A stretch of DNA of 48,737 bases from an archaeon (GTDB taxonomy: Archaea; Thermoplasmatota; Thermoplasmata; Methanomassiliicoccales; Methanomethylophilaceae). Positions within the stretch are counted from its first letter, which is position 1. Each line of letters starts with the position of its first letter. The notes under the pieces were generated by a model. The model saw only the letters and a list, made by a program, of their open reading frames with translations. It searched no databases and was not told the origin of the DNA. Shown one piece after another: positions 1 to 48,737 of the stretch. Both the position numbers and the translations under genes were made by a program. The stretch spans positions 1-48,737 of the forward strand of contig JAKSHS010000006.1 of NCBI GenBank assembly GCA_024399275.1, in the 5' to 3' direction.

Positions 1-725
1 CATTGTTCACACCATGTGCGAAGAGACTGACTAATTAAAGAAATCGAGGGGGTCAAAACGAGAATAATACCTTTACTATTGGTTTCATATTCAGCAATTT
101 TCAACGCTAAAAAGGTCTTACCTGTACCACAGGCCATGATTAATTTTCCACGATCGCGTGTTTTGAAGTAATTGTGAACTGCTTCTCTAGCTTCTTTTTG
201 ATAATCTCTAATATCAAATTTTTCTAAACGAGCATTAACACCATATATGCCTTCATCTAGTTTATCCCAATCAACTCGAGCAGATTCTAAATCATTCAAA
301 TTTAGACGTTGAACTTCCGGATCCTGGTCTTTAAGTGCTTCTTCAGCATGTGAACTCCAATTATTTGTAGTCGAAATCCACAACCTATGAGAAAATGAAA
401 AATTCCCTGGTTTTTTCCCAGAAGTCGTTATGAATGTATCAACGGAGCCTTTATCGACAACAGCATCTTCACCATAACACTTACATTGGACCGCCCAATA
501 CTCGTTTCTCAATGTTTTACAAACAATGTCAATTCCTATGTCTTGCCCGCTTCCAAAGTCATAACGATAAGGAAAGTCTTCCCATAACCACACATTTTCG
601 AACTCTCCATCGTATATCTGATACGTTCGTAGAAAAGCCTGCATCAAACGTTCAAAATGTCTACCAAGGTCCTGTTTAGAAAATTGAGATTTACGATATT
701 TCTCAATAACAGTTCGAAAACTCAC
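1..725 (-). CDS. Restriction-type DEAD/DEAH helicase with N-terminal Mrr-like nuclease (partial)
   Basis: The reading frame runs from a GTG at 725 to the left edge of the window, so only about 241 N-terminal residues are seen and the C-terminus is missing. The GTG is chosen because a GAGGTG ribosome site lies five bases before it. Residues about 60-85 hold the PD-(D/E)xK-like pattern GIDIV...YWAVQCK, close to the nuclease domain of type ISP restriction enzymes (LlaGI/LlaBIII group). A Walker A motif, MACGTGKTFLAL, follows near residue 200, then a helicase motif Ia-like LTPSISL. In type ISP enzymes one chain carries nuclease, helicase, methylase and target recognition, but only the first part is visible here, so a stand-alone helicase-nuclease is equally possible. 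It is likely a DNA-defence gene. An empty stretch of about 500 bases separates it from the housekeeping genes. Confidence 0.85.
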   Translation of the reverse strand, partial: MSFRTVIEKYRKSQFSKQDLGRHFERLMQAFLRTYQIYDGEFENVWLWEDFPYRYDFGSGQDIGIDIVCKTLRNEYWAVQCKCYGEDAVVDKGSVDTFITTSGKKPGNFSFSHRLWISTTNNWSSHAEEALKDQDPEVQRLNLNDLESARVDWDKLDEGIYGVNARLEKFDIRDYQKEAREAVHNYFKTRDRGKLIMACGTGKTFLALKIAEYETNSKGIILVLTPSISLISQSLRTWCEQ

Positions 726-1232
726 AAAGACACCTCGTCTACGTAGGGTATTGTCATTCTTAATATTTAGCGAACGTTACCTCTGTAACCGATATAAAAA
801 CTACGTAAATCGGACACATTACAATCACAAAACAATATTAGTCAACCCAAAACAAGAAACGTCCAAAAACTCTAACTTATGCATCATAAATATAGAATTT
901 AATCGCTCTAAAGTGTTAACACCAATGGTTAAAACATCCAAATACAAACTTGCAGTCCACAATATACTTCAAAGTCGCAGCAAGCTCCCCCAATTATAAA
1001 TCTCGTACACAACAAAAACGAAGATTCAAATTCATTTTCTTACGAAGTCCACTTCCCATCTTGAAAACACCGAAACACTGTTGAACAATATTAAGTATCA
1101 CATAGGCACAACCCCAAAAACTACACCATTAAATCTTACAAGGAAGCCATGCCAGCTAAATGGAATTTAAACAATTCTTCAGGGCTTAACTCTAACAATA
1201 TTTATTTCGAAATCGCTACGAATCATTGTGAT
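726..1232. other. Gene-free AT-rich stretch
   Basis: I see no convincing coding region, RNA gene or repeat between the start of the restriction helicase and the end of the UPF0235 gene. One open frame at 751-999 on the plus strand has no family resemblance, an unusual residue mix and no ribosome site. The stretch must hold the promoter of the minus-strand helicase. Confidence 0.5.
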
Positions 1233-1535
1233 TCATCCTGTCAAAGCATTCCTCAAAGACCGTAAGACTTCATCCTTCTCCCCATATACAAGCACAGTTT
1301 TCTGTCTATTTTTTCCACCGCAAACTATTTCACATCTGCACTTTGTCACTTCTTCAATAAGGGACATAACTTCTTTGTTTGCCTCATTGTTTTGAGGTGA
1401 TGATTTTACCCTTACGACCAGTCTCTTTCTCCATTTATCTACTTCTTCAAAACCCGATCTATTGGAATGCGGCAAAACGGAAATGTATAGTTTTATCCCC
1501 TCACCAATTACGTCGATAGCTTCAAGAACATCCAT
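1233..1535 (-). CDS. UPF0235/DUF167 (YggU-like) protein
   Basis: A small protein of about 100 residues with the DUF167 pattern: an ISVLPHSNRSGF strand near the N-terminus, then LVVRVKSSPQNNEANKE (family form: L-x-V-x-V-x-apP-x-dGkAN) and the CGGKNRQKTV strand (family form: v-x-G-x-sR-x-K). The family's biochemical role is unknown. The frame opens at ATG 1565, but a TATA-like element at 1574-1586 lies too close to that codon. I therefore prefer the ATG at 1535, which also matches the usual family N-terminus. It is divergent from the GINS51 gene, with less than 100 bases between starts. Confidence 0.8.
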   Translation of the reverse strand: MDVLEAIDVIGEGIKLYISVLPHSNRSGFEEVDKWRKRLVVRVKSSPQNNEANKEVMSLIEEVTKCRCEIVCGGKNRQKTVLVYGEKDEVLRSLRNALTG

Positions 1536-1626
1536 ATACACACGCTCAGCAGAACACAGATTCATTGTTTTTTACTAGTTTAAATAACTATCCTATGCAA
1601 TCGAACGGTTAAAATATAGTCAAATA

Positions 1627-2238
1627 ATGGTAGTAACGATGGTCGATAGCTCAGAAAACATAACAGTCGAGTATCTCAGTTCAACAGAGAGAGCGGAAGA
1701 AAGAGATTCCTCTTTATCTACCATCAGAAAAGATTTCTATTCTGTAGTCCCCGACCACATTATTCGTCTTCGAGGGGAATGTAACAAACTAATTTTGAGT
1801 ACAGAAGGAATGGATGTCTTCAAATGTGCGGAGCTTGACGACAGATGCAAGAAAATGCAGAAGCGATACAAGCATATAATTGACCTACGCATGCGAAAAA
1901 TTACCAACTTAGCGCTTCGTAACGCCATGGGATCCGGTGAAACCATAAGTGGATTGACACCTGAAGAACAAGTCTATTACGAGACTGTCTACGAAAGTGC
2001 GTCGAAAATGTACACTCTAACTATCACTGAGAAAGATAGTACACCCAATGATACAGTACCAGCAAAAAAACTCGTACAGGAGGAGAGATACGTTGTCGTC
2101 CATGTCACCAAAGACGCCACATTCTCGTGGTTTGATAGAGACTACAAGCTTATGAAAGAGGACGTTACTAGCGTACCAGCATCAGTTGCCTTGATACTTC
2201 TAACTCACAAATGTGGCGAAATAATAACTACTCTTTGA
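1627..2238 (+). CDS. DNA replication factor GINS, Gins51 type
   Basis: A 203-residue protein that matches archaeal Gins51, part of the CMG-like replicative helicase assembly with MCM and the RecJ/GAN-type nuclease. The N-terminal A domain carries the typical IRKDFYSVVPDHIIRL start near residue 33 and a helix pair with RKITNLAL, followed by GLTPEEQVYYE. After a loop comes the small B domain, YVVVHVTKDATFSWFDRDY then DVTSVPASVALILL, whose order (A then B) is that of Gins51. A second ATG at 1639 lies 25 bases after a TTAAAATATAG element and could be the true leaderless start. The last 11 bases overlap the convergent hydrolase gene. A RecJ-like gene lies at the far end of this window. Confidence 0.85.
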   Translation: MVVTMVDSSENITVEYLSSTERAEERDSSLSTIRKDFYSVVPDHIIRLRGECNKLILSTEGMDVFKCAELDDRCKKMQKRYKHIIDLRMRKITNLALRNAMGSGETISGLTPEEQVYYETVYESASKMYTLTITEKDSTPNDTVPAKKLVQEERYVVVHVTKDATFSWFDRDYKLMKEDVTSVPASVALILLTHKCGEIITTL

Positions 2239-2989
2239 TTATCCTAGTATCCCCTTTAAATTCCAAACAATCTAAGTTCATTCTTTTAATACCAGAAATA
2301 CGAGACACAGTTTCCCTTGCTATGTCTGGGGTATTATTCTTCTTACTGAGATGAGCCAAGAAAATTTTTCTCTGATGATTGGTAATGGTTCTTTTAATTA
2401 CCTCACCAGATACCGTATTACATAAATGTCCTACGTCGCTGTCAATACGCCGTTTTAAAATATATGGGTAAGGACCAGTTTCCAACATCTCACTATCATA
2501 ATTTGATTCTATCAACGCGATATCTGCCTCCTGAAGTGCATGTTCTACTTGATAGGTTACAAGCCCCATATCCGTGGCAATCAGTATCTTCTTTTTTCCA
2601 GTATCTATGGCGTAAGCACATGGTTCCGCTGCGTCATGAGACGTCGGTAACGCCACAACACTCATTCCAGCAATGTCAAATGGACTCATCATGAATATTC
2701 TTTCATGCATATTGCCGTCAAAATGAGATGCATCAAACGTGTTTTGGTTGCAGATAATAGGGAGGTTCAATTTTTTAGAAACAATCTGTACGCTTCTAAT
2801 ATGATCGATATGTTCATGTGTTACAAGGATGCCTTTTAACTCATTTTCGTCAATACCATTTACAGCCATCAACGACTTTGTCGATTTGAAACTAAGCCCA
2901 GAGTCAACCATTATCGCGCTATTTTCGTATCTAACAATGGCACAGTTACCATCGCTCCCACTAGCCAGAACGTGAACTTCTACCGACAT
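2228..2989 (-). CDS. Metallo-beta-lactamase-fold hydrolase (YycJ/WalJ-like)
   Basis: A 253-residue cytosolic protein starting VHVLASGSDGNCAIV, the typical opening of YycJ/WalJ-like MBL proteins. The metal-binding HxHxDH motif is THEHIDH near residue 58. Further metal ligands are likely the His in ALPTSHDAAE, the Asp in IATDMG and the His in FLAHLSKKNN. YycJ proteins are thought to be 5'-to-3' DNA exonucleases, but whether this archaeal member does the same is inference. The gene converges on GINS51 with an 11-base overlap and ends in TAG. Confidence 0.8.
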   Translation of the reverse strand: MSVEVHVLASGSDGNCAIVRYENSAIMVDSGLSFKSTKSLMAVNGIDENELKGILVTHEHIDHIRSVQIVSKKLNLPIICNQNTFDASHFDGNMHERIFMMSPFDIAGMSVVALPTSHDAAEPCAYAIDTGKKKILIATDMGLVTYQVEHALQEADIALIESNYDSEMLETGPYPYILKRRIDSDVGHLCNTVSGEVIKRTITNHQRKIFLAHLSKKNNTPDIARETVSRISGIKRMNLDCLEFKGDTRIIKE

Positions 2990-3425
2990 CTTGTTCGCTT
3001 CTAGACAATTTATGTATATCGAAAGATTACCTCGCCAACCGCTATAATGGTCGGCTTAGGAAGATCCGCAACCTCCAATTTCCACAGCAGACTGAATCCA
3101 CCAGTAATATAGAATTGTTTTCAGACACGACCCTTGCTACCTAACAGACAACTTATCACAAAGCATCCTGCAGACATTAAAGGAATTGACGTCAATTATT
3201 AATTGTGAATACATCGCCATAAGAGGACAAGCCATATGAAACACAGACAAAATCACGTCAAAATATCCATAATAATCTAAGACATATCCGCCATAATCGC
3301 CCGAGTGAAACGGTGACAAACACCCCGTTTACTCAGATTCATAAGAAACATATCTATCAATAGGTAGACACATCAATCCACTTGTGTTCAATACCCTATC
3401 TTTCTCATAATCAAAACAATTGCTT
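2990..3425. other. Gene-free stretch with a 14-base palindrome
   Basis: No supported gene lies between the MBL hydrolase and the DUF2284 gene, both on the minus strand. A minus-strand open frame at 3137-3319 has no family look. A perfect palindrome, AATTGACGTCAATT, sits at 3184-3197 and could be a protein-binding site. Confidence 0.4.
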
Positions 3426-4040
3426 CTAAGTTAACGCACTTCCATTTTTTGTTAAGAATATACAGTAAAGTGTAATTTCTCCATCTCTAAATGTAAAGTC
3501 GCCACCTATATCCCTGATATACTCGGCCATGTCAATACCGTATCCGCTTATAGAAAATATTCTCATTTCCGGATACCTGCACTTTTTATCATCAAGAGCC
3601 GAACACCGTTCGCAATAATTGCATCCTCCAACTGATAGAGCAATAACGTCAAATCCGTTTCTTCTCATATCTGTCATTACACTTCTACAAGTGTCTTGAA
3701 ACCCACCTATGATTTTTTTGACGTAGCTCTTATTTCTAAAATCTACATCTTCAAAAGTTTGGGTAAGAACATCCGCAATATTGTAGCGACTAATCTCTGA
3801 AATACACACATCGGCATCTCCTAGAAATGGAGGACATGTTAAATTTCTCCCATAATTGCCGCAACGATTCGTCTTACAGATTTCTCTGTTTTTCCTAATG
3901 GAATTTAAGATTATATTTGGCTTAACAACATCAACAAAAAGATTCGAATTTGAAATGTCTTTACATAATTTTTTCAACAAACAAATTCTCCCATCCAACA
4001 TGTGATCGTCCATAACTTTGTCCTTAACAGTTATCCCCAT
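3426..4040 (-). CDS. DUF2284 predicted metal-binding protein
   Basis: A 204-residue cysteine-rich protein. It carries the DUF2284 signature CKTNRCGNYGRNLTCPPF (family form C-x-x-x-x-C-x-x-YG-x-x-x-x-CPP) near residues 55-75, a second cluster GGCNYCERC with a later Cys near residue 153, and a C-terminal GYGIDMAEYIRDIG block usual for the family. DUF2284 proteins occur widely in anaerobes. They probably bind iron-sulfur or another metal, and the function is not known. The start at 4040 gives the full frame; a second Met at codon 10 (4013) is possible. A gap of about 200 bases separates it from the divergent ABC importer genes. Confidence 0.8.
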   Translation of the reverse strand: MGITVKDKVMDDHMLDGRICLLKKLCKDISNSNLFVDVVKPNIILNSIRKNREICKTNRCGNYGRNLTCPPFLGDADVCISEISRYNIADVLTQTFEDVDFRNKSYVKKIIGGFQDTCRSVMTDMRRNGFDVIALSVGGCNYCERCSALDDKKCRYPEMRIFSISGYGIDMAEYIRDIGGDFTFRDGEITLYCIFLTKNGSALT

Positions 4041-4112
4041 ATTTTTATCATTTAGTAGTAAACCAAGGGCTCCGACTCTTCACACAAATATGAAAAGGCA
4101 GCTTTTAACAGA

Positions 4113-4122
4113 AATTATATAG
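4113..4122 (+). promoter_or_regulatory. TATA-like element before the ABC importer operon
   Basis: AATTATATAG lies about 130 bases before the binding-protein start at 4243, implying a leader of about 100 bases. No known riboswitch pattern was recognised in the leader. A ribosome site GAGGTAG lies at 4231-4237, just before the ATG. Confidence 0.35.
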
Positions 4123-4242
4123 AAACTTTACAGGTCTAATAAGGGCGCTTATATTCAATAACACGCAGATAGTAAACGTTGTATAATCGTTTCAAAAAGA
4201 TTATATTCGGCTACCAGAATGAAGCCGCGCTGAGGTAGTGCA

Positions 4243-5397
4243 ATGATCAAGTTATTCAATTGGAACCTCAAACTATGGGTAACCATTATCGTAATTATTG
4301 CAATCCTCGCAGGCGTAAGTGCACCTCTTTCCAAGTTGTCAGGAACAGATACAACTACAATCGTAATTTCAAGAGTAAATACAGAGGGCTCTGGAATATT
4401 TGGCGACGATTCTTCCATGGTCAATAATACGAAACCTTTAAGCATAAATGCAGAAAAATGGAAGGGGAAGGTCGTTGGAACGCCAGGCTTCGCATCTATT
4501 CAAGATGTAATAATCAAAGAACAGATCAAAAATGCTGGTCTCAAGTGGGAACAATATCAGGAAGGACGTCCTGTCGATCCAGAAAAGGTTTCGATTTGGC
4601 CATGTGGTTTTACAACCATGAAAGATAATTTCGTCAGCGGAAAAATACAAGCGGGTATTGTCTGGGAACCATTCTACAGTGAATTTACCAAGTTACAAGG
4701 GTGCTATGGTCTTTGTACCACTGGTGAGCTTCAGGGATACGAAAATCATGCTTGTTGTGTAATTTCGGTGAACAGCAACTATCTAAACGATCATCGATGG
4801 GAAGTTATTAACTTCCTTGCAGGTTATGTTAAAGCAGTGGACTGGATGAATAATTCTATGAATTCTCCTGAAGCCCACGCCGAAATCGTCAAAATAGCTA
4901 TGAAGAATTGTTCTAACTCTGTTAGTGAAGACACAATCAGCGACGCTTTAAAAAATGTCAGGTATGTGTACAATCTTGACAATTTCGTAGATGAGTATGC
5001 CTCTCTAATTAACAACATGATGAATGCTGGTCAGATTAAATCGTCTATTCTAAACCCAGAATCCATAAACCAATTTGCTAAGAACCACGTAGATTCTAGA
5101 CCTCTAGATGCAGCAGTAAAACTCTTAAAAGAAGGCCAAAACAAGAATCAGAGTGATACACTAACAGAAGTGAAGGTAGCATGCTTACCGGCGGACATTC
5201 ACCAGCTTGCGCTTCATGTAGCAATAGAAAAGGGATTTTTCAAGGAGAGAGGCATTAGCATTTCACTAAACATATGTCCCCTGGGCCCCAATGTTCTTAC
5301 CGCTATTATAGGCGGTGAGTCCGATATAGGGTTCGCGGGAGCCCCTCCAACAGTTGTCAACACCGTTAACATGACTGGAGGTACGCGGTGTGGTTAA
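4243..5397 (+). CDS. ABC importer substrate-binding protein, apparently circularly permuted
   Basis: A 384-residue extracytoplasmic protein of the NMT1/SsuA type with an N-terminal hydrophobic signal or anchor (residues 11-29). The family's segments are in the wrong order. Residues 35-290 correspond to the middle and C-terminal parts: TTIVISRVNTEGSG, then KGKVVGTPGFASIQDV near 74-89 and AGIVWEPF near 137-144. Residues 309-380 are what normally forms the N-terminus: VKVACLPADIHQLALHVAIE, GFFKERGI, then GGESDIGFAGAPPTVV. The C-terminal end, NTVNMTGG, would run straight into the N-terminal TDTTTIVISRVN in an ordinary protein. Together the parts make one complete two-lobe protein. The final codons double as the ribosome site (GGAGGT) of the permease, whose GTG lies 8 bases inside this gene. 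The substrate is unknown: sulfonate, nitrate, thiamine-precursor and metal-chelate transporters all share this family. Confidence 0.85.
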   Translation: MIKLFNWNLKLWVTIIVIIAILAGVSAPLSKLSGTDTTTIVISRVNTEGSGIFGDDSSMVNNTKPLSINAEKWKGKVVGTPGFASIQDVIIKEQIKNAGLKWEQYQEGRPVDPEKVSIWPCGFTTMKDNFVSGKIQAGIVWEPFYSEFTKLQGCYGLCTTGELQGYENHACCVISVNSNYLNDHRWEVINFLAGYVKAVDWMNNSMNSPEAHAEIVKIAMKNCSNSVSEDTISDALKNVRYVYNLDNFVDEYASLINNMMNAGQIKSSILNPESINQFAKNHVDSRPLDAAVKLLKEGQNKNQSDTLTEVKVACLPADIHQLALHVAIEKGFFKERGISISLNICPLGPNVLTAIIGGESDIGFAGAPPTVVNTVNMTGGTRCG

Positions 5398-6202
5398 TAT
5401 TGATCTCAACTACGACGAATACAACAAGGTACACCGTATAATTAGAGGCACACTTGTCACAGTGTCATCACTTGTCATTTTTGTCTTGGCATGGAACGAT
5501 ATATCTCTCCTCATAGGTAAATCTGCAATTCCGTCTCCGATGAAGACATTTGATGCTCTTAAATACCTACTTTTTAATGAAGACGGCGTAACACAATCAA
5601 CCATATGGCATCATATGTTAGTTAGTCTTGAGAGATTTCTTTCAGGGTTATCCATTGCATTTGTCATCTCTGTAATGCTTGGACTGATTATTGGGTCATT
5701 TAAGACATTGGATGATTTTACAAAACCTATCATAGAAATTCTTCGGCCCATAGCACCAATGGCATGGGCACCAATACTTATCTTCGCAATCGGTTATAAA
5801 TGGGGCCCTATCGCGGTTGTCTTTGTAGGAGTCTTTTTCCCTCTACTAACAAACACGATTTTTGGCGTCAAATCTATTGATTCAAAACTTATTGATGCCG
5901 CAAGGACACTCGGAGCGTCAAAGATACAAATTTTTACAAAAGTTATGCTTCCCTGTACCGTTCCATACATAATGAATGGTCTTCGCATAGGATCTGGTAT
6001 CGGATGGATGTGCATTGTTGCCTCTGAATTATATGCAGCAGCATGCGGGGGCATAGGGTACTTTGTAGGAATTCATGCATCAATCGGTCTATGGTCAAAT
6101 GTATATGTAGGCATTGTAGTCATTGCGGCACTAGGAACTATGACCACAGGTCTATTCGATCTAATTTATAAGTTCGTATCAGAAGGAATGGGAATGAAAT
6201 GA
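5390..6202 (+). CDS. ABC importer permease (SsuC/TauC-like)
   Basis: A 270-residue membrane protein with about six hydrophobic segments, the first at residues 20-38. It carries the EAA loop that docks on the ATPase, DAARTLGASKIQIFTKVMLP, near residues 164-183. It belongs to the binding-protein-dependent permease family (BPD_transp_1). The GTG start at 5390 is supported by GGAGGT at 5377-5382 and overlaps the end of the binding-protein gene, implying coupled translation. The stop overlaps the next ATG (ATGA), so the three importer genes form one tight operon. Confidence 0.9.
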   Translation: MVNIDLNYDEYNKVHRIIRGTLVTVSSLVIFVLAWNDISLLIGKSAIPSPMKTFDALKYLLFNEDGVTQSTIWHHMLVSLERFLSGLSIAFVISVMLGLIIGSFKTLDDFTKPIIEILRPIAPMAWAPILIFAIGYKWGPIAVVFVGVFFPLLTNTIFGVKSIDSKLIDAARTLGASKIQIFTKVMLPCTVPYIMNGLRIGSGIGWMCIVASELYAAACGGIGYFVGIHASIGLWSNVYVGIVVIAALGTMTTGLFDLIYKFVSEGMGMK

Positions 6203-6999
6203 AAGGTGATATGTCCAACAATAAACAGACAGAGAACGTTGGAGATATTCAAATCACGAACTTGTCCAAAATATTCAAAACAGACGAGAGAGAAGTAGTT
6301 GCTATCAAAAATTTTAACCTTGATATCAAGAAAGGAGAACTTGTAAGTATAGTGGGCCCATCAGGCTGTGGCAAGACAACGCTTCTCAGATGCATTGCTG
6401 GTTTAGAAACACCTACAAGCGGGGTGATCTCGTCGCACGGTAAGCAGTTCACAAAACCAGGAGCGGACAGAGGCATGGTTTTTCAGGACTTCATGCTCTT
6501 TCCTTGGAGATCTGTGAGAAAGAATGTTGAATTTGGGCTTGAAGTTATGGGGTTAGCAAAAACTGAGCGAAGAATAAAAGCAGAAACATATCTCAAACTA
6601 GTCGGTCTCGAAAAATTTATGGATGCAAAAATCCACGAACTTTCTGGAGGTATGAAACAGCGTATTGGGATTGCGAGAGCACTTGTCACAAAACCTAGCA
6701 TAATCCTTATGGATGAACCATTCGGCGCGTTAGACGCACAAACAAGGAACATTATGCAAAGTGAATTGGTCAAAATTTTAGATAAAACAGACCAAACAAT
6801 TATTTTTGTTACTCATTCTGTCGAAGAGGCGATATTTCTTTCTGACAGAATTATTGTTTTAACAAAACGACCCGCCACTATTAAAGAGATTATCAATGTC
6901 CCGTGGTCAAGACCAAGAGATCGTACCAATTCTGAGTTTATCGCACTTAGAAGAAAAATTCTAAAAAATCTTGAAGAAGAGAATGTTATGTCTGATTAG
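6199..6999 (+). CDS. ABC importer ATPase (SsuB/TauB-like)
   Basis: The ATP-hydrolysing subunit of the importer, 266 residues. It shows Walker A GPSGCGKTT (near 54-62), a Q-loop VFQDFMLFPW typical of the nitrate/sulfonate/taurine group, the signature LSGGMKQRIGIARAL, Walker B IILMDEPFGALD and the switch His in VTHSVEEA. ATG 6199 overlaps the permease stop. A second ATG at 6211, preceded by AAAGGTGAT, is an equally good or better start. The gene ends in TAG at 6997-6999, and a true stop soon follows in the same frame, so read-through would add little. Confidence 0.92.
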   Translation: MKGDMSNNKQTENVGDIQITNLSKIFKTDEREVVAIKNFNLDIKKGELVSIVGPSGCGKTTLLRCIAGLETPTSGVISSHGKQFTKPGADRGMVFQDFMLFPWRSVRKNVEFGLEVMGLAKTERRIKAETYLKLVGLEKFMDAKIHELSGGMKQRIGIARALVTKPSIILMDEPFGALDAQTRNIMQSELVKILDKTDQTIIFVTHSVEEAIFLSDRIIVLTKRPATIKEIINVPWSRPRDRTNSEFIALRRKILKNLEEENVMSD

Positions 7000-7069
7000 T
7001 TTATCTGCTCCTACATATCGTAAATCTTTTTTCGTAATTCCTTAATAGTGCTCCATCGGTGTAGCATAT

Positions 7070-7657
7070 ATGCATGTTTACATATTAGGAGGGTTCCTTG
7101 GAGCAGGAAAAACCACACTCCTGATGAAAATTGCCAATGAACTTATAAACAAAGGTAAAAAAGTTGTAGCATTAGTCAACGAAGTTGGAAAGGTCGGTGT
7201 CGATGGAATCACTATTAAATCAGGTGGATACACCACAGTAGAACTTCCATCAGGATGCATATGCTGCACATTAGCTGGTTCTCTTCAAGAAAATTTTGTT
7301 CAAATTAAGCAACAATACTGCCCGGATGTTGTATTAATTGAGCCTACAGGTATCGCGCTTCCACATAGAGTTATGGAAATTGTCAAACTAATCGAGAATC
7401 CAGAGATTATAAAAATATTCGGAGTTGCAGACGTTCCGAGGTTTGATTTGTTTGTTTCAAAGAAGAAAGATTTTTACCTTAGACAACTGGCACATTCAAA
7501 TCTTCTTATTCTTACTAAAATTGATCTTGCTAAAGAAGGAGATATCGAAAAAATTCAAAAATGGTTTGCTAAAGAAGTTCCAGGGGTAGACCTTGTACCA
7601 GTGTGCTCAAACTCAGACAATAACATGTGTACAATTTTTAAGGAGATGAAACAATGA
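7070..7657 (+). CDS. CobW/HypB/UreG-type (G3E) GTPase, short form
   Basis: A 195-residue P-loop GTPase of the COG0523/CobW group, which loads metals (Zn, Co, Ni) or helps cobalamin enzymes. It shows Walker A GGFLGAGKTTLL (residues 7-18), the metal-binding CxCC motif at 63-66 (GCICC), the IEPTG segment, and TKIDL as the base-recognition motif. It ends after the G domain and lacks the C-terminal CobW_C domain found in full CobW proteins. The next gene overlaps it by four bases (ATGA) and may supply the missing partner function. It lies 70 bases after the ABC ATPase on the same strand, so metal or cofactor uptake is a reasonable inference for the whole locus. Confidence 0.85.
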   Translation: MHVYILGGFLGAGKTTLLMKIANELINKGKKVVALVNEVGKVGVDGITIKSGGYTTVELPSGCICCTLAGSLQENFVQIKQQYCPDVVLIEPTGIALPHRVMEIVKLIENPEIIKIFGVADVPRFDLFVSKKKDFYLRQLAHSNLLILTKIDLAKEGDIEKIQKWFAKEVPGVDLVPVCSNSDNNMCTIFKEMKQ

Positions 7658-8067
7658 GCGAAGAGACGTCAATTGAATTATCAAACGGTGCTGCTGTCGG
7701 TTTTACAGGACATATACACGATTTCGACGCTAATGTTGAAACAGAATTAGATCATGTTATGATGGAAATTGGAAAATGGGTCGAATCTGAAGCCGAAATA
7801 TTTCTTGGGCATATTAAAATGGCTATCACTTCTAACGACAAAAGTATCACACTTAATCTGACCGACCTCGAAGAAGGTGTAAAACATCACAACATTTTAG
7901 GTCGCGTGGGAAACGTCCATTTTAACTTTATGGTAGCAGTTACTGATGTCGACGAACATAAACTAAAAGACCAGATATTGCACATAATGAAAAATTCCAA
8001 AATAAATTTCTGTTTGGAAGAACACGAGTGTTCGTGTGAGCATGACGAACATCATGATAAACACTAA
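7654..8067 (+). CDS. Unknown protein with His/Cys-rich C-terminal tail
   Basis: A 137-residue protein that I cannot assign to a named family. It is mostly acidic with a predicted alpha/beta body. Its last 15 residues hold HECSCEHDEHHDKH, a dense cluster of His, Cys and acidic side chains that looks made for metal binding. It starts inside the end of the CobW-like GTPase gene (ATGA overlap), so the two are almost certainly co-translated. Tails like this occur on metal chaperones such as HypB and some CobW proteins. I infer that this protein works with the short GTPase as a metal carrier or acceptor, but the metal and the target are unknown. Confidence 0.75.
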   Translation: MSEETSIELSNGAAVGFTGHIHDFDANVETELDHVMMEIGKWVESEAEIFLGHIKMAITSNDKSITLNLTDLEEGVKHHNILGRVGNVHFNFMVAVTDVDEHKLKDQILHIMKNSKINFCLEEHECSCEHDEHHDKH

Positions 8068-8145
8068 AAAGCAATAATGACGCAATAAATCCGCTAGTCC
8101 ACTTTATGCTAAAACCCCTGGGTAAGCCACCAACAACCCATATAG

Positions 8146-8229
8146 TGCAGGGATTGGGATTTGAACCCAAGAACTGCTAGAGACAGGATCCTAAGTCCTG
8201 CGTCGTTGGCCAAGCTTGACTATCCCTGC
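8146..8229 (-). tRNA. tRNA-Leu (anticodon UAG)
   Basis: An 84-base class II tRNA. The acceptor stem GCAGGGA pairs with TCCCTGC, followed by discriminator A. The anticodon stem CAGGA/TCCTG encloses loop CTTAGGA with anticodon TAG. The T arm has GGGTTCAAATCCC, and the extra arm is long, as expected for Leu. No CCA is encoded and no intron is seen. A TATA-like AATAAAATAAAAC at 8251-8263 (minus strand) lies about 28 bases upstream. The leucyl-tRNA synthetase gene lies on the other side of the gap. Confidence 0.95.
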
Positions 8230-8718
8230 AAACCAGCGGTGATTACTACTGTTTTATTTTATTGTTTACCTCTCTTTATATTAAAGTTCCTAACAAAAAT
8301 TCAGTTTAGGCTTAATGAAAGTTCTCTCTCAGAGATGCAGAAATAACACATACAAATTACAATGGAAAAATTTAGCAGTTGTACATCCAGAATTTATGTC
8401 CAAAGGTTCCAACCTTTGACTTTCTGTTTAGATTTTAATATCCGCCGAATAAAACATCACTGGAACCTATAAGACTAGAATAGGCCAAAAACACATTATA
8501 TTTAACACTTCAAAATATCTATTCTTGCGCTCAATTTCTGCACGTCTTAACTTCTTTTAGTCATCAAGGAGCAATAACCTCTTCATGTCGCATTTTAAAA
8601 CAGCATAGATATGTCAACAAATTCAATTATTACATTCAACGATCCAACAATCTAGATTTATAAGTCAAGTGAGAAATATATAACACAATTCTATCATCAG
8701 TTTAGACACGCGTCGGGC
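8230..8718. other. Divergent intergenic region between tRNA-Leu and leuS
   Basis: About 490 bases without a gene. It holds the tRNA-Leu promoter at 8251-8263 and a leuS promoter at 8674-8684. A hairpin-like inverted repeat lies at 8401-8418 (CAAAGGTT-CC-AACCTTTG, perfect eight-base arms). Nothing else is recognised. Confidence 0.5.
8674..8684 (+). promoter_or_regulatory. TATA box of leuS
   Basis: AAATATATAAC lies about 40 bases before the leuS ATG, giving an expected leader of roughly 15 bases. Confidence 0.55.
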
Positions 8719-11604
8719 ATGCATATGATATCAGATTATGGTAGTATAGAGAAAAAATGGCAGAAAATATGGGTTGATGCTGGACTCAACAATGCTGAGA
8801 GAAGTGATAAACCGAAATTTATGATAGTGTTTGCATACCCCGGAGTTACAGGATATCTTCATGTTGGACACATGCGAGGATTTTCTTACGCTGATGCCAT
8901 TGCAAGGTACAAAAGAATGACAGGTTACAACGTTCTCTTCCCTGTCGGGACACACGCCACCGGAAATGGGTCCATTTCTCTTGCATCTAAGATCAAGAAA
9001 GGAGATAAAGACATAATCGACTACCTTGAAAGAAATGGATGCGCAAGGGATAAGATACAAGGCCTTACCAAACCTGAAGAGGTAGTTAATTTTTTCAATA
9101 AAGTTTATCAAGATGAATATTGGAAAAGATTCGGATTTCTTGCCGATTGGCGTAGATTCACTTGTACAATCTACCCTGACTATGCCAAATTTATTCAGTG
9201 GCAATACCACAAGCTTATGGATACAGGGCTCCTTATCCAAAAACCATACTACGCACCGTCATGTACGTCATGTGGCCCTGTCGCAGTTGATCCATCAGAA
9301 ACTGACATATCTAGTGGAGGAAACGCCGAAACGCAGGAATACACACTCCTAAAGTTTAGGCACGAAAACTTATATCTCGTTGCTGCGACACTCAGACCTG
9401 AAACAGTATTTGGGCAGGTCTGTTTTTGGGTTAATCCTAAAGTAAATTATTTTAAAATTAAACACAGGGAAGAAATATGGATTGTATCATCACAGGCATT
9501 TGAAAAACTACGACTTCAAAAGAATGATATAGAAAAAATTGGAGAAATTTCCGGGGAAAGCATGATTGGATGGAAGTGCGTAGCACCACTCATTCACAAG
9601 GAAATTCCTGTTCTCCCAGCAACATTTTGCGATCCAAATGTTGGCACAGGTCTCGTTACATCATGTCCATCAGATGCTCCAGATGACTGGATATCCCTCC
9701 AAATTATCAAGAAAAACCCAAAAATGATTGAGAATTATGGACTTCCAAAAGAGTTTATTGACTCTATTGCTCCAATATCGATTATTGAAATTGAAGACTA
9801 TGGCGAATTTCCAGCTCAGTCAATTATAAAATCAATGAGCATAGAGGATCTCGAAGATCCGAAACTTATTGCTGCAAAAAAACAAGTCTATAAGGACGAA
9901 TATCACAAGGGCAAAATGAAGGAAATTTGCGGCGATTATGCTGGACTTCGTGTTGAAGAGGCTAAAGAAAGAGTAAAGAACGTCATGTTTAGCGCTAATG
10001 AAGCCGACACATTTTATGACCTCACTGAAGAAGTTATCTGTAGATGTGGACAAAAAGTACTAATCAAACGCATTGATGACCAGTGGTTTATAGATTATGC
10101 GAACCAAAATCTAACTCAAAAAGTACATGAACACTGTAAGCTCATGCACATCGAACCAAAAGAGTACTATAACAACATTCATGGAGTGCTTGATTGGTTA
10201 AGAGAAAGAGCATGTGTACGTCTTGGAAATTGGCTTGGTACAAGATTCCCATTCGATGAAAAGTGGATTATTGAAGCCATTTCCGATTCAACTTTATACC
10301 CAATATACTACCTAGTATCCCTTTACACAAACAGCGGGCAAATTAAACCACATCAGATGAATGAAGAATTTTTTGACTATATTTATCTCGGAAAGGGAGA
10401 TATAGAAACAGTTTCAAAAAATACAGAAATTACAAAAGATCTTCTTGACACAATCAGAAAAGACGTAGAGTACTGGTATCCTCTAGATCTTAATCTCGGC
10501 GGAAAGGAACATATGACAGTTCATTTTCCGGTATTTTTGTTTAATCACATTGGAATTCTTTCCGAGAGTATGTGGCCAAAAGGAATTATGGTCAATTGGT
10601 ATGTAACAGGAAAAAAAGGTAAAATTTCTAAATCAAAAGGAGGAGCGCAACCCATTCCCGGCGCAGTTGAAAAATTTAGCGTTGACGGAATGAGACTGTA
10701 TTACGCTCATTCTGCATCTCCATTTGCCGATATCGAGTGGGATGAAGATACAGTAATGTCCTACAAAATTAGGATCGATAAAATCGTTGGATTTGTCGAC
10801 AATCTCTTCAATAACAAAGATGACGTAAACACAGGTCACATCGATGAGTGGATTCTATCCAAATTTGACTCTTATATAGAAACTATTCGATCTGTCATGG
10901 ATAGATACGATCTTAGACAACTTGCCACCACAGCGTATTTTGAGATGTTTAACGACCTAAAATGGTACATCAGAAGAGGTGGTAACAACAACGGTGTAAT
11001 CAAAAAAGTTCTAAAAATTTGGTTCATGGCAATGATGCCTATAACTCCTCATATCGCAGAAGAACTTTGGTCTAAATTTCAATTTGATGGACTTGTATCT
11101 ACTGCTCAATTTCCAAGTGTATGCCATAAAAATCAGTCTTTAGAGGCAGAATACAAAGAAGATTTCATTAGAAATATTCTATCTGACATTACAGAAATTA
11201 CTAAAATCACAGGGGCTACACCTAAAAAGATTATTCTCTACACGGCGTCCACATGGAAAATTGACGTTTATAACAAGGCTATTGAACTTCACGGCGACGG
11301 GCGGCTCAGCATTCCGTCACTTATAAAAGAATGCATGGCCGAAGATCACTTAAAAAAATTAGGAAAGGTTGTTTCGGAATTTGCGAAAAAGATTGTAGTG
11401 GAATGTATGCGTTCCCCCATAGAAACACAATCAATCGTTACACAAATTAAAGAAACAGAATTTCTACTATCAGTTGTCAAATTCATGACTGAAGAAATCG
11501 GATGTAACATCGAAATATACAGCTCGGATGCGAAAAATATCTACGATCCACGCGGTAAATCTAAAACATCTACTCCTGGGAGACCTGCAATATATCTCGA
11601 GTAA
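8719..11604 (+). CDS. leuS: Leucyl-tRNA synthetase, archaeal type
   Basis: A 961-residue class Ia synthetase that charges tRNA-Leu. The HIGH motif is HVGH at residues 48-51, in the context YPGVTGYLHVGHMRGF. The KMSKS loop is KISKSKGGAQPIPG near residue 635. The CP1 editing domain, which clears mischarged tRNA, carries the threonine-rich TLRPETVFGQ. The length and the order (long CP1, C-terminal anticodon domain, then an extra tail) fit archaeal/eukaryotic LeuRS. The start at 8719 could also be the Met two codons later. It lies alone on the plus strand, opposite its cognate tRNA-Leu(UAG). Confidence 0.95.
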   Translation: MHMISDYGSIEKKWQKIWVDAGLNNAERSDKPKFMIVFAYPGVTGYLHVGHMRGFSYADAIARYKRMTGYNVLFPVGTHATGNGSISLASKIKKGDKDIIDYLERNGCARDKIQGLTKPEEVVNFFNKVYQDEYWKRFGFLADWRRFTCTIYPDYAKFIQWQYHKLMDTGLLIQKPYYAPSCTSCGPVAVDPSETDISSGGNAETQEYTLLKFRHENLYLVAATLRPETVFGQVCFWVNPKVNYFKIKHREEIWIVSSQAFEKLRLQKNDIEKIGEISGESMIGWKCVAPLIHKEIPVLPATFCDPNVGTGLVTSCPSDAPDDWISLQIIKKNPKMIENYGLPKEFIDSIAPISIIEIEDYGEFPAQSIIKSMSIEDLEDPKLIAAKKQVYKDEYHKGKMKEICGDYAGLRVEEAKERVKNVMFSANEADTFYDLTEEVICRCGQKVLIKRIDDQWFIDYANQNLTQKVHEHCKLMHIEPKEYYNNIHGVLDWLRERACVRLGNWLGTRFPFDEKWIIEAISDSTLYPIYYLVSLYTNSGQIKPHQMNEEFFDYIYLGKGDIETVSKNTEITKDLLDTIRKDVEYWYPLDLNLGGKEHMTVHFPVFLFNHIGILSESMWPKGIMVNWYVTGKKGKISKSKGGAQPIPGAVEKFSVDGMRLYYAHSASPFADIEWDEDTVMSYKIRIDKIVGFVDNLFNNKDDVNTGHIDEWILSKFDSYIETIRSVMDRYDLRQLATTAYFEMFNDLKWYIRRGGNNNGVIKKVLKIWFMAMMPITPHIAEELWSKFQFDGLVSTAQFPSVCHKNQSLEAEYKEDFIRNILSDITEITKITGATPKKIILYTASTWKIDVYNKAIELHGDGRLSIPSLIKECMAEDHLKKLGKVVSEFAKKIVVECMRSPIETQSIVTQIKETEFLLSVVKFMTEEIGCNIEIYSSDAKNIYDPRGKSKTSTPGRPAIYLE

Positions 11605-11630
11605 GCAACCTATTCGAACTTATTTTAGAT

Positions 11631-12173
11631 TCACTTCCATTTCTCGTATAGGTCGTGATCTATGCCAAGCTGGTCCAGACATTTTCCCACGACAAAGTTG
11701 ATGATGTCTTCTACGGTCTTGGGACTAGAGTAGTAACCAGGATTAGCATCAAGAATACACGCACCGCATCTAGCAAGACGCAGCTCATTTTCAAGTGTAA
11801 CAGCACTTTTGGGAGTCTCTCTTATTACAAGAATAAGTTTCCTTGACTCTTTCAGTGCAACGGAAGCTGTTCTTGTAATCAGTGTGTCAGCAAGTCCATT
11901 TGATATCTTTGCCAATGATGAAACACTACATGGAGCAACAATCATGGCATCAAATTTACAACTCCCAGAAGATACCGGAGCTAGTAAATTATCATCATCA
12001 AAGATTACATCTGCCATTTCCTCTACGTCATTAACACAGTAAGAAGTTTCTCGCGGAATAATTATTTTTGCCATTTTAGATATAATTAATATCTTTTCAC
12101 CTTTAAGTTCCTGTAACAAACGAATTCCATATTTGCATCCAGAGGCACCAGTGATAGCAATTACGTATCTCAC
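11631..12173 (-). CDS. ubiX: Flavin prenyltransferase (UbiX/Pad1 family)
   Basis: A 180-residue flavoprotein that attaches a dimethylallyl group to FMN, making prenyl-FMN for UbiD-type decarboxylases. It opens with YVIAITGASGCKYGIRLL, the FMN-binding loop. It has the conserved APCSVSSLAKISNGLADTL segment near residues 80-98, the VIRETPKSAVTLENELRLA block, and a late GYYSSPKTVEDIINFVVGK segment. The length is right for the family. It is convergent with leuS, with a 26-base gap. No UbiD partner is in the window. Confidence 0.9.
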   Translation of the reverse strand: MRYVIAITGASGCKYGIRLLQELKGEKILIISKMAKIIIPRETSYCVNDVEEMADVIFDDDNLLAPVSSGSCKFDAMIVAPCSVSSLAKISNGLADTLITRTASVALKESRKLILVIRETPKSAVTLENELRLARCGACILDANPGYYSSPKTVEDIINFVVGKCLDQLGIDHDLYEKWK

Positions 12174-12217
12174 GATCTGTCATTCCTCTTCAATACATAA
12201 TAATCCGTCGAAGACAG

Positions 12218-12230
12218 ACATATTAATATC
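12218..12230 (+). promoter_or_regulatory. TATA box of purC
   Basis: ACATATTAATATC is centred about 25 bases before the purC ATG at 12249, so the mRNA is probably leaderless. The ATG has no ribosome site. Confidence 0.5.
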
Positions 12231-12248
12231 AGAATCATAACAGGCCCC

Positions 12249-13163
12249 ATGGAGCATATAAGAACAGGAAAAGTGAAAAAGGTCTATTCCGTAGACGAAA
12301 ACACATTAGAATTCGTATTCACTGATAGTATATCCGTTTTCGACAAAATTATTCCATCTCAAATTCCAAAAAAAGGCGAAACATTATGCAGAACTGCGAA
12401 ATACTGGTTTGAACTCCTAACCTCAAAAGGCATTAAAAACCATTTTAAAGAATATATTCCCCCTAACAGAATGAGAGTGGAAAAATTCAACGTTATTAAG
12501 GATTATGATAAAATTCATGAAGATACCGTAGACTATCTCATTCCTTTAGAAATTATATGCAGACATTATGCGGCTGGTTCATTAATGGACCGTATTAAAA
12601 AGGGTAAAATCACCGCAGAGGACATTGGATTTTCCAAAAATCACGAAGTAAAATATGGTGAGAAACTTCCATATCCTTTTATTGAGTGCACTACAAAATT
12701 AGAAACCCACGATCGCGAACTAAAAGACAAAGAGGCAAAACATATTGCGGGACTTTCTGACGAAGACTACAACAGAATCAAAGATACAGTTCTATCCATC
12801 GACAAAATCATTGAGACAGAGACCTCCAAACGAAATCTCATTCATTGTGACGGTAAAAAAGAGTTTGGATATGACAAGCATCGTAATCTTGTATTGATTG
12901 ATACTCTTGGAACGCCTGACGAAGATCGCTGGTGGGATTCAATTGAATATTCAAAAGGAAAAGTGAAGGAACTTAGTAAAGAATTTGTCCGACAACACTA
13001 TCGTGAAACTGGTTACTATTCAAATCTTATAAGGTCTCGTGAGGAAAACCTTCCTGAACCAGAAATACCACCTCTAACACAGGACATTATTGAACGTACT
13101 AGCAAATTATACGTCAGTATGTATGAAAGAATCACTGGTAAAAATTTTGATAAGTATGCGTAA
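12249..13163 (+). CDS. purC: SAICAR synthetase (purine biosynthesis)
   Basis: Phosphoribosylaminoimidazole-succinocarboxamide synthase joins aspartate to CAIR in de novo purine synthesis. The protein has 304 residues and a clean PurC pattern: the glycine-rich nucleotide loop RTGKVKKVY at the start, DSISVFDKIIPSQIPKKG near 26-43, CRHYAAGSL near 105, the signature LIDTLGTPDEDRWW, and FVRQHYRETGY. The segment FIECTTKLETHDREL is the substrate-binding region. A TATA box 25 bases before the ATG suggests a leaderless transcript. PurB, the next use of aspartate in the pathway, is at 43081-44448. Confidence 0.95.
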   Translation: MEHIRTGKVKKVYSVDENTLEFVFTDSISVFDKIIPSQIPKKGETLCRTAKYWFELLTSKGIKNHFKEYIPPNRMRVEKFNVIKDYDKIHEDTVDYLIPLEIICRHYAAGSLMDRIKKGKITAEDIGFSKNHEVKYGEKLPYPFIECTTKLETHDRELKDKEAKHIAGLSDEDYNRIKDTVLSIDKIIETETSKRNLIHCDGKKEFGYDKHRNLVLIDTLGTPDEDRWWDSIEYSKGKVKELSKEFVRQHYRETGYYSNLIRSREENLPEPEIPPLTQDIIERTSKLYVSMYERITGKNFDKYA

Positions 13164-13345
13164 TAAAAACAACTCTATTCATGGGCGTAGCAAGAATCAC
13201 AACGCTTCCTATACAAACTAATCCGCTATGATTCAGTAACACCAAACAAGGACAGCACGCTAAATGGTAACATAATCTCTGCGCAGAGCAATATGCAGAG
13301 GCATGACATCCAACATATACAAATCCACCCGCTTCATATATCACT

Positions 13346-13771
13346 TCAAAGTAACTTTGAGAGAATAATTTCGTTCCCGACTGGACAATTTACATCATCC
13401 ATGACATACTCAACCTTGAGTTTGTCTCCATCTTTAATACCAATTGGATGGCAGTATGCCCAGTATTCACATCCCAATCTTTCACACTCAGATTGTGTGA
13501 ACGTTATTACACTCCCCTCCATTGCCGACTTCTTTGGAATAGTTGAAAGAATAGGCTTCTTCTCGACTTCAACAACCCTTACTTTATCCTCATTAAGAGC
13601 ACAGTCATGAACAGCATCTCTTACACCAGTAATTTCATACTGACGTCCGGCTTCAAGATTAAAACAGACTGTCTTCAGTTTACACTCTTTGCACTCAGCC
13701 TGAGGGCCCATATAATAAAATCTGTTTCCGCTTCGTGCCTGTGCCTCTCCGATCAATGTTATTAAAACCAT
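13346..13771 (-). CDS. UPF0179 protein
   Basis: A 141-residue archaeal protein of the UPF0179 family, known mainly by sequence. It shows LIGEAQARSGNRFYYMGP at the start, then AECKECKLKTVCFNLEAGRQYE with paired CxxC-like cysteines, a later His-Asp-Cys, and SECERLGCEYWAYCHP near 94-109. The cysteines suggest metal or iron-sulfur binding. The function is unknown. It lies 9 bases after egsA on the same strand, and the egsA stop overlaps its ribosome site (GAGGTG), so the two are co-transcribed and probably co-translated. Confidence 0.85.
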   Translation of the reverse strand: MVLITLIGEAQARSGNRFYYMGPQAECKECKLKTVCFNLEAGRQYEITGVRDAVHDCALNEDKVRVVEVEKKPILSTIPKKSAMEGSVITFTQSECERLGCEYWAYCHPIGIKDGDKLKVEYVMDDVNCPVGNEIILSKLL

Positions 13772-13780
13772 TTCACACCT

Positions 13781-14854
13781 CTATATGACCATTGTTGTCT
13801 CAGCAACCATTCTAGCTGTTTTACGATCAATTCCACGTTCGCCTAATATAGTAATCCGATCCCTACGGATTTTTGGAGTTTCTATAAAGGCGTCCAAGAT
13901 ATCGTCAGTTGAAAGATTAAGTTGCTGTGCATTTACTGGGGCACCAATATTTTTAAGTGCATTTCTTATTGATATCCAGTCGCCCCCTTGAAGATACGTC
14001 ATCATAATACACCCAACACCACATTGTTCTCCGTGAGTAGCCGTCCCCGGATGCATAACATCCAATGCGTGTGAAAATATGTGTTCAGATCCACTTGTCG
14101 GTCTCGAACTTCCCGCTACAGACATGGATATACCAGAGATGATAATAGATTTTAGAGCAATCCAAGTACTCTCTTCAACACCAGGTTTAATATTTTTTGA
14201 ATTCTCGATTATAGTGTTGGCTGAAAGTTCTGATAAGGCGAAGGCGGACGTGCTAAAGGGTACATTTTTAAAACTTTTGGCAAATTTCCAGTCTGCGAGG
14301 GCAGACTTATTGGAAATAACATCTGCACATCCGGAAGCCAAAAATCTGTAAGGTGCTTTAGAAATAACATTCGTATCTGCTATGATGCCTATGGGCGTAG
14401 CTGCCTCCACCGATTCAGATATGGTACTGGACTTTATAGATGCCATCCCAGATGCGATGCCATCATGTGCGGCTGATGTAGGGATGCTTACAAACGGAAT
14501 TTTAAGTTCCTTTGCTGCTAGTTTAGCAACATCTATTTTATTGCCTCCACCAACTGCAAGCAAAAAATTACTCTTTCTCTCCTTTGCCTCATCAACAGCT
14601 TTTTCGACATTCATCATGCTTGCATTTCCAGTATGATGAACAGAGATCTCAAAACCACTATCGATCATACACTCTTCGACAAACTTCCCAGCTGACCTGT
14701 ATGTCTGGCAGCCAGTAATTATCATACCAACATTCCTAAAATTAAAATCACTGCACATTTGCGCAATACGCGACAAGGTGTCATGGCCGATGAGAATATC
14801 TCTTGGGAAGATCATACCCTTCACCTTCGAGAAATTATCCGACCCTACCACCAT
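13781..14854 (-). CDS. egsA: Glycerol-1-phosphate dehydrogenase
   Basis: A 357-residue NAD(P)-dependent enzyme that makes sn-glycerol-1-phosphate, the backbone of archaeal ether lipids. It shows the nucleotide loop AVGGGNKIDVAK near residue 100, IPTSAAHDGIASG near 125-137, and the zinc ligands expected in SGCADVISN, SGSEHIFSHALD and THGEQCGVG. Length and order fit the archaeal family. It starts 26 bases from a central TATA element shared with the divergent flavin reductase gene and runs directly into the UPF0179 gene. HMG-CoA reductase for the lipid side chains is elsewhere in this window. Confidence 0.95.
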   Translation of the reverse strand: MVVGSDNFSKVKGMIFPRDILIGHDTLSRIAQMCSDFNFRNVGMIITGCQTYRSAGKFVEECMIDSGFEISVHHTGNASMMNVEKAVDEAKERKSNFLLAVGGGNKIDVAKLAAKELKIPFVSIPTSAAHDGIASGMASIKSSTISESVEAATPIGIIADTNVISKAPYRFLASGCADVISNKSALADWKFAKSFKNVPFSTSAFALSELSANTIIENSKNIKPGVEESTWIALKSIIISGISMSVAGSSRPTSGSEHIFSHALDVMHPGTATHGEQCGVGCIMMTYLQGGDWISIRNALKNIGAPVNAQQLNLSTDDILDAFIETPKIRRDRITILGERGIDRKTARMVAETTMVI

Positions 14855-14874
14855 AGAACGACCAATATCCTATC

Positions 14875-14885
14875 CACATATAAAG
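14875..14885. promoter_or_regulatory. Shared TATA element between egsA and the FMN reductase gene
   Basis: CACATATAAAG reads as a TATA box on the plus strand and CTTTATATGTG on the minus strand. Its centre is about 26 bases from the egsA ATG (14854) and 27 bases from the reductase ATG (14907), so one element could set leaderless starts in both directions. Confidence 0.55.
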
Positions 14886-14906
14886 ATAAACGTCCATCTC
14901 CTATCG

Positions 14907-15455
14907 ATGAAGGCAACGATCCTTGTAGGAAGTGCTCAAAAAGGAGGCAATACAGATGAACAGTGCCGCGCGATCGCAGACGCCTTAGAAGAGAACGGAT
15001 TCGATGTATGTGTTGTCTATCCATTCAATATGAACATCAAACATTGCGATGGATGCAACAAATGCATGATATCTGGATCATGTCACATCGACGATGACAT
15101 GAAAACTATCTACGATCTATTTGATGACTCTGACCTCTTTGTGATATCCACCCCTGTATATTTTTCCAGCCTTTCATCAATAATCAAGCAAGTTATTGAT
15201 AGGTTTCAATGCAGGTGGGCATCCATAGACGACCCGCTCGTATCAAAGTACATTGCTTTAATTTGTAATGGGGGATCCAGAAATCCAAGATTTGAAAATA
15301 TCATTTCCGTAGCGAGAACATTTGCATTTGGAACACGTCGTATTTGGGCAGGAGAATGTCTTGTCGATAGCACAGATCTAATAGATGTTTCGAAACTTGC
15401 TAAGGAAGCTTACAAGTTCGGATTTATTCTAGCCAACAAAATATTAGGCAAATAA
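14907..15455 (+). CDS. NADPH-dependent FMN reductase / flavodoxin-fold iron-sulfur flavoprotein
   Basis: A flavodoxin-fold protein of 182 residues. The start LVGSAQKGGNTDEQC is the FMN phosphate loop. The block KHCDGCNKCMISGSCHIDDDM holds a Cys cluster found in iron-sulfur flavoproteins and related NADPH-FMN reductases of anaerobes. STPVYFSSLSSIIKQVIDRF is the second flavin-binding loop. The open frame extends upstream to 14778, but that would run into egsA. The ATG at 14907, 27 bases after the TATA element, is the sensible start. It is likely a redox carrier or quinone/flavin reductase in the cytosol, with the substrate unknown. Confidence 0.85.
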   Translation: MKATILVGSAQKGGNTDEQCRAIADALEENGFDVCVVYPFNMNIKHCDGCNKCMISGSCHIDDDMKTIYDLFDDSDLFVISTPVYFSSLSSIIKQVIDRFQCRWASIDDPLVSKYIALICNGGSRNPRFENIISVARTFAFGTRRIWAGECLVDSTDLIDVSKLAKEAYKFGFILANKILGK

Positions 15456-15666
15456 ACGCACAAGCTTCAGACATACTACTTCAACCCTCTGTCCAACAGC
15501 AGAGTACTTGTCCAGTTAAGTGGAATGGAAGTAGGTCTGTTGATAGACATACGGCGATTTGTGAACATAAAAAATTATTAGTAAAACGTCTATAACTGAT
15601 GCAAATTTATCATACATCCATACGAATCATGCTTTTGACAACAAAGCGATAAATAATATCGAGATA

Positions 15667-15951
15667 ATTGAAACCCACCGACGTGATGTTACGCTAGACC
15701 TAAAGCTCAAAATTTATTATCGGGATGAGACAGTAGCAAGACTCGCCTACCGAGCATTGAAATCTGATAACAAGGGATATGTCGAATCCAACCTCAGCAA
15801 GAACCTCATAAGCTTCAGAATAAAATCAGAGGACGCCGGGAGTATGAGAAATACTGTCGACGATCTCTTAATGTGCATCAAGGTAGTAGAAAATTCATCA
15901 AACCTCGCTGCCTCCGCTTCGAATCTTTACAGCAATTCCCCTCTTAAATGA
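15667..15951 (+). CDS. KEOPS subunit Pcc1-like, start codon unclear
   Basis: The plus frame from 15571 to the TGA at 15951 reads as Pcc1, the small dimerising subunit of KEOPS, which makes the t6A tRNA modification. Matching segments are VTLDLKLKIYY, ETVARLAYRALKSDNKGYVES, and AGSMRNTVDDLLMCIKVVE (family form: S-L-R-x-T-x-D-D-L-L). The whole family length is present. The frame contains no ATG or GTG, and its only TTG (15757) lies inside the conserved part. The start coordinate here is therefore a guess (an ATT). A rare start codon, a base error, or gene decay are all possible. The last 54 bases overlap the convergent tgtA gene. The catalytic subunit Kae1 lies at 47283-48269. Confidence 0.65.
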   Translation: METHRRDVTLDLKLKIYYRDETVARLAYRALKSDNKGYVESNLSKNLISFRIKSEDAGSMRNTVDDLLMCIKVVENSSNLAASASNLYSNSPLK

Positions 15952-17820
15952 CTTTATTTCATCCCACGTGAGAATCGCTCGTCCAGTAGCAACAAAATTG
16001 TCGTCTTTATCCACTACAATAATCTCTTCCATAGGCCTGATATTCGGATCCATGTTAGCTACGAATTGACAGAATGCATTCCTTCCCTGCAATATGTACG
16101 GCACCGCGTCATCGACAACAATTGCTCTGAACTTTGGTGTTGGAACAAGTTCTATAATCCTTTTAGCACCTTCCGGCCTGAGGGTGTAGAAGCCATCATT
16201 AGCCCTCATAGAAAGAACGTGCTCTCCATCAGATATAACATTTCTAACTTTTCCAGTTTTTCTACTCAGGACTAGATCAATTTTCCCATGTAATAATGCG
16301 TTTGTTGCTTCTGGACCAAATTGATACATTGCTGTCGCTCTAACTCTAATCTGATTCGTATCATATTCTATATTGCCAGACTTTATTTCATTCTCACTAA
16401 TAACTTCTTCAAACTTCACTTTTTCAAAAAACAAATCTGTCATCTTTTTAACATCTTCATTCGTATCACAATCAATAATACCCGGAAAAAGAGATTGCGC
16501 TATAGGGTATATCTCATCTAATTCAGCAGGTACTGGTCCGAATGGTGACATAATAATAGGTGTATATCCTGCCGCTCTTACTCTATTAAAGCCAGAGGCG
16601 TAATACTTGCTGTATGGCTTCTTGCTGTCTGTGAATATAGCCGCCTTATGAAAATACGGAACATAGCGTTCTAAGAGTCTTTCGGTATATCTATGAAAAG
16701 CAGGCCTCGCACGGGATTCACTGCCTGTATAAAAAATTGCACGATCACGGCTAATTGGCTCTTTACATTCAAGGTAATCTTTATAGAATCTCAATCTTCT
16801 AAGACCGTCGAGTAACGCAGGATGAGCTCTACATCTGATTTCTGCAAGTTCCCAGAGTCTTTCCTCTTCAATACACCTTCTGATCAATGCCAACTCATTA
16901 GTAATTTGGTATAAATTATGACGAGCGATTATGCTCTCACGCGATTTTTTATCCATTTTTTTAATAGACTCTAATGTGTTTCCTCTACACGCAGGACAGT
17001 TGCAGTCTAAGAATTGAATATCATTAAGACGAAATGTGCCGTCTGTAAACATGAATCTATCGTCCCTTGCAAATTTAGCATAAGATGCTGAATCGAAAAG
17101 ATCACATCCTAAAAGCGTCGCAAATGCTAAAATCATCGGATGTCCAGCACCAAACAGATGTACCGGACGACCAGCTGCAAGTCCCTTTTTTGATGCAATA
17201 ATAATGTCTACCAGCTCTGCATATCTATACTGCTCCATCAGTGGTACAGTTCCCCCAATTGGATGCACATCAACATTCATCGTTGCCATTTTCCTGGCAC
17301 AATCCTCCCTTAAATCAGGATATACCGAACCCTGCACAACACCATTAATCATCATATCGCCCTTAATGTCACAGGCATGGCGTGTTCTTTCAAGAGTTTC
17401 GGATACAGATCTAGAAACCTCTTCTCTAGTCCAGTAAGGCTCTGTAAAAATGTCAAGAACTGTACCAATATCCGTACCAATACTTTTCTGAAAGTCAATC
17501 ATTTCATCATTTGTAACTTTGACTTCTCCATACATATGACTTTGAAATGTTCCAGAATCTGTCATAATTATTCCAGGGAAATCAAGCATCCTGTGCAAGC
17601 CCTCTGTTTGAGCCCTATTTTTTAAATTTGTGTCATTTTTTATTATATATGAATTTGTAATGATTGCTCTAAATCCAAATTCATTGTAAAGTTCTTTAGG
17701 CGTCACTATCAAAATTTTTGGATTTACGACAGGTAATAGAGCAGGCGTTTTAAGGATTCCGGATCTTGTTTCAAATTTACACAACCTCGCAAGTCCATCT
17801 CTTTTCACAATTTCTAGCAT
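15898..17820 (-). CDS. tgtA: Archaeosine tRNA-guanine transglycosylase
   Basis: A 640-residue enzyme that swaps guanine-15 of tRNA for preQ0, the first step to archaeosine. The nucleophile region is IMTDSGTFQSH, with the Asp at residue 88. The TIM-barrel substrate loop is NGVVQGSVYPDLR. The zinc site is CNCPACRG near residue 275. The C-terminal third holds the archaeal extra domains ending in a PUA domain (IVVDDAVPYILQGRNAFCQFV to FKRGIAVKIR), which grips the tRNA. The length matches full archaeal TgtA. It is convergent with the Pcc1-like gene. Confidence 0.95.
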   Translation of the reverse strand: MLEIVKRDGLARLCKFETRSGILKTPALLPVVNPKILIVTPKELYNEFGFRAIITNSYIIKNDTNLKNRAQTEGLHRMLDFPGIIMTDSGTFQSHMYGEVKVTNDEMIDFQKSIGTDIGTVLDIFTEPYWTREEVSRSVSETLERTRHACDIKGDMMINGVVQGSVYPDLREDCARKMATMNVDVHPIGGTVPLMEQYRYAELVDIIIASKKGLAAGRPVHLFGAGHPMILAFATLLGCDLFDSASYAKFARDDRFMFTDGTFRLNDIQFLDCNCPACRGNTLESIKKMDKKSRESIIARHNLYQITNELALIRRCIEEERLWELAEIRCRAHPALLDGLRRLRFYKDYLECKEPISRDRAIFYTGSESRARPAFHRYTERLLERYVPYFHKAAIFTDSKKPYSKYYASGFNRVRAAGYTPIIMSPFGPVPAELDEIYPIAQSLFPGIIDCDTNEDVKKMTDLFFEKVKFEEVISENEIKSGNIEYDTNQIRVRATAMYQFGPEATNALLHGKIDLVLSRKTGKVRNVISDGEHVLSMRANDGFYTLRPEGAKRIIELVPTPKFRAIVVDDAVPYILQGRNAFCQFVANMDPNIRPMEEIIVVDKDDNFVATGRAILTWDEIKSFKRGIAVKIRSGGSEV

Positions 17821-18046
17821 CGGAGGCCAGTAAGAGGCATTTACATAATAATAATTACCAAAAAAGAATTTTTGAGACTATATTCAATCATACTAGTTCA
17901 TGAAAGAAAAAAGAAACTGGAAATCGTCATACTTTCTATTTACTCACATAATTCCTATCATCAATTCTTCAACCATTTAACCAGTCTCATAATGATTGAC
18001 TATGGATATTAACAGCACATCCCTAACAGACGGAAGTCCACATTGC

Positions 18047-18056
18047 TTTATATAAC
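18047..18056 (+). promoter_or_regulatory. TATA box of pth2
   Basis: TTTATATAAC ends 27 bases before the pth2 ATG at 18084. This gives a very short or absent leader. Confidence 0.6.
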
Positions 18057-18083
18057 ATTTTAAGTACAGCACCAGGTATATTC

Positions 18084-18464
18084 ATGAATCTTACCACAAG
18101 AGCTCCGGATGAAGAATATAAAATAGTTATAGTTGTGAGAACCGACCTTAAAATGTCATCCGGTAAAATTGCGGTTCAGGTAGCTCATGCTGCGGTAAAC
18201 TGTGCAATCATGGCTGAAAAAAAACACTTTAAAGAATTCAATGCTTGGTATTCGGAAGGTCAAAAAAAAATCGTCCTTCGAGTTGATTCACTAGAAGAAT
18301 TATACAAGATAAAAGCAGAAGCTGATGCGAGGACAATAGATAATTGCCTAATAGCCGACGCCGGAAGAACAGAAATTATTCCAGGATCAATAACATGCAT
18401 AGGTTTAGGACCTAGTACGGACTCCATCCTTAATATTATCACAGGCGACCTTTCGTTGCTCTAA
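18084..18464 (+). CDS. pth2: Peptidyl-tRNA hydrolase, archaeal/eukaryotic type
   Basis: A 126-residue Pth2 that frees stalled peptides from tRNA. The family core is complete: YKIVIVVRTDLKMSSGKIAVQVAHAAV near residues 12-38 (catalytic Lys, Gln and His region), then QKKIVLRVDSLEEL, ADARTIDNCLIADAGRTEI and GSITCIGLGPSTD at the end. The last 26 bases overlap the convergent thiE gene. The TATA box 27 bases before the ATG points to a leaderless transcript. Confidence 0.95.
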   Translation: MNLTTRAPDEEYKIVIVVRTDLKMSSGKIAVQVAHAAVNCAIMAEKKHFKEFNAWYSEGQKKIVLRVDSLEELYKIKAEADARTIDNCLIADAGRTEIIPGSITCIGLGPSTDSILNIITGDLSLL

Positions 18465-19068
18465 CAATACATCTTATATCTTTCACCGCCGCCGGTATAT
18501 CCTTTCGAGACACAACTGCAGATATTACTGCAACTCCGTCCGCACCCGCACCAATGACCGACGCCACATTTTCTCTTTTTATCCCCCCAATGGCAATCAA
18601 CGGGATCTTGATAACCTTTCTAATCATCGCAAGCATCCCTATACCCTTCCCTGGCCCTATGTTTGATTTTGACAACGTATCAAACACCGGACTGAGAGCA
18701 ACATAGGACGCTCCATCTTTTTCTGCCTTAACCGCTTCTTCTATGTTTCCAACAGAAACACCTATGATGAAATCTTTTGGAACTAACTTTCTGATATGTT
18801 TAACGGGCATATCTGATTGTCCAACATGAACACCGTCCGCCTCCGAAAGCAATGCAATATCAACATTGTCATTAACAATGAACAGCTTATGCAGGGAGCG
18901 AGATATTCGAGAAATCTTAATAGCCCAATCTAAAAATCTCGGATCATTGTCCTTAACCCGAAGTTGAACAATATCTGCGCCACCCTCGTAGCTCAATCTG
19001 GCCACTTCTACATGCGACAATCCATTTGATAATTTATCATCGGTCACGACACAAATGTCACACTTCAT
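18439..19068 (-). CDS. thiE: Thiamine-phosphate synthase ThiE
   Basis: A 209-residue TIM-barrel enzyme that joins the pyrimidine (HMP-PP) and thiazole phosphate units of thiamine. It shows VQLRVKDNDPR near the N-terminus, FIVNDNVDIALLSEADGVHVGQSDM (substrate and metal loop) and IPLIAIGGIKRENV near residue 155. Family members have the same order and length. It overlaps the end of thiM by four bases, so the two form an operon. A second TMP-synthase domain of the unrelated ThiN type is fused to ThiD at 22865-24160. Confidence 0.93.
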   Translation of the reverse strand: MKCDICVVTDDKLSNGLSHVEVARLSYEGGADIVQLRVKDNDPRFLDWAIKISRISRSLHKLFIVNDNVDIALLSEADGVHVGQSDMPVKHIRKLVPKDFIIGVSVGNIEEAVKAEKDGASYVALSPVFDTLSKSNIGPGKGIGMLAMIRKVIKIPLIAIGGIKRENVASVIGAGADGVAVISAVVSRKDIPAAVKDIRCIVRATKGRL

Positions 19069-19862
19069 AATTTTCTAACTCTAATATGTGTTTCTATATC
19101 AAAAGTTGTTAGATTGTTTAGTGAATCCATGAGTACCGATTTGAACGTTCCAGGTCCACCTGAGTTATCCGCCGCCACCTCTCCAGCAATTGAAAAAACT
19201 GAAAGTGCTGCGGAAACTATGTCTATGCTAACTCCAAGTGCACCTATATAGCATCCAATAACAGACGACGCCATACATCCAGTCCCTACAACTTTGCCCA
19301 TGGTTGGATTCCCGTTCAATAAAATATACACCTGTGTTCCATTTGAAACATAATCTGCCTCTCCCGTCATTGCCACAACAGTGTTAGTAATCTTCGCCAG
19401 TTTTTTCACCGCAACAATATTGTTAGAAGGCCCCCTCACAGCGTCAACACCAATGATTTCTCCACCCATATTGGCCATAACACCTATCTCCCCGCTATTT
19501 CCCTTAATTACAGAAATTTTAACATCAGAAAGTATTTTGTCGACTAACTTCACCCTGTAAGACTCTTTTTTAATTCCCACAGGGTCTAGCACTATAGGAA
19601 TATTCAAGCTATTAGCTAATTTTCCTACCTCTATCATGGAATTTATCAATTCTGAATCTGGTGTCCCGATGTTTAAAATCAATGCTGACGATCCTTTCAA
19701 AATATCTATAGCATCTTCCGTATTAGACGTCATAACGGGAAGGCCGCCAGCACAAAGAGTAATATTTGCGCAATCATCGGCGGTAACATAGTTCGTCATA
19801 TGAAGAACCAATGGTCTTCTGTTTTTAACTACAGACATCATATCCGCAATCTCAACAACCAT
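19065..19862 (-). CDS. thiM: Hydroxyethylthiazole kinase
   Basis: A thiazole-salvage kinase that phosphorylates hydroxyethylthiazole for ThiE. Typical segments are PLVLHMTNYVTADDCAN at the start, LDPVGIKKESYR, IKGNSGEIGVM, VAMTGEADYVSNG and the catalytic GTGCMASSVIG near the C-terminus. The open frame extends to 19994, but that would cover the thrS promoter and start. The Met at 19862 begins the usual family N-terminus; the Met at 19883 is a second option. It is the first gene of a thiM-thiE pair and is divergent from thrS. No TPP riboswitch pattern was recognised upstream. Confidence 0.92.
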   Translation of the reverse strand: MVVEIADMMSVVKNRRPLVLHMTNYVTADDCANITLCAGGLPVMTSNTEDAIDILKGSSALILNIGTPDSELINSMIEVGKLANSLNIPIVLDPVGIKKESYRVKLVDKILSDVKISVIKGNSGEIGVMANMGGEIIGVDAVRGPSNNIVAVKKLAKITNTVVAMTGEADYVSNGTQVYILLNGNPTMGKVVGTGCMASSVIGCYIGALGVSIDIVSAALSVFSIAGEVAADNSGGPGTFKSVLMDSLNNLTTFDIETHIRVRKL

Positions 19863-19984
19863 ATCATTCCACTTCTCCTGCATCCTATCAACAACATATG
19901 ATACCACCACCCAAGGATACAGTATTAATAACTCGAGTGCAGTGGCGACCCGACAGAAGACCCGTCGTGAGGAGGGCGTTCCAT

Positions 19985-21739
19985 ATGAAGGCATTATACA
20001 ATGATGGCGAGATAAGGGAATGTGACGATACGCGCTCAGTTATCAGGCACACAGCCTCGCATGTGATGGCTCAGGCCGTTCTTAGACTCTACCCAGGTAC
20101 AAAGCTAGCAATAGGGCCAGTTATAGATGATGGTTTCTACTACGATTTCGATAAAGACGAAGGATTTTCACCCGACGATCTTGAAAAGATTGAAGCTGAA
20201 ATGAATAAAATAATAAAAGAGAACTTTAAGGTCGAGACGTACACACTTCCAAGAAACGAAGCAATACAATATATGAAAGGTCGCGGAGAGGTTTATAAAG
20301 TAGAACTAATAGAGAATCTCCCTGACAACGTACCCATCAGTTTCTACAAGCAGGGTGAATTTATTGATCTATGCTCTGGACCTCACGTATTACACACGGG
20401 GGCAATCAAAGCATATAAACTTATATCAATCGCAGGCGCGTATTGGCGGGGAAATGAAAAAAATAGAATGCTTACAAGGATATACGGAACCGCATTTGAG
20501 AATAAAGAGGAGTTAGCTAAGCATCTTGAGATGCTAGAGAAAGCTAAAAAAAGAGATCATAGAAGACTCGGAAAAGAATTAGGTCTCTTTACTATTTCAG
20601 AAGAAGGGCCAGGGTTTCCGTTTTTCCTCCCAAAGGGAATGATTCTCAAGAACACACTCATAGACTATTGGAGAAATATTCATCAAAAAGAAGGTTATCT
20701 GGAGATTTCCACCCCTATCATGCTCAGCAAACATCTTTGGGAGCAATCTGGCCATTGGGACCATTACAGAGACAATATGTATACAACTACAATTGAAGAT
20801 GAAGATTTCTGCATAAAACCAATGAATTGTCCTGGAGGGGTACTAGTTTACAAAAATGATACTCACTCATACAAGGACCTTCCAATCAAACTAGGTGAAC
20901 TTGGTCTCGTTCACAGACATGAAAGGTCAGGAACGCTTCACGGACTTATGAGAGCCAGGTGCTTTACACAAGATGATGCACATATTTTTGTAACTAAAAA
21001 TCAAATTTCTGATCAAATTAAAGGCATAGTCGGAATCATAGACAGTGTCTACTCACTTTTTGGATTTAAATATCATGTTGAACTGTCCACAAGGCCCGAA
21101 AATAGCATGGGGAGCGATGAGGATTGGGAAACGGCCACTAGTAGTCTTAAAAAAGCTCTTGATGAGCTTAAACTCGAGTACACAATCAATGAGAAAGATG
21201 GCGCTTTTTATGGACCTAAAATTGACTTCCATCTAGAAGATTCTATTGGAAGGACTTGGCAATGTGGCACTATTCAGCTCGACTTCCAAATGCCCCAAAA
21301 ATTTGATGTAACTTATGTGGGTGCGGATGGTAATAAACACAGACCAATAATGATACATAGAGTTGTGTTTGGATCAATCGAAAGGTTTATCGGAATACTT
21401 ATTGAGCACTATGAGGGAAAATTCCCAGTTTGGCTCGCTCCAGTACAGGTTAAGGTCATTTCAATTTCAGAAAAGTCACGTACCTATGCTGAGGATGTTT
21501 CCATGAAAATAAAAGCATCAGGAATCAGATGTGAAGTTGATAACAGAGACGAAAAGATCGGTTACAAGATTCGAGAAGCTCAACTACAAAAAGTTCCATA
21601 TATGATTATTCTCGGAGAAAAGGAAAGTAAAAACGGTACGATTGTATCCGTTAGAAGTAGAGATCAAGGAGATCTTGGAGCTATCGAAACCGAAGATTTT
21701 ATTAGAAGAATCGCTGAGGAAATAACTACCAAGAAGTAA
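19985..21739 (+). CDS. thrS: Threonyl-tRNA synthetase, bacterial type, without TGS domain
   Basis: A class II synthetase of about 584 residues that charges tRNA-Thr. The bacterial-type N2 editing domain is present, with HTASHVMAQAV (HxxxH) near residue 17, FIDLCSGPHVLHTG and YWRGNEKNRMLTRIYGTAF. Then come the catalytic core (PMNCPGGVLVYK, RHERSGTLHGLMRAR and FYGPKIDFHLEDSIGR) and the C-terminal anticodon-binding domain ending near VRSRDQGDLGAIE. The usual 60-residue N-terminal TGS domain is absent: only about 15 residues precede the editing domain. The ATG at 19985 is supported by GGAGGG just upstream. Most archaea use a different ThrRS with an unrelated editing domain, so transfer from bacteria is likely. 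Confidence 0.93.
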   Translation: MKALYNDGEIRECDDTRSVIRHTASHVMAQAVLRLYPGTKLAIGPVIDDGFYYDFDKDEGFSPDDLEKIEAEMNKIIKENFKVETYTLPRNEAIQYMKGRGEVYKVELIENLPDNVPISFYKQGEFIDLCSGPHVLHTGAIKAYKLISIAGAYWRGNEKNRMLTRIYGTAFENKEELAKHLEMLEKAKKRDHRRLGKELGLFTISEEGPGFPFFLPKGMILKNTLIDYWRNIHQKEGYLEISTPIMLSKHLWEQSGHWDHYRDNMYTTTIEDEDFCIKPMNCPGGVLVYKNDTHSYKDLPIKLGELGLVHRHERSGTLHGLMRARCFTQDDAHIFVTKNQISDQIKGIVGIIDSVYSLFGFKYHVELSTRPENSMGSDEDWETATSSLKKALDELKLEYTINEKDGAFYGPKIDFHLEDSIGRTWQCGTIQLDFQMPQKFDVTYVGADGNKHRPIMIHRVVFGSIERFIGILIEHYEGKFPVWLAPVQVKVISISEKSRTYAEDVSMKIKASGIRCEVDNRDEKIGYKIREAQLQKVPYMIILGEKESKNGTIVSVRSRDQGDLGAIETEDFIRRIAEEITTKK

Positions 21740-21853
21740 ATACAAACGAATGCACCGCGCAATCATTGTTAACGGTTTGTAGCTATTCCGTCCAGGAAAG
21801 CGACAATAAACTAAGTTAATAATTTCGAGTAACACAGGAAAAGGGTAACTGGA

Positions 21854-22822
21854 ATGTCAGATGGATCAAAAAGACAGAAAATTCGCGTAAATTCTAAGTC
21901 TTCAGCGAAAGCTAAAAACACCGAAAGGGAGAAATCAAACACCAAAGAATTGCCATTGAAAACATCTGACAGAGATGCTATCATTTCCATCAGTGCGATA
22001 ATTCTTCTCTTAGCGTGCAGTATTGTCATCGGAAATGCGGTTTATGATAACACACTTGCACATTATAGTCAACCGGAAATTAAATATGGGGATAATGTCG
22101 GGATTGAATACGTCGGCAGTCTTCGTACATACTATGACAGAGATGGAAGCCCAGTCATTTTTGATACCAATATTCTAAGCTTAGCCAACGACAAAAATAG
22201 AGATTTCATTTATGAACAGTGCGAAAACAGCAATAAGTATGGCACTCACAACATTGTAATCGGTAGTGGCGAATTTCTTACTACCTTTGAAAATGCTATT
22301 GTTGGTCATCATTCTGGAGACATAATAGAATTGGCAATTGACGCAAAAGATGCCTATCCACCTGATGGCAAAATCGGATTTTTAAAGAAAAATTATGATT
22401 ATTCCATCGACAAAGTGAAAATTTTCTATTCCGATACTGATTTTAAATCGTTCTTCGGAGTAGATGCACCAGAAACATGTTTTACAGTTAAATCCCCTTA
22501 CGGATGGAATGCCAACGTAGTAAGAAATTTTAATGGTTTGATAGAGGTTGATTATCTCCCCGAAAATTCACAGGTATATGATAGCGGTACCGGAGTCATA
22601 TACAAAGTTTCCAAAGTGGATAGTGGCAAAATAATGTTCCAGTATGATTTTTCTTACGATGACAGAATCATTAAGGCCATAGGTCCGGATAACGAAGAAA
22701 CAATATACATAATTGAGGAGGTATCCAATGGCGAGTGCAAATACAAAACAGAGCATGGCGCAAACACAATAATCGCAGGTGAGCCCCTGTACTTTACCAT
22801 TAAAATCGTTAACTTGAAGTGA
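21854..22822 (+). CDS. Membrane-anchored FKBP-type peptidyl-prolyl isomerase
   Basis: A 322-residue protein with a charged cytoplasmic tail of about 43 residues rich in Lys and Ser, one membrane helix (about 44-64, ISISAIILLLACSIVIGNA) and a large outer part. The outer part begins as an FKBP domain: GDNVGIEYVGSL near residue 76, then IVIGSGEFLTTFENAIVGHHSGD and AIDAKDAYPP, with a long insert where archaeal FKBPs carry their chaperone flap. It closes with EPLYFTIKIVNL, the last FKBP strand. It is likely a folding helper outside the membrane. It lies about 110 bases after thrS on the same strand and ends convergent with the thiDN gene. Confidence 0.8.
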   Translation: MSDGSKRQKIRVNSKSSAKAKNTEREKSNTKELPLKTSDRDAIISISAIILLLACSIVIGNAVYDNTLAHYSQPEIKYGDNVGIEYVGSLRTYYDRDGSPVIFDTNILSLANDKNRDFIYEQCENSNKYGTHNIVIGSGEFLTTFENAIVGHHSGDIIELAIDAKDAYPPDGKIGFLKKNYDYSIDKVKIFYSDTDFKSFFGVDAPETCFTVKSPYGWNANVVRNFNGLIEVDYLPENSQVYDSGTGVIYKVSKVDSGKIMFQYDFSYDDRIIKAIGPDNEETIYIIEEVSNGECKYKTEHGANTIIAGEPLYFTIKIVNLK

Positions 22823-22864
22823 GTCTTATATAAAAGGGGCTTACCAGTCCTTAAGTTATCTCGA

Positions 22865-24160
22865 CTAAAGAACAAGTCTAAGCTTATTCAAGAGGTCTCT
22901 TGGGTTCTTACCTAAAAGTTGAATGCTGCCGCATCCTTCGACATCTTCATCAACTAGCACGTCAGGTACTCTTCCATACCTTCTAATGGCTTCAGCAACG
23001 ACATCATTCAAACAATAATTTTCATACCTCCTAGAACCCAGTGTCAACACATCAAAGCCGACTTCTTCCATTACGTCGAGAAGATTTTCGGAATATGCGA
23101 CATTTAGCAAGGATCTAATATCGCGATCGTACGTAGCCACAGAAAACAATGCACGTGACGCATCACACTGAACTCCATACTTTGGTTTACCACCTTTCCT
23201 AAGGCGCCCATTATAAAAAGTCACTTCATTGTCGATAGTGGCAATATCTTCAGGTCCAATAGGGTTTTCAAGTGAATATGCAAGCATAATTCCTTTGGTT
23301 GGAACTAATTCTTTAGGCATAATATCAATCAATATATCAGCGGCATCATCAATTTCGTCGAGGATTCTAAACTTAGTCAAATTCTTAAACGATCCGACAG
23401 TGGGATTTACGCATTTATCTCCCTTTCCAATAATATACATTGATGCGATCGATTCCTGAATAAGATCTCTCGATTTTTTCACTGCATCGAATATATCAAA
23501 ACCTTTTGCCATGTATGCCGTGATGTACGATGACAATATGCACCCGCCACCATGTCCAGCTCTTTCAAGGCGAGGATATTCCATCTTTGTTATCTGTGAT
23601 GAGAGGTAAAAGTAATCTATTACATTTTTACCATCCATATGTCCACCCTTAAGAAGAACAGACGAACCACCTTTTCCTATAATTTCACAGGCCAGCTCGG
23701 CATCGTATTCAGTCCTAATTGACATACCGGCTAGAATTTCAGCTTCATGTCTATTAGGAGTTATCAACTCACACAGTGGCATAATGTCCTTTTTAATAGA
23801 CTGAGATAGATCTGCCAGCGCAAGTGAATTACCAACACCTGCGGCCATCACCGGATCAACAATGAACGGCATTCTATGATCTTCAAAAACCTCAGCAACA
23901 GACTTAACAATATCCGCACTATATAACATTCCTGTCTTAACTGCTTTAATATCTATATCTTTGAGAATTGCATCAAGTTGACACCGAATCATATCTGCCG
24001 GCACCGGATAAATGTGACTCACTTCACACGTATTCTGTGCCGTCACAGCAGTAACCACTGCGCAAGCATGCACGCCTACCGAACTCATAGCCTTAACATC
24101 GGCTTCAACTCCAGCCCCCCCAATAGAATCTGAACCGGCAATTGTGAGCGCACACCTCAT
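22865..24160 (-). CDS. thiDN: Bifunctional HMP/HMP-P kinase and ThiN thiamine-phosphate synthase
   Basis: A 431-residue fusion. The first 260 residues are ThiD, which phosphorylates the pyrimidine HMP twice: ALTIAGSDSIGGAGVEAD at the start, AVTAQNTCEV, FIVDPVMAAGVGNSL, LITPNRHEAEILAG, VLLKGGHMDG and a modified GAGD-like anion hole (RAGHGGGCILSS). The last 170 residues are ThiN, an archaeal TMP synthase unrelated to ThiE (YSLENPIGPEDIA, then LRKGGKPKYGVQCDASR and LLGKNPRDLLNKL). The start at 24160 is used because the frame before it lacks homology and a TATA box at 24179-24192 fits it. ThiE also exists in this genome. Confidence 0.93.
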   Translation of the reverse strand: MRCALTIAGSDSIGGAGVEADVKAMSSVGVHACAVVTAVTAQNTCEVSHIYPVPADMIRCQLDAILKDIDIKAVKTGMLYSADIVKSVAEVFEDHRMPFIVDPVMAAGVGNSLALADLSQSIKKDIMPLCELITPNRHEAEILAGMSIRTEYDAELACEIIGKGGSSVLLKGGHMDGKNVIDYFYLSSQITKMEYPRLERAGHGGGCILSSYITAYMAKGFDIFDAVKKSRDLIQESIASMYIIGKGDKCVNPTVGSFKNLTKFRILDEIDDAADILIDIMPKELVPTKGIMLAYSLENPIGPEDIATIDNEVTFYNGRLRKGGKPKYGVQCDASRALFSVATYDRDIRSLLNVAYSENLLDVMEEVGFDVLTLGSRRYENYCLNDVVAEAIRRYGRVPDVLVDEDVEGCGSIQLLGKNPRDLLNKLRLVL

Positions 24161-24178
24161 CGCCAGCCAATTTGAGCG

Positions 24179-24192
24179 ATAATATATATAAT
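24179..24192 (-). promoter_or_regulatory. TATA box of the thiDN gene
   Basis: ATAATATATATAAT is centred about 26 bases before the ATG at 24160, implying a leaderless mRNA. Confidence 0.55.
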
Positions 24193-24250
24193 GTAGTAAA
24201 TTAAATGACAAAAAGCTCATTACCAGAACACATACGCGCCCGGCCCATAC

Positions 24251-24260
24251 TTTATATAAA
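24251..24260 (+). promoter_or_regulatory. TATA box of the unknown gene at 24281
   Basis: TTTATATAAA is centred about 25 bases before the ATG at 24281. This is a strong archaeal TATA with a leaderless start, and it argues that the unknown gene is real and expressed. Confidence 0.6.
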
Positions 24261-24280
24261 ATCTAGCTATTGAACGCGCA

Positions 24281-25003
24281 ATGAAGTCTTTCAGCATTCA
24301 TTACGTCCTCACGGGAAATTCAGATTATGTAAATTTAGCGCCCGTGTTTCCCGACATTTTAAAGGAAATATTAGCAGACAATGGTCACTTTCAGGACGAA
24401 GAAGGCAAGGAAACTATAGAGATGTACACTGCACTAAACACATTCGATCTTGAACAAAACAGAAAACCAGAAGGATACAACAGGAAAGGGAAATATAGAC
24501 TGATATTCCCGATAGATAGAAAAGAATTTTACATAATAACATACGATGACAAAGCCAGAGGAGAGATAAAACGCATAGAAAATAAGATTACGGAAATCCT
24601 TTCCACCATAGGCGATCTCCACTATAACTCTTTCAGCAATCAGATAGGATATGGTATCTCTGGATATGGTACACCTGGGCTTCTTACAGGTGTTGAAGAA
24701 ATTGGGGCCTTTAAACAAATATATCTAAAGAACAACGAAATTCGCAACGAATTAGAAGGAACTTTTATTCGAGTAGATGCGGGTTGTAATGTTAAGGTTC
24801 CTCCCAAGGGAGAGGTCATTATTGATGGGCATTTGTATAAAAATACAAGCGAAGTGGATAGTCTTTCTCTATTTATTAACACTAACAGCCCAGACGCAAA
24901 GAATGTCAACTTAATGAAAGGTTCAGTCGAAATTGAGAAAGGCGTCGTCGTCATTATCAATGAGAAACCTACCAATGGAAAAGAAACACTCTTCGCTAAG
25001 TAG
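24281..25003 (+). CDS. Unknown 240-residue protein
   Basis: I do not recognise this protein. It is soluble, with no signal peptide or membrane segment. The N-terminal half (SIHYVLTGNSDYVNLAPVFP, then a helical stretch) precedes a strand-rich block (KYRLIFPIDRKEFYIITYDD). A glycine-rich loop, GYGISGYGTPGLLTG, lies near residues 128-142. The C-terminal part (EGTFIRVDAGCNVKVPPKG to EKGVVVIINEKP) is strand-rich, like a small beta barrel. A clear TATA box 25 bases upstream and good codon structure say it is expressed. It ends in TAG TAA and stands alone between thiDN and the arginine genes. Confidence 0.7.
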   Translation: MKSFSIHYVLTGNSDYVNLAPVFPDILKEILADNGHFQDEEGKETIEMYTALNTFDLEQNRKPEGYNRKGKYRLIFPIDRKEFYIITYDDKARGEIKRIENKITEILSTIGDLHYNSFSNQIGYGISGYGTPGLLTGVEEIGAFKQIYLKNNEIRNELEGTFIRVDAGCNVKVPPKGEVIIDGHLYKNTSEVDSLSLFINTNSPDAKNVNLMKGSVEIEKGVVVIINEKPTNGKETLFAK

Positions 25004-25029
25004 TAAAACCGTTCGTTCCGACATCTCAT

Positions 25030-25176
25030 TTAGAGAACAAGACCCGCTGAATCATCAGTCTGAGGATCTAACGATGTAATGCTGCATTCGTAGAGGCCAC
25101 AATTAGTGACACTTCCTAACCCAAAACTCATAATGAGTGATCCTACGAGCAATACAACTTTTAGACATTTAGCCAT
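25030..25176 (-). CDS. Possible small membrane or secreted peptide
   Basis: A 48-residue open frame after argH on the same strand. It begins with a Lys and a hydrophobic stretch (VVLLVGSLIMSFGLGSV) and then a short polar part with two Cys. This looks like a signal or anchor peptide, but there is no lipobox. Only a weak AGGAT lies upstream. The frame could be chance. Confidence 0.25.
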   Translation of the reverse strand: MAKCLKVVLLVGSLIMSFGLGSVTNCGLYECSITSLDPQTDDSAGLVL

Positions 25177-25199
25177 AAAAACAAATATCCTACTATGCT

Positions 25200-26642
25200 C
25201 TAGGATACAAGTCTGCTCCAACAAGTATTGATGATGTTACTCTCCCTCATTATCTTATCCTTTCTCCTCACATAGCTTTGAACAACATGCTCTAGTTGAA
25301 TTTCTGTAGATTGTGAAGATGTTCCTCCAGAAGAATTGCGTCTTTCAACACAACTTTCCATCGAAATGTAATTATAAACATCATCATAGAAAAGTTCCGA
25401 AAATTTTTTTAATTCATCTAAAGAAAGATCGCCAAAATTTTTATTTTTTTCAATACAATATCTGACTACTGCCCCGACAACACCATGAGCATCTCTAAAA
25501 GTAAGCCCCCTAGTAGCAAGATAGTCCGCAAGATCGGTGGCATTAATAAAACCAAGTGTGACTTTATTTGCTATAACGTTCTCATTAAATTTTAACGTCG
25601 AGACGATTTTGCACATCATCATAAGACATTTGCGAAGACTATCTAGCGAAAGCATGACGGGGGCCTTGTCCTCCTGAAGATCTCTATTATATGTCAGAGG
25701 GAGACCTTTAGTCATTACAAGCATAGTGACAAGATTTCCAACAATGTTGCCAGTTTTTCCCCTTATAAGTTCTGCTATGTCAGGATTTTTCTTTTGTGGC
25801 ATTATAGATGACCCAGTTGTGTACATATCATCTATTTCGACGAAGTTAAATTCTTGTGATGACCAAATTATAAGCTCCTCTGCCATCGATGAAAGATGGA
25901 TAGCAGTAAGTGATGAACAGAAAGCCAATTCTGTTGCAAAATCTCTATCACTAACAGAATCCATTGAATTTTGAGTTGGCGCCTTGAAACCAAGAGCTTC
26001 CGCAACCATTTCTCTATCAATCGGATACGTAGTGCCAGCAAGAGCTGCAGATCCAAGTGGGCAATAGTTCATTCTGTCGAATGCTTCAAGAAAACGCGAC
26101 GCGTCTCGCTCTAATTTAAAAATATGAGCAAGTGCATGTTGTGCTACAGTCACCGGTTGAGCATGTTGAGTGTGTGTCAAACCTGGTATTATTATATTTT
26201 CACTTCTTGCAATTTCTATCAATGCATTTATAAGTCTGTCAATTGAACTAACAACATCAAGAACAGCATCTCTTAAATACATTTTAAAGTCCGTTACCAC
26301 TTGGTCGTTGCGGCTTCTACCTGTATGAAGTTTTCCGCCAACACTACCAACAATATCTGTGAGCTTAAATTCAATATTCGTATGAATATCTTCTAATGAT
26401 CTGTCGACTTTAAATTCACCAGACTCTATTTGGGCCGCAATACTCCTTAAACCACTTGTTATCACATCTGCGTCTTTATCAGGAATTATTTTGCATTTCC
26501 TCAACATATTAACATGAGCGAGAGAGCCCATTACATCGTAGAAGGATAACGCCGTGTCAACATCAAGAGACGAAGTAAACTCTAGTGTAGAGTTATCTAA
26601 GTCCCTATTAAATCTTCCCGACCAAAGTGTACGATTTACCAT
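25200..26642 (-). CDS. argH: Argininosuccinate lyase
   Basis: The last enzyme of arginine synthesis, splitting argininosuccinate into arginine and fumarate. The 480-residue protein has the expected WSGRFNRDLD start, HTGRSRNDQVVTDFKMYLRD near residues 102-121, LTHTQHAQPVTVAQHAL (active His) and the family signature GSSIMPQKKNPDIAELIRGK near 281-300. The C-terminal RRNSSGGTSS is usual. It follows argG by 6 bases in one operon. Confidence 0.96.
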   Translation of the reverse strand: MVNRTLWSGRFNRDLDNSTLEFTSSLDVDTALSFYDVMGSLAHVNMLRKCKIIPDKDADVITSGLRSIAAQIESGEFKVDRSLEDIHTNIEFKLTDIVGSVGGKLHTGRSRNDQVVTDFKMYLRDAVLDVVSSIDRLINALIEIARSENIIIPGLTHTQHAQPVTVAQHALAHIFKLERDASRFLEAFDRMNYCPLGSAALAGTTYPIDREMVAEALGFKAPTQNSMDSVSDRDFATELAFCSSLTAIHLSSMAEELIIWSSQEFNFVEIDDMYTTGSSIMPQKKNPDIAELIRGKTGNIVGNLVTMLVMTKGLPLTYNRDLQEDKAPVMLSLDSLRKCLMMMCKIVSTLKFNENVIANKVTLGFINATDLADYLATRGLTFRDAHGVVGAVVRYCIEKNKNFGDLSLDELKKFSELFYDDVYNYISMESCVERRNSSGGTSSQSTEIQLEHVVQSYVRRKDKIMRESNIINTCWSRLVS

Positions 26643-26648
26643 ACGAAT

Positions 26649-27857
26649 TCACTTTTTATGAACTCTGGCCGCCGTCTTGTTAGGTAGCCCCCAACAGTAA
26701 ATAAATCCGACAGCAGACTTATGATCAAATCCATCGCCCTTCGCATATGTCGCTAAACCTTCATCATATAGCGAATATTTCGATTTCCTGCCAACTATTA
26801 TGGCATTTCCCTTGAAAAGCTTAACGCGAACCGTACCTGTAACAAATCTCTGAGTTTCATTGATAAATGCGTTTATAGATTCACGAAGAACACCAAACCA
26901 AAGTCCGTTATACACAAGTTCTGAAAACCTTTGTTCAACACCTCTCTTATACTCAATAACATCGCGCTGAAGAGTCATTGATTCCAATGCTTTGTGCGCC
27001 TTTATCAGAACTGTAGCAACTGGGCACTCATATGTCTCCCGACTCTTTATACCCACAAGACGATCTTCGATATGATCAATACGCCCAACACCGTGCTTAC
27101 ACGCAAGTTCATTAAGGGTCTCAATTATGGTTATACAGTCAAGATTTTTTCCGTCGATCGCTACTGGAACACCCTCAACAAAATCAATTGTAGTATACTC
27201 TGGTGCATCGGGAGCTCTCTGTGGGTCTGTAGTCCATCCCCATGCCTCAGCTGGTGGTTCTATCCATGCATCTTCCAGAACTCCACATTCGCAACTTCTC
27301 CCCCAAAGGTTTTCGTCAATTGAGAAAGGATTTTCCTTTTTAACAGGTACCTCAACATTGTTTTTCTTTGCATACTCAATCTCTTCTTCACGCGTCATAA
27401 CCCATTCTCTCATAGGACCAATAATTCTGAGAGAGGGTTCAAGTGAAACAATACCCACATCGAAACGAACTTGGTCATTCCCTTTCGCTGTACAACCATG
27501 AGCAATATATTTCGCTCCCTCACGTTTTGCAACTTCAACCAGTGTTTTGACAATAAGTGGTCTTGCTACAGCAGTACTAAGAGGATAAACATCCTGATAC
27601 ATGGCGTTAGCCTTAAGTGAAGGCCACACATACTCCTCTACGAATTCTCTTCTTTTATCGATAAACTCTGCCTTGACTGCTCCATTTCTGATAGCACGGG
27701 CGACAATATCGTCCGAACTTGGTGCTTGTCCAACGTTAATGCCGACAGCAACCACATCAAGATTATACTTATCTTGTAGCCACTTTATAGCAATCGATGT
27801 ATCTAATCCTCCTGAGTATGCGAGGATAATCTTGTCTCTTTTTGTACTTCCAGTCAT
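26649..27857 (-). CDS. argG: Argininosuccinate synthase
   Basis: Joins citrulline and aspartate using ATP. The 402-residue protein shows the PP-loop AYSGGLDTSIAIKWL near residue 14, ARPLIVKTLVEVAKREGAKY, HGCTAKGNDQVRFD, and the synthase patterns NLWGRSCECGVLED and RIDHIEDRLVGIKSRETYECP. It is the first gene of the argG-argH unit. A TATA-like ATTTAAACAT at 27885-27894 (minus strand) is about 33 bases before the ATG. Confidence 0.96.
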   Translation of the reverse strand: MTGSTKRDKIILAYSGGLDTSIAIKWLQDKYNLDVVAVGINVGQAPSSDDIVARAIRNGAVKAEFIDKRREFVEEYVWPSLKANAMYQDVYPLSTAVARPLIVKTLVEVAKREGAKYIAHGCTAKGNDQVRFDVGIVSLEPSLRIIGPMREWVMTREEEIEYAKKNNVEVPVKKENPFSIDENLWGRSCECGVLEDAWIEPPAEAWGWTTDPQRAPDAPEYTTIDFVEGVPVAIDGKNLDCITIIETLNELACKHGVGRIDHIEDRLVGIKSRETYECPVATVLIKAHKALESMTLQRDVIEYKRGVEQRFSELVYNGLWFGVLRESINAFINETQRFVTGTVRVKLFKGNAIIVGRKSKYSLYDEGLATYAKGDGFDHKSAVGFIYCWGLPNKTAARVHKK

Positions 27858-28138
27858 AATAATAAGCAGCCGATAATTTATCGTATGTTTAAATTGGTAG
27901 GTGCAATAAAGAACTCTTTTGTAGTAAATAAAACATAATTGTATTTTTTACTGCCAAATCTACCACTTAAAAATCGGATAATATTTCAAAATAAAACTTC
28001 ACCTATGAACTAAATTGTACCACAGCTCACGAGAAGAAAACGACCATAATATTTTGTTTTGAAGTAAAATCATTATTTCCATATATCCGCAGTAGATGCT
28101 ATATATTTAGGAAAATGCAATATTGAAGTAGGGGCTCA

Positions 28139-28795
28139 ATGAATAACAGTCTAGCAAAAAAAACAAGGGTGTATATTGACACTCATCCAAGTATTAAGGA
28201 TTGCATGTCGAAAGGACTAATCAACTATTCATCCCTTTCAAGAATGATTATAAAAGATCTTAATCTCGATAATGGAAAAGCAGTGATGATTGCCTGCAAG
28301 AGATATGTAAACAAACTCAAATCAACTTCCAGTTTTGAATCATGCATTCTCAAGATTTTAAAAGATAGTTATCTAGAATTTCGAACCAAAGCATGCATCA
28401 TTACTGCAAAAAACGATTGGGTAATCCTCCAAAATATGAATAATCTTTTCAAAGATCTGTGGAACAAGAACTCTTTCATGCAAATTGTACAGTCCACGTC
28501 CGCCCTCACTATAATTGCTGACAAAACTCTTAAAAATAAAATTATTGACGCTATAGGGCACCATAACATAATAAAAGTCAAAGAAGGATTCGCCGAGATT
28601 GTAGTAAGATCACCGGAAAAAATTATTGACACAAGCGGAGTTGTTGCCTATCTCGTCACAAATCTTTCAAATGCCGGAATTAACATTGAAGAAGCTGTGA
28701 GTTGTTACACCGATACCATATTCATTGTCGACGAATCAAACATAATAGATGCGTACTCTGTTATTGCAGATTGTATCCAAAACACTGAAGAATAA
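28139..28795 (+). CDS. ACT-domain regulatory protein (archaeal, HTH-like N-terminus)
   Basis: A 218-residue protein. The first 60 residues (VYIDTHPSIKDCMSKGLINYSSLSRMI) have the look of a short helix-turn-helix-like module found in some archaeal ACT proteins. The C-terminal 60 residues are an ACT domain, IIDTSGVVAYLVTNLSNAGINIEEAVSCYTDTIFIV, a fold that binds small ligands such as amino acids. The middle part, with ALTIIADKTLKNKIID and FAEIVVRSPEK, looks like a second, weaker domain. It is probably a ligand-sensing regulator. It is followed 16 bases later by a YqaJ-like nuclease gene, and the two probably form one transcript. The ligand and target are unknown. Confidence 0.7.
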   Translation: MNNSLAKKTRVYIDTHPSIKDCMSKGLINYSSLSRMIIKDLNLDNGKAVMIACKRYVNKLKSTSSFESCILKILKDSYLEFRTKACIITAKNDWVILQNMNNLFKDLWNKNSFMQIVQSTSALTIIADKTLKNKIIDAIGHHNIIKVKEGFAEIVVRSPEKIIDTSGVVAYLVTNLSNAGINIEEAVSCYTDTIFIVDESNIIDAYSVIADCIQNTEE

Positions 28796-28810
28796 CAAAG
28801 GGCTGGTACA

Positions 28811-29572
28811 GTGGACGGAAGAAAAAATATTATTGAGGTAAACTACGACGAGAAAGTCATCTATTTCGAAACATGGAAACCTAAGAAGATTTCGGGTACG
28901 AAAATCGGAGGTATTTTAGGATATAGTGAATTCGCAACACCTTTTAAGGTGGCATGTGAAATTGCTAGAATATACCCAGGAGATAAAGCGAACAAATATA
29001 CCGAATTCGGAAACATGTTAGAGCCATTACTAAGAAACTATATTGGACAGAATGCAACAAACATGCTTTCTGATGTACTAAATGTTCCTAAAAAATCTAA
29101 AATTGCAATTGAATTGCCGATTGAAAAGGAAAGATGCCAGTACGATCACTTCCATAATTGTAAATTGTTTGGAGGAATGGTTGACGGCTATGTTCTAGTA
29201 GATGGAAAAAGGGCCGCAATACTAGAAATTAAGACATCGCATGACAAGACTAAGTGGGTTAACGAAAATGGGCAATTCCCTGATGTGCCAATGACATACC
29301 AACTTCAAGCTTCTCTCTACGCAGAACTAGCAGGACTAAATAAAATAATTTTTCTCATAGGATTTTTAGAAGAATCATATATAACTCGTCCCACTGCATG
29401 GAGACCCTCTGAAGAAAACACATTCATCATACCGTTAAATAAATTGGAAATGTCCAAACCAATGACTAAAGCCGAAGAATGGTACAGAAAATTCATTCTC
29501 AATGGTTGTACGCCAAAATGGGATGATGAAAAAGATGCTGATTTACTAAAATACCTTGGAATAATGAAATAA
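28811..29572 (+). CDS. YqaJ/lambda-exonuclease-like nuclease
   Basis: A 253-residue PD-(D/E)xK nuclease of the YqaJ recombinase type. Family marks are SGTKIGGILGYSEFATPFKV near residues 28-47, the G-N-M-L-E-P helix (E71), FGGMVDGYV with D125, and AILEIKTS with E139 and K141. These are the acidic and Lys residues that bind metal and cut DNA. MTYQLQASLYAELAG follows, as in the family. Such proteins come mainly from phages and mobile elements, where they make single strands for recombination. The GTG start at 28811 lies 16 bases after the ACT gene. No phage structural genes lie around it, so it looks domesticated. Confidence 0.75.
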   Translation: MDGRKNIIEVNYDEKVIYFETWKPKKISGTKIGGILGYSEFATPFKVACEIARIYPGDKANKYTEFGNMLEPLLRNYIGQNATNMLSDVLNVPKKSKIAIELPIEKERCQYDHFHNCKLFGGMVDGYVLVDGKRAAILEIKTSHDKTKWVNENGQFPDVPMTYQLQASLYAELAGLNKIIFLIGFLEESYITRPTAWRPSEENTFIIPLNKLEMSKPMTKAEEWYRKFILNGCTPKWDDEKDADLLKYLGIMK

Positions 29573-29849
29573 GCCCTTTTCCAACTATGTAAGTGCACAC
29601 ACAATACACACATATTTCACTAAAACCGCCAATTTAGATTCCAACATTTATACTAACGCCAACTAACGTTTTCAAGAGTGCCGACTGGTCAATAACAATA
29701 CTTGCCCGCTGTCTCTCCACCTCGGTGTAGAAATAAAAATTTGGATATAACATAAACCCCACAGCTGTTCAGAAAACTAGTCAGAAAGCAAAGTCGCTGT
29801 CAAGGAAACACTCGACCAGCAGCAAAGCCTCTTTGATTATTTGAGACAA

Positions 29850-30404
29850 CTACCTCTCTTTAGATGTATTATAAGCAACAAGAATAGAGGCATATTTCCC
29901 GTTAGGCTCTAATCCGTGCCATCTTCTAATCATGTCATCGGATGTGGGTGATGGACTGCACGATATAACATCCCTAAACCCTCCCGCCTCATTAAGCTCA
30001 GGAAATGGAATCGGTGGCATGACAAAATTTTCGGTTTGTCCATTAGATGGCATCACTGATGGGAACATAACAAACCCATCAGAAACAAAAATAGCATCGC
30101 CTCTCTCCGCATACTCTCCTGACGTCTCAGGAAATACTTCAATGCCCATGACTTGTCCATCGGTCGATTTCAAAATTACTGTTGGTTCGGGGGGAGGTCT
30201 AAACCTTGGATCCTTTATGATACAAATAACTCTTTCACGCTCAAGAGCCTGATTCACACCTTCGTTTATTACCGAAACTTCACCAGCTGCCCTCACGACA
30301 GACTCCTCAACCTTGACTCTCTCTAATATGTCCCTGTCGAGGTAAAACGCATCAATCACTCCTTCTAGACCTCTGATGATCTCTAATGCTCTATCGTCTG
30401 CCAT
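29850..30404 (-). CDS. Unknown 184-residue protein
   Basis: I do not recognise this protein. Residues 1-60 are helical and acidic. A strand (RVICIIKDPRFRPPPEPTVIL) follows, then a proline- and glycine-rich body with GDAIFVSDGFVMFP and a C-terminal MIRRWHGLEPNGKYASILVAY block. There is no membrane segment or Cys cluster. Its reading frame is clean, and it follows the next-listed Cys-containing gene by 37 bases on the same strand, so it is probably the second gene of a pair. Its role cannot be told from sequence. Confidence 0.6.
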   Translation of the reverse strand: MADDRALEIIRGLEGVIDAFYLDRDILERVKVEESVVRAAGEVSVINEGVNQALERERVICIIKDPRFRPPPEPTVILKSTDGQVMGIEVFPETSGEYAERGDAIFVSDGFVMFPSVMPSNGQTENFVMPPIPFPELNEAGGFRDVISCSPSPTSDDMIRRWHGLEPNGKYASILVAYNTSKER

Positions 30405-30441
30405 ACCAACACGATCAGTAACAAACTATATAATAGACTGT

Positions 30442-30792
30442 TTACACATCATTCGCATCCTTGTCAGGATGAAATGTCACACTATTGGACCCGACATTTT
30501 CGGATAGATTCTTAGAGAGCATCCCTAGCTCTAGCCATGCTGCCTCAAATACAGCGATTGGCGTCAAACATGGAACAGAAAGTGACGATCTAATATTAGG
30601 ATCGACCACTCTACTTCCAGAGAAATTTACTACGTCATTCACTGAAATAATTTTCAATTTTTCAGCGTAGTCTTTAACGTTTGGACAATCGCTAACTATT
30701 TTAACATCAAGATCGCCATCACTCCTCATCGATACTGTGACTTTGTTAGTTTTAGAACACGTCTTCATATGCGCAACGACTGTATTAGTCAT
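30442..30792 (-). CDS. DUF6951-like protein with three conserved-type cysteines
   Basis: A 116-residue protein with a T-C-S-K-T start (Cys 12), VKIVSDCPNVKDYAEKL (Cys 36) and SVPCLTPIAVFEAAWLELGML (Cys 75). I recall this pattern from the DUF6951 group in methanogens and relatives, a family without a known role. The spacing of the three cysteines suggests a metal or redox site. It is the first gene of a two-gene minus-strand unit. The assignment rests on motif memory and could be off. Confidence 0.6.
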   Translation of the reverse strand: MTNTVVAHMKTCSKTNKVTVSMRSDGDLDVKIVSDCPNVKDYAEKLKIISVNDVVNFSGSRVVDPNIRSSLSVPCLTPIAVFEAAWLELGMLSKNLSENVGSNSVTFHPDKDANDV

Positions 30793-31136
30793 GTGTTGTA
30801 GATTGTTTCAAAGTATATATCTCCGATATTGTGGATACTCACCAGAAAAGTCAATCTACAAATTACCGACCTATCACTCAATAATTGAAAGTTTAAGTTG
30901 GCGCTATAAAATACCAAGATTTATCATTCAGAACGATAGAAAAAATATTCCAACGTTAAAATGATCTCCTCCGTAGGCTACAGCGAGCGTCTATTAAAAA
31001 ATAGTTCTCTCTCCCATCTTTTTTCAACACACACCTACTGATCTGTTATAGGCTTTTCCTTAGATGATCCTGTACAATATCCAATAAAACAGACAAAGCA
31101 CCAATCGAATGAACTGCGCCCTAACATATAACAGCG
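30793..31136. other. Gap between the DUF6951-like gene and the SRP RNA
   Basis: About 340 bases with no supported gene. It should hold the promoter of the minus-strand DUF6951-like gene near 30793-30830 and the termination zone of the SRP RNA. Nothing else is recognised. Confidence 0.4.
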
Positions 31137-31451
31137 TGATAGGCCGCAAGGGTGGACGTCCGCTTCAACATCGAGAAAGTTGCGCTTCTCCTCAACCCCG
31201 CTACCCTGCGAACTTTGGTAGTTCAGAGTAAGATTGCTCCCTTCAGGGCCTAACCCGGTCCCTCTGATTAATGACGACTAAATGAGCTTCCGGTCATCCA
31301 GTCAGACAGACACCAACCCCGCAAGACAGAGCTTCAATGTCGTCCCACAACCCTGATGTTTTCTGAAGTCGCCGCCCCATGCTGTCACCTCCGCATATTG
31401 ACGGTTTCGGCATATGAGGATACGCCAAGCATCCCGGTCAAGCCTATCGAC
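31137..31451 (-). ncRNA. Signal recognition particle RNA (7S type)
   Basis: A GC-rich island in AT-rich surroundings with the marks of archaeal SRP RNA, about 315 bases. The 5' and 3' ends pair through GATAGGC (31443-31449) and GCCTATC (31138-31144), as in helix 1. The 5' domain has ATGCCGAAACCGTC, like the conserved loop region near helices 3 and 4. The SRP54-binding tip of helix 8, GGTTAGGCCCTGAAGGGAGCA, lies at about 31236-31256 on the minus strand, with its internal loop and TGAA tetraloop. A TATA-like AATTAATAAG at 31470-31479 lies about 25 bases before the 5' end. Its protein partner SRP54 is encoded at 40438-41784. End positions are good to about 10 bases. Confidence 0.88.
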
Positions 31452-31469
31452 CCAGCAATACATACTAAC

Positions 31470-31479
31470 TTATTAATTG
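31470..31479 (-). promoter_or_regulatory. TATA box of the SRP RNA gene
   Basis: AATTAATAAG read on the minus strand, centred about 25 bases before the inferred RNA 5' end. Confidence 0.45.
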
Positions 31480-31565
31480 CTTCCTATGCAAAAAGCCCAC
31501 GTCCTAAGAATATACAAAACGCATTTCGCATCTAATGGCCACGTAGAGCCTCTCAAGATCATAAA

Positions 31566-32528
31566 TTACTTTAGCGTGATTGTTCCAACTATTCTAAGCT
31601 TTCCGCCCTCGAGATACATCATAATTGCTTTATCATTCGGTTTATGGATAACTTCAGACCCGAATTCAATATCTAGTACTGGTGACCTAAAATCTCCACC
31701 ATCCATCGAGGAAATAACACGACATGAAACCATTTGCATCCAATGTCCTACATGCATGACCATACCGTCTTTAATTTTCGAAGGCCAGAATTTAACAAGA
31801 GATGCATCGGTTTTAACCCTTTTAGTCATTTTAATGGATTTATCCGTTGTTATTACATATCCTCTGTCTAACTCATCAGACTCAACTCCTCTAAGGGCAA
31901 GTCCAACATGGTCCCCAATTACACAGCTATCGTAATCAACATCATGTTTTTGAATCGATTTTAGAATCGCTTCTTTTTCGATTGGATAAACTTGCATTTT
32001 GTCATGAACCTTAAGACAACCGTCAACAACTGGCCCAAGTACTACAGTCCCAACACCTTTTACATTAAAATGGCTATCTACGGAACATGAACCGCACGTC
32101 TCATCACCCATCAACTCTCTTGAATCATGAGCGATACCCAGAAGTATTTCTCGAATTTTAATTGGATCATCATCAAAGAACTCATATTTTTCCAGAAGTG
32201 TTCCCGCCAAGAGAGGTTTAACTTGCTCGGGCTGAATATAATTTTTAAGAACTATGCCCCCCTCTTTAATTCCAGAAGAATCAATCATAACTATGGTTTC
32301 CCCAAGCGTTGAATCAATTCTTTCAACAACAAGAATCACATATTTTGCCATAGACGTAGCGTAAAACAACGATGATAGCTTTTCAGGATACTTTGTAGGC
32401 TCTATTAGTGTGACTGAATCGCTACCTCTCTTCAGCTCGAAAAAGGTTATATCTGTAACTGATCCCCTTTTTCCTATACTGTTTGCATAACCATTACTCC
32501 CAGTAACCACAACGTTAAGATTACCCAT
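31566..32528 (-). CDS. SelB/EF-Tu-like protein with a degenerate G domain
   Basis: A 320-residue protein built like a translation factor of the SelB/EF-Tu group. Residues 150-235 form the EF-Tu domain II barrel (FNVKGVGTVVLGPVVDGCL, then GDHVGLALRGV), and the C-terminal 80 residues look like domain III (GHWMQMVSCRVISS to GKLRIVGTITL). The N-terminal part follows the G-domain outline, but the GTP motifs are gone. The P-loop position reads GSNGYANSIGKRGS with no GK[ST]. The DxxG region is EPTKYP, and there is no NKxD. It therefore probably does not hydrolyse GTP. Related proteins are annotated in methanogens that lack selenocysteine; their job is unknown. Confidence 0.75.
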   Translation of the reverse strand: MGNLNVVVTGSNGYANSIGKRGSVTDITFFELKRGSDSVTLIEPTKYPEKLSSLFYATSMAKYVILVVERIDSTLGETIVMIDSSGIKEGGIVLKNYIQPEQVKPLLAGTLLEKYEFFDDDPIKIREILLGIAHDSRELMGDETCGSCSVDSHFNVKGVGTVVLGPVVDGCLKVHDKMQVYPIEKEAILKSIQKHDVDYDSCVIGDHVGLALRGVESDELDRGYVITTDKSIKMTKRVKTDASLVKFWPSKIKDGMVMHVGHWMQMVSCRVISSMDGGDFRSPVLDIEFGSEVIHKPNDKAIMMYLEGGKLRIVGTITLK

Positions 32529-32786
32529 ATCATCACATGTTCCCGTATATAACTCAGCTTTAAAACGTTAGAAATGTTTCAGCGTAAATTTCGGGAAATA
32601 TAAAACCTCTCCCTCAACTTCATCATAGTAAGTATCCTCCCAGCCCTCCTCTATGTTTTTAGAATCCTAGTCTGCACAATCTTAAATTATTTACTTATTT
32701 GCCAAAAAATCATTATTTCGTAAAAATATTTGAACGAGATAACAATACTACTCCACGGTTAATCCTAAGTATCAAAAAGGTGGAGT

Positions 32787-33419
32787 TTGACAGTAACAGA
32801 AGATATCAAAATCCTTTCGGAAACTACCAGACAAATTGCCGAATCCACTACTAAAATTTACGCTAGCCGAAAAAACGACCCAGCTATACTATGCTTTTGG
32901 AGTTTATGTAACAGAATTAAAATTACAGAAGAAATCATGACCTTTTACGAACATTCTTGGTATAGTTCCGATTTTCCCGAGGTCGATGAGACAATTGAGT
33001 CAGAGCTAGTTGAAAGGGTGATGACAATAACAAAGGACCTTTTTGTTGATCTCGTTTCGATAATTGAAAAGGCCACAAAGGATTCCGTTGGTATACATGT
33101 CAACTCAGGAATAAAAGAAGATTCTCTAAAAACGAGTAACCATCTATACCTCCGAAACATTATCGAGTGTTCGACACAAAAAAACATATTGGATCAAAGC
33201 ACTTTCGAGGAATGGGATAACATACTTACTATGAGAAATCTCGCCGTCCACAATAACTCCATGTCTGACAGAAGTAAGAAATATACAGTAGGAGGCATAA
33301 ACATTTCAATGAGGCCCGGAAGGATGATGAAGGGCCCTCTCAACACATTCGTTGTATTATCAAGCCGAATAATTAAACTATTCTGTTTATGGGTAAAAAA
33401 AATTAACGAATTATTCTAA
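32787..33419 (+). CDS. HEPN-like protein
   Basis: A 210-residue mostly helical protein. Near the C-terminal end lies EEWDNILTMRNLAVHNNSMSD, with Arg 150 and His 155, the R-x4-6-H pattern of HEPN RNases and related nucleotide-binding helical proteins. The first 130 residues are helices without other motifs. HEPN proteins act in toxin-antitoxin and virus defence, but also in benign RNA processing, and no MNT-type antitoxin gene is next to it. The start is a TTG at 32787 with AAGGTGGAG just before it; no ATG is in reach. The stop abuts the convergent helix-hairpin-helix gene with no gap. Confidence 0.6.
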   Translation: MTVTEDIKILSETTRQIAESTTKIYASRKNDPAILCFWSLCNRIKITEEIMTFYEHSWYSSDFPEVDETIESELVERVMTITKDLFVDLVSIIEKATKDSVGIHVNSGIKEDSLKTSNHLYLRNIIECSTQKNILDQSTFEEWDNILTMRNLAVHNNSMSDRSKKYTVGGINISMRPGRMMKGPLNTFVVLSSRIIKLFCLWVKKINELF

Positions 33420-33662
33420 CTATTTTGAAATTGCTCCCCTGTTGGCCATACCTACCGCAATTTTAAGCATTTTTTGCATGCATGGCTCAGCATAGAAATC
33501 TTTTCTGTTTGTCAAAAATTCATAAATTGCATCCGGATCTTTCCCCTTTAAATCTTCTATTTCTCTTATTCCGAAGAGATACATTCCCAGACAGCATTTC
33601 TCGCTAACAGACGGTATCCTTTTAAGTTTAGCAATAACGTCCTTTTGCTCGTCCATATACAA
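33420..33662 (-). CDS. Helix-hairpin-helix protein (Cdd1/pathogenicity-locus type)
   Basis: An 80-residue protein with an HhH-like unit: LKRIPSVSEKCCLGMYLFGIREIEDLKGKDPDAIYEFL, as in the Cdd1/'pathogenicity locus' family. The rest (PCMQKMLKIAVGMANRG) is the usual helical end of that family. HhH units bind DNA without sequence choice. The family's role is unknown despite its name. It ends one base after the HEPN-like gene on the opposite strand. Confidence 0.75.
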   Translation of the reverse strand: MYMDEQKDVIAKLKRIPSVSEKCCLGMYLFGIREIEDLKGKDPDAIYEFLTNRKDFYAEPCMQKMLKIAVGMANRGAISK

Positions 33663-33843
33663 GAAACTATCACATACAGATAACTACTTTTCTATATTCC
33701 ATAAAAAATTAACATACACGATTTGACCGTTACGGCTCCCAATATATAGCGCAACATTTAGTCAGAACTGAAAAATGACTAGATAACCTAGCCTGGAACG
33801 CACCCACAATATGCAAAAACATAAATCTAAAATTTGAAAAAAT

Positions 33844-34464
33844 ATGCAGATCAGAAATATGAGTCAAAAAGATGCATGGGAATTATTCTACAAGAGTAAC
33901 TATGGGCCATGGCGGGGAATTTCCAAGTTAGATAACGTCCCATTCATTGAGGGTTTCCACATTCTAGAAATAGGATGTGGAAATGGCAAAACCGCTGAAG
34001 CACTCTCCAATTTACGCATGATTGTTACAGGTATCGACTTCTCTCAATCAGCAATAAATGCTTGCATTAAAAGATCAATAAAAAATACAGATTTTATCTG
34101 TGCTGATGTACTCGCGCTTCCGTTCAGCGATAATTCTTTCGACGGAGCAACGGCGTTCCATATTTTTGAGCATCTTTCTTTTGATGAATTAACAACAGCT
34201 ATACGCGAAATTAAAAGAGTATTAAAAAAAGGCGCACATATACTAGTAAAAGTATTTTCAAAAGGCGATATGAGATCAATGAAAGGCTTCGCTATCAGCG
34301 ATTCTACAGTAATAAGAGGAAATGGTATAAAGTATCATTATTTCTCCGAAGACGAGCTATGTCACTTATTCAAGGATTGGATGTGTAAGTCCATCGTTTC
34401 CGTCGATGAAAAAACTCGATTTGGAAGTAGTAGAAAAAAAATATACGCAGACTTTGTACTCTGA
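33844..34464 (+). CDS. Class I SAM-dependent methyltransferase
   Basis: A 206-residue methyltransferase. SAM motif I is ILEIGCGNGKTAEAL near residue 40, motif II is VTGIDFSQSAI, and motifs III-IV are FICADVLALPFSDNSFDGATAFHIFEHL followed by EIKRVLKKGAHILVKVF. The target is unknown: this fold methylates small molecules, lipids, RNA or proteins. A Met at codon 6 (33859) is an alternative start. It is followed 30 bases later by a zinc-ribbon membrane protein on the same strand. Confidence 0.85.
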   Translation: MQIRNMSQKDAWELFYKSNYGPWRGISKLDNVPFIEGFHILEIGCGNGKTAEALSNLRMIVTGIDFSQSAINACIKRSIKNTDFICADVLALPFSDNSFDGATAFHIFEHLSFDELTTAIREIKRVLKKGAHILVKVFSKGDMRSMKGFAISDSTVIRGNGIKYHYFSEDELCHLFKDWMCKSIVSVDEKTRFGSSRKKIYADFVL

Positions 34465-34494
34465 ATTTAAATATCATATCCTTATGGAGCGCCC

Positions 34495-34857
34495 ATGCAA
34501 TGTCCGGAGTGTGGCTGTGATATCCCCGATGATGAGCTTTTCTGCGAAAGATGCGGTCTAAGTATAAGCCCAGACCATAAAAAAGACATACTATCTTTAA
34601 ATTGGAGAGCAACTCGCTCATCATTTGCTAGCCTCGTATTCGGCATAATTGCACTTGCGTCTGTCGTCTTCAAGTATGAACTATTTAGCATTGTGTTTAG
34701 TCTCATCGGTCTTTTCCTCTCCAGCTATTCTATGGGAGTTATAGTATCTATAGATATACAAAAAAGACAAAAAATTATCATTTTTTCCGTTGCAGCAATA
34801 GGATCAATAATATCTGCCATTAGCTTCATTTTTGGACTTCAATCTCAATTCACATAA
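34495..34857 (+). CDS. Zinc-ribbon membrane protein
   Basis: A 120-residue protein. The first 20 residues are a zinc ribbon, CPECG then CERCG (residues 3-7 and 19-23). After a linker, about three hydrophobic helices follow (about 42-60, 64-85 and 96-115). It belongs to the broad class of ribbon-plus-membrane proteins common in archaea, with no known role. It is 8 bases before the YkgJ-type gene and probably shares its transcript. Confidence 0.75.
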   Translation: MQCPECGCDIPDDELFCERCGLSISPDHKKDILSLNWRATRSSFASLVFGIIALASVVFKYELFSIVFSLIGLFLSSYSMGVIVSIDIQKRQKIIIFSVAAIGSIISAISFIFGLQSQFT

Positions 34858-34865
34858 GGCAAAAT

Positions 34866-35381
34866 ATGGCTCTATATCGCGGAAAGTATGTCCTCGAAGG
34901 ACTTGATGAAATTCCAACAGACATGATCAAAGATCTAGACTTGGCATACAACACATGTCACTCTTTAATTGACGACTTTCCATGCAGCATGTGCGGTAAA
35001 TGCTGTCATCAACCATTCATCGTCATACGTGACGAGGAAATTGACTCTCTTGCTGAATACGTCGGGATGAAAGCATCTAGTTTCATTAAAAATTACTTGC
35101 ACAGAGATTCATCCAATGGAAAATGGTTTTTTAGGTACACGAACCCCTGCGTCTTCCTCAACAAAAATAATAAGTGTAGCATATGGAATGGACGACCCGA
35201 AATATGTAGAGAGTTTCCTTACTTAGTTTCCATGTTTGTGAGTAGAGTGTATCTTGCTATCACTCACGAGAACTATGAGATAGACATTGAATACATGGAT
35301 GATACTTGGCCATGTACTAAAATAATTAAATCAAAAATTAAATCAATGATCGAAGAGGCAAGAAGAAAAAGAAATTTCTAA
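34866..35381 (+). CDS. YkgJ-type cysteine-cluster protein
   Basis: A 171-residue member of the YkgJ/CxxCxxCC family. The marks are CSMCGKCCHQPF near residues 39-50, NPCVFLNKNNKCSIWNGRPEICREFPY near 97-123, and a final Cys near 154. The eight or so cysteines probably bind zinc or an iron-sulfur cluster. The function is unknown, though roles in metal handling have been suggested. It is the last of three plus-strand genes (methyltransferase, zinc ribbon, YkgJ). Confidence 0.85.
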   Translation: MALYRGKYVLEGLDEIPTDMIKDLDLAYNTCHSLIDDFPCSMCGKCCHQPFIVIRDEEIDSLAEYVGMKASSFIKNYLHRDSSNGKWFFRYTNPCVFLNKNNKCSIWNGRPEICREFPYLVSMFVSRVYLAITHENYEIDIEYMDDTWPCTKIIKSKIKSMIEEARRKRNF

Positions 35382-35862
35382 TATAACATTGAAATTTTCT
35401 AAGCAATAAGTATTATGCACCACTCCTTTTAAGGTAGGGTCACCGCTCCATATGCGTCCATTTATCGGTGGGGGAGGTATATTTGCCCATCAGTACCTTT
35501 AGATTATGCCAACACACCAATCAAAATACAAATTTTAAATGATAGAGGCCTAACGCTTGCCTGGTAAATTCCCCATTGACAGTACGTTTAGTGTAAAAGG
35601 ACCACAACAATTTTACACAATCCGCCCGCACGTCTTTTTCAATCCACCAATTACCGCATTTTTATAACGATGCCCATCTTGAACAATTCCAGCCAAACTA
35701 ACACGACAATATGTCACAACAAACTTTTACTCTAGTAGTCGCCCAGATCGTTCACGATTAAAATCCATAAAAACAAAGGAAAGTTAACTTAATATGTACG
35801 CTGAACAACCTACTCTGATATGTTCACACCATGATTAATTATCATTCAATCGATACACGCGC
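35382..35862. other. Gap between the YkgJ gene and hmgA
   Basis: About 480 bases without a supported gene. Apart from the candidate structured RNA at 35431-35499, I see only AT-rich sequence, with possible hmgA promoter elements near 35756-35800. Confidence 0.4.
35431..35499. ncRNA. Candidate structured RNA
   Basis: A 69-base, locally GC-richer segment in an otherwise empty gap. Three nested stems fit: AAGGTA (35431-35436) with TACCTT (35494-35499), GGGT (35437-35440) with GCCC (35485-35488), and CACCG (35441-35445) with CGGTG (35466-35470). It matches no RNA family I know and the strand is not clear. It could be a small RNA or a leader left from another gene. Confidence 0.3.
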
Positions 35863-37017
35863 ATGATAGAAAGCAATCGTCTAAAAAATAGAGGGTATTC
35901 AGAAACGGATGTTAAAGAAAGAAGGCATATAATTGAACAAAAAACGAAATGTGATCTTTCTCCCATTGCAGATTATTCTTTCAATTCTGAGAAAGCATCA
36001 AAAAATATTGAGAATATGATTGGTGTGACGCAGGTTCCGTTAGGATTTGCCGGGCCGATTCTTATTAACGGGGATTTTGCTAAAGGCAGGTATCTTGTTC
36101 CTTTAGCTACCACAGAGGGTGCTTTAATAGCATCTATTTCAAGGGGTATGTCTGTGATTACTTCAGCAGGAGGCTCAAAAGTAAAAATCTTTAACAATAT
36201 GATGACGAGGGCTCCAGTATTTCGTGTTGATGGTATCGATCATTGTGTCAAAGTTATAGAATGGATAAACCAGAATAGGCGCCTTTTAGACAATGTAGTT
36301 TCTGAAACAACAACTCATGGAAAATTACTAGAAATAGAACCATTTCCCAACGGACGCAATCTCCATATTCGACTCAAATTCTCTACAGGAGACGCCATGG
36401 GGATGAATATGGTGACCATTGCTTCAGAGTCAATAGGTAAACTCATTGAAAAAAACACAGAGGCCAAAATGGTTTCAGTCTCAGGAAATATGTGTACTGA
36501 TAAAAAACCAGCAGCTATTAATAGCATTTATGGACGGGGCAAATATGTTGTTGCAGAAGCTAGAATTCCTGAAGATATTGTTAGAGTAAAGCTTCATTCT
36601 ACAACAAGTGCAATAATAGAGCTTAATGAAAGAAAAAATCTTATTGGAAGTGCGATGGCTGGCTCATTAGGATTCAATGCACACGCTGCCAACATGGCCG
36701 CAGCCCTGTACATAGCCACAGGACAAGATCCTGCACACGTTATAGAAGCAAGTATGTGTATAACAACATGTGAAAATGTTAATGAGAATCTCTACATTGC
36801 CGTGAGAATACCATCAATTGAAGTTGGTACAGTTGGCGGTGGAACAAATCTCCCATCTCAATCTGCAGCGCTTAAAATGATTGACTGTTTCGGTGAAGGC
36901 AAAGCATGTAAACTTGGAGAGATAACAGCAACAACTATTCTTGCCGGAGAACTCTCTACACTAGGTGCACAAGCAGCCGGTCATCTGGGAACTGCCCATC
37001 GAATTTTGGGTCGTTAA
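35863..37017 (+). CDS. hmgA: HMG-CoA reductase, class I
   Basis: Makes mevalonate for archaeal isoprenoid lipids, using NADPH. The 384-residue protein lacks membrane segments, as in other archaea. It shows VPLGFAGPILING near residue 57, the catalytic Glu in LATTEGALIASISRG, DAMGMNMVTIASE (cofactor loop), the catalytic Lys in DKKPAAINSI, NAHAANMAAALYIATGQDPAH, EVGTVGGGTNLPSQ, and a C-terminal GHLGTAHRIL whose His acts as proton donor. pheT follows 34 bases later on the same strand. Confidence 0.96.
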   Translation: MIESNRLKNRGYSETDVKERRHIIEQKTKCDLSPIADYSFNSEKASKNIENMIGVTQVPLGFAGPILINGDFAKGRYLVPLATTEGALIASISRGMSVITSAGGSKVKIFNNMMTRAPVFRVDGIDHCVKVIEWINQNRRLLDNVVSETTTHGKLLEIEPFPNGRNLHIRLKFSTGDAMGMNMVTIASESIGKLIEKNTEAKMVSVSGNMCTDKKPAAINSIYGRGKYVVAEARIPEDIVRVKLHSTTSAIIELNERKNLIGSAMAGSLGFNAHAANMAAALYIATGQDPAHVIEASMCITTCENVNENLYIAVRIPSIEVGTVGGGTNLPSQSAALKMIDCFGEGKACKLGEITATTILAGELSTLGAQAAGHLGTAHRILGR

Positions 37018-37051
37018 AAGTTTGATATATCGCATATGCTTACGCGCAACT

Positions 37052-38707
37052 ATGCCTGTGCTAAACTTCAATTACGATGACCTCTGCTCAATGTTAGGAA
37101 GAGAAGTTTCCAAAGAGGTACTTCTTAATGAGATCCCTATGATTGGAGCTGATATGCATGGGACAGACAGCGATACCGATAATTTGACTGTAGAATTCTT
37201 TCCAGATCGTCCGGATCTCTACGGTGTTGAAGGTCTCGCGAGAGCCATGAGAGCTTTCTTAAATATCAACCCCGGCATAGCAGAATATAAAGTAGAAAGC
37301 AGCAACATCGATGTATTCATTGATGATAGTGTAACTAGCATTAGACCATACTTTAGGTGTTCCGTCATTTCCGACATCAAACTAAACAAAGCTTCTCTCA
37401 GATCAATAATAGAAATGCAAGAGAAACTCCACATTACTATTGGAAGAAAGAGATCCAAAATGGCGATAGGCATACATGATCTAGACAAAATTAAGCCACC
37501 GTTCGTATTTAAGGCAGTATATCCACACACCGTCAAGTTTGTTCCTCTTGCACACACAGAAACAATGAATCTAAGTGAGATTCTCAAAAAGCATGATAAA
37601 GGAGTAACGTACGCAAACCTTCTTAATGGACTTAAAAAATACCCAATCATCACTGACAACGATGGAAATGTCTTTTCTTTTCCTCCGATTATAAACAGTT
37701 CATTGACAGCAGTTACAACAGAGACAAAGAATCTGTTTATAGATGTTACAGGGAACGATCTCCGAACTGTAGAATCTGCACTCAACATTGTTACAACTGC
37801 AATGGCAGAGCGTGGAGGAAGAATTGTGCGTGTCAATATGCATGAGAATAACAAAAAAATTTCCTCGCCCGATCTTTCTCCATCCGATTGGCAATTTTTA
37901 CAAAAAGATTGTAAAAAATTTCTGGGCATTGAAATCAGTGAAAACGAAATTATACATTCTCTTCAAAGAATGGGTCTCGACGGTATGGCCAAAAACGATA
38001 CTATATATGTAAAAGTACCATCAACAAGGCAAGACATCATGCATGTTGTAGATATCTACGAAGACGTAGCTATAGGATATGGATTCGAAAAATTCGGAAG
38101 AAAACATGTACTAACACAAACATACGGAAAATTAAGTCCTATTACAATTTTTTCAGAAAAAATTCGTGATCTTATGATAGGTATAGGATTTACTGAAGCT
38201 ATAACGCTCACATTTAGCTCTGAAAAAGAAGAATTTGAACTTTCGGGGCTTCCAAAAACAGAAGTTGTTACTGTTATAAATCCTATAACCGAAGATCACA
38301 CTTGTCTAAGAGCGTCTTTATTCCCCAGTTTGCTGCAAGTTCTCAGGCGCAGTAAACGTCGTGACCTCCCTCAAAAATTATTCGAAATAGGGGATGTTGT
38401 CATAAATTCGAAAAGACAACGTCATTTATGTGCAGTTATAGTAAACTCCCTAGTATCGTTTACAGAGATTAAATCGTATGTCGAGGCACTTCTAAGAGAA
38501 ATTAAAATAGAGTATACTCTCGAATCTTCACAATATGAAATATTTGTCAACGGAAGAGGGGCCGAAATTATCTCTAACGAGAACGTCATCGGATATTTTG
38601 GAGAAGTTTCACCAAAAACTATAACAAACTTTGGAATTAACCATCCAGTGGCAATGCTAGAGTTAATTATCCAATCGCTCCCAAAGCAGACAGACAGAGC
38701 CTTATGA
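37052..38707 (+). CDS. pheT: Phenylalanyl-tRNA synthetase beta subunit, archaeal type
   Basis: A 551-residue subunit that, with PheS (not in this window), charges tRNA-Phe. The start VLNFNYDDLCSMLG is typical of archaeal and eukaryotic PheRS beta. Then follow EFFPDRPDLYGVEGLARAMR, the B3/B4 editing region (HDLDKIKPPFVFKAV), the B5 domain (SPSDWQFLQKDCKKFLGIEI to RMGLDGM) and the catalytic-like core (STRQDIMHVVDIYEDVAIGYG, then NPITEDHTCLRASLFPSLL). The open frame extends 29 codons further upstream into hmgA. The ATG at 37052, about 25 bases after TTTGATATAT, is the natural start. Confidence 0.95.
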   Translation: MPVLNFNYDDLCSMLGREVSKEVLLNEIPMIGADMHGTDSDTDNLTVEFFPDRPDLYGVEGLARAMRAFLNINPGIAEYKVESSNIDVFIDDSVTSIRPYFRCSVISDIKLNKASLRSIIEMQEKLHITIGRKRSKMAIGIHDLDKIKPPFVFKAVYPHTVKFVPLAHTETMNLSEILKKHDKGVTYANLLNGLKKYPIITDNDGNVFSFPPIINSSLTAVTTETKNLFIDVTGNDLRTVESALNIVTTAMAERGGRIVRVNMHENNKKISSPDLSPSDWQFLQKDCKKFLGIEISENEIIHSLQRMGLDGMAKNDTIYVKVPSTRQDIMHVVDIYEDVAIGYGFEKFGRKHVLTQTYGKLSPITIFSEKIRDLMIGIGFTEAITLTFSSEKEEFELSGLPKTEVVTVINPITEDHTCLRASLFPSLLQVLRRSKRRDLPQKLFEIGDVVINSKRQRHLCAVIVNSLVSFTEIKSYVEALLREIKIEYTLESSQYEIFVNGRGAEIISNENVIGYFGEVSPKTITNFGINHPVAMLELIIQSLPKQTDRAL

Positions 38708-38761
38708 TCAAATAGACATCCTTATAGGCGGAAACAAAGTAACTTCAAATGACATAGATGT

Positions 38762-39715
38762 TCATAACTTCAAGCTCCCGTCACACAGCCTCGGAATCAT
38801 TGCGGCAATGACCGACTGCTTAGTAAGCTCTTTCCTGTCTAAGATTCCCCTGCTAAGAACACCTATAGCACCACTACTACGTCCAATATCATGTTCTCCA
38901 TAGATTTTTTCTATAGCTTCACTAACAGTCATGCCGCTTCTAACAAGCCTGGAAACATCACCTGGATATCTAAAGCCGGGGCCCATTCCTATAGTCACAT
39001 TTTTTTGTCTGTCTATAATTGCGCAGTACTGAATATCATAAAGACATCCGTACCTATCAAAGACTCCAGCTTCTATTCCAACTCCTAGAGTGTGACTACC
39101 AATACACGATTCGGCCCTGTTTCGTGCACCCTTCTCCGTCTCCTCCTCGAAAGGTTGTTCTGAAACACCGCTACTCACATTAGTTGCAAATATCCTAACA
39201 TCACCATAAATTCTCTCCATAACCTCCCTTACTGCCTCTACTTTAACAAAATTAAGAGACCCAACGGCAACATCTATTGCCTCCATATCGCCACTTCTAG
39301 AACACACACCATTCATAACATCGGTGGAGGATATCTTAGATCCATCCGTCTTAGAAACCATTTTTACAACAGATAGCTCGATTTTTTTGTTTGACGAAAA
39401 TCTTTCAACGACTTTTTTTCCATTCTTTAACGTTTCCTCAGATACAATAAGAACGTCAATACTACGCATTATTTCAGGTGGACCATACACATCCTCGAGC
39501 TTAAATAAACAGCACGCCTTTCCTCTCGATTCTACATAACCTTTCACAGCATTATATCTCATATAATAAGGGCTGATGAATCCTCTCGAATTTCGAGCCA
39601 TTTCGTCGGAAGTTATCCCAATATATACTTCACCGTCAAAAGATAATGCCCTATCTACCATAGCTTTGTGCCCACTATGAAAGACATTGAATGTACCAGC
39701 GACAGCTACTTTCAT
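38762..39715 (-). CDS. Fusion: phosphopantetheine adenylyltransferase + YjjX/DUF84 NTPase
   Basis: A 317-residue two-domain protein. Residues 1-145 are an archaeal-type PPAT (CoA synthesis, making dephospho-CoA). The marks are VAGTFNVFHSGHKAMVDRA with the HxGH-like nucleotide motif, ISPYYMRYNAVKGYV, and SKTDGSKISSTDVMNG (ISSTxxR-like). Residues about 150-310 are a DUF84/YjjX-type inosine/xanthosine triphosphatase, which removes damaged purine nucleotides: AVGSLNFVKVEAVREVM, EQPFEEETEKGARNRAE, GVGIEAGVFDRYG and SSGAIGVLSRGILDRKEL. The length equals the sum of the two families with a short linker, so this is a true fusion. A ribosome site GTGAGGT precedes the ATG. Confidence 0.88.
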   Translation of the reverse strand: MKVAVAGTFNVFHSGHKAMVDRALSFDGEVYIGITSDEMARNSRGFISPYYMRYNAVKGYVESRGKACCLFKLEDVYGPPEIMRSIDVLIVSEETLKNGKKVVERFSSNKKIELSVVKMVSKTDGSKISSTDVMNGVCSRSGDMEAIDVAVGSLNFVKVEAVREVMERIYGDVRIFATNVSSGVSEQPFEEETEKGARNRAESCIGSHTLGVGIEAGVFDRYGCLYDIQYCAIIDRQKNVTIGMGPGFRYPGDVSRLVRSGMTVSEAIEKIYGEHDIGRSSGAIGVLSRGILDRKELTKQSVIAAMIPRLCDGSLKL

Positions 39716-39743
39716 ATTACCTCACTTCACGCTCACGCAATTA

Positions 39744-39766
39744 CAAATGGGAAATAATCCCATTTG
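39744..39766. promoter_or_regulatory. Hairpin between the PPAT fusion gene and trmY
   Basis: Perfect nine-base inverted repeat CAAATGGGA-AATAA-TCCCATTTG. It lies 28 bases before the fusion gene's ATG (39715), upstream of its ribosome site, and downstream of the minus-strand trmY stop (39801). It could end the trmY transcript, shape the fusion gene's leader, or be a protein-binding site. There is no T-run on the minus strand after it, so it is not a classic terminator. Confidence 0.45.
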
Positions 39767-39800
39767 CCACACCTGAAACAAATTTAACCATAATGCAAAA

Positions 39801-40421
39801 TTAGTTTATGTCAACATCGCCCACAAATACTTCTTTTTGTCTCCTGTCGATCTCATTTAATACGATTATCATGCAATGATCGGCGTGAAGACTAAGAGGG
39901 CCTACTGAGACCTTATCACAAACACGTGAAGATATTACATTCTCTTCTTCCCTAGTAAGGTCTCTATCATCACCAAGAACAAAACACGGGTTGTCACAGA
40001 ACTCATATCTTCTAACGTCAACTCCGTCCTCTTTAAGATACACGAAGCCGCACTTTTCCGATAAACCACTTACAACCTCCCTCAGAGACCTTTTTGATAC
40101 ATACACACCTGGGGATGACGAAACCTCTAACGCATCAATTTTTTTTATAAGTGCATTTCTGATAAGTGCCGCCGTACTTCTCTCATCTGGATTGAGATAC
40201 CTAAGCTCTGGTCCATAAAACCTCACAGTTTTGGGAGCGTCATCTCCCCCTTGCATAATAAGATAAACCTCAGAATCTTTTCTAAGATCGTGGCTTAAAA
40301 AAAATGCTGAATTAATGCACCTAACGAGAACGTCTAGCCTTCCCGCGCCTCCACATATATCATCCAACCTAAATTCACCGGTAGTCGGCGCGCGATGTCC
40401 AACAATGACAAATCTAATCAT
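39801..40421 (-). CDS. trmY: tRNA (pseudouridine-54 N1) methyltransferase
   Basis: TrmY methylates pseudouridine 54 of tRNA in archaea, using SAM in a knotted SPOUT fold. The 206-residue protein shows FVIVGHRAPTTGEFRLDDICGGAGRLDVLVRC at the start, RYLNPDERSTAALIRNAL near residue 75, and the knot region FVLGDDRDLTREEENVI and GPLSLHADHCMIIVLNEIDRR at the C-terminus. The ATG at 40421 is preferred over the TTG three codons earlier. It follows srp54 by about 16 bases on the same strand, so the two are co-transcribed. Confidence 0.92.
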   Translation of the reverse strand: MIRFVIVGHRAPTTGEFRLDDICGGAGRLDVLVRCINSAFFLSHDLRKDSEVYLIMQGGDDAPKTVRFYGPELRYLNPDERSTAALIRNALIKKIDALEVSSSPGVYVSKRSLREVVSGLSEKCGFVYLKEDGVDVRRYEFCDNPCFVLGDDRDLTREEENVISSRVCDKVSVGPLSLHADHCMIIVLNEIDRRQKEVFVGDVDIN

Positions 40422-40437
40422 AAAATTCAACTAAATT

Positions 40438-41784
40438 TCACTTCTCCAAATCGGAGGGATCATCAGCTTCAACTCGTTTCATAATATGATACCTCTTTTC
40501 ACGACTACCCATCACGTTTTTGAAGACTTTTTTACCACTAATATATCCTTTGAGAAGTTCTCTTACTTTACGAACGTCTGTCCCTGATCCAATAGCAATC
40601 CTCTGAACACGAGAAGCCTTAATTATAGACGGATCGCTCCTCTCCTCCTTGGTCATCGAGTCCATAATGCACTTGTATACCCTCAATTTCTCCTGGCTCT
40701 CTTCACAATTAGTCCCCACATCAAATTTAATCATCCCAGGAATAAATGATATAATCTTCCTTAATGGACCCATTCTGTTTACCATCTTAAGTTGCTGATA
40801 CATATCGTCAAGAGTGAACCTTCCAGACATGATGGCTTTTCCAATATCAAACGCCTTCGGATTCTCACTTAATTCCTCTTTTGCTAAATCCATAAGCGAT
40901 GACAAGTCTCCCATTCCAAGCAAACGCGATATAAATTTACCCGCATTGAACTGCTCCAAATCACGAATATGCTCCCCAGTTCCGATACATACAATTCTCG
41001 CATGCGTTCTTGAAACTGCGCTAATAGCACCCCCTCCTTTTGCCGTTCCATCCATCTTGGTAAGAATAACCCCTGTTATCCCTATCGAATTATGAAATGC
41101 CTCAGCCTGAGGGCCTGCCTGCTGCCCCACTTGTGAATCAAGAACCAAAAGTCTTTCTTGTGAGTGTGCTACTTCATCTATATCTTTCAATTCCTGAATT
41201 AGATCCTTTTCCAGAGAATGACGCCCGGATGTATCTATTATTACTACTTTCTTATTTTTAAAGTATTTTATCCCATCCCCGACAATCTTTGAAGCATTCC
41301 TCTCCTTTGGATCTCCGTATACCTCTACATTAATTTTCTCACCAAGTTGATGTAACTGATCATACGCCGCAGGTCTGTGAACATCACCTGCAATAAGTCC
41401 TACAGAAAATCCTTTCTTACTAAATAGCAAAGCTAATTTGCCTGCTGTGGTTGTTTTGCCTTGACCGTACAGTCCCACCATCATTATAGTCTGCGGTCTA
41501 AACTCTAGTTCACTACCACCGCCGACCAGGGAAACAAGTTCATCATAAACAATTCTTACAATGTGGTCTTTAATACTTCTTCCAGCGGCTGGTTTTTCAT
41601 TAGACACCCTGTCTTCTATCTTTTTAGTAAAATCCAACACTGACTGAACATTCACATCAGACTGGAGGAGTGCACGCTGAAGATCCCTAATAGTATCTTT
41701 GACAAGGCGATCACTAACATCCGTAGAGCCAGTTATACGCCCGATAGCGCTTCTCAGAGATCTACCCAAGCCCTCTAAAACCAT
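40438..41784 (-). CDS. srp54: Signal recognition particle GTPase SRP54
   Basis: The GTPase and signal-peptide-binding protein of SRP, about 448 residues. It has the N-domain helices (LGRSLRSAIGRI start), the G domain with P-loop GLYGQGKTTTAGKLALL, DVHRPAAYDQL, DTSGRHSLEKD, TKMDGTAKGGGAISA, and the M domain (GMGDLSSLMDLAKEEL, then MGPLRKIISFIPGM and the RVQRIAIGSGTDVREL-like RNA-binding helix). The start at 41784 is the usual family start; the frame's earlier Met at 41808 has an odd N-terminal extension. Its RNA partner is at 31137-31451. Confidence 0.96.
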   Translation of the reverse strand: MVLEGLGRSLRSAIGRITGSTDVSDRLVKDTIRDLQRALLQSDVNVQSVLDFTKKIEDRVSNEKPAAGRSIKDHIVRIVYDELVSLVGGGSELEFRPQTIMMVGLYGQGKTTTAGKLALLFSKKGFSVGLIAGDVHRPAAYDQLHQLGEKINVEVYGDPKERNASKIVGDGIKYFKNKKVVIIDTSGRHSLEKDLIQELKDIDEVAHSQERLLVLDSQVGQQAGPQAEAFHNSIGITGVILTKMDGTAKGGGAISAVSRTHARIVCIGTGEHIRDLEQFNAGKFISRLLGMGDLSSLMDLAKEELSENPKAFDIGKAIMSGRFTLDDMYQQLKMVNRMGPLRKIISFIPGMIKFDVGTNCEESQEKLRVYKCIMDSMTKEERSDPSIIKASRVQRIAIGSGTDVRKVRELLKGYISGKKVFKNVMGSREKRYHIMKRVEADDPSDLEK

Positions 41785-41884
41785 TCTACAGCAACCCCGC
41801 GGCCACAATAAAATGCCTAGCTACTCGCAGTACCAACGCGAGTCCAACCTGCCAGCGCTTTAGCATTTATTTAAGAACGCGACA

Positions 41885-42841
41885 CTACAGATACCCTGAC
41901 TTTTGAAGAGCCATGAGATCCTCTGTGCTAAGTTTATCACCACTCTTGAAACGAGCAAATATGTTGTCCGCTGCCTTCTTAGACTCCGCATCACTCTTTT
42001 TCTTACGTACAGCCCTCTGCCTATCTTTCGCATCTCCAAAGTACTTGTCCGTCTTGTGATAATCCTTGATCAAACCGATGAGCTTCTTATGTTCTCTGTC
42101 CGCTGCCTTCTTAGACTCGATAAATCTAGCCTGAGCCTCATCTGCCTGCTTCCTCAGCGCATCTGCCTGCTCATAGAGTAAGATCATTTGGTCATGCTCA
42201 GACTGAGCCTTCTCTGCATACTCAGAAACCAATTTATGTGCCTCCTCAGCGAGCGTCTTGGCCTCTTTAAGCTCCGAAGACTTGCCCTTCAAACCTTCGG
42301 AAAAATCGGCTAGCTTCTCTCTCTCCTTAATTAACGTATCGAGCTCTTTAAGTCTCTTAACAAGCGCCTCCTCCTCCTTCTTCTTAAGGACTTGTATCTG
42401 CTGCTTGTTTTCAAGATCAGAAAACTCCTTCTTTAACTGTCTAATTGAGGGCTGGTTCTTATCAGGAGCGGGATGATCCTTCTTCATATCTTTGTACTGC
42501 TCTGTAATACTCGCAACGACTTTGTTTCGCTCATCCCTCTCGACTTTCGACTCTTTAACTTTGAGGTTATATTCATCTCGGAGTTTCCTATGCTTCCCTG
42601 CCTCATTAACCAAATCCCGAACCTGCGCGTTAAGCTCGTCTCTCTTGACGATCCACTCTCTTGTCTGCTTATTGAGATCGTCCCTCAACTTCCTACTTCT
42701 CTCTGCATCGTCGTTAATAGACTCGCGTTTATGTTCTAGATCTACCAGGTTCCCGAATGCGACTGCCTCTCCGGCGGGAGTCTCCGTAACAACCTCGCCA
42801 GGCTCCTCCGATCGCTGTACCTCTCCTTTAGTATCCACCAT
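41885..42841 (-). CDS. Archaeal coiled-coil protein (COG1340-like)
   Basis: About 318 residues, nearly all one long coiled coil rich in Lys, Glu, Asp and Gln from about residue 35 to 290. The acidic N-terminus is probably disordered. The C-terminal tail, FKSGDKLSTEDLMALQKSGYL, is a small conserved end seen on this archaeal family. The DNA has short internal repeats; the phrase for (S/I)ESKKAAD occurs twice. COG1340 proteins are conserved in many euryarchaea with no proven role. Such coils often act as scaffolds near the ribosome or membrane. The start at 42841 is chosen over 42868 for its composition. Confidence 0.8.
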   Translation of the reverse strand: MVDTKGEVQRSEEPGEVVTETPAGEAVAFGNLVDLEHKRESINDDAERSRKLRDDLNKQTREWIVKRDELNAQVRDLVNEAGKHRKLRDEYNLKVKESKVERDERNKVVASITEQYKDMKKDHPAPDKNQPSIRQLKKEFSDLENKQQIQVLKKKEEEALVKRLKELDTLIKEREKLADFSEGLKGKSSELKEAKTLAEEAHKLVSEYAEKAQSEHDQMILLYEQADALRKQADEAQARFIESKKAADREHKKLIGLIKDYHKTDKYFGDAKDRQRAVRKKKSDAESKKAADNIFARFKSGDKLSTEDLMALQKSGYL

Positions 42842-43044
42842 GAAATCACTCAATGCCCAGTGCACCAAACTTGGAGCCTCGGATAATTCCAGTGGAGCGA
42901 TATAGGGACAGAATATAAAGATTTAGGTATAGGTAAAGTGCAAACCATTATTGTCGTTTATTTGATCGTATTTAAATCTATGTCATAACTCATCCTTTCC
43001 AATTGAATACGCAGTCACTATCCAACTACTAATCCCAAGCACTC

Positions 43045-43054
43045 TTTTTATATG
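43045..43054 (+). promoter_or_regulatory. TATA box of purB
   Basis: TTTTTATATG is centred about 31 bases before the purB ATG (43081), giving a very short leader. Confidence 0.5.
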
Positions 43055-43080
43055 GAAAACAGATCGTCAATTAAGATAGC

Positions 43081-44448
43081 ATGAATAGCAACCTTTGCCC
43101 GCTCGACTACAGATACGGAAGAGATGGGATGAAAAAAATATGGTCTGAAGAGAATCGCCTTCGATGTGAGATGGCTGTGGAAGCGGCTCTTGCAGAGGCA
43201 CACGCATCGCTTGGAACACTTACAAAAGAGATTGCTAATGAAATCAAACGTGTCTCGAATCCATCCATTACTAAAATTGAGAAAATCAAAGAGATAGAAT
43301 CCGAAACAAGACATGATGTTATGGCAATGGTCAAGGCTATGATAGAACAATGCAACGGCGATGCTGGAAAGTTCGTTCACTACGGCGCTACATCCAACGA
43401 TATAGTAGACACTGCGACAGCTCTACAAATCAAAGCATCCATCGAGATAATCCAACGGGGTGTTGATTCTCTCATTATAGCTCTTGCCAAACTGGCAAAG
43501 CAGGAAAGAGATACTATTGAGATTGGAAGAACACATGCTCAGTTCGCTATACCAATTACCTTTGGTTTCAAAGTATCAGGGTATATCACAGAAATGCTCA
43601 GGCACAGAGAAAGATTGGAACAAGTCAAGCCGAGAGCTATCGCTGGAAAAATGTCAGGTGCAGTGGGTACCGGGGCTTCTTTCGGCAAAAACTTCTTTAA
43701 AATTCAGAAAAGAGTAATGCTGAATCTAGGCCTTACATATGAGCCAGTAGCGACGCAAGTTGTTGGGAGAGATAGATATACAGAGATCGTTTGCTTAGCC
43801 GCAAATATCGCAACATCGTTAGAAAGATATGGGACTGAGATTAGAAACCTTCAAAGGCCAGAAATTGCTGAAGTTGCGGAACCGTTTGACAAAATTAAGC
43901 AAATTGGGAGTTCCACAATGGCCCAGAAGCACAATCCAGTGATGTCTGAAAATGTTTGTGGGCTTGCTCGTATAGTTAGATCAATGACCTCCCCCACATT
44001 TGAATCACAAGTCTTATGGCACGAAAGAGATCTTTCTAACTCGAGCGCAGAAAGATTCATTTTCCCGCATGTGTTCACAATACTCGATGATATGCTTGAA
44101 AAAATGAAGACAATATTCGAAAAACTTGAAGTAAAGCGTGACAGAATGATAAAAAATATTGGGTTATCAAACGGGCTTATTATGGCAGAATCACTCATGA
44201 TGAAAATGGCCGATAAAGGCATTGGAAGGCAACATGCTTACGAAATCGTCCGTTCTGCCTCCATAGCTTCTGAAATCGAAGGTAAACATCTCAGAGACGT
44301 AATCTCAGAAATCAGTGATATTAAAAACTTTATGACCGAAGATGAAATTAGCGAAGCAATGGAACCTTCAAATTATACAGGCAAATCAAAAGAAATCGTT
44401 GACGAAACAATCGCCACGGTTGAAAAAGTGCTCGGTGTGGAGATATGA
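43081..44448 (+). CDS. purB: Adenylosuccinate lyase
   Basis: Splits SAICAR in purine synthesis and adenylosuccinate on the way to AMP. The 455-residue protein shows CPLDYRYGRDGMKKIWSEEN at the start, ETRHDVMAMVKAM with the catalytic His, FVHYGATSNDIVDTATALQ, RTHAQFAIPITFGFK, and the signature GSSTMAQKHNPVMSE near residues 278-292. The C-terminal ERFIFPHVF and GRQHAYEIV are usual. A small membrane protein gene overlaps its stop codon. Confidence 0.96.
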   Translation: MNSNLCPLDYRYGRDGMKKIWSEENRLRCEMAVEAALAEAHASLGTLTKEIANEIKRVSNPSITKIEKIKEIESETRHDVMAMVKAMIEQCNGDAGKFVHYGATSNDIVDTATALQIKASIEIIQRGVDSLIIALAKLAKQERDTIEIGRTHAQFAIPITFGFKVSGYITEMLRHRERLEQVKPRAIAGKMSGAVGTGASFGKNFFKIQKRVMLNLGLTYEPVATQVVGRDRYTEIVCLAANIATSLERYGTEIRNLQRPEIAEVAEPFDKIKQIGSSTMAQKHNPVMSENVCGLARIVRSMTSPTFESQVLWHERDLSNSSAERFIFPHVFTILDDMLEKMKTIFEKLEVKRDRMIKNIGLSNGLIMAESLMMKMADKGIGRQHAYEIVRSASIASEIEGKHLRDVISEISDIKNFMTEDEISEAMEPSNYTGKSKEIVDETIATVEKVLGVEI

Positions 44449-44627
44449 AAATACATCTATCTAAACATAAAAAACATCAAATGAAAATGGCCAGTATAGC
44501 AGGCTTCATATTCGGCACAGCGATATGCCCCCCTCTGTGGTTCACTACGAACAGCCTAATATCTCTCGGGATAATTCCTATATCTGTAATAATAAGTTTA
44601 ACCCAGGCGTACGTCGCGCCTGAGTAG
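44445..44627 (+). CDS. Small membrane protein
   Basis: A 60-residue protein whose ATG overlaps the purB stop (ATGA) with GGAG just before it, so it is likely co-translated with purB. After a basic N-terminus (HLSKHKKHQMKM) come two hydrophobic stretches (ASIAGFIFGTAICPPLWF and LISLGIIPISVIISL). No family is recognised. It ends in TAG TAA. Confidence 0.5.
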   Translation: MKIHLSKHKKHQMKMASIAGFIFGTAICPPLWFTTNSLISLGIIPISVIISLTQAYVAPE

Positions 44628-44640
44628 TAAAAACATGTCC

Positions 44641-45048
44641 CTATCCGAATAACAAGCTTCCTGCATCCGGCCCAGGCTTCACAGAATATATTTCCACAAA
44701 CTTCATCTTCACAAGGCCCTTGGCTGGAAGGGGCTTTCTTGCCAACATCCATTTCCTAGCTTCTTCATAATCATCCCCAGACGTAACGTATTCAAGACAC
44801 CCTTTAATCTGATATGACATCTCTTCTTCTGGCACCCAAATATCAAATGCTGCTATAGGGTTCTCTAAGATGTTCTTTAACGTTTTTTTCATAAAATTAT
44901 CAACGATCCAAAGCGTTTCATCATCCATAAGACGCATTGCACCAATAGGAACGACATTAGGAGTACCTTCTTTAGATGCCGTTGCCAGGTAGATGACTTT
45001 CATCTTAGCAAATTCTTCCCTAATTTTTTCGTTTAATTTGACCATCAT
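44641..45048 (-). CDS. Pyridoxamine-5'-phosphate-oxidase-like flavin-binding protein
   Basis: A 135-residue FMN split-barrel protein. The typical start is EEFAKMKVIYLATASKEGTPNVVPIGAMR, followed by TLWIVDNFMKKTLKNILENP and a late strand VKMKFVEIYSVKPGPDAG. The length is right for the small archaeal members of the family. True PNPOx activity is not implied: many members bind FMN or F420 for unknown redox work. It converges with the small membrane protein gene. Confidence 0.88.
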   Translation of the reverse strand: MMVKLNEKIREEFAKMKVIYLATASKEGTPNVVPIGAMRLMDDETLWIVDNFMKKTLKNILENPIAAFDIWVPEEEMSYQIKGCLEYVTSGDDYEEARKWMLARKPLPAKGLVKMKFVEIYSVKPGPDAGSLLFG

Positions 45049-45128
45049 ACCACGTACTCGACATTGTCTTAGCCATATTTATTTGAACCTTAAAGATTTA
45101 ATAATGATTAGACAGTCAACCGCTGGTT

Positions 45129-45142
45129 AAAATTTATATCCA
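45129..45142 (+). promoter_or_regulatory. TATA box of tRNA-Ala
   Basis: AAAATTTATATCCA lies about 33 bases before the tRNA-Ala gene, the usual distance for an archaeal tRNA promoter. Confidence 0.5.
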
Positions 45143-45168
45143 TAATACTAAATGGGCACCCCATCAAT

Positions 45169-45243
45169 GGGCAAGTAGATCAGCCCGGCTAGATCGCTTC
45201 GTTCGCAACGAAGAGGTCGCGAGTTCAAATCTCGCCTTGTCCA
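45169..45243 (+). tRNA. tRNA-Ala (anticodon CGC)
   Basis: A 75-base tRNA. Acceptor GGGCAAG pairs with CTTGTCC, followed by discriminator A. The anticodon stem CTTCG/CGAAG encloses loop TTCGCAA with anticodon CGC. The T arm is GCGAGTTCAAATCTCGC. No CCA is encoded. A TATA element lies about 30 bases upstream. Confidence 0.95.
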
Positions 45244-45440
45244 CTCATCTGCATTTCCGTCAGAGTAGGTTGCGTACCGTTACAATTAAACTTGCTCACT
45301 CGAAATCGTATGACCCGTGTAGCAGTATAGGCTGTTCCATCACCTTATCCGACTACATATCAGCAGAACGTTTATACTGTGGCACTATTCCTAAAACGCA
45401 TCATGAAATTTGCAACCGCCGTGTTTTCTACAAGTGTTTC

Positions 45441-45452
45441 ATTTAAATATAT
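45441..45452 (+). promoter_or_regulatory. TATA box of the rps15-recJ operon
   Basis: ATTTAAATATAT lies about 60 bases before the rps15 ATG, leaving a leader of about 30 bases that contains AGAGGAG as ribosome site. This is unlike the many leaderless genes in the window. Confidence 0.5.
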
Positions 45453-45505
45453 GAATTAGGTAGGGTAGGACAACATCCTATTAGAGCCATTCAGAGGAGC
45501 ATATC

Positions 45506-45961
45506 ATGGCAAGAATGCACGCAAGGAAAAAGGGTAGGGCGTGTTCGAAACGTCCGTTACTTACCGAGAACCCTGCATGGGTCGCTACTTCAGCTACCGA
45601 AATCGAGAGTACCGTTGTAAGCTTAGCAAAAGATGGCAGTAACTCTGCCAAAATCGGGCTTATTCTAAGGGACCAATATGGGGTTCCAGACATCAGATTA
45701 GCAACTGGCAAAACAGTAACAGAAATTATGAGAAAAGGAAGTGTTGCTCCCGCTCTCCCAGAGGATTTGTCCAGCTTAATGAGACGTGCAATCAATCTTA
45801 ACACTCACCTAAAGGAAAATCATGGGGATACATCCGGTAGAAGAGGCCTCTCACTAATTGAAGCTAAAATTAGAAGGCTTGAGAGATACTACAAGTGCAA
45901 TGGCGTCCTATCCCCAGACTGGAAATATTCACTTAGTACGGCAGAAATTATGCTCAAGTGA
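45506..45961 (+). CDS. rps15: 30S ribosomal protein S15 (archaeal/eukaryotic type)
   Basis: A 151-residue S15 of the archaeal type, with an N-terminal extension not found in bacteria. It begins MARMHARKKGRACSKRP. It has VSLAKDGSNSAKIGLILRDQYGVPD and the S15 core LNTHLKENHGDTSGRRGLSLIEAKIRRLERYYK. Ribosome site GAGGAG lies before the ATG. The RecJ-like gene starts 6 bases after the stop. Confidence 0.96.
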   Translation: MARMHARKKGRACSKRPLLTENPAWVATSATEIESTVVSLAKDGSNSAKIGLILRDQYGVPDIRLATGKTVTEIMRKGSVAPALPEDLSSLMRRAINLNTHLKENHGDTSGRRGLSLIEAKIRRLERYYKCNGVLSPDWKYSLSTAEIMLK

Positions 45962-45967
45962 TGTGAT

Positions 45968-47296
45968 ATGGACGAAAGCGTCCTTTCCCAGAATCTTGTT
46001 GGTCGTTTGTCAAAGGCCGTTGACATTGTTCGCGGCCATAATTTTGTTCAAGTCTACTCTCACCATGATGCTGACGGGATTTCTGCCGCGGGCATAATTG
46101 CAAATACACTTTTCCGGTGTTCAAAAGGATTTACCGTCACTATATTTGCAACTCTCGATGAGAAATCTATGGATGTCATAAAAGAATCAAGTGCAGAATG
46201 TATAATAATTACTGACTTAGGAGCATCGTACATTAAAGAACTTGAAGGATTAGATAAAGACATAATCGTCCTAGATCATCACACCCTGCGAGATGATTCT
46301 GAAAAAATTGTCTACGTTAATCCACATATAGACGGCAACGATAGTGCATGTGGTGCCACAATAGCATTTTTATTTTCAATCAAAATGGAGGAACGTAATT
46401 GGGATCTTGTTCAGATAGCATTTGCTGGGATAGTCGGAGATAAGCAACACCTTCATGGCCTTACAGGATGTAACCAATACATCCTTAGAGAGGGCATTAA
46501 AAGAGGATATATCTCTATATCTGAAGGGTCTATCATACCAGCGGGGCAGATTACCAATTCACTGTATGCGTCAATAGAACCATACATAAGAGGGGTTTCC
46601 GGTGACCCCAAAGGTGTAAAAAAAATTCTAGAAGATGCTGGAATATTATGTAATGAGAAACTTACGTTTGAAAATGATAGCAAAAAGAGGCTATCTTCAC
46701 TCATCGCCATTAAACTAATTAAACAAGGCGTTACGATTGACACAATGACTGAAATTGTCAGAAGGAGATACGTTCTTAAAGATTGGAACATGGACGCAGA
46801 GATGCTTGCAGATCTTCTTGATGCCTGCGGACGACAGTCTTATCAATGGATTGGTATAGGAATATGCCTTGGAAGCAAAGAAGCTCTCGAAAAAGCACAG
46901 TTGTTAAGAGATGAATATAGTAAAGTTATTGTCAATGCAGCAGTCGAACTTGACAAGAAAAAACTCATAGAACTAAAAAATATACAATACTTTGACTCGT
47001 CCGGATTTACAGGAATACTCGCCAGCATCGCAATGCGCTTTATCGGCAATCCGAACAAGCCAGTTATAGGCTTGGATGATTCTGAAGAAATGATTAAATT
47101 ATCCGGAAGAGCGACTTCTGCACTCATAAAAAAAGGTGTGAATCTAGCGGTCGCATTACAGCAATCTGCCCAATCTGTTGGCGGCAATGGCGGTGGACAC
47201 GATATTGCTGGCGGGGGTATCATTCCGCACGGAACTAAAGATGATTTTTTGAGATCAGCCGATAAAATTATCGGCCAGCAACTTAACGCCACGTAA
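45968..47296 (+). CDS. DHH-family RecJ-like single-strand nuclease
   Basis: A 442-residue DHH/DHHA1 phosphoesterase. The metal motifs are SHHDADGISAAGII near residue 36, ITDLGASYI, VLDHHTLRD (the DHH triad) and GIVGDKQH. The C-terminal DHHA1 substrate domain has GNGGGHDIAGGGIIPHG. Archaeal relatives (GAN/RecJ) are 5'-to-3' nucleases that bind GINS51 at the replication fork, and GINS51 is encoded at 1627-2238 in this window. It lies 6 bases after rps15, with its ribosome site inside the rps15 stop region, and overlaps the convergent kae1 gene by 14 bases. Confidence 0.88.
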   Translation: MDESVLSQNLVGRLSKAVDIVRGHNFVQVYSHHDADGISAAGIIANTLFRCSKGFTVTIFATLDEKSMDVIKESSAECIIITDLGASYIKELEGLDKDIIVLDHHTLRDDSEKIVYVNPHIDGNDSACGATIAFLFSIKMEERNWDLVQIAFAGIVGDKQHLHGLTGCNQYILREGIKRGYISISEGSIIPAGQITNSLYASIEPYIRGVSGDPKGVKKILEDAGILCNEKLTFENDSKKRLSSLIAIKLIKQGVTIDTMTEIVRRRYVLKDWNMDAEMLADLLDACGRQSYQWIGIGICLGSKEALEKAQLLRDEYSKVIVNAAVELDKKKLIELKNIQYFDSSGFTGILASIAMRFIGNPNKPVIGLDDSEEMIKLSGRATSALIKKGVNLAVALQQSAQSVGGNGGGHDIAGGGIIPHGTKDDFLRSADKIIGQQLNAT

Positions 47297-48269
47297 CACT
47301 AACCTCATCTGTTCTAAACTTTTGAGATGTCATAGTGTCTTCAATACTCATACGAACTCCAGAGGAGTACATCAGATTCCCGAGCCAAGCAATCATTGCA
47401 CCATTGTCCACACACAAGTTTTTTTCTGGGATATATGCCCTAGCTCCTCTTTCCTCGACCATTTTCTGAACCATCTCTCTAAGACGCATATTCTGAGCAA
47501 CACCGCCCCCAAGAAGAATTTCATTTTTATCGATATGCGCCATTGCTCTTTCAGAAGCTTCGACAAGCATTCCAAAACATACTTCTTGAACAGAGAATGC
47601 AATGTCCTCTAGGCTATAGCCCTTCTTCCAAAGATTAAGAGCTGCAGTCATTATTCCAGAAAAAGACACATCCATTCCCTTGACAGAATACGGGAGCTCA
47701 AGAAGATTTTTTCCATCTCTAGCTAATTTTTCGATAGTTGGTCCAGCATAATATCCCAATCCTAGCTCTCTTCCAAGTTTGTCAAACATATTTCCTATAC
47801 CGATGTCTAGTGTTTCCCCAAACACACGATACCTTTTATTAAAAAACGCGATAACTTGAGTGTTCCCTCCTGAAACATAAAGAAGTACAGGGTCATCACA
47901 TCCAGTTGTTGCTCTTCCAATCTCTATATGTGCGACACAGTGATTTACCCCAATTATCGGTTTATCAAGCAACAAAGATAACGATCTTGCGGCTGTAGCC
48001 GCCACTCTTAGACATGGGCCGAGACCAGGTCCCATGGAAAACGATACAACATCCACATCGTTCAAAGTTATATTTGCATCTCTAACTGCTCTTTCAATAA
48101 GTTGTGAAACAACATTTCCATGATGATTCGCCGCTTCTCTAGGATGTAATCCTCCATTAACTGGTTTATACATATCCAAAACATTGGCCAATACTTTTGC
48201 ATTACTATCGACAATACCTATTCCTAGTGTGTGTGCCGTACCTTCGATACCAAGAGTTATCATATTCAT
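47283..48269 (-). CDS. kae1: KEOPS catalytic subunit, tRNA threonylcarbamoyltransferase
   Basis: Kae1 transfers the threonylcarbamoyl group to A37 of tRNAs that read ANN codons. The protein of about 328 residues shows GIEGTAHTLGIGIVD at the start, HPREAANHHGNVV, SFSMGPGLGPCLRVAATAARSLSL, the metal-binding NHCVAHIEIG (HxxxH), LYVSGGNTQVIAF, GETLDIGIGNMFDKLGRELGL and a late DNGAMIAWLG. The Bud32 kinase, fused to Kae1 in some archaea, is absent here. The ATG at 48269 or 48263 is preferred over the GTG at 48281. A Pcc1-like subunit gene is at about 15667-15951. Confidence 0.95.
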   Translation of the reverse strand: MNMITLGIEGTAHTLGIGIVDSNAKVLANVLDMYKPVNGGLHPREAANHHGNVVSQLIERAVRDANITLNDVDVVSFSMGPGLGPCLRVAATAARSLSLLLDKPIIGVNHCVAHIEIGRATTGCDDPVLLYVSGGNTQVIAFFNKRYRVFGETLDIGIGNMFDKLGRELGLGYYAGPTIEKLARDGKNLLELPYSVKGMDVSFSGIMTAALNLWKKGYSLEDIAFSVQEVCFGMLVEASERAMAHIDKNEILLGGGVAQNMRLREMVQKMVEERGARAYIPEKNLCVDNGAMIAWLGNLMYSSGVRMSIEDTMTSQKFRTDEVSVTWR

Positions 48270-48352
48270 TGCGTTACCCACAAGATGATTTAGAGAGTAA
48301 TAATATTGCGAATTCTTAGAACACTATTCCTTCTCATCCCACGACCCGCAAT

Positions 48353-48365
48353 GCTTAAAAATAAG
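48353..48365 (+). promoter_or_regulatory. TATA-like box of tRNA-Val
   Basis: GCTTAAAAATAAG lies about 27 bases before the tRNA-Val gene. Confidence 0.45.
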
Positions 48366-48385
48366 AAGTACGTGCTGGAGGCCAC

Positions 48386-48458
48386 GGGCCCGTGGTCTAG
48401 GGGTTATGACGTCACATTGACATTGTGGAGGTCGCCGGTTCAAATCCGGCCGGGCCCA
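48386..48458 (+). tRNA. tRNA-Val (anticodon GAC)
   Basis: A 73-base tRNA. Acceptor GGGCCCG pairs with CGGGCCC, followed by discriminator A. The anticodon stem TCACA/TGTGG (one T-G pair) encloses loop TTGACAT with anticodon GAC. The T arm is GCCGGTTCAAATCCGGC. No CCA is encoded. Confidence 0.93.
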
Positions 48459-48684
48459 CTTCGTTTACAATAGAAAGACAGACGCCCCTGCCTCGCAGCA
48501 AGGAAAGTAAGATTTCAGCACGGCACAAGTCTCGCCCAGAACATCATTTTACACTATTGGTGAGTATCTCGATCACTCATACGAAAATATTCACTCATAA
48601 GCACGTATTCCCATACTTTCCAACGCTATCAAGGCCAAAGGCTAGATCAAGGTCGGCCCAAACTGATAAAAGCACTAACCGGAG

Positions 48685-48737
48685 TGGGCCTATCCGGATT
48701 TGAACCGAAATCAACGGCTCCCAAAGCCGCAAGTATA
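48685..48737 (-). tRNA. tRNA-Pro (anticodon UGG), cut by the window edge
   Basis: The 3' 53 bases of a minus-strand tRNA. The anticodon stem GCGGC/GCCGT encloses loop TTTGGGA with anticodon TGG. The T arm has GGTTCAAATCC, and the 3' acceptor strand TAGGCCC is followed by discriminator A. The D arm and 5' acceptor strand lie beyond the right edge. Confidence 0.9.

What the first reader, a model, noticed from the sequence alone, without database searches (positions are those of the whole stretch)
4243..5397. Naturally circularly permuted ABC substrate-binding protein
The segment that normally opens SsuA/NMT1-type binding proteins (VKVACLPADIHQLAL to GFAGAPPTVVNTVNMTGG) is at residues 309-380. 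The part that normally follows it (TTIVISRVNTEGSG, KGKVVGTPGFASIQDV, AGIVWEPF) is at residues 38-290, right after a new signal or anchor helix. Put end to start, the two junctions (NTVNMTGG and TDTTTIVISRV) read as one ordinary protein, so nothing is missing. The gene is intact, translationally coupled to its permease and followed by an intact ATPase, which argues it is used. The cut falls in a loop of lobe I before the hinge, where permutation could keep the fold. I know of no described natural permutation in this family.
Basis: partly seen in the sequence, partly recalled or inferred. Interest (0 to 1): 0.8.

Follow-up and report, generated by a model that had tools for sequence, protein, structure and literature searches.

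The report
Repeatedly reshuffled archaeal transporter binding protein
A methanogenic archaeon's nutrient-capturing transporter protein has its chain cut and rejoined in a different order, and its relatives turn out to have been re-cut in at least four ways, including double-length and back-to-normal forms, so this gene family offers a natural record of how proteins get circularly rearranged.

Summary
The 384-aa ORF at 4243-5397 carries the N-terminal piece of an SsuA/NMT1-type binding protein (A, ~308-379) at its C-terminus, behind the rest (B1+B2, ~38-300) and an anchor helix. Rotating the sequence turns two partial family matches into one full-length, higher-scoring match. It is no assembly error: an independent horse-faeces MAG has the same order (91% identity, dN/dS 0.06), as do scores of related genomes, some single-contig. 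The larger finding lies beyond the window. In this one permease-ATPase operon the order is B1-B2-A in the window's family and B2-A-B1 in others; twice the cut lies inside B2, at nearly the same loop; a few lineages show canonical order. Five genomes carry in-frame doubles, the predicted intermediates of permutation by duplication. Cleft-like motifs and the anchor are kept in every arrangement. A permease+ATPase tree needs 8-12 changes of order. Natural permutation of binding proteins is known (Tp0684, glycine-betaine binders), and many-way permutation with intermediates is known for DNA methyltransferases; I found no report for SsuA/NMT1 proteins or of such repetition in a transporter. The substrate is unknown and the fold is predicted, not superposed.

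The parts
4243..5397 (+). Circularly permuted SsuA/NMT1-type ABC substrate-binding protein, 384 aa, arrangement anchor-B1-B2-A (P1)
4243..4353 (+). N-terminal hydrophobic signal/anchor helix and linker (residues 1-37); precedes the core in every arrangement in relatives
4354..4572 (+). Segment B1 (residues 38-110): canonical second part of the fold; starts at the new N-terminus (P1 cut); motifs NTEGSG and TPGFASIQ
4573..5142 (+). Segment B2 (residues 111-300): canonical C-terminal part; motifs WEP (141-143) and H-A-C-C (169-172). In relatives the chain is cut at its start (P2, ~106/110) or inside it (P3, 149/150 and 153/154)
5143..5382 (+). Segment A (residues 301-380): canonical N-terminal part of lobe I (strand-helix-strand-helix-strand-helix), here at the C-terminus; motifs D-I-H-Q (318-321) and GAPP (366-369)
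5390..6202 (+). Permease (BPD_transp_1, TauC/NtrB/SsuC-like), start overlaps the SBP gene's end
6199..6999 (+). ABC ATPase (NtrCD/TauB/SaoA-like), start overlaps the permease gene's end
7070..7657 (+). CobW/G3E-type GTPase, recurrent neighbour of the transporter in related genomes (functional link not shown)
7654..8067 (+). Small protein with Cys/His-rich tail, recurrent neighbour together with the G3E GTPase

Best explanation
The gene encodes a working, membrane-anchored substrate-binding protein of an SsuA/TauA/NMT1-like ABC importer whose chain is circularly permuted. The folded core is probably the ordinary two-lobed trap: A and B1 supply cleft loops DxHQ, GxPP and GSG/TPG, B2 supplies WEP and HxCC, and closing on the substrate delivers it to the adjacent permease and ATPase. 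The permutation changes where the chain starts and ends, and therefore which surface loop hangs from the N-terminal anchor. It arose most likely by permutation by duplication: in-frame tandem duplication of the core behind the anchor, then loss of the front of copy 1 and the back of copy 2. In this operon that has happened repeatedly. B2-A-B1 is widespread in the class, B1-B2-A marks the window's family, a cut inside B2 arose twice, and canonical order is found nested inside permuted clades. Shown by sequence: the permutation, its conservation, several arrangements, tandem doubles, near-invariant motifs, purifying selection. Inferred: the fold, the duplication route, the direction of some changes, transport function. 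Unknown: the substrate and any advantage.
For: Rotation joins two stretches into one and raises the score. Deduplicated arrangements: about 80 B1-B2-A, 46 B2-A-B1, 7 cut inside B2, 7 canonical, 4+1 tandem doubles. The SBP is followed by the same permease+ATPase in nearly all: P1 73 and 77 of 78, P2 26 and 25 of 26. Motifs D318, H320, G49, S50, P81, Q87, W141, H169, C171 and C172 are near-invariant in every class except the first half of one double. dN/dS 0.061, 0.010 in segment A. A and B distances correlate (r=0.83) and share nearest neighbours, so A was not taken from another gene. The anchor precedes the core in all classes, ~12 aa away. Tandem doubles have halves 51-85% identical. The permease+ATPase tree needs 12 changes and AU tests reject a single origin of P3 (p=0.007), of canonical within the order (p=4e-6) and of doubles (p=2e-4). 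Single-contig genomes carry P1, P2, P3, the double and canonical forms.
Against: The fold was not superposed on SsuA in a permutation-aware way; sequential Foldseek aligns only ~240 columns (TM 0.49-0.51 by target length). The AF2 model is moderate (pLDDT 76.7, pTM 0.73), from a shallow alignment in which segment A had few rows. No partial-duplication intermediate (one end trimmed) was found. Some rare states rest on single draft MAGs (canonical G070 and G114, double G144). The SBP tree nests P2 inside P1 whereas the permease+ATPase tree nests P1 inside P2, so direction depends on rooting. No expression or binding data.
Confidence: 0.88

Rival explanations
1. Assembly or binning artefact: contigs mis-joined so that two neighbouring or overlapping genes look permuted.
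For: The window comes from a draft genome (750 kb, 16 contigs, 79% complete, 5% contamination).
Against: Same order at 91% identity in an independent horse-faeces MAG with the same flanking genes, in most of the 91 of 102 family genomes with a match, and in single-contig genomes; ORFs intact under strong purifying selection.
Confidence: 0.01
2. Chimera or recruitment: segment A came from a different SBP gene by fusion, and the original N-terminal part was lost, so this is convergence rather than rotation of one protein.
For: The Tp0684 authors raised this for their permuted protein; fusion-fission is a recognised route.
Against: A and B divergence correlate (r=0.83) and both parts of the P3 and canonical cases have the same nearest relatives; L107 aligns to its P3 relative in two blocks at 65% and 60% identity.
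Confidence: 0.04
3. Fission and fusion: core pieces existed as separate genes that fused in different orders, rather than duplication and trimming.
For: It would also give any cyclic order without a doubled intermediate; no half-trimmed intermediate was seen.
Against: No genome was found with the pieces as separate genes, whereas in-frame doubles were found in two lineages, with the same kind of anchor in front. Several different cut points would each need their own fission.
Confidence: 0.12
4. Canonical order was never lost: the canonical members inside permuted clades are retained ancestors, and permuted orders arose independently many times.
For: Canonical forms are scattered (G070, G114, G135/G136, G221, G417); parsimony cannot fix direction without a firm root.
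Against: L107 sits inside P3 inside P1 with 98-99 support, and L171/L178 inside P2, so retention needs many more parallel permutations. Either way permutation is recurrent.
Confidence: 0.15

Closest known systems
SsuA_fam / NMT1 substrate-binding proteins (TIGR01728, PF13379, PF09084; E. coli SsuA 2x26, NrtA 2g29, Thi5 4h67)
   Same: Sequence profile over the full length once rotated; same operon partners; same secondary-structure elements; best PDB fold matches.
   Different: Order B1-B2-A instead of A-B1-B2; far below the SsuA_fam curated cut-off (74.5 vs 163.5 bits); DxHQ and HxCC signature; substrate unknown.
Tp0684 (TpMglB-2) of Treponema pallidum, 'Type Ic' circularly permuted glucose-binding protein (PMC4990184)
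   Same: A natural circular permutant of an ABC binding protein, tethered, with canonical N-terminal lobe-I strands moved to the C-terminus.
   Different: Different binding-protein class (MglB, Type I); that paper describes one cut point, and its permuted part has poor sequence similarity to the canonical N-terminus.
Glycine-betaine binding proteins such as OpuAC (PMC2395249; PDB 2b4l/2b4m)
   Same: Natural circular permutation within two-lobed ABC binding proteins.
   Different: No OpuAC-family match in Pfam; no series of orders within one orthologous operon described there.
Permuted DNA methyltransferases and saposin/swaposin (reviewed in PMC3320104)
   Same: Permutation by duplication; multiple orders and intermediates within one family.
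   Different: Unrelated folds; here the changes track within a single transporter operon with an N-terminal anchor that stays in place.

Membership tests
SsuA/NMT1-type substrate-binding protein | Full-length match to family profiles | tested here: met
   Met only after rotation: NMT1_2 67.4 bits, SsuA_fam 74.5 bits in one stretch; as encoded, two out-of-order stretches
SsuA/NMT1-type substrate-binding protein | Curated SsuA_fam cut-off (163.5 bits) | tested here: not met
   74.5 bits rotated; so not called an aliphatic-sulfonate binder
SsuA/NMT1-type substrate-binding protein | Canonical chain order A-B1-B2 | tested here: not met
   B1-B2-A
SsuA/NMT1-type substrate-binding protein | Operon with cognate permease and ATPase | tested here: met
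SsuA/NMT1-type substrate-binding protein | Export signal or membrane anchor at the N-terminus | tested here: met
   hydrophobic helix 3-33; TM-like in 81/81 P1; export itself not tested
SsuA/NMT1-type substrate-binding protein | Binds an oxyanion, sulfonate or pyrimidine-type ligand | not testable with these tools
   no binding data
Natural circular permutant | Both pieces homologous to one parent, each present once, order rotated | tested here: met
Natural circular permutant | Seen in independent genomes and under selection | tested here: met
Natural circular permutant | Permuted chain makes the same fold | tested here: inconclusive
Permutation by duplication | Tandem in-frame doubles exist in relatives | tested here: met
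   G054, G057, G059, G064 and G144; halves 51-85% identical
Permutation by duplication | Partly trimmed intermediates | tested here: not met
   none found in extra N- or C-terminal stretches
Type Ic binding proteins (Tp0684) | MglB-like Type I fold and sequence | tested here: not met
   Pfam and PDB matches are NMT1/SsuA-type; no MglB-type match listed
OpuAC glycine-betaine binding proteins | Match to the OpuAC Pfam family | tested here: not met
   absent from Pfam results at E<=0.1; only a weak structural alignment, TMq 0.33

The most novel reading that the evidence does not exclude
One orthologous archaeal transporter operon is a hot spot of circular permutation: its binding protein passed through at least four chain orders, with at least eight changes, including independent re-use of nearly the same hinge-side loop (149/150 and 153/154) and returns to canonical order, by way of surviving tandem doubles. 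The fixed N-terminal anchor means each change re-sites the point where the trap is tethered, which may be what is selected.
Probability: 0.55. Interest if true: 0.82.

Novelty: new variant of a known kind. Interest (0 to 1): 0.72.

Why it matters
Natural circular permutations are usually seen as single ancient events with little trace of how they happened. Here many orders, double-length forms and apparent reversals exist among close relatives in one conserved operon, so the duplication model, the tolerance of loops to cutting, and the tethering idea raised for Tp0684 can be tested directly. Sequential homology and structure searches split or miss such proteins, so annotation of archaeal binding proteins is affected.

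Tried and rejected
(1) Assembly artefact: rejected by independent and single-contig genomes. (2) Chimeric recruitment of A: rejected by matching A and B divergence. (3) Decayed doubles hidden in long ORFs (L076, L125, L137, L169): no similarity found, these are upstream read-through. (4) Riboswitch or RNA clue to the substrate: none, only a tRNA. (5) Neighbour genes as a substrate clue: CobW/G3E GTPase + His-rich protein in ~18 loci, AdoMet decarboxylase in ~30, thioredoxin/oxidoreductase and ELP3 near P2 loci; nothing decisive, and the clustering was cluttered by shadow ORFs. (6) Alignments A2-A5 and A7 made from fragments of canonical homologues mis-placed segment A and were discarded; A6 was used for the model. 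(7) Viral contigs: no permuted relatives. (10) Search in the phylum of the closest canonical bacterial relative (L003): the tool needs a genome handle.

Full report
What is there. The ORF at 4243-5397 (+) encodes 384 aa. Its family matches come in two blocks in the wrong order: residues ~25-290 match the middle and end of the NMT1/SsuA profiles, residues ~308-377 match the beginning. When the sequence is rotated (301-380 first, then 36-300) each profile matches once, over its full length, with a higher score: NMT1_2 58.1 to 67.4 bits, SsuA_fam 63.4 to 74.5 bits. Nothing is missing and nothing is doubled. The gene's end overlaps the GTG of a permease by 8 nt, and an ATPase follows.

It is not an artefact. 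A horse-faeces MAG (L002) carries the same protein at 91% identity, the same order and the same neighbours. dN/dS between the two is 0.061 for the binding protein, close to the permease (0.034) and ATPase (0.044), and 0.010 in the displaced segment. 91 of 102 genomes of the family and 133 of 147 of the order have relatives.

The wider finding. I built HMMs for three segments, A (canonical N-terminal ~72 residues), B1 and B2, and scanned all loci. After removing duplicates: B1-B2-A ('P1', ~80 proteins, the window's family f1); B2-A-B1 ('P2', 46 proteins, families f2-f6 and f8, f20, f24, f35, f40, f49, f66); a cut inside B2 ('P3', 7 proteins, two separate groups); canonical A-B1-B2 in G070, G114, G135, G136, G221, G417 and the bacterial L003; and in-frame doubles, (B1-B2-A)x2 in G054, G057, G059, G064 and (B2-A-B1)x2 in G144. 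In window numbering the cuts are: P1 between ~379 and ~38; P2 at 106/110 (median); P3 at 153/154 in one group and 149/150 in the other; canonical ends at ~273-302. The P1, P2 and P3 cuts fall in loops of the predicted structure, and so do most canonical ends.

Same operon, same site residues, same anchor. Permease and ATPase follow the binding protein in nearly all loci of every class. D318, H320, Q321, G49, S50, P81, G82, Q87, W141, H169, C171 and C172 are almost invariant in P1, P2, P3, canonical and P1-double proteins. The exception is the first half of the G144 double, which has lost several of them, as expected of a spare copy. A hydrophobic N-terminal helix precedes the core in all classes (81/81 P1, 47/48 of those read B2-A-B1, 5/5 P3, 7/7 canonical), about 12 residues away. 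What changes is which loop is tied to the anchor.

How often. On a tree of the SBP rotated to canonical order the arrangement needs 10 changes. On a tree of permease+ATPase, untouched by the permutation, it needs 12, 8 in a reduced set. P1 arises once at the base of f1 from a P2 background, P3 arises twice, doubles twice, and canonical order sits inside P3 (L107, 98-99 support) and inside P2 (L171/L178; L165). AU tests on the reduced set reject one origin for P3 (p=0.007), for canonical within the order (p=4e-6) and for doubles (p=2e-4); the groups were named after trees had been seen, so these p-values are somewhat optimistic. Caveats: the two trees disagree on whether P2 is nested in P1 or the reverse; G070, G114 and G144 are single draft MAGs; paralogues and transfer between genera are evident, so no species-tree dating was tried. 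G010 (P3), G054 (double), G135 (canonical), several P1 and several P2 genomes are single-contig, which rules out an assembly explanation for the main states.

One protein, not a chimera. Pairwise identities in A and in B correlate (r=0.83 over 11,175 pairs), and the odd cases have the same nearest relatives in both parts. L107 (canonical) aligns to its P3 relative L103 in two blocks at 65% and 60% identity.

Structure. AF2 on a shallow but allowed alignment gave pLDDT 76.7 and pTM 0.73; A is predicted as strand-helix-strand-helix-strand-helix, mostly at pLDDT 82-92. The canonical control L003 (pLDDT 90.7) has the same elements in canonical order. Foldseek, a sequential aligner, matches the control to SsuA 2x26 over 295 columns (E 9e-21, target TM 0.79), but the window protein only over ~243 columns (E 3e-5, TM 0.49), as expected for a permuted chain, though a poorer model could contribute.

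Mechanism. In permutation by duplication a gene is doubled in frame, then trimmed at both ends; doubled intermediates are predicted and have been documented for DNA methyltransferases (PMC3320104). In-frame doubles in two lineages fit this. Half-trimmed forms were looked for and not found. Fission-fusion is less likely because no split genes were seen. The authors of the Tp0684 structure suggested that a permuted topology could be an adaptation to membrane anchoring (PMC4990184); the constant anchor and changing attachment point here make that testable. It is not shown.

Function. SsuA/TauA/NMT1-like import is the best guess for the system. The protein is far below curated cut-offs for sulfonate binders, so no substrate is assigned. 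The HxCC and DxHQ signature, and a G3E GTPase with a Cys/His-rich partner in ~18 loci, hint at something metal- or thiol-related; this is speculation.

Novelty. Natural permutants of binding proteins are known: Tp0684 (PMC4990184) and glycine-betaine binders (PMC2395249). Full-text searches found none for the SsuA/NMT1 family, none for Methanomassiliicoccales, and no recurrent series in transporters. The library lacks most subscription journals, so this is not proof. I rate it a new variant of a known kind, with unusual repetition and intermediates.

Noticed in passing
window 7070-8067: CobW/G3E-type GTPase followed by a small protein with a Cys/His-rich tail; the pair recurs near this transporter in about 18 related loci, up- or downstream, on either strand.
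   Followed up: partly
window 3426-4040 (-): DUF2284 Cys-rich predicted metal-binding protein divergently transcribed from the transporter; conserved in L002.
   Followed up: partly
L163:3031-5223 (G144): In-frame double of the B2-A-B1 form whose first half has lost several otherwise invariant motif residues while the second half keeps them.
   Followed up: partly
L159:3348-4898 (G093): Permuted binding protein with about 88 extra C-terminal residues that look like a small beta-sandwich repeat (SGTVTDADGAPVADKEVTFLDSDG...).
   Followed up: no
L127:1357-1998 and about 30 loci: AdoMet decarboxylase (PF02675) lies just upstream of the transporter in about 30 loci of the window's family.
   Followed up: partly
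L237:3300-4319 (G148) with L220: A genome with a B2-A-B1 protein also carries a separate, apparently canonical-order paralogue.
   Followed up: no
L003:3881-4852: A deltaproteobacterial MAG protein in canonical order shares the NDLHQ and HPCC motifs, so it looks like the closest non-permuted relative outside the archaeal clade.
   Followed up: partly
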